From Deltaproteobacteria bacterium (GTDB taxonomy: Bacteria; Myxococcota_A; UBA9160; SZUA-336): a stretch of DNA of 36,325 nucleotides. The stretch is taken from contig VGRW01000033.1 of assembly GCA_016875225.1 (NCBI GenBank), positions 1-36,325 of the forward strand, read 5' to 3'. A program made the translations under genes and the position numbers. The notes under the pieces are model-generated. The model did not search any database. It saw only the letters and a list, made by a program, of their open reading frames with translations, and was not told the origin of the DNA. This document shows positions 1 to 36,325 of this stretch, one piece after another (position 1 is the first letter of the stretch; each line of letters starts with the position of its first letter).

Positions 1-1213
1 CCCCGCGCAGGATGATCTCCATCTGCGCGCGGCGGCGCTCGAGATCCTCGCGGTTCAGCGACAGATCCGTCGCCATCCGATTGAAGCCCGCCACGAGCTG
101 CGCGATCTCGTCGCGTCCACCCTGCTGCACGCGCACGTCGAGATTTCCCGCGCCGACCTCCGCGGTGGCGAACGCGAGCCGCTCGATGGGCTCGGTGACC
201 TGCTTGGCGAGCCGGAAGCCGATCCAGGACGAGAAGAGCACGCTCGCCAGCGTCACCATCGCGAGCAGCATCAGCATGCTGCCCTGGAACGTGCCCTTGT
301 TCGGCTGCAGCCGTTCGTACGCCTCGCGGGCGGCGCGGATCGCGGAGACGCGTTTGCCGATCGCGCGGGGCAGGAAGCGGTTCACGACCACCACACCGAC
401 GATCTCGCCCGCCTCGTCGCGGCGGACCGGCACCACGGAGCGCACCAGCTCGCCCGGGCCCGCGCCCTCGACGACGCTGCGCTCCTCGCCGTCGAGCCCG
501 GCCCGGATCAGCGCGGAGCTGGCGGCCTCGAACGCCACCACGGCAACCTCGGGGTGGGTCGCCGTGGCGAGAGCGTCGAGCTTGTCGTCGAAGACCTCGA
601 CCACGCCCAGGCCGTACTCGGCCTGCTTCTCCGAGACCAGGCGCTGCAGCGCGGCGGACGACCCGTCTCGGAGCAGGTCGCGCTCGCCGAGCACGCCGGC
701 GATCCGGCGCGCGAAGAACAGCGAGGACTGCTCCGCCTCGGCGTAGTAGGTGTCGGCGACCTCGACCGACTGCCCCAGGCTCTCGGAGAGCTCGAACTCG
801 AACCAGATGTTGACGGCTCGCGACACCAGCAGCGCCGAGAGCACGAAGAGCGCCGACGACGACAGCGCCGTCGCGAAGACGAACGAGATCACGAAGCGCG
901 CGTTCAGCCGCGAGCCGAAGCGCCCGGTGCGCCGATCGATGAAGAGCTTCACCGCGTTGCGCGCGAGCAGGAAGACCAGCAGCCCGATCAGGATGACGCT
1001 CGCGTGCACCAGAGCGAGCAGAAGCGTGTCGCTGCCGATCGGCAGCAGCTTCGAGCGCGTGATCAGCGCCTGCTCGACCGCCAGCAGCACCGCGACGACG
1101 ACGAACGCGAGCGCCGCCAGGCGCCAGTCGCGCCGCCGCCGCCGCCGCTCCGGCGCGGGCAGGCCGGGGCGCTCGTCGATCTTCTGCTCCGAGCCGTTTC
1201 GTGCCGCTTTCAA
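1..1213 (-). CDS. NtrY-like membrane sensor histidine kinase, N-terminal part (cut by window edge)
   Basis: Reading the minus strand gives an open frame of about 404 residues with no stop before the window edge. The layout matches NtrY, the sensor kinase that phosphorylates the NtrX response regulator. A basic run of six Arg sits near residue 23, hydrophobic segments lie at about 33-50, 62-85 and 108-130, an extracytoplasmic region spans about 130-305, another membrane segment about 311-333, and a HAMP linker about 333-385. The frame ends where NtrY proteins begin their PAS domain, so PAS, dimerisation and ATPase parts lie outside the window. An in-frame TAG closely precedes a TTG at 1213, the best start I can find, although it has no clear ribosome-binding site. 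The gene is divergent from the giant TPR gene. Family assignment is by architecture and short motifs, so another HAMP kinase is possible. Confidence 0.8.
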   Translation of the reverse strand, partial: MKAARNGSEQKIDERPGLPAPERRRRRRDWRLAALAFVVVAVLLAVEQALITRSKLLPIGSDTLLLALVHASVILIGLLVFLLARNAVKLFIDRRTGRFGSRLNARFVISFVFATALSSSALFVLSALLVSRAVNIWFEFELSESLGQSVEVADTYYAEAEQSSLFFARRIAGVLGERDLLRDGSSAALQRLVSEKQAEYGLGVVEVFDDKLDALATATHPEVAVVAFEAASSALIRAGLDGEERSVVEGAGPGELVRSVVPVRRDEAGEIVGVVVVNRFLPRAIGKRVSAIRAAREAYERLQPNKGTFQGSMLMLLAMVTLASVLFSSWIGFRLAKQVTEPIERLAFATAEVGAGNLDVRVQQGGRDEIAQLVAGFNRMATDLSLNREDLERRRAQMEIILRG

Positions 1214-1301
1214 GCCGACGCAACGCTAACGCACCAAAGCCGATCGGCTCAAGCGGAGAAGCGCGCATGGCCGGATCGTAAGCCCACGAAAACCCGCCGC
1301 T

Positions 1302-4300
1302 TTGCAGGTGACTTCCGTCAAGCGCTGCGGGCCGGATTCCGAAGAGCCGGAGGTGCAAACGCGCGCAAAGAATCCGGCGACCGCGGACCAGGAAGAGCGC
1401 ATCGCGCGACTCCTGAAGAGCTTCTCCACCGACCCGACCGATGGCCGTGCCTTCCGCACGCTGGAGGAGCACCTGTTCCTCGCCGGCTCGTGGCGAGAGC
1501 TCGCGGGGGTGTACGAGTGCCGGCTCGGCGTGCTCGCGAGCCCGAGCGACGAACACGCGAATCTGCTCGGCCGACTCGCGAACGTCCTGGCCGACCGCAT
1601 CGGTGATACCGCCGCCGCGCGTGCGCGCTACGAGGAGCTGCTGCGCGTGCAGCCGCGAAATCCGAGCGCGCTCTCCTCGCTGCGCCGGCTGCTCACGCGC
1701 TCGGGTGAGCTGACCAGCGCCCTGCAGCTCGCGGAGCTGGAGGAGGCGCAATCGCTCGAGGCCAAGCCTCGCGCGCGGCTGCTGGCCGAGATCGGAGAGC
1801 TCTGGCGCGGCGTCGGCGACGCGGCCGAAGCCCGCAGGCGCTTCGAGGCCGCGCTCGAGCTCGATCCCGGCTGCGCGGCCGCGCTGGCCGGAGTCGCCGC
1901 CATGGCCGAACGACCGTCCGAGCCGGCCGACGCGATCGGAGCGCTCGAGCGACGTCTGCCGACGCTCGCCGGCGCCGCGCGCGCGGACGCGCTGGAGCAG
2001 ATCGTCGCGCTCCTGCCCGCCGCCGAGAGCACCCGCGCGCGCGAGCTGCTCGAGACGCTGCTGCGCGAGTTCCCGGAGCGGCGCGCGCCGCTCGAGCGGC
2101 TGATCGAGCTCGAGCGCAGCGCCGCCAACGTGAGCCGCGTGGGAGAGCTGCAGAGCGCCCTCTTCGCGCTCGTCCGCGATCCGGCGGAGCGCGTGCGCCT
2201 CGCGCTCGAGGCGTGCACGCTCCAGCTCGACGAGGCGGGCGAGGTCGCGGCGGCGGAGCACTGGTGCGAGCAGGCGAACGGGATCGCGCCGGAGAGCGCC
2301 GCCGTACAGAAGCTCCGACTGCGCGTCCATCGCAGGACCGCGAACACCCCCCGCGTGCTCGAGGCGCTCGAGAGACTCGTCGAGATCGAGGGCGACTCGC
2401 CGATGCGCCTGCTCGAGATCGCGGTCCTGCACGAGCGCGAAGGGCGCGCCGAGCAAGCGATCGAGTGGCTCGAGCGACTTCTCGCGCGCGACCCCTACGA
2501 CGACGAATCGCTCGCCATCCTCGAGCGCTGCCTCGCGAGGCTCGGCCGCCACGGCGAGCGCGCCGAGGTGCTCGAGCGGCGCGCAGCGGCGGCGAACAGC
2601 AACGAGGCCGCCGCCGACGCGATCGTCGAGCTCGGCAACCTCCACCTGAGCGCGCTTGCCGATCTCGCCGGGGCGGAAGCGTCCTACCGCCGCGCGCTGG
2701 AGCAGGTGCCGGGGCACGCGGAAGCGTCCACCCAGCTTCGCGAGCTTTTGCGCAAGGGCGAGCGCTTCGCCGAGCTCGCTTCGCTGCTGGAGCAGATCGC
2801 GAAGAGCGCGCCCGCCGGTGCGGAGCGCGCGCGGCTGCTCTGCGAGCTCGCCGAGCTGCAGACGGATCGGCTCGCGGAGCCTGCCGCGGCGCGGCGCAGC
2901 TTCGAGGCCGCGCTCGAATCCGACCCGGCCTGCGCGGCTGCGATCGCCGGGATCGACGCGCTGGCAGGCGACGTTCGCGAGCCGGGCGCGAGGATCACGG
3001 CCTGCGAGCTCGAGCTCGCGCTCGAGCCGCCCGACGCTCGGGCCGTGGAGCTTCTGGAGCTGCTCGCGCGCGCGGCGCTCGAGCTCGGCGATGCCGCGCG
3101 CGCCCGCACGGCCGTCGCACGTTGGGCAACGCTGGCACCGACTCCGGCTTCGCTCGGGCTGCAGGCCGAGCTCGCCCGGGGCGCCTCGGACGAGGAAGGC
3201 GAGGCCGCGGCGCTCGAGGGTCTCGAGGTGCTGCTGCAGGCGACGCCGGCCGCCCACGCGCTCGTCTGCCTGCGACTCGCCGAGCTGTCTCTCGGCAGAC
3301 CCGCGGCCGACGCCCCGCGCGGAGCTGCGTTCTGGTATCGCCGCGCACTCGCGAGCGCTCCCGACGACGCAGAGCTGCGCCGGCGGGTGATCGAGCTTCA
3401 TCGCCGCACCGGAAACCTTCCGGAGCTCGCAAGCGAGCTGCGCGCGGCGCTCGATCGCGCCGGTAGCGCCGCACCGATCGCGCTCTCGCTCGAGCTCGCA
3501 CGCGCGCTCGCCGAGCTCGGAAATCTGAGCGAGGCGAGTCGCGTGCTTCAGCCCGCCTTCGAGCGCGCTCCGGAATCCGCGGATGCCGGAGACCTGCTCG
3601 AAAGCCTCCTGGCCGAGCAGGATCGCATCGAGGAGCTCTGCGACGTGCTCGCGCTTCGGCTCGCCCACGAGCGCGACCCCGCGCGTCGGCGGGAGCTGGC
3701 ACACCGCCAGGCCGGGCTGCTGCTCGAAGGCCTGCAGCGGGCGCCGGATGCCGTGGCGGCGCTGCGCGAGTTCGCGGATCCGACGCGCGACGGCCGACTC
3801 GAGAGCCTCTTCGCGCGCGCGCTCGACGCCGCCGGTGCCCGCGACGAGCTCGAGTCCTGGCTCGAGATGCGCGAGGCGCACGTCGACCCGCACGAGCGGA
3901 CGGCCCTGCGGCTCCGACTCGCCGCGCTGAAGGAGCAGGCGGGCCGCCCGCGCGAGGCGATCACCTGTCTTTCGCGCGCCCTCCACGAGGGCGAAGCGGG
4001 CGACGCGGTGCGCTCGGTTCTGCTCGGACTGCTGCGCGAGCACGGATCGAGCGAAGAGCAGCGGGCGCTCCTCGACGACCTGATCGAGCGAAGCTCCGAT
4101 CCCGCGCTGCGCGCAGCGCTCTGGATCGACCGGGCACGGCTCCTCGCGGAGAAGCTGCGCGATCCCGCCGGCGCGCTCGCCGACCTGGAGCGGGCGCAAG
4201 CGTCGATTCGCCTCGGCTCCGACGAGCTGCGCCTGGTCGCCGCTCTCTGCGCGTCGCTTTCGGCCACCGAGAAGCAGGCCGCGGCTCTTGCGAGGCTCGC

Positions 4301-7300
4301 GGAGTCCACGCCCGACGCCGAGGAGCGCCGCAGCACGTTGCTCCAGCTCTCGCAGCTCTTCGCGGAGGGACCGGAATCGGTCCGCAGCGCGGCGCGCGCG
4401 GAGGAGACGCTGGGTCGGCTGCTCGCACTGGATCCGGCCGACGCGGACGCGTTCGATCGCATCGCCAGGATCTACGAGACGTCGGGTCGCGGCGAGCCGC
4501 TGCGCAGGCTGCTCGCGGAGCGCCTCGCGCAGCCGGCGCTTCGGCCGGACGAGCGCAAGCCGCTCTCCGCCAAGCTCGCCGGGCTCCAGCTCGAGGCCGG
4601 CCAGCCCAGCCTGGCCGCCGAGACGCTCGTCGACTGCCGCAGCCGCGCCGACGAGAGCGACGCCGCGCTGGACGAGCTGCTCTTCAGAGCTCTCGACGCC
4701 GCCGGAAACTCGGTCGGACAGGCGCGACTCTGCGCGGAGCGGGTGGACGCCTGCGAGGGCGCCGATCGCGTGCGCTGGCTCCGGCGCTGGCTCCGCGCGC
4801 TCGAGCGCAACGGGGACGTTCCCGAGTCGCGCCTCGAGCTGATCGATCGGGTGCTCGCGGCGCATCCCGGCGACGGGGATCTGATCGCGGCGCGAATCCC
4901 GCTGCTGCGTGAGCTCGGAACCCCGCAGGCCCTCGCCGACGGGCTGGAGCGCACGCTCGCGGGGTCGGGCCCCGCCTCGGCCGCCGAACGTGCCGTGCTC
5001 GCGCGGGAGCTGCTGCGGCTCTACGAAGGTCCGCTCGCGAACCGCGAGCGGGCGCTCGCGCTCGTCGAGCGAGAGGTCGCCAACGACCCGGCGCTTCGCC
5101 CGCGAGGCCTCGCGGCCGCGCGCGCCCTCGGCAACGCCGAGGCCGAGCTGGCCCTGCTCCGCCCGCTGCTCGCCGACGGCCTGGCCGGCGCGCTCCCTGT
5201 GGACGAGCTGCGCGACCTGGGCCTGGCGCTGTTTCGCGCCGGGGAGACCGAACCCTCCTACGCGATTCTGTGTCGAGCCCACGAGCTCGTCTCCCGCGAT
5301 CGAGAGGTGCTCGCGGCGCTCGAAGCGCTGGCGCGGGGTGCGCGGGACGATGCGCGCCTGGCCGAGCTTCTCGCCTCGCGCTTCCCGCTCGAAGCCGAGG
5401 CCTCGCGAGCTCGAATCGCCGCGGAAGCGGCCGCGGTCGCAGCTCGGCGCGGCGACGCGCAGGCCGAGCTTCTCTGGCTGCGCAAGCTGAACGCGCTCAC
5501 GCCGGGGACGGACGAGAACCTGACCCGCCGGCTCGCGCTCGAGCGATCGGTGGGCACGGCCAGCGGACGTCTCGACGCGATTCTCGCCCTGCTCGCGATC
5601 GCGACCGATCCCGAGGAGCGCGCCGAGCTCGAAGCCGCCGGGGGCGAGGTGCTCGTCGAGAGCGGGCGCCTCGCGGACGCGAGCGCCTGTTTCGCGCGCG
5701 CTCTGGCCGGCAGGCGTGCGCCGCGGCTTGGCTGGCTGCGCGCGCAGAGCGACCTGCTCGCGCGCCTCGGCCGCACCACCGAGCGCGTGGACGTGCTGCG
5801 ATTGCTGGCCAGCCATCCCGAGGCCGCGCCCGAGGAGCGCGCGCGTCACCAGCGCGAGCGCATCGAGCTCCTCTCGTCGCATCCGGAGCTGCGCGAAGAG
5901 GCCGCGCTCCAGATGCGCATGCTGATCGACTCGGATCCGAGCGCCGCGCGCCCGGCCCAGCTCGAGCGCATGCTCCGCCTGCTGCAGCTCTACCGCGATC
6001 TCGGCCGCGACGCCGAGTGGTGCGCGCTCGCCGAGCGCGTGCACGGGCTCTCGCCCGAAGCGGAGCGGGCCTCGCTCGAACGCGAGATCGCGGAGCGGCT
6101 CGGCCGCAGGCTGGGCTCGACCGACCAGGCCATCGCCGCGTGGCAGCGCGTGCTGCTGCGCGCGCCCGCCGATTCCGCCGCGCTCCAGGGGCTGTGCGAG
6201 CTGCTGCGCAGGCCCGGCGACGAGGCGCGTCGCGCCGATGCGCTCGAGCGGCTCGCGGCGACAGGCCCCGCCGGCGCCGAACGCCTCTGGCTCGACGCGA
6301 GCCGCCTGCGCTGGAGCTCGCTCGCCGACGCGCGCGCGGCGCTAGACGACGTCGATCGGGCGCTCGCGCTCGCGCCTCGGCTCGACGGCGCGCACGATCT
6401 GCGCTCCGAACTCTGCGCCCACCTCGATCAGCACAGCGAGGAGGCCGCCTCGCTGCGCGAGCTGCTCGACGTCGAGCCGCGCGGCCCCCAGGCCGCCGAC
6501 CGCTGGCTGAGACTCGCCCAGCTCGCCGCGGCCCGCGACGACGCCGCGCCCGAGGCGATCGCTTCGGCGGAGCAGGCGCTCCTGCTGGCGCGCGGGCAGC
6601 GCTCGATGGTGCGCGAGGTGCGGCGGGTCTTCGAACGCGCGCGAGCCTGGGAACGCGCCCGCGATCTGCTTCGAGAAGAGGTCGAGGCTGCGACACGAGC
6701 GGAGGCGCCCGCTCTGCTGCGCCGACTGGCCAGGATCGCCTGGGACGAGCTTCGCGACGCGGTGCTCGCCTGCGACGCGCTCGAGGCGATCGAGGCGAGC
6801 GAGGCGCTGCGCGTGGACGACCGCGAGCGCTTCGCGGCAGCGCTTGCCGAGCTCGGTCGACACTCCGAGTCGCTGGCTCAGCGCGAGAAGGCGCTGACGG
6901 AGGTCGGAGACCTCGCCACCGGCGCAAGCTGGCTCGCGCTCGCGCGCGAGACGATGCAGAGGCTCGACGATCCCGGCCGGACACGCGAGGCCTGCGATCG
7001 CGCGCTCGCTCGCGAGCCCCACCTGATCGAGGCGCTCGAGCTCCGCGCCGGCGTCAACGCACGACTCTGCGATCCCGCGCGCGAGCTCGAGGACGTGCTC
7101 GAGCTCGCCGAGCTCGAGGCGTCGCCCGTCCAGTCCGCCACCTGGTTCACCCGCGGCGCGGAGATCGCGCGAAACCGGCTTGGCGACGAGGCGCGAGCCG
7201 GGGCGCTGTACCGGGCCGCGCTGAAGCGCGATTCGAGCCACCTTCCCGCGCTTCTCGGAGCCGGCGAGCTCGCGCTCGCCCGCGGCGACTGGGCCGAGGC

Positions 7301-9104
7301 CGAGCGAAGCCACGGGCTGGCCACCGCGCTCCTTCCCGGTACACCGGAAGCTCCGCGGCTCGCCGCAGTGGCGCGTTCGGCCGCGCGGGCCGCGGCCGAG
7401 CAGCAGCGCCAGGCGGAGGCGTACCGTTACCTGGAGCTCTCGCTTCAGCAGGAGCCCGACCACCCGGAGTCCCTCGACGCGATCGCGATCCAGTCCCTGC
7501 GGCTCGGTGCCTACGAGAAGGCGCGCGACAGCATCGACCGGCGCCTGCGCCGCTCGGATCTCGCGCCGCAGGAGTACGCGGATCGGCTCGTGAAGCTCGC
7601 CCAGGCCTGCGAAGGCCTGCAGCAGCTCGATCGCGCCGCAGCGGCTCTCGAAGAGGTACTGTCGATCCGGCCCGCGGACGAGGTCTCTCGGGCGCGCGCC
7701 GTCGATCTTCTCGAGCGTCTGGGCGAGACCGAGCGCGCGGTGCTGCAGCTCGACGCCTGGAGCGAGCAGGCGCCTGCGGAGTTCGCCTCGCGGCTGCGCG
7801 TGCGCGCAGCCGCTCTCGAGCTCTCGGCGGGCGATCGCGCCAGCGCGCGCGCGCGTCTGGAGGCGATCACCGCGACCGACGCGGCGCCGGACGATGCGTG
7901 GACCGCGCTTCTCGATCTGTCGCGCGCCGACGACGTCCCGGCCTCGACGCTCGCGCTCGCAGAGCGCGCCCTCTGCAGCGTTCGGTCGCCTCGCGCGCGC
8001 GGCGCGATCCTCTGGCTCGCCGCGGAAGCCGATCTTGCACTGGGCCGCCGCGCTGACGCGGCGCGGCTCGCGATCGAAGCGCTCGGCTGCGACCCGGCCC
8101 ACCTCCCCGCCGCGCGACTCCTCGCCGCGGAGCTCGGCCAGCTCGAGGACTGGCGACAGGCGGTGGCGCTGCTCGAGCGCGCGCTCGACGTGGCCCACCC
8201 GGAACGCACGGTCGAATCGGAGCTGTGGGAGGCAATCGGTCGCGCCTACGCGGGGCCACTCGAGGACATCGAGCGCGCGCAGCGCTGCTACCGGCGCGCG
8301 CTCGAGTGCAACCCGCTGCGCTCGAGCGCGCGCGAGGCGCTCGCAGACACGACCGCCTTCGATCCGTCTGCGCACCGCGAGTCGGTCGCTGCACACCGCG
8401 AGCTGCTGGCGGCCAATCCAGCGCGACGCAGCTCCTGGCGCGCGCTCGAGCGCATCGCTGAGCACTGGAAGCGAGAGCGCGCGCAGATCACCTGCTCTGC
8501 GGTGCTGAAGGCGCTCGCGCCCGCATCGGGGACCGCAGCGGCGCCGCAGATGCTGCTCGCCGAGCTCGGTCCTGCCGGAAACTCGAGCGTCGCGGCGGCG
8601 AGCGAGCTCCTCCTGGCCCTTGCCGAGGCAGGCGCCCAGCCAGCAAGCGGCGCGGACGGAGCCGGTATCCCGAAGCTCTCGTTCGGGCTGAAGCGCGAGG
8701 TCGCCGCGATCGCCGGCAGCTCCTGGGGTCTTCCCGACGAGGTGCTCAAGAACGCCTGGAGTCAGCCGGGCGAGGACACGGGCCAGCCCGGCGAGGACCT
8801 CGGCCGGCGGGCACGCCGTCGCCTGAAGCGCGTCATGCGCAGCGTCGACGCCGAGCTGCTTCGCGCGCTCGAGCCCGAGGTCTGGCGCGCCGAGGTTCTG
8901 GCGCAAGCGGCCGCGCGACTGGTCGCCACGAGCGCGATGGACCTACGCGAGCTGCTGCTCGAGCTCACCGAGTGTTGGCCCGCGACGGCCGAGCTGCAGC
9001 TGCGCAGCAACGGGGACCTCGCGGCGGGAATCCAGCTCTGCCCGCCCGCCAGGGCGCTCCTGCTCCGGCTCGGAAACGCCACGATCGCCTCGCTCGGACT
9101 CTGA
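1302..9104 (+). CDS. Giant tetratricopeptide-repeat protein (about 2,600 residues)
   Basis: One uninterrupted frame of 2,600 codons consists almost wholly of Ala/Leu/Glu/Arg-rich helical pairs with the TPR pattern (A..RYEELL..QP.N, ARRRFEAALELDP, AEASYRRALEQVP and so on). I see no signal peptide, membrane segment or catalytic motif, so it looks like a cytoplasmic scaffold. Two blocks, at about residues 177-205 and 530-558, are near copies, which points to growth by internal duplication. The C-terminal 150 residues are less repetitive. The start is uncertain: TTG at 1302, GTG at 1308 or GTG at 1353 are in frame, and none has a well-placed ribosome-binding site. The gene is divergent from the NtrY-like gene across 88 bases and convergent with lpxC. 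TPR arrays bind protein partners, but nothing here names the partner, so no function is assigned. Confidence 0.88.
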   Translation: MQVTSVKRCGPDSEEPEVQTRAKNPATADQEERIARLLKSFSTDPTDGRAFRTLEEHLFLAGSWRELAGVYECRLGVLASPSDEHANLLGRLANVLADRIGDTAAARARYEELLRVQPRNPSALSSLRRLLTRSGELTSALQLAELEEAQSLEAKPRARLLAEIGELWRGVGDAAEARRRFEAALELDPGCAAALAGVAAMAERPSEPADAIGALERRLPTLAGAARADALEQIVALLPAAESTRARELLETLLREFPERRAPLERLIELERSAANVSRVGELQSALFALVRDPAERVRLALEACTLQLDEAGEVAAAEHWCEQANGIAPESAAVQKLRLRVHRRTANTPRVLEALERLVEIEGDSPMRLLEIAVLHEREGRAEQAIEWLERLLARDPYDDESLAILERCLARLGRHGERAEVLERRAAAANSNEAAADAIVELGNLHLSALADLAGAEASYRRALEQVPGHAEASTQLRELLRKGERFAELASLLEQIAKSAPAGAERARLLCELAELQTDRLAEPAAARRSFEAALESDPACAAAIAGIDALAGDVREPGARITACELELALEPPDARAVELLELLARAALELGDAARARTAVARWATLAPTPASLGLQAELARGASDEEGEAAALEGLEVLLQATPAAHALVCLRLAELSLGRPAADAPRGAAFWYRRALASAPDDAELRRRVIELHRRTGNLPELASELRAALDRAGSAAPIALSLELARALAELGNLSEASRVLQPAFERAPESADAGDLLESLLAEQDRIEELCDVLALRLAHERDPARRRELAHRQAGLLLEGLQRAPDAVAALREFADPTRDGRLESLFARALDAAGARDELESWLEMREAHVDPHERTALRLRLAALKEQAGRPREAITCLSRALHEGEAGDAVRSVLLGLLREHGSSEEQRALLDDLIERSSDPALRAALWIDRARLLAEKLRDPAGALADLERAQASIRLGSDELRLVAALCASLSATEKQAAALARLAESTPDAEERRSTLLQLSQLFAEGPESVRSAARAEETLGRLLALDPADADAFDRIARIYETSGRGEPLRRLLAERLAQPALRPDERKPLSAKLAGLQLEAGQPSLAAETLVDCRSRADESDAALDELLFRALDAAGNSVGQARLCAERVDACEGADRVRWLRRWLRALERNGDVPESRLELIDRVLAAHPGDGDLIAARIPLLRELGTPQALADGLERTLAGSGPASAAERAVLARELLRLYEGPLANRERALALVEREVANDPALRPRGLAAARALGNAEAELALLRPLLADGLAGALPVDELRDLGLALFRAGETEPSYAILCRAHELVSRDREVLAALEALARGARDDARLAELLASRFPLEAEASRARIAAEAAAVAARRGDAQAELLWLRKLNALTPGTDENLTRRLALERSVGTASGRLDAILALLAIATDPEERAELEAAGGEVLVESGRLADASACFARALAGRRAPRLGWLRAQSDLLARLGRTTERVDVLRLLASHPEAAPEERARHQRERIELLSSHPELREEAALQMRMLIDSDPSAARPAQLERMLRLLQLYRDLGRDAEWCALAERVHGLSPEAERASLEREIAERLGRRLGSTDQAIAAWQRVLLRAPADSAALQGLCELLRRPGDEARRADALERLAATGPAGAERLWLDASRLRWSSLADARAALDDVDRALALAPRLDGAHDLRSELCAHLDQHSEEAASLRELLDVEPRGPQAADRWLRLAQLAAARDDAAPEAIASAEQALLLARGQRSMVREVRRVFERARAWERARDLLREEVEAATRAEAPALLRRLARIAWDELRDAVLACDALEAIEASEALRVDDRERFAAALAELGRHSESLAQREKALTEVGDLATGASWLALARETMQRLDDPGRTREACDRALAREPHLIEALELRAGVNARLCDPARELEDVLELAELEASPVQSATWFTRGAEIARNRLGDEARAGALYRAALKRDSSHLPALLGAGELALARGDWAEAERSHGLATALLPGTPEAPRLAAVARSAARAAAEQQRQAEAYRYLELSLQQEPDHPESLDAIAIQSLRLGAYEKARDSIDRRLRRSDLAPQEYADRLVKLAQACEGLQQLDRAAAALEEVLSIRPADEVSRARAVDLLERLGETERAVLQLDAWSEQAPAEFASRLRVRAAALELSAGDRASARARLEAITATDAAPDDAWTALLDLSRADDVPASTLALAERALCSVRSPRARGAILWLAAEADLALGRRADAARLAIEALGCDPAHLPAARLLAAELGQLEDWRQAVALLERALDVAHPERTVESELWEAIGRAYAGPLEDIERAQRCYRRALECNPLRSSAREALADTTAFDPSAHRESVAAHRELLAANPARRSSWRALERIAEHWKRERAQITCSAVLKALAPASGTAAAPQMLLAELGPAGNSSVAAASELLLALAEAGAQPASGADGAGIPKLSFGLKREVAAIAGSSWGLPDEVLKNAWSQPGEDTGQPGEDLGRRARRRLKRVMRSVDAELLRALEPEVWRAEVLAQAAARLVATSAMDLRELLLELTECWPATAELQLRSNGDLAAGIQLCPPARALLLRLGNATIASLGL

Positions 9105-9125
9105 TCGTCACGCTCGAGCGTGCGA

Positions 9126-9151
9126 CCTCGCGAGCGACGAGGGACGCGAGG
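9126..9151. terminator. Weak hairpin between convergent genes
   Basis: CCTCGCG at 9126-9132 and CGCGAGG at 9145-9151 form a 7-bp inverted repeat with a 12-base loop, in the 49-base gap between the stop of the TPR gene and the stop of lpxC. There is no T-run on either side. It could end transcription from both sides, or be a chance repeat in GC-rich DNA. Confidence 0.25.
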
Positions 9152-9153
9152 CG

Positions 9154-10077
9154 CTAGACGCGGCCGGGGACGGGCTGCAGCACCGCCCCTTCGCGGGCCG
9201 GCTCGCGTTCGCTGCTCGGCGTCTCGAGCGTCCAGCAGCTCGGATTCGCGCGGATCTCGGCGACCAGCGCCTGGTGAAGCTTGTGGCCGCCGCGCACCGC
9301 CTTCACGTGGCCCTGGAGGGGCACTCCGAGAAGCGCGAGATCTCCGATCAGATCGAGCACCTTGTGGCGCGCGAACTCGTCTCGGAAGCGCAGGCCTTCG
9401 GTGTTCAACACGCGCGTCTCGTCGAGCACGATCGCGTTCGAGAGCGACCCTCCGCGCGCGAGGCCGATCGCCTGCAAGCGCTGCGTGTCCTTCAGGAAGC
9501 CAAAGGTTCGCGCGGGAGCGATCTCGCGCGCGAAGAGCTCCGGGCTGATCACCCAGCTCTCGAGCGCCTGGCGGCCGATCACCGGATGGGAGTAGTCGAT
9601 CTCCACGGAGACCTTGAAGTCTCGAGACGGCAGCACCCGAACCCAGCGATTTCCGTCTCGGACTTCGATCGGGCGGCGGATCACGATCCGGCGCCGCATT
9701 CGCGCCTGTGGCCGGACACCGGCCTGCTGGATCAAGTAGACGAACGAGCCGGCGCTGCCGTCCATGATCGGAAGCTCGGGCCCGGAGACCTCGACCGTGC
9801 AGTTGTCGATGCCCATTCCACGCAGGGCCGCGACCAGGTGCTCGATCGTCGACAGGCTCGCGCCCTCGTTGCCCAGCGTCGTCGCGAGCGTCGTGTCGGT
9901 CACCCATTCGGCACGCGCGGGGAAGCGCGTCGGCTTCTCGAGGTCGGTGCGCACGAACAAGATCCCGGTTCCGGGGGCTGCCGGCCGCAGTGCCAGATCG
10001 ACCGGCTCGCCGGTGTGCAGCCCGATTCCGGTGCATTGCACACGCGATGCGATCGTATGCTCGACGCCTCTAAGCAC
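9154..10077 (-). CDS. lpxC: UDP-3-O-acyl-N-acetylglucosamine deacetylase LpxC
   Basis: This is the zinc-dependent deacetylase of the committed step of lipid A synthesis in the cytoplasm. With the GTG start at 10077 (a G-run about 7 bases upstream) the protein has 307 residues, and the key positions fall almost exactly where E. coli LpxC has them: Glu79-His80 in STIEHLVAAL, His238 and Asp242 in HKVLDLIGDLALLG, and catalytic His265 in GGHKLHQAL. The LPIMDGSA and ARTFGF motifs are also present. Longer in-frame starts, up to 10149, would begin inside the sigma-54 promoter and add residues the family lacks. Downstream it converges with the giant TPR gene. Upstream, on the same strand, lies the TPR-kinase gene, separated by 242 bases that carry the promoter. 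All catalytic residues are intact. Confidence 0.97.
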   Translation of the reverse strand: MLRGVEHTIASRVQCTGIGLHTGEPVDLALRPAAPGTGILFVRTDLEKPTRFPARAEWVTDTTLATTLGNEGASLSTIEHLVAALRGMGIDNCTVEVSGPELPIMDGSAGSFVYLIQQAGVRPQARMRRRIVIRRPIEVRDGNRWVRVLPSRDFKVSVEIDYSHPVIGRQALESWVISPELFAREIAPARTFGFLKDTQRLQAIGLARGGSLSNAIVLDETRVLNTEGLRFRDEFARHKVLDLIGDLALLGVPLQGHVKAVRGGHKLHQALVAEIRANPSCWTLETPSSEREPAREGAVLQPVPGRV

Positions 10078-10144
10078 GACTACCCCCCGAAATCCGCCCC
10101 AAGGCGCCCGGCAAAGGGCCCCCCCACAGGGATGCCCATCCAAA

Positions 10145-10160
10145 AGCAACCTGCGTGCCA
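10145..10160 (-). promoter_or_regulatory. Sigma-54 (-24/-12) promoter of lpxC
   Basis: On the minus strand the site reads TGGCACG, four bases, TTGCT: an exact match to the sigma-54 consensus, with ten bases between the invariant GG (10159-10158) and GC (10147-10146). It predicts a transcript start near 10134, giving a leader of about 57 bases before the lpxC GTG at 10077. Sigma-54 promoters need an ATP-driven enhancer-binding protein, so lpxC would be under signal-dependent control. The match is visible in the sequence; activity is inferred. Confidence 0.85.
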
Positions 10161-10198
10161 GTTGCCTCGAAAAGCCGGCGGTTCGGCTCCGGATTCAG

Positions 10199-10216
10199 AA
10201 GTGCTCGATCGCACTT
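10199..10216. promoter_or_regulatory. Inverted repeat, candidate enhancer-protein site (proximal)
   Basis: AAGTGC and GCACTT form perfect 6-bp arms around a 6-base spacer. The centre lies about 73 bases upstream of the predicted lpxC transcript start, within the range of activator sites for sigma-54 promoters. It is one of two 6-6-6 repeats in this gap, although the arm sequences differ between them. Confidence 0.45.
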
Positions 10217-10262
10217 GTGATTTGGAGCACATCCCCGGCTTCGCCAAGCCGCGACCGGCGAT

Positions 10263-10280
10263 CGTGTCGCACCTGACACG
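10263..10280. promoter_or_regulatory. Inverted repeat, candidate enhancer-protein site (distal)
   Basis: CGTGTC and GACACG form perfect 6-bp arms around a 6-base spacer, about 137 bases upstream of the predicted lpxC start and 64 bases (about six helical turns) from the proximal repeat. It also lies about 40 bases after the kinase stop codon, but has no T-run, so a terminator is less likely. Confidence 0.45.
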
Positions 10281-10319
10281 GATCGAGAGTGACGTTTCAA
10301 TTACGACGTGACGCGATTA

Positions 10320-12911
10320 TCACGCCTTCGCCAGCCGGTCGAGGTCCTCGATCAGCTCCTTCGCCGTCTGGTAGCGCTCGGCCGGCGCCTTCTTCAGACA
10401 GCGCAGGATGATCTGGGAGAGCCCCACGGGGATATCGGCCTTGACGTCGCGAGGATCGGGCGGCGGGGTGTGGACGTGGTGATAGGGGACGTTCCCCTTC
10501 TGGAACGGGAGCTCACCGGTGGCGAGCTCGAAGATCGTGACACCGAGCGAGTAGATGTCGGTGCGGTGGTCGACGTCGCGTCCCAGGGTCTGCTCCGGCG
10601 ACATGTAGAAGGGCGTGCCCGAGATCATCGTCGTGGCGTTGCGCACCTCTTCCATGAGCTTGGCCAGGCCGAAGTCCATGATCTTCACGTGGCGCTCCGC
10701 GGTCCACATCGTGTTCGCGGTCTTGATGTCGCGGTGCACGACCTTGCGCCCGTGAGCGTAGGAGAGCGCGGAGGCCATCTGCCGCAGGATGTAGACCACC
10801 GCGTTGGCCGAGACCGGTCCGCGCTGGCGCAGGATCTCCTTCAGCGTCGTGCCCTCGACCCGCTCCATCGCCATGTAGAAGCCGTGCTCGGACTCTCCGG
10901 CGTCGTAGACGGTGACGATGTTCGGGTGGTTGAGCGCCGCGGCGGCCTTCGCTTCGCGCAGGAAGTTCTTGAGCGCGTTCGGATTCTCGCGCAGCCCCTC
11001 GGGCAGAACCTTGTACGCGACCTCGCGCTCGAGGACTGAATCTCGCGCGAGGTACACGACTCCCATCCCGCCGCGCCCGAGCTCCCGCACGATCTCGTAG
11101 CGGCTGGTGGCGGGAGCGGGGGCGGTCGGCGCGGTGAGCGGCGGCAGGTCCTCGCTCTGCCTGGCGACCATCCCCTTGCAGCGCTCGAGACAAGCCGCCG
11201 CGTCCTTGTAGTGGTAGTCGAACGAGAGAATGCGCTCGAAGATCTCGATCGCGCCCACCAGATCGCCCTGTCGCTCGTGCGCGCGGCCGAGCTCGTAGAA
11301 CGCATCGACGCTGTTTCGCGCGATCGTCTGCGACCCGGTCGCCTCGGTGAACTTCTTGACCGAAAGGCTGTGCATGCCCTTCTCCTGGAACATTCGCCCC
11401 AGGATCGAGCAGGCCTCGCCGTAGTTCGGGCTGTCCGCAGGAATCTGCTGCATCAGGCGGATCGCTCCGTCGGCCTTGCCCTGCTCCGCGTAGAGCTTGC
11501 CGGCGGTGAAGGTGTCGCCCGCCTTCTCGAGCATCTCGGCCTGCAGATCGGCGCGACCGGCCCGCGCGTAGGATTCCGCGGCCTCCGCGAACTTCCCGCA
11601 GCGCGAATACGCCTCCGCGGCCGGCTCGAGCTGCTCCGCGGCTCGAAACGCCTCGGCGGCGGCCGGAAAGTCGTCGGCGTCGCGGTAGCAGACGCCGGCC
11701 TCGCCATAGCGACCGAGCTTCCGGTAGAGATCGCCCGCCGCCGCGTGCTCGCCGGCCTTCCTCAGGTGTTCGACGGCCTCCGCTTCCTGTCCCTTGTCGC
11801 GCAGGTACTCACCCAGCGCGCGCGCCGCGCCAACGGCGTCACCGAGGCGTTCGAGCGCCTTGGCGGCCAGGTCGCCTCGCCCGACCCGCAGGAAGAGCTC
11901 GGCCGCGCGTTTGAAGTTGCCGGTCTGGAAGGCAATCTTGGCCGCCGGTCCGAACGCCTCGGAGCGCACCAGCATGGCTTCGGCCTCGTCGAAGCGCTCG
12001 AGCTTCACCAGGATCTCGGCCGCCTTCTTGGCGATGCCGCGCATCTCCTTGGCCTTCTGCTCGCTCTTCGCGCCAGCGACGCCGCCCTCCTCGTTGAAGG
12101 CGGAGAGCAGGCTCTCGGCGGCGAGCGCGTCGGCGCCGGACTTCAGGAAAGCCTGCGCGGCGTGCCGGTGGAAGCCGATCTTCTGGTAGCACTTGCCGGC
12201 CTCTCGGTGATTCCCGGCGCGCTCGAACATGTCGCCCGCGACCGAGAACTTGCCGGCGGCGAAGTAGCACTTCGCCGCGTCCTCGTGTCGGCCGAGCTGC
12301 GCGTAGATGCGGCCCGCGTGCTCCTCCTTGCCGAGCTTCTTGTAGAGATCCGCAGCCTCGTCGAAACGGTTCTGATCGTGACGGACCTCGGCCGCTCGGC
12401 CCAGCAGCTCGGCGCGAAGGAAGATCTCGATCGCCTCCTCCTTCAGGTTGCGCCCGAGGAGGAATTCGCCGGCGGCCTCCGCACCCTGATCCTGCTCGAT
12501 CTGCGCCGCCTGCTTCAGGATCCGCTTGGACTCCTTTGCCGACGGCGCGCTGAGGTCCGTCTCGGCGGCGCTGGCCAGGGCTGCGGCCTTGGGGCTTGCG
12601 GATTTCTTCGCGGTCCGTCCCCGCCTGCGGCCGCGGAAGGCTGGAGCGAGCGCGTAGGCCGCAAGTACGACTGCCGCGCCGAGCATGCCGAAGTGCAGAA
12701 CCGGAAGGCGCAGGATCTGCGCGCCCGCGAGCCCCGCGCTCAGAGCCTCGTCCGCGGATTGGGCTCCGCGCTCCGAGGTCTCGATCTTCGCGCGAGCACG
12801 CAGCCCGGCGGCGAGCCCGTCGCCGCCGCGCGCGAGCACCACGCCCGCGACTCCGCCCATGGCCAGGGGGATCGCGAGCAGCAGGGCGATGACACGCAGA
12901 CGCTTGCGCAC
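10320..12911 (-). CDS. Membrane-anchored TPR protein with C-terminal Ser/Thr protein kinase domain
   Basis: The 863-residue product has two membrane segments (about 7-28 and 69-92) flanked by basic residues (RKR at the start, RGRRRGR after the second). This predicts a periplasmic loop of about 40 residues and a cytoplasmic body. Residues about 130-575 are TPR-like helical repeats, and 604-863 are a complete Hanks-type kinase: glycine loop GRGGMGVVY, Lys634 in VAYK, HRDIKTAN with Asp728, DFG with Asp746, and SPEQ. All catalytic residues are kept, so it should be active. The order is unusual, since most bacterial kinases carry the catalytic domain first. The start is GTG at 12911 with a weak ribosome-binding site. 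It lies directly upstream of lpxC and 37 bases downstream of the permease gene. The substrate is unknown. Confidence 0.93.
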   Translation of the reverse strand: MRKRLRVIALLLAIPLAMGGVAGVVLARGGDGLAAGLRARAKIETSERGAQSADEALSAGLAGAQILRLPVLHFGMLGAAVVLAAYALAPAFRGRRRGRTAKKSASPKAAALASAAETDLSAPSAKESKRILKQAAQIEQDQGAEAAGEFLLGRNLKEEAIEIFLRAELLGRAAEVRHDQNRFDEAADLYKKLGKEEHAGRIYAQLGRHEDAAKCYFAAGKFSVAGDMFERAGNHREAGKCYQKIGFHRHAAQAFLKSGADALAAESLLSAFNEEGGVAGAKSEQKAKEMRGIAKKAAEILVKLERFDEAEAMLVRSEAFGPAAKIAFQTGNFKRAAELFLRVGRGDLAAKALERLGDAVGAARALGEYLRDKGQEAEAVEHLRKAGEHAAAGDLYRKLGRYGEAGVCYRDADDFPAAAEAFRAAEQLEPAAEAYSRCGKFAEAAESYARAGRADLQAEMLEKAGDTFTAGKLYAEQGKADGAIRLMQQIPADSPNYGEACSILGRMFQEKGMHSLSVKKFTEATGSQTIARNSVDAFYELGRAHERQGDLVGAIEIFERILSFDYHYKDAAACLERCKGMVARQSEDLPPLTAPTAPAPATSRYEIVRELGRGGMGVVYLARDSVLEREVAYKVLPEGLRENPNALKNFLREAKAAAALNHPNIVTVYDAGESEHGFYMAMERVEGTTLKEILRQRGPVSANAVVYILRQMASALSYAHGRKVVHRDIKTANTMWTAERHVKIMDFGLAKLMEEVRNATTMISGTPFYMSPEQTLGRDVDHRTDIYSLGVTIFELATGELPFQKGNVPYHHVHTPPPDPRDVKADIPVGLSQIILRCLKKAPAERYQTAKELIEDLDRLAKA

Positions 12912-12948
12912 GGCTAGAAGATCGTCCGAAAGCGGCCCGACGTTGAGG

Positions 12949-13659
12949 CTACCCGCTCCCGCCCAATAGCATGCGGATCGCCAGCAGGACTACGCAGACC
13001 GTGAGGGCGGGTCGGAGCAGCCGGTCCCCCGCGCGTGCGCCGATGCGCGAGCCGGCGTAGCCGCCCAGAGCCATCCCCACCGCGAGAAGCAGGCCGTGGC
13101 CCCAGACCACCTTTCCCGCCCAGACGAACTGCGCGAGCGCGATGGCGGTAGTGGCGGTGTTGATCGCCACCTTCACCGAGCTCGCCCGCACGAGGTCCAG
13201 CCGGCCCACGCCGACGAGCGCGAGCGTGAGCGGAATGCCGACCCCAGCCTGGATGGCCCCGCCGTAGAGCCCGATCGCGAAGTAGATCGCGTGCTGGACA
13301 GCTGGCGCCAGGGGAGCGCGTTCCGCGACACCCGCCGGCGGCCGCGGATTCCAGAGGATCAGAGGCAGGGCCAGAAGCATCACCGCGCCGAACCCGCGCG
13401 CGAAGAGCTCGTCGTCCAGGCTCGATGCGAGCACAGCCCCGAGCCAGGCCGCGAGGAGCATCACGGGCAGGATGCGCAGGGCCGTGTCGAGATCGCGAAA
13501 TCCCTCCTGTCGGAAGCCCGCGACAGCGGAGAGCGACTGCGCGAAGACGCCGACTCGGCTGGTGGCGTTGGCGACCGTCGCCGGCAGGCCCATCATCACG
13601 AGAAGCGGGACCAGCAGGAACGACCCGCCCCCGGCCAGCGTGTTGATCAGCCCGCCCAC
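12949..13659 (-). CDS. TauE/SafE-family membrane permease (putative anion/sulfite exporter)
   Basis: This 236-residue, very hydrophobic protein has about six to seven membrane segments. It carries the family's N-terminal glycine motif (GGLINTLAGGGSFLLVPLL) and a second half that mirrors it (GGAIQAGVGIPLTLAL). Members export sulfite, sulfoacetate or related anions, but the substrate cannot be read from sequence. The start is unclear. GTG at 13659 is the only standard start, yet it cuts the first membrane helix, because hydrophobic codons (AILFGAGI) continue upstream in frame to the ruvB stop. A CTG at 13710, overlapping that stop and preceded by GGAG, would restore the helix. It follows ruvB and precedes the TPR kinase on the same strand. 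Confidence 0.82.
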   Translation of the reverse strand: MGGLINTLAGGGSFLLVPLLVMMGLPATVANATSRVGVFAQSLSAVAGFRQEGFRDLDTALRILPVMLLAAWLGAVLASSLDDELFARGFGAVMLLALPLILWNPRPPAGVAERAPLAPAVQHAIYFAIGLYGGAIQAGVGIPLTLALVGVGRLDLVRASSVKVAINTATTAIALAQFVWAGKVVWGHGLLLAVGMALGGYAGSRIGARAGDRLLRPALTVCVVLLAIRMLLGGSG

Positions 13660-13706
13660 GATCCCCGCGCCGAAGAGGATCGCGATCTCCCCCGGGGCGG
13701 GAAGCG

Positions 13707-14718
<1,012 letters not shown>

Positions 14719-14735
<17 letters not shown>

Positions 14736-15312
14736 GCAACGCCTCCTTGATCAGCGTCTCGAGGCTCGATCCCTCCGGCGCGAGCTCGAGCGCGCGGCGC
14801 ACCGCGCGCTCCGCATGCGGCCGAGGGTAACCGAGGTTGACCAGCGCGCTCTCGGCGGCAGCCGACGCCTCGGGGGCAGCCGCACGCTCCGATCTCGACA
14901 CGGCTTCGAGCGCCAGCGCCTTCTCGCGCAGATCGATCGCGAGTCGCTCGGCGGTCTTCTTGCCGACTCCGGGGATCCTGGTGAGCGCGACGACGTCCCC
15001 GGCGCGCAGCGCGGTGAGCAGCCGGCCGACGGGAAGACCGGAGAGGATCCCGAGCGCGAGCTTCGGGCCGACGCCGCTGGCCGCGATCAGCAGCCGGAAC
15101 AGGACGCGCTCGAGCTCGGAACCGAAGCCGTACAGCTGGAGCGCGTCCTCGCGCACGTGGGTGTGGATCTGCAGGCGGACCGTCTTGCCCTCGTCGGGCA
15201 GCTCGAAGAAGGTCGAGAGCGGCACGCGCACCTCGTAGCCCACGCCATGGACGTCGAGCACGACGCCCTCGGGCTTCTTCTCGACGAGTGCGCCTTCGAG
15301 CCGCGCGATCAA
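14719..15312 (-). CDS. ruvA: Holliday junction DNA-binding protein RuvA
   Basis: RuvA binds four-way junctions as a tetramer and loads RuvB. The TTG start at 15312 gives the family's usual N-terminus ([11 protein letters not shown], then [10 protein letters not shown]) and 197 residues, close to E. coli's 203. Two helix-hairpin-helix motifs are visible ([10 protein letters not shown] and [14 protein letters not shown]), followed by a flexible linker and the C-terminal RuvB-binding helices ([16 protein letters not shown]). The TTG overlaps the TGA stop of ruvC (TTGA) and no separate ribosome-binding site is evident, so translation probably depends on ruvC. A much longer in-frame reading upstream is only the shadow of ruvC. 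Confidence 0.96.
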
Positions 15313-15821
15313 GGCGCGCGCACCAAGCCGCGAGCGGGCGCGACGACGCGCGCGCGCAGTCGCGCGCTCATGCCGTGACAGATCGCGATCGCGAGCGCGT
15401 CGGCCTCGTCGCTCGGCGGCGGCGCGGTCAGGCCGAGCAGGCGCTGCACCATGCGCATGACCTGCGACTTGTCCGCGCGTCCGTAGCCGGTGACTGCGGT
15501 CTTGACCTGCGCGGGGGTGTACTCCGCGGCGCCGAGCCCCGCGCTTCCGCAGGTCGCCAGCGCTACGCCGCGCGCGTGGCCGAGCACGAGCGCGCTGCGA
15601 ACGTTGCGCGCGCTGAAGATCGACTCGATCGCCGCGCACTCCGGAGCGAGCTCGGCAATCGCGCCTGCGAGCTCGCTCTGCAGCTGCGCGAGCCGCGCCG
15701 CGAGCGTCTCTCCGCGCGCTCGGATCGTGCCGCCGGCGATCCTGCGCAGCGTCGATCCCTCGACGCTGACCACGCCGTAGCCCGTGGCCACAGAGCCCGG
15801 ATCGATTCCCAGGACCCGCAC
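15309..15821 (-). CDS. ruvC: Crossover junction endodeoxyribonuclease RuvC
   Basis: RuvC is the nuclease that resolves Holliday junctions after RuvAB migration. With the GTG start at 15821 (a G-run about five bases upstream) the protein is 170 residues, and the four catalytic acids fall at the family positions: Asp7 in GIDPGS, Glu66 in AAIES, Asp138 and Asp141 in SDEADALA. The motif YTPAQVKTAVTGYGRADK is also typical. It is the first ruv gene, 91 bases after yebC, and overlaps ruvA by four bases. The yebC-ruvC-ruvA-ruvB order is common in bacteria. Confidence 0.97.
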   Translation of the reverse strand: MRVLGIDPGSVATGYGVVSVEGSTLRRIAGGTIRARGETLAARLAQLQSELAGAIAELAPECAAIESIFSARNVRSALVLGHARGVALATCGSAGLGAAEYTPAQVKTAVTGYGRADKSQVMRMVQRLLGLTAPPPSDEADALAIAICHGMSARLRARVVAPARGLVRAP

Positions 15822-15891
15822 TCGACCCCCCGGCCGAACCGACGACCGACGCGAGTCTACACAGAAGCGCTGCGACCAGCGAGGCTCGCGC

Positions 15892-15910
15892 GCCCGAGCT
15901 CCGCTCGGGC
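15892..15910 (-). terminator. Hairpin directly after yebC
   Basis: GCCCGAGC and GCTCGGGC form a perfect 8-bp stem with a three-base loop, starting two bases after the yebC stop codon. No T-run follows, so it may be a leaky terminator or an mRNA-stabilising hairpin that lowers ruv expression relative to yebC. Confidence 0.4.
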
Positions 15911-15912
15911 TC

Positions 15913-16668
15913 CTAGCCCGCGCTCGCCGCCGCCAGCAGCTCCGCGTCCGAGACGTCGAAGTTCGCATAGACCGCGGCCACGTCCTCGTGCCCGTCGAGC
16001 TCCTCGTAGAGCTTGAGCATGAGCTCCGCGTTCTTGCCGGAGATCGTCACGGTGGAGCTCGGCACCATCTGGATCGACGCCCGGGCCGGCGCGAAGCCCC
16101 GCCCCTCGAGCGCGGCCTTGACGCCCTCGAAGCTCTCGGGCGAGGTCTGCACGAGCAGCGCCTCCTGCTCGTCGACGATGTCGAGCGCGTTCGCCTCGAT
16201 CGCGGCCTCCATCAGCGCGTCGGCGTCGACCGAGCCGCGGTCGAACTCGAGCACGCCGCGTCGGTCGAACATGTACGCGACGCAGCCGTTCGTGCCGAGA
16301 TTGCCGCTGAAGCGGCTGAAGATGAAGCGCAGCTCGCCGACCGTTCGGTTGCGATTGTCGGTCAGGGTATCCGCGATCACGGCCACGCCGCCGGGGCCGT
16401 AGCCCTCGTAGCGGATCTCCTCGATCTGGTTGCCCTCGAGCTCGCCGGTCCCCTTCTTGATCGCGCGCTCGATGTTGTCCTTCGGCATGTTCACGCCGCG
16501 CGCCTTCTGCATCGCAAGGCGCAGGCGCGGATTCGCGTCGGGATCGCCACCCCCGAGGTTCGCCGCCATGCTGATCTCGCGGATCAGCTGGGTGAAGAGC
16601 TTGCCGCGCTTGGCGTCCGCAGCGCCCTTCTTGCGCTTGATGGTCGCCCATTTCGAGTGACCGGACAT
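15913..16668 (-). CDS. yebC: YebC/PmpR (TACO1) family protein
   Basis: This 251-residue protein has the full family signature: start MSGHSKWATIKRKKGAADAKR, then MPKDNIERAIKKGTGE, YEGYGPGGVAVI and DNRNRTVGELR. Members were described as transcription regulators, and more recently as ribosome-associated factors that help translate difficult sequences such as proline runs; which role applies here cannot be told. The ATG at 16668 follows a strong GGAGGAGG site, so the start is firm. It heads the minus-strand cluster with ruvCAB, a very common arrangement, and is divergent from the Hsp70-like gene. Confidence 0.96.
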   Translation of the reverse strand: MSGHSKWATIKRKKGAADAKRGKLFTQLIREISMAANLGGGDPDANPRLRLAMQKARGVNMPKDNIERAIKKGTGELEGNQIEEIRYEGYGPGGVAVIADTLTDNRNRTVGELRFIFSRFSGNLGTNGCVAYMFDRRGVLEFDRGSVDADALMEAAIEANALDIVDEQEALLVQTSPESFEGVKAALEGRGFAPARASIQMVPSSTVTISGKNAELMLKLYEELDGHEDVAAVYANFDVSDAELLAAASAG

Positions 16669-16705
16669 GCGATTTCCTCCTCCCGGGAGCCCGAGCGATT
16701 CGAGG

Positions 16706-16733
16706 GGTTAACACTGGCCCAAAGCCGGGTCAA
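16706..16733 (-). promoter_or_regulatory. Promoter of yebC (TTGACC, 16 bases, TTAACC)
   Basis: On the minus strand, TTGACC at 16733-16728 and TTAACC at 16711-16706 are 16 bases apart. The predicted transcript start is near 16699, about 30 bases before the yebC ATG. The -35 box matches those found before several other genes of the window. Spacing is slightly short for sigma-70. Confidence 0.5.
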
Positions 16734-16782
16734 TCATTTCAGTCCGGCGGGATCCCTTGCCGATGGGATGCGCATGGCCGCG

Positions 16783-16798
16783 CCACGCCGGCGCGTGG
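16783..16798 (+). promoter_or_regulatory. Hairpin over the Hsp70 gene ribosome-binding site
   Basis: CCACGC, four bases, then GCGTGG form a perfect 6-bp inverted repeat whose 3' arm runs into the only purine-rich stretch (GTGGGA) before the ATG at 16806. In RNA it could hide the ribosome-binding site. It is not a CIRCE element. It may be chance in GC-rich DNA. Confidence 0.3.
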
Positions 16799-16805
16799 GA
16801 CTCGA

Positions 16806-18659
16806 ATGAGCAAAGACGTCACCATCGGCATCGACCTGGGCACCAGCAACTCGTGCGTCTGCGCGATCATCGACGGAAAGCCCAAGGTGCTGGCGAATCG
16901 GGCCGGCGAGCAGGTGATCGCCTCGGTCGTCGCGTTTCGCGAGGACGGCCGGATCGAAGTCGGCAATGGCGCCAAGGCCGGGATCATCCTCGATCCGAAG
17001 CACACGGTCTCGTCGGCCAAGCGGCTGATCGGGCGGTACTTCTTCAGCGAAGAGGTGCGCAAGGCCCGCGCCGTCTGCCGCTACGAGATCGTGCCGGGCG
17101 AGAACCACGGCGTGCGCATCAAGGTCCGCGACGAGGAGTTCTCGCTTCCCGAGATCTCCGCCTTCGTGCTGAAGGAGATCAAGGAGACCGCCGAGTTCGC
17201 GCTCGGCCACCCGGTTTCGGGCGCGGTCATCACGGTGCCGGCGTTCTTCAACGACAACCAGCGCCAGGCGACGAAGGATGCGGGCAGGATCGCCGGCCTC
17301 GACGTGCTGCGAATCCTGAACGAGCCGACCGCCGCGGCTCTGGCGTACGGTTTCGGGCGGGATCTGCGCCAGAAGGTCGTGATCTACGACCTCGGCGGCG
17401 GCACGTTCGACGTCTCGATCCTCGAGATCGGCGAGGACGTCTTCGAAGTGCTCGCGACGTGCGGCGACACCTACCTCGGAGGAGACGACTTCGACGATCG
17501 CGTGATCGACCTGCTCGCCGACCGCGTGCAGGCCGAGCACTCCGTGAACGTGCGCTCGGATCCCTACGCGTTCGCGAAGCTGCGCATGGCGGCCGAGGCG
17601 GCGAAGGTCGGACTCTCGACCAGCGAGTCGGCGCAGATCTCGATCCCGGATCTGATCGAGCGCGACGGCGTGAAGATCCCGCTCGAGTACACGCTCGGCG
17701 CCAAGGAGTTCGACAAGCTCACGCGCGATCTGATCCTGCGCACCTTCAAGGTCTGCGACGAGGCGATGCAGCAAGCCGGGCTCACGGTGCGCGACCTGAA
17801 CGGTGTGATCCTGGTTGGAGGACCGACTCGGCTGCCCTCGATCCGCAAGGCGGTGCAGGACTACTTCCAACGCGAGCCGGAGACGGACATCAATCCCGAC
17901 GAGATCGTCGCGATCGGCGCGGCGATCCACGCGGCGTCGCTGGTGAACTCCGAGACCGGCAGCTACCTGCTCGACGTCACGCCGCTCACGCTGCGCCTGG
18001 GCATCGCCGGCGGGCTCTCCGAGCCGATCATCGAGCGGAACAGCCCGGTGCCGATCGATCACACGCGCGTTTTCACGACCGTGTCGGACAACCAGGACGC
18101 GATCGCCGTGCGGATCTATCAGGGCGAGTCGCGCCAGGCGGACGGGAACACCCTTCTCGGCGAGTTCGAGTTCACGGGCTTCGAGCCGGGCCCGCGCGGC
18201 CAGGTGAAGATCGAAGTGGCGTTCTCGATCAGCACCGAGGGCATCGTCACGGTTCAGGCGCGCGACCCGAAGACGGGGGCCGAGGCCTCGACCGCGGTCT
18301 CGATGTCGAGCGGGCTCTCCGAAGAGCAGATCCAGGAGATCATGTCCCGCGGCCGCACCGCGGACGTCGCCGAGGGCGGCGCGAGGACGCTCTCCGCGAG
18401 CGAGCCCGCGCCGCTTCTCGACGAGAGCGAGGACGTGCTCCTCGACGAGCCGTCGATCGAGGGCGGGATGGGCGACCTGCTCGAGAAGCGCGACGAGACG
18501 CAGCTCTTCGGCCGGGTCGAGGGAGATCTCGCCGGCGATAACGCGTCGAACGAGACCAGCTTCCAGATCGAGCGCTCCCAGCCGGCGTTCCTGGGCGGCG
18601 ATCCGTCGGCCGAGCCCGACGCCGACGACGAAGACGACAAGCTCCTCGGCGAAGAATGA
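16806..18659 (+). CDS. Hsp70/DnaK-like chaperone with atypical acidic C-terminus
   Basis: The 617-residue protein has the three Hsp70 signatures: IDLGTSNSC near residue 9, VIYDLGGGTFDVSIL near 198 and VILVGGPTRLPSIRKAV near 337. A beta-sandwich substrate domain follows (about 390-505, starting LLDVTPLTLRLGIAGG). In DnaK a helical lid of about 100 residues comes next. Here residues 515-617 are instead acidic, Gly/Ser/Pro-containing and look disordered, ending in LLGEE rather than a DnaK tail. The housekeeping DnaK is therefore probably elsewhere and this is a specialised paralogue. The ATG at 16806 has a weak ribosome-binding site. The next gene, a J-domain protein, overlaps it by four bases, which supports a dedicated chaperone pair. 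I give no gene symbol because it is not clearly dnaK itself. Confidence 0.93.
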   Translation: MSKDVTIGIDLGTSNSCVCAIIDGKPKVLANRAGEQVIASVVAFREDGRIEVGNGAKAGIILDPKHTVSSAKRLIGRYFFSEEVRKARAVCRYEIVPGENHGVRIKVRDEEFSLPEISAFVLKEIKETAEFALGHPVSGAVITVPAFFNDNQRQATKDAGRIAGLDVLRILNEPTAAALAYGFGRDLRQKVVIYDLGGGTFDVSILEIGEDVFEVLATCGDTYLGGDDFDDRVIDLLADRVQAEHSVNVRSDPYAFAKLRMAAEAAKVGLSTSESAQISIPDLIERDGVKIPLEYTLGAKEFDKLTRDLILRTFKVCDEAMQQAGLTVRDLNGVILVGGPTRLPSIRKAVQDYFQREPETDINPDEIVAIGAAIHAASLVNSETGSYLLDVTPLTLRLGIAGGLSEPIIERNSPVPIDHTRVFTTVSDNQDAIAVRIYQGESRQADGNTLLGEFEFTGFEPGPRGQVKIEVAFSISTEGIVTVQARDPKTGAEASTAVSMSSGLSEEQIQEIMSRGRTADVAEGGARTLSASEPAPLLDESEDVLLDEPSIEGGMGDLLEKRDETQLFGRVEGDLAGDNASNETSFQIERSQPAFLGGDPSAEPDADDEDDKLLGEE

Positions 18660-19204
18660 CCGGCGAGAGCGCTGCAGAGTCCAGGACGATGAACCCGGTC
18701 GAGATCAAAGCCCTCGCGCGCGTGATCGATCGGCTGGACTACTACCGATTGCTGAAGCTCGATCCCGGCGCGAACACGAGCCAGCTCCGCGTCGCCTACC
18801 ACGACGCGCGCAAGCGCTTCCACCCGGACTGCTTTCTCGGCCAGCCCGAGGAGATCCGCGTCGCGGTCGATCGGATCGCGCGCCGGATCACCGAGGGATA
18901 CCTGGTCTTGCGCGATCGACAGCGGCGCGCCGCCTACGACTCCGCGCTCACCGGCGGCCATCTGCGGCTCACGCAGGAGGTCGAGGACGAGGTGAAGACG
19001 GAGGTACAGCAGCAGCGCGGCACCACGGCGAACGGAAGGCGCTACCTGACCCTCTGCGAGGAGGAGGAGCGCCGCGGCGCCCTGCCCAAGGCGATCGCCC
19101 ACCTGCGCACCGCGATCACCTTCGAGCCCAAGAATCTCGCCTTCCGGCAGAAGCTCGACCGCCTCGAGCAGCAGCTGAAGGCCGCGAAGACCGCCTCGAA
19201 ATAG
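18656..19204 (+). CDS. J-domain (DnaJ-like) co-chaperone with TPR-like tail
   Basis: The 182-residue product has a J domain at about 28-90: DYYRLLKLDPGANTSQLRVAYHD, the invariant His-Pro-Asp at 56-58, and a final helix with RDRQRRAAYD. The G/F linker, zinc fingers and client domains of DnaJ are absent. Residues about 120-170 form one TPR-like pair (LPKAIAHLRTAITFEPKN). The ATG at 18656 overlaps the Hsp70 stop (ATGA); a second ATG at 18689 would remove 11 poorly conserved residues. The HPD motif shows it should stimulate Hsp70 ATPase, most likely that of its neighbour. The process this pair serves is unknown. Confidence 0.92.
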   Translation: MTGESAAESRTMNPVEIKALARVIDRLDYYRLLKLDPGANTSQLRVAYHDARKRFHPDCFLGQPEEIRVAVDRIARRITEGYLVLRDRQRRAAYDSALTGGHLRLTQEVEDEVKTEVQQQRGTTANGRRYLTLCEEEERRGALPKAIAHLRTAITFEPKNLAFRQKLDRLEQQLKAAKTASK

Positions 19205-19212
19205 CGCCCCTC

Positions 19213-19258
19213 GTTTGACCCGCGCCGCAAGCCTGGCGCAGAATCGCCCCGGTCAAAC
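19213..19258. repeat. Inverted repeat GTTTGACC / GGTCAAAC spanning the OB-fold/thiolase promoter
   Basis: Perfect 8-bp arms at 19213-19220 and 19251-19258 are 30 bases apart. The left arm contains the -35 box and the right arm lies at the predicted transcript start. It may be a pair of operator half-sites or a second promoter facing the other way. Eight-base arms could also arise because TTTGACC is a recurrent promoter word here. Confidence 0.35.
19215..19244 (+). promoter_or_regulatory. Promoter of the OB-fold/thiolase operon (TTGACC, 18 bases, CAGAAT)
   Basis: TTGACC at 19215-19220 and CAGAAT at 19239-19244 resemble a sigma-70 promoter. A start near 19251 leaves a leader of about 23 bases with GAGGTG before the ATG at 19274. 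Confidence 0.5.
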
Positions 19259-19273
19259 TCGTCGAGGTGTGCG

Positions 19274-19708
19274 ATGTCAGAGGCTGCAGCGGCTCAATCG
19301 AAGCCGCTCCCGGTAGTTTCGTTCCTGAAGATTCCCGACCAGGGCAAGCCCTATCTCGAGGGACAGCGCTGCAAGGGCTGCAAGGCCGTGTTCCTCGGCG
19401 CGCGAGACGTGTGCGCGTCGTGCGGCGCGCGCAACCAGTTCGAGCAGATCAAGCTCGCCGACAAGGGCGAGCTCTACGTCTACTCGATCACGTACCGCTC
19501 GTTTCCGGGCATCGAGACGCCGTACATCTCCGCGGTCGTCGATCTCGAGGGCGGCGGCACCGTGAAGGGCAACCTGATCGGCATCGACGCGGATCCCAAG
19601 AAGATCAGGATGGGCATGTCCGTCGAGGTGGTCTACAAGATCGCGCCGCGAAAGGACCGCGAGGGGAACGAGTATCTGACCTACTACTTCCAGCCGGCCA
19701 AGGCCTGA
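19274..19708 (+). CDS. DUF35 zinc-ribbon/OB-fold protein, thiolase partner
   Basis: This 144-residue protein has a rubredoxin-like zinc ribbon with Cys33, Cys36, Cys47 and Cys50 (CKGC and CASC), followed by an OB-fold beta-barrel (LYVYSITYRSFPGIETPYISAVVDL). DUF35 proteins bind acyl-CoA and work as obligatory partners of SCP2-type thiolases or of steroid-chain aldolases. The gene lies 13 bases before a thiolase gene and shares its promoter, which supports that role here. The ATG at 19274 follows a GAGGTG site. Confidence 0.93.
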   Translation: MSEAAAAQSKPLPVVSFLKIPDQGKPYLEGQRCKGCKAVFLGARDVCASCGARNQFEQIKLADKGELYVYSITYRSFPGIETPYISAVVDLEGGGTVKGNLIGIDADPKKIRMGMSVEVVYKIAPRKDREGNEYLTYYFQPAKA

Positions 19709-19721
19709 GAGGGAGGCAACG

Positions 19722-20870
19722 ATGAGCGACGTCTACATTCTCGGCGCCGACATGATCAAGTTCGGCAAGTTCTCCGACCGCACGATCCCGCTGATCGCCG
19801 CCGAATCCGCGCTGCTCGCGCTCGACGACGCGGGGCTCTCCATCCACGACATGGAGGCGCTCTACTGCGGCAACCTGATGCAGGCCTCCGGCATGGTCGG
19901 GCAGCGCGTCCTGCAGCAGATCGGCCAGACGGGCATCCCTGTGATCAACGTCGCGAACGCCTGCGCGACCGGCGCGACGGCGCTTCGCGAGGGCTGGACC
20001 GCGATCAAGGCCGGCCTGTACGACCTGGTGCTCTGCGTCGGCGTCGAGCAGATGGCGGGCGCGGGCCTGCTCGGCGGCGGAGGCGGCGGCAAGGGCATCC
20101 CCACCGAGGGCCTGCTCGGCTCCGGCACGATGCCCGCGGTCTTTGCCGAGGCCGGCATGGAGCACTCGCGCAAGTACGGCACCACCTTCGAGCAGTTCGC
20201 GAAGGTGTCGGTGAAGAACCACTGGCACTCCACGATGAATCCGAAGGCGCGCTACCAGATCGAGACGCCGCTCGAAGAGGTGATGGGCGCGGAGATGATC
20301 TCCTACCCCAACACCAAGCTGATGTGCTCGGTGAATGTGGACGGCTCGGCCGCGGTCGTGATCGCCTCGGAGCGGAAGGCCCGCCAGCTCGGCATGCGCC
20401 GAGCGGTGAAGATCGCGGCTTCGATCCTGACCAGCGATCGCTTCACCCAGCGCGATCTCACCATGCCCGACGTCAACACCTGCACGCGCGAGGCGGCCAA
20501 GAAGGCTTACGAGATGGCGGGGATCGGCCCGAGCGACGTGAACCTGATCGAGCTTCACGACTGCTTCGCGACGGCCGAGATTCTGCACTACGAGAACCTG
20601 GGCATCTGCAAGGACGGCGAGGCCGGCCGGCTGATCGACGAGAAGCAGACCTACCTCGGCGGCCGGATCCCGGTGAACGTCTCGGGCGGACTGCTCTCGA
20701 AGGGCCACCCGCTCGGCGCGACCGGAATCGCGAACGTCTACGAAGTCGCCACGCACCTGCGCGGCGAGGCCGGCAAGCGCCAGGTCCAGGGCGCCAAGGT
20801 CGGGCTCACCCACGTGATCGGGCTCGGCTCGGCCTGCGCGATCCACGTGCTGGAGAAGGTCTCCACCTGA
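19722..20870 (+). CDS. SCP2/SCPx-type thiolase (acetyl-CoA acyltransferase-like)
   Basis: This 382-residue thiolase-fold protein has the nucleophile Cys81 in NACATGATAL, the HDCFATAE segment (279-286) and the C-terminal GGLLSKGHPLGATG with His329. The HDCF form, in place of the NEAF of degradative thiolases, marks the SCP2/SCPx branch, which cleaves or forms branched or steroid-type acyl-CoA. With a DUF35 partner such enzymes often act as thiolase or retro-aldolase complexes in side-chain catabolism. The substrate cannot be read. A GAGGGAGG site precedes the ATG by six bases. A strong terminator follows the gene, so the OB-fold gene and this one form a two-gene operon. Confidence 0.94.
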   Translation: MSDVYILGADMIKFGKFSDRTIPLIAAESALLALDDAGLSIHDMEALYCGNLMQASGMVGQRVLQQIGQTGIPVINVANACATGATALREGWTAIKAGLYDLVLCVGVEQMAGAGLLGGGGGGKGIPTEGLLGSGTMPAVFAEAGMEHSRKYGTTFEQFAKVSVKNHWHSTMNPKARYQIETPLEEVMGAEMISYPNTKLMCSVNVDGSAAVVIASERKARQLGMRRAVKIAASILTSDRFTQRDLTMPDVNTCTREAAKKAYEMAGIGPSDVNLIELHDCFATAEILHYENLGICKDGEAGRLIDEKQTYLGGRIPVNVSGGLLSKGHPLGATGIANVYEVATHLRGEAGKRQVQGAKVGLTHVIGLGSACAIHVLEKVST

Positions 20871-20910
20871 TCCGAGGCCGCTTCGGGCACCGCAGGACGG
20901 CCTCGATTTC

Positions 20911-20945
20911 GGGCCGGTCCCTCACGGGGCCGGCCCGTTTCGTTT
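20911..20945 (+). terminator. Rho-independent terminator after the thiolase gene
   Basis: An 11-bp stem (20911-20921 with 20926-20936, one T-G pair) with a TCAC loop is followed by GTTTCGTTT. It ends the OB-fold/thiolase transcript 40 bases after the stop codon. Its T-rich tail runs into the -35 box of the next promoter. Confidence 0.85.
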
Positions 20946-20971
20946 GACCCCGATCGCGGCGCCGGGATAGC
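20944..20971 (+). promoter_or_regulatory. Promoter of the tetR-type/aldehyde dehydrogenase operon
   Basis: TTGACC at 20944-20949 and GATAGC at 20966-20971 are 16 bases apart. The predicted start near 20978 abuts the operator palindrome. The acyl-CoA dehydrogenase promoter at 31573-31600 has almost the same layout. Confidence 0.5.
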
Positions 20972-20978
20972 CTCCAGG

Positions 20979-21001
20979 AAACTTGGAGTGACTCCAAGTT
21001 T
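20979..21001. promoter_or_regulatory. Operator palindrome for the TetR-family regulator
   Basis: AAACTTGGAG, TGA, CTCCAAGTTT is a perfect 23-bp palindrome at the predicted transcript start, 12 bases before the regulator's GTG. Further TTGGAG copies follow at 21003-21008 and near 21645, just before the aldehyde dehydrogenase start. Its length, symmetry and position fit an autorepression site; the extra copies also serve as or overlap ribosome-binding sites. Confidence 0.8.
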
Positions 21002-21013
21002 TTTGGAGACCTG

Positions 21014-21658
21014 GTGCAGCCACGACCCCAGAGAGCGCCCGTTCGCGAGCGCAAGAAGCTCGAGACGCGGCGGCGCGTGCTCGCCGAGGCCCGCCGGCTC
21101 CTCGCCTCACAGGGCTTCTTCGCGACCTCGATCGAGCAGATCGCAGCCGCCGCCGAGGTCGCGCCGGCCACCGTCTTCAACTACTTCCCGAGCAAGGACG
21201 CGCTGGTCGCGGAGCTCGCGGGCGAGCTCTTCGAGACCCTGCGCGCGCACGTCGACCGGCCGCTTCCGCCCGAGAGAAGGGCGCAGACGCACCTGGAGCT
21301 GGCGCTCGCCGATTCCGCGCCGGCCATTCGCGAGGCGCAAACCGTGCTCGGGCCGCTCTTGCTCCGCGTGCTCCGGCGTGCGCCCGTCGACGGCGCCGGC
21401 GGCGGTCTCGAAGCCTTGCGTGGCGCGCTCTCGCGCCTCGTCGTCGAAGGCCAGCGCCGCGCGGAGCTTCGCCGCGACGTCGAGGCGTCGTTCCTGGCCG
21501 AGCTCGCGTGCGCGACGCTCGTCGCCGCGCTCGGCCACTGGCTGCGCGACCCCCGCTATCCGCTCGACGCAAGAATGTGTCAGGCCGCCGCCGTGATCGG
21601 CGACGGCCTGCGCGCGAGTTCCACGTCCACCCAACCCACGATTTGGAGAGACCCGTGA
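21014..21658 (+). CDS. TetR-family transcriptional regulator
   Basis: This 214-residue protein has the N-terminal TetR helix-turn-helix (residues about 18-64: RRRVLAEARRLLASQGF, TSIEQIAAAAEVAPATVFNYF, SKDALVAEL). The divergent helical ligand domain gives no clue to the inducer. The GTG at 21014 follows GGAG by six bases. The gene sits just after its own palindrome and its stop overlaps the GTG of the aldehyde dehydrogenase (GTGA). Both genes would therefore be repressed together and relieved by a ligand, plausibly an aldehyde or acyl-CoA. Confidence 0.95.
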   Translation: MQPRPQRAPVRERKKLETRRRVLAEARRLLASQGFFATSIEQIAAAAEVAPATVFNYFPSKDALVAELAGELFETLRAHVDRPLPPERRAQTHLELALADSAPAIREAQTVLGPLLLRVLRRAPVDGAGGGLEALRGALSRLVVEGQRRAELRRDVEASFLAELACATLVAALGHWLRDPRYPLDARMCQAAAVIGDGLRASSTSTQPTIWRDP

Positions 21659-23064
21659 CCGATTTCACGATGACGATCGATGGCAAGGCCGAGACCGCGC
21701 AGCGCAGCTTCGGCGTGATCAACCCCGCGACCGGAGAGGTCTTCGCGAGCGCGCCGGACTGCACGCGCGCGCAGCTCGAGAGCGCGCTCGAATCCGCGCA
21801 GACGGCGTTTCGCGCCTGGCGCAAGGACGAGGCGCGCCGTCGCCAGAGCCTGCTCGACTGCGCGGCCGCGATCCAGGCGCGCGCCGGCGAGCTGGCTCCT
21901 CTGCTCACTCGGGAGCAGGGCAAGCCGCTCGCGAAGGCGATGATGGAGGTGATGGGCTCGGCGATCTGGTTCCAGTACACCGCGTCCCTGTCGCTTCCCG
22001 TCGAGGTGATCCAGGACGACGAGAACGCGCGCGTCGAGGTGCGGCGCCGGCCGCTCGGCGTCGTCGGCGCGATCACGCCCTGGAACTTCCCGCTCCTGCT
22101 CGGCGTCTGGAAGCTCGCCCCGGCGCTGCTCGCCGGGAACACGGGGGTGATCAAGCCCTCCCCTTTCACGCCGCTCTCGACGCTGAAACTGGTCGAGATC
22201 CTGCGCCCGGTGCTTCCGGCCGGCGTGCTGAACGCGGTCTCGGGCGGCGACGAGCTCGGGGCGTGGATCACCGCGAGCCCGATCCCGCGCAAGATCTCGT
22301 TCACCGGCTCGATCGCGACCGGCAAGAAGGTCGCCGCCGCGTCCGCGCCGGACCTGAAGCGCCTCACGCTCGAGCTCGGCGGAAACGACCCGGCCATCGT
22401 GCTCGGCGACGTCGATCCGAAGGCGGTGGCGAAGAAGCTCTTCGCCTCGGCGTTCGAGAACTGCGGGCAGGTCTGCACCGCGATCAAGCGCGTGTACGTG
22501 CCCGAGGAGCTGTACGCGCCGGTCGTCGACGAGCTCGCGGAGCTCGCGAACGCGATCGTGGTCGGCAATGGCGAGCAGCCCGGCGTCGAGCTCGGGCCGA
22601 TCAACAACAAGCCCCAGTTCGAGCGCGTGAAGGAGCTGGTCGAGGAGGCGCGAGCCAGCGGCGCGCGAATCGTCACCGGCGGCAAGACGATCGGCGACAA
22701 GGGCTACTTCTACGCCCCGACGATCGTGGCCGACATCGCAGAGGGCACGCGGCTCGTCGACGAGGAGCAGTTCGGCCCCGCCCTGCCGGTGATCGCCTAT
22801 CGGCGCATCGAGGACGCGATCGAGCGCGCGAACGCGACCCACTTCGGCCTCGGGGCCTCGGTCTGGTCCAGCGACCGCGACCGCGCCGCGGAGATCGCCG
22901 GAGAGCTCGAGTGCGGCTCCGCCTGGGTGAACACGCACCTGGCGCTCGCGCCGAACATCCCGTTCGGCGGCGCCAAATGGAGCGGGATCGGCGTCGAGAA
23001 CGGCTCGTGGGGCCTGCTCGGCTTCACCGAGATCCAGGTGGTGAACGTCAACCGGGGGGCTTGA
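21655..23064 (+). CDS. NAD(P)-dependent aldehyde dehydrogenase
   Basis: This 469-residue ALDH-superfamily enzyme oxidises an aldehyde to its acid. It shows PWNFP near 142-146, the Rossmann-type segment FTGSIATGKKV, catalytic Glu240 in LELGGNDP and nucleophile Cys274 in ENCGQVC. A WKLAPALLAGNTGVIKPSP stretch is typical. The GTG at 21655 overlaps the regulator's stop; an ATG at 21670 is possible, and the open frame further upstream only shadows the regulator gene. The substrate is unknown. Its last 17 bases overlap the 3' end of the opposite-strand SufU-like gene. Confidence 0.95.
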   Translation: MTDFTMTIDGKAETAQRSFGVINPATGEVFASAPDCTRAQLESALESAQTAFRAWRKDEARRRQSLLDCAAAIQARAGELAPLLTREQGKPLAKAMMEVMGSAIWFQYTASLSLPVEVIQDDENARVEVRRRPLGVVGAITPWNFPLLLGVWKLAPALLAGNTGVIKPSPFTPLSTLKLVEILRPVLPAGVLNAVSGGDELGAWITASPIPRKISFTGSIATGKKVAAASAPDLKRLTLELGGNDPAIVLGDVDPKAVAKKLFASAFENCGQVCTAIKRVYVPEELYAPVVDELAELANAIVVGNGEQPGVELGPINNKPQFERVKELVEEARASGARIVTGGKTIGDKGYFYAPTIVADIAEGTRLVDEEQFGPALPVIAYRRIEDAIERANATHFGLGASVWSSDRDRAAEIAGELECGSAWVNTHLALAPNIPFGGAKWSGIGVENGSWGLLGFTEIQVVNVNRGA

Positions 23065-23494
23065 GGCACTCGCCGAGCGCCTCCCAGGCGAGCGTCGCGC
23101 AGCGCTGCCGCGAGGGCAGCGCCGCGACGCGCGCGAACGCGCGCAGACGCGCGTCGGCCTCCGCCGGCGCGGGCTCCCCGCGCGCGATTCGCGCGGCCTG
23201 CTCGCCGAGCGCGATCGCGGCCTCGGGCGCGAGCCCCGCCACGAGCTCGGTCATGACGCTCGCCGCGGCCACCGCGATCGAGCAGCCGCGCGCGCGCGCC
23301 GAGACCGCGGCGATGCGACCGGAATCGAGCTCGACCTCGACGCGGACCTGATCGCCGCAGACCGGATTGGAGACCAGCGACTCGGCCGTGGGCCGCTCGA
23401 GCGGCGCGCGGTTTCGCGGGCTGCGGTAGTGCTCGAGCACGACCTCGCGGTACAGGGCCTCGATCGCGGCCGGAGCGTCGCTCAGGTCGGGCAC
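23048..23494 (-). CDS. SufU/IscU-like iron-sulfur scaffold protein
   Basis: This 148-residue protein has the three scaffold cysteines in their usual settings: Cys46 in NPVCGDQV (with Asp48), Cys71 in GCSIAVAAAS and Cys132 in RQRCATLAW. The opening LYREVVLEHYRSPRN is typical of SufU/IscU, which take sulfide from a cysteine desulfurase and build Fe-S clusters. No desulfurase or other suf gene lies nearby. The GTG at 23494 overlaps the end of the XdhC-like gene by 13 bases. A separate ribosome-binding site is not clear, so coupling is likely. A longer frame upstream is the shadow of that gene. Confidence 0.88.
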   Translation of the reverse strand: MPDLSDAPAAIEALYREVVLEHYRSPRNRAPLERPTAESLVSNPVCGDQVRVEVELDSGRIAAVSARARGCSIAVAAASVMTELVAGLAPEAAIALGEQAARIARGEPAPAEADARLRAFARVAALPSRQRCATLAWEALGECLKPPG

Positions 23495-24381
23495 TTCGCC
23501 GACTCGAGCGGTCCCTCCGGGACCTCGACTCCCGAATCGCCGATCCGGACCCCGCGGACGCTCGCGAGCCGCCGGCCGCTGCTGGAGCCGCCGCGAACCA
23601 GCTGCACGATCTCCGCGGCGATCGAGAGCGCGATCTCCTGCGGGGTCTCGGCGCCCAGGTCCAGCCCCGCGGGAGAGCTGACCCGGCGCAGCAGATCGAC
23701 CGGCACCCCGTCCTCGTGCAAGCGCTCGAGCAGGAGCGCGCTGCGCTTTCGGCTCGCGACCAGGCCCACGTACGCGGGGCGCTTCAGCAGCGCGCGCTCG
23801 AGCGCCTCGTAGTCGCTCCGGTGCTGCGTCGCGATCACGACGTAGGTTTCGCCGTCGCAGTCGAGCTTTGCGTACTCGGGATCGTCGCTGATGCGCAGGT
23901 CCGCGCTCGGGAACGACTCCGGCGTCGCGAGCGCGTCGTTCACCGTCACGTGGAAGCCGAGCGACGAGCCGAGCGCGGCCATCGTCTCCGCGATCCGTCC
24001 GTGGCCGAGCACGAGCAGCCTGGGGTCGTGAATCATCGCTTCCAGATAGATCTCCATGTAGCCGCCGCACGGCATGCCGACGCCGAGGACCTCGTCGTCG
24101 AGATCGAGCCGGATCAGCCGCGGGCGGCGCTCCGAGAGCACCTCGCGCGAGACATCACGCACCGCCGAGTCGACGCAGCCGCCGCCGACCCAGCCCCAGA
24201 TCAGGCGCCCCGACTCGTCGACGATCGCCTTCGCGCCGGGCTTCGCGGAGGCGCTGCCCTCGATGCGCACGACCGTCGCCACCACCACGCGCTCGCCCGC
24301 GCGCAGCCGCGCGTCGAGGACCCGGACGAACTCGCTGGCGCTGGCGGCTCCCATCGCGCGCCAGTCTACGTCGATTGACAC
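23482..24381 (-). CDS. XdhC/CoxI-family molybdoenzyme maturation protein
   Basis: This 299-residue protein has the N-terminal XdhC/CoxI domain (VVATVVRIEGSASAKPGAK, WVGGGCVDSAV, GMPCGGYMEIYLE) and a C-terminal Rossmann domain (LLVLGHGRIAETMAALGSSLGF, YVVIATQHRSDYEAL, SSPAGLDLGAETPQEIALSI). The family binds sulfurated molybdenum cofactor and inserts it into xanthine dehydrogenase-type enzymes. No molybdoenzyme is in the window, so the client is elsewhere. The GTG at 24381 has a G-run beside it but overlaps the -35 box of the divergent operon; ATG at 24354 is an alternative that still keeps the domain whole. It is coupled to the SufU-like gene. Confidence 0.92.
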   Translation of the reverse strand: MSIDVDWRAMGAASASEFVRVLDARLRAGERVVVATVVRIEGSASAKPGAKAIVDESGRLIWGWVGGGCVDSAVRDVSREVLSERRPRLIRLDLDDEVLGVGMPCGGYMEIYLEAMIHDPRLLVLGHGRIAETMAALGSSLGFHVTVNDALATPESFPSADLRISDDPEYAKLDCDGETYVVIATQHRSDYEALERALLKRPAYVGLVASRKRSALLLERLHEDGVPVDLLRRVSSPAGLDLGAETPQEIALSIAAEIVQLVRGGSSSGRRLASVRGVRIGDSGVEVPEGPLESAKCPT

Positions 24382-24404
24382 CCCCGCGCAGCCCTTCCTA
24401 CCAT
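24375..24404 (+). promoter_or_regulatory. Promoter of the redoxin-cytochrome operon (TTGACA, 18 bases, TACCAT)
   Basis: TTGACA at 24375-24380 and TACCAT at 24399-24404 form the best sigma-70-like promoter of the window. A start near 24411 leaves about 20 bases, including GAGG, before the ATG at 24432. The -35 box overlaps the first codons of the divergent XdhC-like gene. Confidence 0.6.
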
Positions 24405-24431
24405 CTCGCGACTCAAAGAACCCGAGGTTTC

Positions 24432-26336
24432 ATGCCGACTTTCCGGATCCGGACCGGCGCAGCAGCGCGGCTTCTCGCAGGTGTGTTCGCAGCGTCGTTC
24501 CTGTGCGGTCCGGGAGCCGCGCCCGCCGTCGCGCAGGAGGCCCGGCGGGAGCTCGCGCTCCCGCGCTTCGAAGGGGTGACGCTCGACGGGGCACGCGTGA
24601 GCACGGACCTGCTCCAGAAGCGCCGCGGCCTGATCTTCGTCTTCGGCTCGAGCGACCCCGACGTCGGCCGCACCGCGGCGATCCTCGACGGCGTGCACGC
24701 CGACGCCGCCGCCGCGAACGTCGCGTTGCTCGGCGTGAATCGCGACGCGAGCCCGGAGCTCGCACGCCAGTTCGTCCGGCGACACGGCTTCGGGTTTCCG
24801 GTGCTCTCGGATCGCGACGGCCAGATCTCGCAGAAGCTGCGCGTGCCGCCCACGAGCTCGGCGCTGCTGATCGTCGACGCGGAGGGCTACGTGATCGGCG
24901 GCATCGCGCGTCTGGGCGAGCAGCCCGTGGATCAGGACGACGCGCTCGCGCGAGAGCTGCGCAGGCTCCTGTACCTCGAGCCGAAGGACGCCGCCGCCAC
25001 ACCGCGGCTGGGGATCCGCCCCGAGGCGCCGGACTTCGACGTCGTCACGCTCGACGCGAAGACGCACGTGACGCTGGACCAGCTCGCCGGAAAGGTCGTC
25101 GTGCTGGTGTTCTTCCTGCCGACCTGCCCGCACTGTCACGACGCGCTGAAGTTCCTGGACGGCCTGCAGAAGCAGCTGGGAAATCCCGACCTCGCGATCG
25201 TCGCGGTGAGCGTCTCCGACAAGAAGTACGTGGTCGAGGAGATGGTCGGCGATCTCGGCCTCACGCTGGTGCCGTACCTGGATCTGAATCGCCGCGCGCA
25301 GAAGGCCTACGGATTCAACCAAGGCGTGCCGGAGATCTTCGTCATCGACCGAGGCCGCAGGATCGTCTCGCGCACCGACGGCTCGTCGCCGCGGATCCAC
25401 GTGCGGCTCACGCTCGCGATCCGCCAGGCGCTCGGCGTCGCCAATCCGATCCTGCTCGAGAAGGCCGCCTACAGCGGCGAGGAGCTCTGCTCCGTCTGCC
25501 ACGAGCAGCCGCATGAGAGCTGGACTCTGACCAAGCACGCCTACGCCTTCGAGACGCTCGTCGAGCACGGAGCCGATCGCGATCCGGAGTGCCTGCCCTG
25601 CCACACCGTCGGCTGGGGGAAGACGGGCGGCTTCGACCCGAAGCTGCGCCAGGAGCACCTGCGCGGCGTCCAGTGCGAGAGCTGTCACGGCCGCGGCGGA
25701 CCGCACCAGTCGCCGGAGTTCGCGAAGGCGGGCTACGAGTCCGTCTGCCTCGGCTGCCACACCGCGGAGCACTCTCTCCACTTCGTCTTCGGCGAGCGCC
25801 TGCCGCTGGTCTCGCACGCGGCCAACGCGCAGCTCGCGAGCCTCTCGCTCGAGCAGCGCCAGGAGCTGCTCGCCAAGCGCGACAAGCGCGAGCGCCAGCT
25901 CTTCGAGAAGGGCGACTACGTCGGCTCGGCCTCGTGTCAGAGCTGCCACGCCAAAGAGCACGAGCTCTGGTCGGCGTCCGCGCACGCGAACGCCTTCGGC
26001 ACGCTGGCGAAGAGCGGCGAGCAGAAGAACGCGGACTGCCAGCGCTGTCACACCACGGGCTTCGGCGAGGCCACGGGCTTTCCGCACGGCGGCAAGACCT
26101 TCGAGAACGTCGGCTGCGAGAGCTGCCACGGGCCCGGCAAGCGCCACGTCGACGACGCGGGCAAGAGCAGCGGCACGATCCTGCGCCTGACCGAGAAGTG
26201 CGACAGCTGCGTGATCATGCAGATCTGCGGCTCCTGCCACGACGACGCGAACGATCCCGGCTTCGAGTTCGAGCTCGACGAAAAGCTCGCAAAGCTCCGC
26301 CACGGCTTCCGCGAGAAGAAGGCTGCGCCGAAATGA
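24432..26336 (+). CDS. Exported fusion: two redoxin domains plus multihaem cytochrome c (c554-like)
   Basis: The 634-residue product begins with a signal peptide (cleavage likely after residue 34 or 35). A first redoxin-like domain (about 40-185) lacks cysteines at the active site (FGSSDPDVG). A second (about 198-335) has Cys232-Pro-His-Cys235 and a candidate cis-Pro300. From 350 on there are eight CxxCH haem sites: 353, 387, 415, 439, 502, 536, 562 and 599, plus CDSCV at 590, which lacks the haem-ligand His. Spacing resembles cytochrome c554-type proteins. It should act in the periplasm, perhaps passing electrons between haems and a disulfide or peroxide. CPHC is followed by His236, so it too reads as CxxCH. 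The ATG at 24432 is chosen over earlier in-frame codons for its GAGG site and signal peptide. It heads a five-gene overlapping operon. Confidence 0.9.
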   Translation: MPTFRIRTGAAARLLAGVFAASFLCGPGAAPAVAQEARRELALPRFEGVTLDGARVSTDLLQKRRGLIFVFGSSDPDVGRTAAILDGVHADAAAANVALLGVNRDASPELARQFVRRHGFGFPVLSDRDGQISQKLRVPPTSSALLIVDAEGYVIGGIARLGEQPVDQDDALARELRRLLYLEPKDAAATPRLGIRPEAPDFDVVTLDAKTHVTLDQLAGKVVVLVFFLPTCPHCHDALKFLDGLQKQLGNPDLAIVAVSVSDKKYVVEEMVGDLGLTLVPYLDLNRRAQKAYGFNQGVPEIFVIDRGRRIVSRTDGSSPRIHVRLTLAIRQALGVANPILLEKAAYSGEELCSVCHEQPHESWTLTKHAYAFETLVEHGADRDPECLPCHTVGWGKTGGFDPKLRQEHLRGVQCESCHGRGGPHQSPEFAKAGYESVCLGCHTAEHSLHFVFGERLPLVSHAANAQLASLSLEQRQELLAKRDKRERQLFEKGDYVGSASCQSCHAKEHELWSASAHANAFGTLAKSGEQKNADCQRCHTTGFGEATGFPHGGKTFENVGCESCHGPGKRHVDDAGKSSGTILRLTEKCDSCVIMQICGSCHDDANDPGFEFELDEKLAKLRHGFREKKAAPK

Positions 26337-27091
26337 CGGCTTCGTACGAGCGCTCGATCGCGCTGCGGCGGGTGCGCGACTCGCTCGCGGAGCTCGCGGC
26401 GGACGGGATCGACTACCTGCCGCGCCCGGCGCGGAGAGAGCCCGCGCCAGCCGAGCCGAAGTTCCGGCCCCGCGTCGCGCCGCTCGGAGCGCCGACGCAA
26501 ACGGGCGCGGCCAGCGGCCAGAACGCGCTCGCGCTCGCGGCGATCCGCGCGGATCTGGGCGACTGCCGCCGCTGCGGCCTGTGCGAGCGGCGCAACGAGA
26601 TCGTCTTCGGCGAGGGCGCGCCCGACGCGCGCGTGGTCTTCGTCGGCGAGGGCCCGGGCGAGGAGGAGGACAAGAGCGGCCGGCCCTTCGTCGGACGCGC
26701 GGGCGAGCTTCTGACCAGGATGATCGAGGCGGTCGGCTGGCGCCGCGAGGACGTCTACATCTGCAACATCGTGAAGTGCCGGCCGCCAGGAAATCGCGAT
26801 CCGCTTCCCGACGAGGTCGCCACCTGTCGCCCGTTCCTGGAGCGCCAGATCGCCGCGATCTCGCCGGTCGTGGTGGTGACGCTGGGCAAGCCCGCGATCT
26901 CCTCGCTGCTCGGCCGCACCGTCGCGATCACCAAGCTGCGGGGTCAGTGGCAGGCGTTCGCGGGCATTCCCGTGCTGCCGACCTACCACCCCGCGTACCT
27001 GCTGAGGAACTACACACGTGAGACCCGACAGGCCGTCTGGGACGATCTGCGCGCGGCGCGAGAGCGTGTCGAAGCGAGCCTTGCGACCTAG
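26333..27091 (+). CDS. Family-4 (type IV) uracil-DNA glycosylase
   Basis: This is a 252-residue Fe-S uracil-DNA glycosylase, which removes uracil from DNA to start base-excision repair. The cluster ligands are visible as Cys78, Cys81, Cys149 and Cys165 (DCRRC, KCRPP, TCRPF). The uracil-pocket motif GEGPGEEEDKSGRPFVG, the NIVKCRPPGNRDP segment and the catalytic-loop motif TYHPAYLLRN are all present. About 65 N-terminal residues before the core are Pro/Arg-rich and variable, as is common. The ATG overlaps the stop of the cytochrome gene (ATGA); the longer open frame upstream is its shadow. It has no clear functional link to the other genes of the operon. Confidence 0.95.
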   Translation: MTASYERSIALRRVRDSLAELAADGIDYLPRPARREPAPAEPKFRPRVAPLGAPTQTGAASGQNALALAAIRADLGDCRRCGLCERRNEIVFGEGAPDARVVFVGEGPGEEEDKSGRPFVGRAGELLTRMIEAVGWRREDVYICNIVKCRPPGNRDPLPDEVATCRPFLERQIAAISPVVVVTLGKPAISSLLGRTVAITKLRGQWQAFAGIPVLPTYHPAYLLRNYTRETRQAVWDDLRAARERVEASLAT

Positions 27092-28367
27092 GGTCCTGGC
27101 TCTGCTGGCGGCGTCGATCGCGCTCGCCGCGGTCGACGCGCGCGCGTCGGAGCTGCGCGCCGGCTTCGGCGCGGAGCCGCTTCCCGCGCGCATCGGCGCC
27201 GCGATCGGCGGCTTCGGCGGGCTCACGACCAGGCGTGCCGGCGGCACGCTCGACCCTCCCGAAGCCCGCGTCCTCGTGCTCGAGCAGGGCGACCTCCGCG
27301 TCGCGATCGTCGCGGTCGACATCGTGATTCCCCGGCCGAATCTGCGCGACGCTCTGCTCGACGAGGTCGCGCCGCAGGGCATCGATCTGCTCGCGCTCGT
27401 CGCGACGCACACGCACTCCGGGCCCGGCGGATTCCTGCCGGGCTTCCTCGCGGAGCGGGTGACCGGCGGCGAGTACGATCCGGAGCAGCCGGCGCGGATC
27501 GCGCGCGCGGCCGCCCGAGCCCTCGAGCTCGCGGTGCTCGATCTCGCGCCGGCGCGGATCGCCAGCGGAAGCCAGCGCGTCGCGCTCGCTCGCAATCGCC
27601 GCGTCACGGGCGGCGCGATCGACGACGAGCTTCCGGTCCTGCGCATCGACTTCGCCGACGGTCGCGCGCCGATCGCGCTCTTCGCCTTCGGCGCGCACGC
27701 GAGCCTGCTCTCGGCGCGCGGCGATCTGTACTCCGCCGATTGGCCGGGCGCGGCGCGCGCGGCGCTCGCGGCGCGAGGAATTCGCGCCGTGTACGTCCCC
27801 GGCCCGCTCGGCGATCAGGAGCCGGAGATCGAGCTCGGCACCTGGCCGAGCGTGGCGACGGAATACGCCAAGCGCACCGAGTACGGCGAGGCGGTCGCGA
27901 GCGCCGTGATGAGCGCGTTCACGCCGCTCGAGCCGCGGGCCGACGTCGAGCTCGCGGCGCTGGAGCGCTGGGTGGAGTCGCCCGAGATCCGCCTGCGCCG
28001 CTTCTGCGCGCTCTGGTGGACCACGCCGCTCGTGCGCGGCAGCGTCGACGACTTCGTCTCGAAGCGCGCGCCCTTGCAGGTCGTGCGCGCCGGCGATGCG
28101 GAGCTGCTCTTCCTGCCGGCCGAGCCCGGCGCGAGCCTCGGCGCCGTGCTCCGCGCCGACCTGCCCGCGGGGCGGACCCGCTTCGTGGTCGACCTCGCCA
28201 ACGACTGGCTCGGCTACGTCGTCGACGCGCGCGGCTTCGAGCGCGGCGGCTACGAGGCGTGCTTCTCGTTCTTCGGCCCCGACATGGGGGAGTGGCTGAC
28301 CACACGCGCCAACGAGACCGCGGACCTGCTCGACGCGCGCTCGATCCGACCCGCGGACAGCCGGTGA
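27066..28367 (+). CDS. Neutral/alkaline ceramidase-like exported protein
   Basis: The 433-residue product has a signal peptide (about 1-28, ending DARAS) and a neutral-ceramidase N-terminal-type domain. It shows an early glycine motif (AAIGGFGGLTTRR), THTHSGPGG at 114-122 with His115 and His117 as likely zinc ligands, and FGAHASLL with His211. Ceramidases have their nucleophile serine in a GDVSPN motif; the matching place here reads GDQEPE, without serine, so amidase activity is doubtful. At 433 residues it also lacks the C-terminal domain of full ceramidases. GTG at 27066 gives the signal peptide and overlaps the glycosylase gene by 26 bases. It may be a zinc hydrolase of other specificity. 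Confidence 0.8.
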   Translation: MSKRALRPRVLALLAASIALAAVDARASELRAGFGAEPLPARIGAAIGGFGGLTTRRAGGTLDPPEARVLVLEQGDLRVAIVAVDIVIPRPNLRDALLDEVAPQGIDLLALVATHTHSGPGGFLPGFLAERVTGGEYDPEQPARIARAAARALELAVLDLAPARIASGSQRVALARNRRVTGGAIDDELPVLRIDFADGRAPIALFAFGAHASLLSARGDLYSADWPGAARAALAARGIRAVYVPGPLGDQEPEIELGTWPSVATEYAKRTEYGEAVASAVMSAFTPLEPRADVELAALERWVESPEIRLRRFCALWWTTPLVRGSVDDFVSKRAPLQVVRAGDAELLFLPAEPGASLGAVLRADLPAGRTRFVVDLANDWLGYVVDARGFERGGYEACFSFFGPDMGEWLTTRANETADLLDARSIRPADSR

Positions 28368-29167
28368 GCCCGCGCGCCGTCTGCGGGATCGTGCTGCACC
28401 CGGCCGGACACACGCTCTCGCCGGTGATCCACCGCACCGCGTACTCGGCTCTCGGGCTCGACGCCTCGTTCAGCGTCTTCGACGTCCCGGCAGCGCGCCT
28501 CGCCGAAACGCTGCGGGAGCTGCGCGCCTCGGGCCTGACGCAGCTCTGCGTCTCGCTGCCGCACAAAGAGGCGGTGCTGAGGCTCGCCGAGCGCGTCTCG
28601 GACGCCGCGCGCGAGATCGGCGCGGCCAACACGCTGACCGTTCGCGACGGCGAGATCGTTGCCGACAACACCGACTGGATCGGCGTGACCCGCACGCTCG
28701 AGCCGCTCGGCCCGTGGGGCGGACGGCGCGCCACCGTGCTGGGCGCGGGCGGCGCCGCGCGCGCGGTCGTGCACGCGCTGCGCCGGCTCGGGCTCGAGGT
28801 CAGCGTCGTGAACCGGACGCGCGAGCGCGCAGAGCGGCTGGTGCACGATCTCGGCGGCCGCGTGGGAACGCTCGACGACGCCTATGATCTGCTCGTGAAC
28901 GCGACCTCGCTGGGAATGGCGCCGCAGAGCGACGAGACGCCCGTGCCGCTGGCCCGCCTGCTTCCCGGCGCGACCGTGTTCGACACCGTGTACCGGCCGC
29001 TCGAGACCCGCCTCCTGCGCGAGGCGCGATCCCGCGGCTGTCGGGTGCAGAATGGCCTGGACATGCTCGTACACCAGGCGGTGGAGCAGATCCGACTCTG
29101 GAGCGGAAGATCCGCAGATCCCGCGCTGCTGCGCCGCGCGGCGCTCGAGGCTCTCGCCGGGCGATGA
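28364..29167 (+). CDS. aroE: Shikimate dehydrogenase
   Basis: AroE reduces 3-dehydroshikimate with NADPH in the shikimate pathway to aromatic amino acids. The 267-residue protein shows the substrate site HTLSPVIHRTAY, catalytic Lys in VSLPHKEAV, Asp in NTDWIGV, the nucleotide loop GAGGAARAV followed by NRTRERAE, NATSLGM and the C-terminal NGLDMLVHQAVEQIRLWSG. The GTG start overlaps the previous stop (GTGA) and gives the usual length. The stop overlaps the next ATG. A related quinate/shikimate enzyme is possible but less likely. Confidence 0.95.
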   Translation: MSPRAVCGIVLHPAGHTLSPVIHRTAYSALGLDASFSVFDVPAARLAETLRELRASGLTQLCVSLPHKEAVLRLAERVSDAAREIGAANTLTVRDGEIVADNTDWIGVTRTLEPLGPWGGRRATVLGAGGAARAVVHALRRLGLEVSVVNRTRERAERLVHDLGGRVGTLDDAYDLLVNATSLGMAPQSDETPVPLARLLPGATVFDTVYRPLETRLLREARSRGCRVQNGLDMLVHQAVEQIRLWSGRSADPALLRRAALEALAGR

Positions 29168-30432
29168 CCGAGCCGAAGCTCGAGTGGGACACGCCGATGT
29201 ACCGCCTGGCGGTCGCGCAGCTCGATCGGACCGCGGAGCTCATGGGCCTGGACTCGAACATCTGGGAGCGGCTGCGCACGCCGCAGCGCGCGCTGGTCGT
29301 GTCGTTTCCGTTCCGCCGCGACGACTACTCGACCGTCGAGACGGTCCACGGCTACCGCGTGCAGCACCTGCTCACGATGGGGCCGACGAAGGGCGGCGTG
29401 CGCTACGACGACGACGTGCACCTGGGCGAGGTGACGGCGCTCGCGATGTGGATGTCGTGGAAGTGCGCGCTGATCGGGCTGCCCTTCGGCGGAGCCAAGG
29501 GCGGCGTGCGCATCGACCCCGGCTCGCTCTCGCGCACCGAGCTGCAGCGCGTCACGCGCCGCTACACGCTCGAGATCATCGAGATGATCGGGCCGGATCG
29601 AGACATTCCCGCGCCCGATCTGGGCACCGACGAGCTGGTCATGGCCTGGATGATGGACACCTACTCCGCGCAGAAGGGCTACGCGGTTCCCGGCGTGGTG
29701 ACGGGAAAGCCGATCGAGATCGGGGGATCCCTCGGTCGCCGCGAGGCCACCGGTCGCGGCGTGATGACCTGCGCGAGCGAGGCCTGCCGGCAGCGCGGGA
29801 TCGATCTCGCCGGCGCGCGTTTCGCGATCCAGGGCTACGGAAACGTCGGCGCGAACGCGGCGCGGATCGCGGCCGAGATGGGCGCGCGCGTGGTCGCGGT
29901 CTCGGACGTGAAGGGCGGGATCTTCGCGGAGCGCGGGCTCGACGTGGCCGCGGTCGACGCCTGGGTGAAGGAGCGCCGCTTCCTCGCCGGCTTCCCGGGC
30001 GCGGACGCGATCTCGAACGCCGAGCTCCTCGAGCTCGACTGCGAGGTGCTGGTTCCCGCGGCGATGCAGAATCAGATCGGCGAGGCGAACGCCGATCGGA
30101 TCCGCGCCCGGATCGTCGTCGAGGGCGCGAACGGCCCGACGTCGCTCGAGGCCGACTCGATCCTGCGCGAGCGCGGAGTCTTCGTCGTTCCCGACATCCT
30201 CGCGAACGCGGGCGGCGTCACCGTCTCCTACTTCGAGTGGGTGCAGGACGCGCAGCAGTTCTTCTGGACCGAGCAGGAGGTGAACCAGAAGCTGATCGCG
30301 ATCATGTCGAAGGCGTACAAGGACGTGTCGGGCCTGGCGCGCGAGAAGAGCGTCGATCTGCGCACGGCGTCGCTGATGCGCGGGATCGCGCGAATCGCCG
30401 CCGCCAAGCGCGTCCGGGGCGTGTTCCCGTAG
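29164..30432 (+). CDS. gdhA: Glutamate dehydrogenase (Glu/Leu/Phe/Val dehydrogenase family)
   Basis: This 422-residue enzyme interconverts glutamate and 2-oxoglutarate plus ammonia. It has the substrate-site GPTKGGVRY with Lys76, Lys100 in MSWKCAL, catalytic Lys112 in PFGGAKGGV, PAPDLGTDE, the nucleotide fold IQGYGNVGANAA and NANGGVTVSYFEW-like C-terminal residues (ANAGGVTVSYFEW). Length and motifs fit hexameric family I. Leucine or phenylalanine dehydrogenases are shorter. The ATG overlaps the aroE stop (ATGA), making this the last gene of the five-gene operon. Ten bases separate it from the convergent acyl-CoA dehydrogenase, with no visible terminator. Confidence 0.93.
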   Translation: MTEPKLEWDTPMYRLAVAQLDRTAELMGLDSNIWERLRTPQRALVVSFPFRRDDYSTVETVHGYRVQHLLTMGPTKGGVRYDDDVHLGEVTALAMWMSWKCALIGLPFGGAKGGVRIDPGSLSRTELQRVTRRYTLEIIEMIGPDRDIPAPDLGTDELVMAWMMDTYSAQKGYAVPGVVTGKPIEIGGSLGRREATGRGVMTCASEACRQRGIDLAGARFAIQGYGNVGANAARIAAEMGARVVAVSDVKGGIFAERGLDVAAVDAWVKERRFLAGFPGADAISNAELLELDCEVLVPAAMQNQIGEANADRIRARIVVEGANGPTSLEADSILRERGVFVVPDILANAGGVTVSYFEWVQDAQQFFWTEQEVNQKLIAIMSKAYKDVSGLAREKSVDLRTASLMRGIARIAAAKRVRGVFP

Positions 30433-30442
30433 CGGCGCGCGC

Positions 30443-31564
30443 TCAGAGGTTCAGGAGCTGCGCGACCCGCTCGCGGTGCTCGGCCGGATCCCCGTAGGTG
30501 ACCTCGATCGCCTTCGCGCGCTTGAAGTACAGGTGGCAGTCGTACTCCCAGGTGAAGCCGACCCCGCCGTGGATCTGGATGTTCTCGGCGCTCGCGTGGC
30601 GATAGGCGTCGCTGGTGTAGGCCTTGGCCATGCTCGCGGCGAGCTCGGCCTCTTCGGTCTTCTCGGCCACGGCCCAGGCCGCGTAGTAGGTGATCGACTT
30701 CGAGGACTCGACCTCGATCAGCATGTCGGCGCACTTGTGCTTGATGGCCTGGTTCACGCCGATGGGCTTGCCGAACTGGATCCGCTCCTTGGCGTACTTC
30801 ACCGAATCCTCGAGCACTTTCTGCGCGCCGCCGAGCGCCTCGGCCGACAGGTAGACCAGCGCGTGCCGGCGCACCGTCTGCCAGGTCTCCCAGCCCGAGC
30901 CCTCGCGGCCGAGGAGCTGCGCGGGCGTGCCGTCGAAGCGGACCTCGGCGATGCGGCGCGTCTGGTCCATCGAGCGAAGCGGGGTGATCGAGAGGCCGGG
31001 CGCGCCGCGTTCGACCACGAAGAGCGAAATCCCGCCCTCGCCCGCCGCGCCGCTCCGGGCCGCGACCACGATCGCGTCGGCGCTCTGTCCGTCGGCGACG
31101 AAGAGCTTGGTGCCCGTGAGCGTCCAGCCCGAGCCGGAACGCGTGGCCCGAGTCGCGATCTCGTCGGCGTTCTCGGTTCCCGACTCCTCGGTGATCGCGA
31201 ACGAGAGCACGCGCCGACCCGCTGCGACCTCGGGAAGGATCTCTTTGCGCTGCGCGTCCGTACCACCGTGGAGCACCGCGAGGGAGCCCTGCAGGTTGGC
31301 GAAGAACGGCGAAGGGGTGAGCGCGCGCCCGAGCTCCTCGGCGACGACGATCAGGTCGACGACCGACAGGTCCGCGCCGCCGTACTCCTCGGGCAGCAGC
31401 AGGCCCAGCCAGCCGAGCTCGGCCATCTTGCCCCAGACGTCGGGCGTGTACCCGCGGGGATCGTCCATCAGCGCGCGCACGGCGGTCATGGGGGATTCCT
31501 TGGCCAGGAACTCGCGAGCCGTCGTGCGCAGGAACTCCTGCTCTTCCGAGAAGCCAAAATTCAT
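30443..31564 (-). CDS. Acyl-CoA dehydrogenase-family flavoprotein
   Basis: This 373-residue protein has all three ACAD domains: the helical N-terminus, the beta domain (SFAITEESGTENADEI, WTLTGTKLFVADG) and the C-terminal helical domain (ERIQFGKPIGVNQAIKHKCADM, IQIHGGVGFTWEYDCHLYFKRAK). It should bind FAD. The catalytic Glu of medium-chain enzymes (in YEGT) aligns by eye to VTYGD, and the isovaleryl-type Glu in helix G aligns to Ala, so I cannot find the base. Such members often form mixed complexes with a catalytic partner, but none is adjacent. The ATG at 31564 has no ribosome-binding site, and its promoter predicts a leaderless mRNA. Confidence 0.93.
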   Translation of the reverse strand: MNFGFSEEQEFLRTTAREFLAKESPMTAVRALMDDPRGYTPDVWGKMAELGWLGLLLPEEYGGADLSVVDLIVVAEELGRALTPSPFFANLQGSLAVLHGGTDAQRKEILPEVAAGRRVLSFAITEESGTENADEIATRATRSGSGWTLTGTKLFVADGQSADAIVVAARSGAAGEGGISLFVVERGAPGLSITPLRSMDQTRRIAEVRFDGTPAQLLGREGSGWETWQTVRRHALVYLSAEALGGAQKVLEDSVKYAKERIQFGKPIGVNQAIKHKCADMLIEVESSKSITYYAAWAVAEKTEEAELAASMAKAYTSDAYRHASAENIQIHGGVGFTWEYDCHLYFKRAKAIEVTYGDPAEHRERVAQLLNL

Positions 31565-31572
31565 GGACGCAG

Positions 31573-31600
31573 TCTATCGCTCGGCTTTTTCCCGGGTCAA
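31573..31600 (-). promoter_or_regulatory. Promoter of the acyl-CoA dehydrogenase gene, probably leaderless
   Basis: On the minus strand TTGACC (31600-31595) and GATAGA (31578-31573) are 16 bases apart, the same design as the TetR-gene promoter. Transcription should begin about two bases before the ATG at 31564. Confidence 0.5.
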
Positions 31601-31667
31601 ACCGGGGAGTTTGCGGCGCCGCGGGCGCTTGACGTAGGGTGGCGCCGCGAATGACGGGACCCGGCGG

Positions 31668-32405
31668 ATGAGCGCGAGGATCGAGGCGCGGAATGTCTCG
31701 AAACGGTTCGGCGGGGTCGTCGCGCTCGACGATCTCTCGCTCGACGTCGCACCGGGCGAGGTCTTCGGGCTGATCGGGCCCAACGGCGCGGGCAAGACCA
31801 CCTTCATCCGAATCCTGACCGGCTTCTGGCTCGCCTCCGAGGGCGACGTGCGCCTCGATGGCGTCTCGGTCACGCGCGATCGCTTCCGAGTCCAGGCGCG
31901 GCTGGGCTACGCCTGCGAGCAGCCGAAGCTGTACGCCGACCACAGCGTCGACGCGTTCCTGCGCTTCGTGGGCGGGCTGCGCGGACTGCACGGCGCGGGT
32001 CTGCGCGGGGCGATCGGCCGCTCGATCGAGCGCATGGGGCTCGAGCCGGTGCGCGGCCGGCGGATCGGCGTGCTCTCGAAGGGTTTCCGCCAGCGAGTCG
32101 CGCTCGCGCAGGCGCTGCTGCACGATCCCCCGCTCCTCGTCGTCGACGAGCCCACCGTCGGGCTCGATCCAGCGCAGCAGATCGAGCTGCGCCGCATCCT
32201 CTCGGGCCTGCGCGGCACGCACACGGTGCTGCTCTGCACCCACCAGCTGCACGAAGCCGAGGCGATCTGCGACCGCGTGGCGCTGCTCGATCGCGGCCGG
32301 CTGGCCGCGATCGCGACCGCCGAGGAGATTCGCGCGGGCGCGGGCCTGGAGGCGCTCTTTCTCGCGCGCGTCGGCCGGAGCGCGCAAGCGGAGCCCGCCA
32401 CGTGA
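31668..32405 (+). CDS. ABC transporter ATPase, GldA/CcmA-like
   Basis: This 245-residue ABC ATPase has Walker A GPNGAGKTT near residue 38, signature LSKGFRQR, Walker B LLVVDEPT and the H-loop LLCTHQLHEAE. It ends without an extra domain. It is coupled by a GTGA overlap to an ABC-2 type permease, followed by a GldG-like protein, the arrangement of GldA-GldF-GldG transporters. These were first tied to gliding in Bacteroidota but are widespread in non-gliding bacteria, where the cargo is unknown. The ATG at 31668 gives the usual start before the MSARIEARNVSKRFGG strand; the ribosome-binding site is only weakly purine-rich. Confidence 0.94.
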   Translation: MSARIEARNVSKRFGGVVALDDLSLDVAPGEVFGLIGPNGAGKTTFIRILTGFWLASEGDVRLDGVSVTRDRFRVQARLGYACEQPKLYADHSVDAFLRFVGGLRGLHGAGLRGAIGRSIERMGLEPVRGRRIGVLSKGFRQRVALAQALLHDPPLLVVDEPTVGLDPAQQIELRRILSGLRGTHTVLLCTHQLHEAEAICDRVALLDRGRLAAIATAEEIRAGAGLEALFLARVGRSAQAEPAT

Positions 32406-33166
32406 TCGGTCGCGTGCTCGCGCTCGCCCGGAAGGAGCTGCGCCAGCTCTTCGCGTCCCCGATCGCCTACGTGGTCGGGACCGCCTACGTCGCTCTCACC
32501 GGGATCTACTTCTTCCAGCACCTGGTCAGCTACAACCAGCTGCTCTTCGTCTACCAGTCCGAAGGGCTCGGCGGAGGCGGCTTCGACCAGGGAACGGTGC
32601 CGAGCCACATCAACGTGCTGAACGAGGTCTTCGTTCCGGCGGCCGACGACTTCGGGCTCTTCCTGCTCGTCGTGCTGCCGCTGGTGACGATGCGCGTCTT
32701 CGCGGAGGAGCGGGCAAGCGGCACCGACGAGCTCCTGCTCACCAGCGGCTTGCGCCCCTTCGAGGTCGCGCTCGCCAAGCACGCCGTCACGTACCTCTTC
32801 GTCGTGCTGCTGCTCGCCGCGAGCGCGATCTACCCGGCGGTGGTCGTCTCGCGCGCCGCCCTGGGCTTCGAGCACCTGATCGCGCTCTACGTCGGCCAGC
32901 TCCCCTGCTCGTCGTTCACCTCGAGTCAGATCGTCGCTGCGGTGCTGGGGTACTCGATTCCGTTCGTGCTGCTGGACTTCGCCTGGCTCTCGAACGCGGT
33001 GTCGGAGCCGGTCGCGCGCGCGCTGGGCGAGATCGCGCTGCTCGGCCACTACGGCTCGTTTCCGCGCGGCGTGATCGAGCTTCGCGAGGTGCTCTACTTC
33101 GCCTCGATCGCGTTCCTGGGCTGGCTCGCGTCGCTCACCGCGCTCGAGCTCGGAAGGGCGCGCTAG
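32402..33166 (+). CDS. ABC-2 type permease, GldF-like
   Basis: This 254-residue membrane protein has six hydrophobic segments (about 20-38, 83-101, 131-156, 165-215 as two, and 230-248). The N-terminus RVLALARKELRQLFASPIAYV and the FAEERASGTDELLLTSGLRPFEVALAKH segment are typical of ABC-2/GldF permeases. A Gly-rich loop with residues QSEGLGGGGFDQG lies on the outer side. The GTG at 32402 overlaps the ATPase stop, and the next gene starts directly after its TAG. It should form the membrane channel of the transporter. Confidence 0.92.
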   Translation: MIGRVLALARKELRQLFASPIAYVVGTAYVALTGIYFFQHLVSYNQLLFVYQSEGLGGGGFDQGTVPSHINVLNEVFVPAADDFGLFLLVVLPLVTMRVFAEERASGTDELLLTSGLRPFEVALAKHAVTYLFVVLLLAASAIYPAVVVSRAALGFEHLIALYVGQLPCSSFTSSQIVAAVLGYSIPFVLLDFAWLSNAVSEPVARALGEIALLGHYGSFPRGVIELREVLYFASIAFLGWLASLTALELGRAR

Positions 33167-34729
33167 ATGTCGCTGCTGCCGGCGGCGGGGCTGGTGATGA
33201 TCCTCGTCGGTGTCGCCTCGCACTACGCGACGCGTTCGCTTCAGGGCTTCTCGGCGTTCCCGGCCGCGAACGTCGCGCTCGGCATCGCGCTCGTGCTCGT
33301 CGGCGCGGCCGCACGAGCGCGCGCGTTCCGCGGCTTCTCGGGCGCGGCGTCGCGTCGCGTCGCACTTCGGGCGCTCGCGATCTTTGCCGCCGGCGCGATC
33401 GCGGCGATCGGGCTCGGCGTCGCATCGCGGAGCTGGACCGCCCGGCTCGATCTCACCGTCGATCGGCTCTACACGCTCTCGGATCAGACGCGATCTCTCT
33501 GTGCGGAGCTCGATCGGAGCGGAGCCGTCGCAATCGAGCTGGTCTTCTTCGAGGACGCGCTCCTCGCCAAGGACGCTCGCCTGCTCGTCGCGGCCTACGG
33601 CGCAGCGTGCCCGCGCGTCTCGATTCGAGACGCCAGCCGGAGCGAGCCGCCCGCGGGCGCACGCGCGCTCTACACCACCACCGCGACCACGGTGATCGCC
33701 TGTCGCGGCGGGGTCTGCGACCCGGTCGGCTACCCGTCCGAGCGCAACATCACGGCGGCCCTGCTCCGGCTCTCGAGCGAGCGGTCGCCGCGCGTGTTCT
33801 TCCTGATCGGGCACGGCGAGGTCGACCTCGCCAGCGAGAGCGACGGCGGCTACTCGGGCCTGGCCGCGCTTCTGCGCGACCAGGGTTTCGACGTGCGCGC
33901 GCTCGTCGGCCCGGCCGCGGCCGAGGGCCCCGCAGGAGCGGACGTCCTGATCGCCGCCGCACCGGAGCGCGATCTGCTCCCCGAGGAGATCGCGCTTCTC
34001 GACCGCTGGCTCGAGTCGGGCGGGCGAATGCTCGTGCTCGCCGAGCCGGGTCTGCGCTCGAACCTCTACTCGGACCTGCTACTGCGCTGGGGCTTCGATC
34101 TGGAGGACGGCGTGATCGTCGACGCGGCGGCGAGCCCGCTGCTGGAGAATCCCTCGCCGCTGAATCTGCTGGTTCACCTCTTCGCGCCGTACCACCCGGT
34201 CTCGCGCACGCTCTCGCGCCGCACGATGGTATTGATGCCGACCACGCGCCCGGTCGCGCTCGCGCGCAAGCCGCAGCCCGATGACCGACTCGAGCGGATC
34301 GCGTTCGCGACCGAACGCGCGCGCGTCGATCACGACCTCACGCGCGCCCTCGCCGGCCGGAGCCCGGCGCGATCGGACGCGGCGATCGGAGAGCCTGCGG
34401 TCGCGGCCGCCGGCAGCTACCCGCGCGGCGGCACCGGCGCGGCCGGAGAAGCCTCCGCCGCGGAAGCGCGGATCGTCGTGATCGGCGATCGCGACTTCGC
34501 CTCGAATCGCCTGATCGGTGCGCTCTACAACCGCGACCTGTTGCTGAACGCCGCGCGCTGGCTCGCCTCCGACGAGTCGCGCATCGCGCTGACCGACAAG
34601 GCGTGGACGCCGAACCAGGATCCGCTCACGCTGCAGCAGACCGTCGCCTACTTCTACTTCCTCGCCTTCGCCCTGCCCGAGGCGCTGCTCCTGCTCGGAA
34701 TCTACGCTTGGTGGCGCCAGCGCGCCTGA
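33167..34729 (+). CDS. GldG-like ABC transporter auxiliary protein
   Basis: This 520-residue protein has hydrophobic helices near 5-22, 32-48 and 66-84, a large soluble domain (about 90-490) and a C-terminal membrane helix (YFYFLAFALPEALLLLGIYAWW). The soluble part holds the GldG/ABC-auxiliary pattern: LDLTVDRLYTLSDQTR, FFLIGHGEVDL, a ThuA/DUF4350-like stretch (ADVLIAAAPERDLLPEEIALLDRWLESGGRMLVLAEPG) and IGDRDFASN. It begins directly after the permease stop. Such proteins are anchored with the soluble domain outside and are thought to assist the exporter; the exact job is unknown. Confidence 0.9.
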   Translation: MSLLPAAGLVMILVGVASHYATRSLQGFSAFPAANVALGIALVLVGAAARARAFRGFSGAASRRVALRALAIFAAGAIAAIGLGVASRSWTARLDLTVDRLYTLSDQTRSLCAELDRSGAVAIELVFFEDALLAKDARLLVAAYGAACPRVSIRDASRSEPPAGARALYTTTATTVIACRGGVCDPVGYPSERNITAALLRLSSERSPRVFFLIGHGEVDLASESDGGYSGLAALLRDQGFDVRALVGPAAAEGPAGADVLIAAAPERDLLPEEIALLDRWLESGGRMLVLAEPGLRSNLYSDLLLRWGFDLEDGVIVDAAASPLLENPSPLNLLVHLFAPYHPVSRTLSRRTMVLMPTTRPVALARKPQPDDRLERIAFATERARVDHDLTRALAGRSPARSDAAIGEPAVAAAGSYPRGGTGAAGEASAAEARIVVIGDRDFASNRLIGALYNRDLLLNAARWLASDESRIALTDKAWTPNQDPLTLQQTVAYFYFLAFALPEALLLLGIYAWWRQRA

Positions 34730-34765
34730 GTTACCCTGCCGCGCGACTTCTCGAGGAGACCCGAT

Positions 34766-35488
34766 TTGAGATCGATCGCGCTTCTGGCCCTGTGCCTCGG
34801 ACTCGCCGGCTGCAATCCCGAGCAGGCGAAGGATCTCGCGGAGATCAAGTCGAAGCAGGACGAGATCCTGCAGCGCCTGACGGCGATCGAGGAGGGCCAG
34901 AAGAAGCTGCAGGCCGCGGCTCCGGCGCGGGCAGCTCGAGCGGAAGAGGACTTCGACAAGGCCTACACGATCGCGCTCGCAGGTTCCCCTGTGCGCGGCA
35001 AGGCGGACGCGCCCGTCACGATCGTCGAGTTCTCGGACTTCCAGTGCCCGTTCTGCGCCCGCTCCAAGCCGATCGTCGAGGGAGTGCTGGCGAAGTACCC
35101 GAACGACGTGAACTACGTCTTCAAGCACTTTCCTCTCAGCTTCCACGCCGCCGCGCGTCCCGCCGCGCTCGCCTCGATGGCGGCCCAGGAGCAGGGAAAG
35201 TTCTGGGAGATGCACGAAGTCCTGTTCGCCAACCAGCCGAGCCTCGACGCCGCGAAGCTGGACGAGTACGCCAAGCAGGCCGGGCTCGACGTCGCCCGCT
35301 TCAAGAAGGACCTCGAGGCGAAGAAGGCGGAGTACGACAAGCGCGTCGACGTCGAGCTCTCGCTCGGACAGAGCGTCGACGTGCGAGGAACGCCGACCCT
35401 GTACGTCGGCGGCAAGAAGGTCCGGGTGCGCACCGTCGAAGGCATGGGCGCGATGATCGAGGAGCAGCTGAAGAAGAAGGGCTCCTGA
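34766..35488 (+). CDS. DsbA-like thioredoxin-fold lipoprotein
   Basis: The 240-residue product starts at TTG 34766 behind GAGGAGA. Its lipobox is LAGC with Cys16, so it is probably a lipoprotein. A short coiled coil (about 22-50) leads to a DsbA-family thioredoxin fold with Cys94-Pro-Phe-Cys97 in FSDFQCPFCARS, FKHFPLSFH and the cis-Pro loop VRGTPTLYVGGKK. It should catalyse disulfide exchange in the envelope. The residue after cis-Pro and the CPFC site resemble the DsbA/BdbD group. It lies 36 bases after the GldG-like gene, so it may share its transcript, and it converges with the DUF1499 gene. Confidence 0.92.
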   Translation: MRSIALLALCLGLAGCNPEQAKDLAEIKSKQDEILQRLTAIEEGQKKLQAAAPARAARAEEDFDKAYTIALAGSPVRGKADAPVTIVEFSDFQCPFCARSKPIVEGVLAKYPNDVNYVFKHFPLSFHAAARPAALASMAAQEQGKFWEMHEVLFANQPSLDAAKLDEYAKQAGLDVARFKKDLEAKKAEYDKRVDVELSLGQSVDVRGTPTLYVGGKKVRVRTVEGMGAMIEEQLKKKGS

Positions 35489-35500
35489 AGCCGGACTTCG

Positions 35501-36208
35501 CTACTTCCCCAGCGCCTCGGAATAGGCGCGGATGCGTTTCGCGTTCACGCCCATGTCGCCGAGCCCGTCGCGTGAGCGCGAGCGCACGTCGACCCGCGAG
35601 CCCGCGGCGTCCGGTCGGACGCGGATCACGACGTCGTCCACGAAGTGGAAGACGCTCGAGGTGCCGGTGGCCTCGATCCGGCCGGTCGCGGCGTCGGCGC
35701 GCGTGACCTGCCAGCCGGGGAGAGACTCCGCCACCTGCCTCGCCCGATCGAAGGCCTGATCCGGCGGAAGTGCGAGCAGGATCGGCACGGCCTCGGGATA
35801 CGACTGCCGCTGCAGCTCGTCGAAATGCGCTCGCTGCTCCGCCCCCGGCTCCGGGCTCGTGCGCAGCGCCGCGAGCTCGGGCGCGAACTCGAGCCGGTCG
35901 ACGAGATCCGTCGACACGTCGTTCATCGTCGGCGTGCTCGAGAGGTTCACGGCGCCGAACGCGGGGATCGCGATCAGCAGCGGGACGATCGCCCCGCGCA
36001 GCGCGCGCGGCCGCCAGCTCTTGCCGGTCGAGCTTGCGAACGCGGCCGCGCCCGCCAGCGCGATGCCGAAGACCACGGAGGTGAGAACCGCGAGGAAGAC
36101 CAGCGTGAAGCCGAGGAAGGGCGTGAACACGCCGGTGAACGCTCCTCCCGTTCCGAGCACGATCAGCGTCACGATCACGTAGCTCGGCGCCATCCAGAGC
36201 CGTTCCAT
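35501..36208 (-). CDS. DUF1499 family membrane protein
   Basis: The 235-residue product has an N-terminal membrane region with hydrophobic segments near 9-30, 33-57 and 70-88. A soluble DUF1499 domain follows (about 110-235). The C-terminal pattern is the domain's hallmark: SLPGWQVTRADAATGRIEAT, FVDDVVIRVRP, SRVDVRSRSRDGLGDMGVNAKRIRAY. No biochemical function is established for the family. The ATG at 36208 follows GGAGGGG by seven bases, a strong start. It is divergent from the next plus-strand gene. Confidence 0.9.
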   Translation of the reverse strand: MERLWMAPSYVIVTLIVLGTGGAFTGVFTPFLGFTLVFLAVLTSVVFGIALAGAAAFASSTGKSWRPRALRGAIVPLLIAIPAFGAVNLSSTPTMNDVSTDLVDRLEFAPELAALRTSPEPGAEQRAHFDELQRQSYPEAVPILLALPPDQAFDRARQVAESLPGWQVTRADAATGRIEATGTSSVFHFVDDVVIRVRPDAAGSRVDVRSRSRDGLGDMGVNAKRIRAYSEALGK

Positions 36209-36267
36209 TTTCTCGCCCCTCCTGGCCGGCGATTCTACCCTGGGGCAAGCTGGCCCACGGAGGTTTC

Positions 36268-36325
36268 ATGTCGGCAGCCGACGAGCTCTGCGGTGCGCAT
36301 GGTCCGGCAGAGGACCACTCCGATC
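36268..36325 (+). CDS. Start of an unidentified gene (cut by window edge)
   Basis: GGAGG stands five bases before an ATG at 36268, and the frame stays open for 19 codons to the window edge (MSAADELCGAHGPAEDHSD). The site and its place divergent from a well-started gene suggest a real start. The peptide is too short to identify. Confidence 0.5.
   Translation, partial: MSAADELCGAHGPAEDHSD

Follow-up and report, generated by a model that had tools for sequence, protein, structure and literature searches.

Conserved upstream sequence strongly supports placing lpxC, whose product commits the cell to lipid A synthesis, behind a sigma-54 promoter in the uncultured, myxobacteria-like bacterial class to which this DNA belongs, and the membrane kinase NtrY with its response regulator NtrX is probably the dedicated activator of that promoter, acting through a pair of tandem palindromes. 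If true, a deeply conserved activator devoted essentially to a single recognisable target would place outer-membrane synthesis under the control of a signal in a large bacterial group. In what follows, the window is the whole stretch of 36,325 nucleotides that was analysed, and its genome was compared with 59 relatives.

The lpxC gene (UDP-3-O-acyl-N-acetylglucosamine deacetylase) occupies 9154-10077 on the minus strand with a GTG start, and matches both TIGR00325 (349 bits, cut-off 187) and PF03331. Upstream on the same strand are a gene for a TPR and Ser/Thr kinase protein (10320-12911), followed by ruvB and ruvA (13707-15639), which also precede lpxC-ntrYX in a deltaproteobacterial MAG. The exact sigma-54 box that had been reported ahead of lpxC is real and correctly spaced. 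It reads TGGCACG-CAGG-TTGCTT (TGGCACGCAGGTTGCTT) on the minus strand at 10160-10144, with GG-N10-GC spacing, and lies 69 nt before the lpxC GTG (10077), which predicts a transcript start near 10134. When the window was scored against the consensus TGGCAYR-N4-TTGCW with GG-N10-GC, this was the sole site with at least 10 of 12 matches, and its own score of 12/12 came up once when 20,000 intergenic regions of matching composition were simulated. Exact copies of TGGCACG-N4-TTGC number three in the 3.87-Mb genome, with one in the reversed control, and the genome encodes the sigma-54 factor itself (PF04552, 214 bits). A consensus scan near lpxC found no sigma-70 promoter and no terminator, and the window holds no Rfam element; lpxC would appear to have no other strong promoter. 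Boxes scoring 10-12 of 12 are found at the lpxC loci of all 30 relatives that carry the tandem in strict or degenerate form, across nine families of the class, and this conservation turns the sigma-54 control suggested in the preliminary description into a strongly supported reading.

Finding the enhancer was less direct, as the two inverted repeats first proposed for that role did not hold up. These are CGTGTC-N6-GACACG (10263-10280) and AAGTGC-N6-GCACTT (10199-10216), both on the minus strand. They do exist, and two such 6-6-6 repeats within 242 bp are unusual in a first-order simulation (P=0.002). The whole window contains 55 repeats of this kind (1.5 per kb), and G001, a genome of the same genus, lacks both members of the pair, as do five other family genomes checked. 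The search for conservation in relatives that had been proposed therefore gave a split result, with the box retained in 30 genomes and the repeats lost in genus and family alike. Because they are not conserved even within the genus, the 6-6-6 repeats are probably not the enhancer; they were rejected as candidates, and an enhancer function for them is now scarcely credible.

A conserved tandem about 10-40 bp further upstream is the likely enhancer, judging from its distribution and position. In the window it spans 10289-10323 and consists of site 1, GTGATAATCGCGTCAC (10308-10323, minus strand), which shares bases with the kinase gene's stop codon, and site 2, GTAATTGAAACGTCAC (10289-10304, minus strand), 19 bp from site 1. 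Each is a 16-bp palindrome of the form GTRAY-N6-RTYAC, and their starts are 19 bp apart in family f1 and 20 bp apart in the other families. Searching the 60 whole genomes (the window's own and the 59 relatives) for the strict tandem returned it in 28, at one place in each and always ahead of lpxC, with zero hits in the reversed control. When degenerate forms are included, 30 lpxC loci have both box and tandem and 18 have neither. The distance from the end of the tandem to the box is 124-136 bp in most loci (extremes 62 and 175; about 128 bp in the window), within the range of about 80-200 bp before the start that applies to conserved activator sites. Outside the class, the tandem was not found at lpxC loci of Myxococcia, deltaproteobacteria or gamma/beta-type bacteria.

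A symmetric tandem could suit many dimeric regulators, and it can be asked whether a protein unrelated to sigma-54, for example a repressor, occupies it, with the box driven by an activator that has no recognisable site. Such a reading could draw on a separate CRP/FNR-like palindrome, TGTGCTCCAAATCACA (10216-10231, minus strand), which lies between the candidate enhancer and the box and matches 9 of 10 consensus positions (p ~0.003 by shuffling). Sites of this type (TGTGA-N6-TCACR) occur in about half of the loci with box and tandem, mostly 53-65 bp before the box. A repressor-type regulator on the tandem is nevertheless very unlikely, for box and tandem are gained or lost jointly in every genome read, and they stand at a distance typical of enhancers.

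The preferred reading, in which NtrX binds the tandem, starts from the NtrY-like kinase that had been noticed near lpxC. The kinase is real: positions 2-1225 (minus strand) encode the N-terminal part of an ntrY-like membrane histidine kinase with a HAMP domain, truncated where the contig ends. Another contig of this genome, C43, repeats 41 of these residues at its start and continues through the remainder of ntrY, including the PAS, HisKA and HATPase domains, into ntrX (L187:1152-2528). The regulator has a receiver domain (REC, PF00072), a sigma-54 AAA domain (PF00158) and a Fis-type helix-turn-helix (PF02954, HTH_8), and its best PDB matches are NtrX. Its best NCBIfam family is NF051870, and since the score of 508 bits falls below the equivalog cut-off of 600, the protein is best described as NtrX-like and not as the nitrogen-assimilation equivalog. 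In the NtrX proteins of the class, the phospho-acceptor motif and GAFTGA, the sigma-54 contact loop, are intact, and the recognition helix is nearly invariant. Further along C43, at L187 2943-6633 downstream of ntrX, the frames read by eye like pyrK, pyrD and nusA, and these neighbours may be useful landmarks for locating ntrYX in other genomes.

Linkage between lpxC and ntrX recurs in the relatives. In 19 genomes the two genes share a contig and a strand, with ntrX 3.5-13 kb downstream of lpxC; this count covers linkage visible within single contigs. The gap is 3.5-4 kb in G007, G008 and G041 and 11-13 kb in the remainder. A giant TPR protein gene (in the window 1302-9104, plus strand, a 2600-aa frame with TPR matches) separates lpxC from ntrY in the window and several relatives, and in the window and two of the longer cases examined (G038 and G058) the gene between lpxC and ntrYX encodes 2,400-2,650 residues. 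In G025, ntrX is apparently unlinked from lpxC.

Distribution provides the second line of evidence. A dedicated search of the 60 genomes gave 33 NtrX orthologues at E<=7e-14, with weaker matches beginning at 2.7e-11. For 48 genomes the region upstream of lpxC was read and a place on the LpxC tree obtained, and in 48 of 48 the presence of NtrX agrees with that of box plus tandem (30 with, 18 without). Together with the synteny, this co-occurrence strengthens the link to NtrY that had at first been only suspected. On the LpxC tree, each of the two traits needs about three changes, and these coincide. Since there are only about three, and one alone falls on strongly supported branches, the co-occurrence is suggestive and not statistically conclusive. 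This small number of independent changes also leaves some room for another view, that sigma-54 and the tandem enhancer are as described and another of the roughly 17 sigma-54 activators of the genome binds the tandem, NtrX being a neighbour lost in the same lineages for other reasons. We regard this as rather unlikely. When the DNA-binding tails of the activators were joined into a single query and compared with 18 genomes, the NtrX-like tail alone, among the matches listed with E up to about 2e-10, was found in all tested enhancer-bearing genomes and in none of seven f4 genomes. The other activators were rejected as binders of the tandem, as their distributions among those matches do not fit. 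In addition, ntrX is the linked activator, its recognition helix is conserved, and the adjacency of lpxC and ntrYX is deep. NtrX is probably the protein that binds the tandem, and its binding would activate lpxC.

Lineages that lack the arrangement provide a contrast. Box and tandem are both missing upstream of lpxC in the 16 genomes of family f4 and in G030 and G059, two members of f8, and in f4 the same kinase gene still stands upstream of lpxC despite the missing box. Sigma-54 itself was not lost, because eight of the nine box-less genomes tested still hold it; the exception, G059, is an assembly that is 78% complete. The f4 lineages and G030 have lost box, tandem and NtrX and kept sigma-54. 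As to what drives lpxC in f4, a CTAnnCT motif occurs 38-65 nt before the gene in 10 of the 16 loci (L163-L179) and could perhaps be a replacement -10 element; it is too weak to call as the promoter. A second lpxC in G028 (contig C22, L168) differs from the rest of that genome, with AT-rich upstream DNA and 36% identity, and the contig may be a contaminant.

From these features a working model can be proposed. At the membrane NtrY would sense some envelope or redox state and phosphorylate NtrX, which would then bind the tandem palindromes at 10289-10323 and oligomerise. From there NtrX could loop over about 130 bp to the box, where its GAFTGA loop would open the sigma-54 polymerase complex, and lpxC would be transcribed from the promoter at 10144-10160. 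Since box and tandem come and go with NtrY/NtrX, outer-membrane synthesis in this class is probably switched by a signal.

Related arrangements can be seen beyond the class. In Geobacteraceae MAG32 and in IMCC39146, lpxC, an NtrY-type kinase gene and an NtrX-type activator gene are consecutive. In ADurb.Bin151, the lpxC-ntrY-ntrX run includes one small gene, and ruvAB-like genes lie upstream, comparable to ruvAB in the window. The boxes at these three lpxC loci score 11, 11 and 10 of 12, respectively. Several deltaproteobacterial lpxC genes (L160, L118, L148, L090, L145 and L113) are preceded by a different palindrome resembling TGTGG-N8-CCACA. In those loci where a sigma-54 box could be recognised, the palindrome is about 100-136 bp upstream of it, a candidate site for enhancer binding by the NtrX-type regulator linked to lpxC there. 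Recognition helices read ERSNLHRK or ERSNLHKK in the two deltaproteobacterial regulators aligned and mostly ARESLSRK in this class, a difference that would fit an altered DNA site between the groups. Boxes of 10-11 of 12 also precede lpxC in Pyxidicoccus, Corallococcus and a Myxococcaceae MAG. A sigma-54 box as a universal lpxC feature can be rejected: 10 of 12 was reached in only 2 of 64 gamma/beta-type loci, and the 26 lpxC loci taken from other classes of the phylum showed no box.

As a kind of regulation, sigma-54 control of lpxC is already known, to judge from a precedent in Desulfovibrio vulgaris Hildenborough, where lpxC (DVU2917) is the sole mapped target of DVU2934, a sigma-54 response regulator with GAFTGA (PMC3333781). 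The validated motif was located before lpxC in just two further species of Desulfovibrio, and in Syntrophobacter lpxC is directly upstream of the operon of a regulator orthologous to DVU2934 (PMC3333781, PMC4641369). Going by its published description, that system resembles the present one in tying a GAFTGA-bearing sigma-54 activator to lpxC. It differs in that the DVU2934 operon also holds an HD-GYP response regulator, and the present case stands apart in its phylum, its tandem site and its distribution across a class. The NtrYX family has likewise been tied to the envelope and the lpxC transcript in alphaproteobacteria such as Rhodobacter sphaeroides and Caulobacter (PMC7240162, PMC12444477). 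In R. sphaeroides, NtrYX lowers the lpxC transcript, no NtrX site was found at lpxC, and the regulon is broad (PMC7240162). There the effect on lpxC is indirect and negative, whereas the signs here are of direct sigma-54 activation with one main target. A 2025 survey of the predicted sigma-54 regulon of Myxococcia includes, in its available text, the LpxC family (COG0774) among enriched targets and names there no lpxC activator or enhancer (PMC12316311). The Myxococcia lpxC loci named above have sigma-54 boxes but lack the tandem of this class. In a 2025 review of lipid A regulation, NtrYX appears for alphaproteobacteria alone, as a negative influence of broad scope, and Desulfovibrio and Myxococcota are both absent. 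No paper on this arrangement in myxobacteria was found in the open-access literature; within the literature searched, the class-wide enhancer, the assignment of NtrX and the joint loss of both with the box appear to be new.

These findings may bear on the failure to delete rpoN in Myxococcus xanthus and Geobacter sulfurreducens, as a requirement of lpxC for sigma-54 could explain, in a way open to test, why rpoN is essential in Myxococcus and Geobacter. If lpxC needs sigma-54 there too, and relatives of these organisms do have boxes, expressing it from another promoter should at least partly relieve the requirement for rpoN. More broadly, a dedicated NtrY/NtrX-sigma-54 switch for lipid A entry could be ancestral across deltaproteobacteria and this class, with lpxC dependence as a main reason that rpoN is undeletable in those two organisms, and with escape by joint loss of ntrX, enhancer and box and recourse to another promoter. 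We advance this only tentatively and give it somewhat less than an even chance. The simple lpxC answer to the rpoN puzzle is weakened by the other essential sigma-54 targets already proposed in Geobacter and by the 26 box-less lpxC loci in the phylum; the main text of the Geobacter rpoN study, for its part, names no lpx gene.

Lastly, the window's genome (G000) contains other sigma-54 features. Three paralogous sigma-54 activators, on contigs C79 (L192), C148 (L193) and C13 (L194), combine receiver domains that are unusual and look degenerate with closely similar, PRGTLRHRIHKY-like DNA-binding tails, with no close tail match among those listed for the 17 other genomes searched. The other two exact boxes of the genome lie at G000:C79:4798-4812 and G000:C41:12103-12117, and the lpxC enhancer palindrome does not occur within 300 bp of either. 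The former is divergent from the activator on C79 and ahead of an ABC-transporter ATPase-like frame, and the latter is ahead of a patatin-like frame. Single palindromes elsewhere in the genome may be further NtrX targets.
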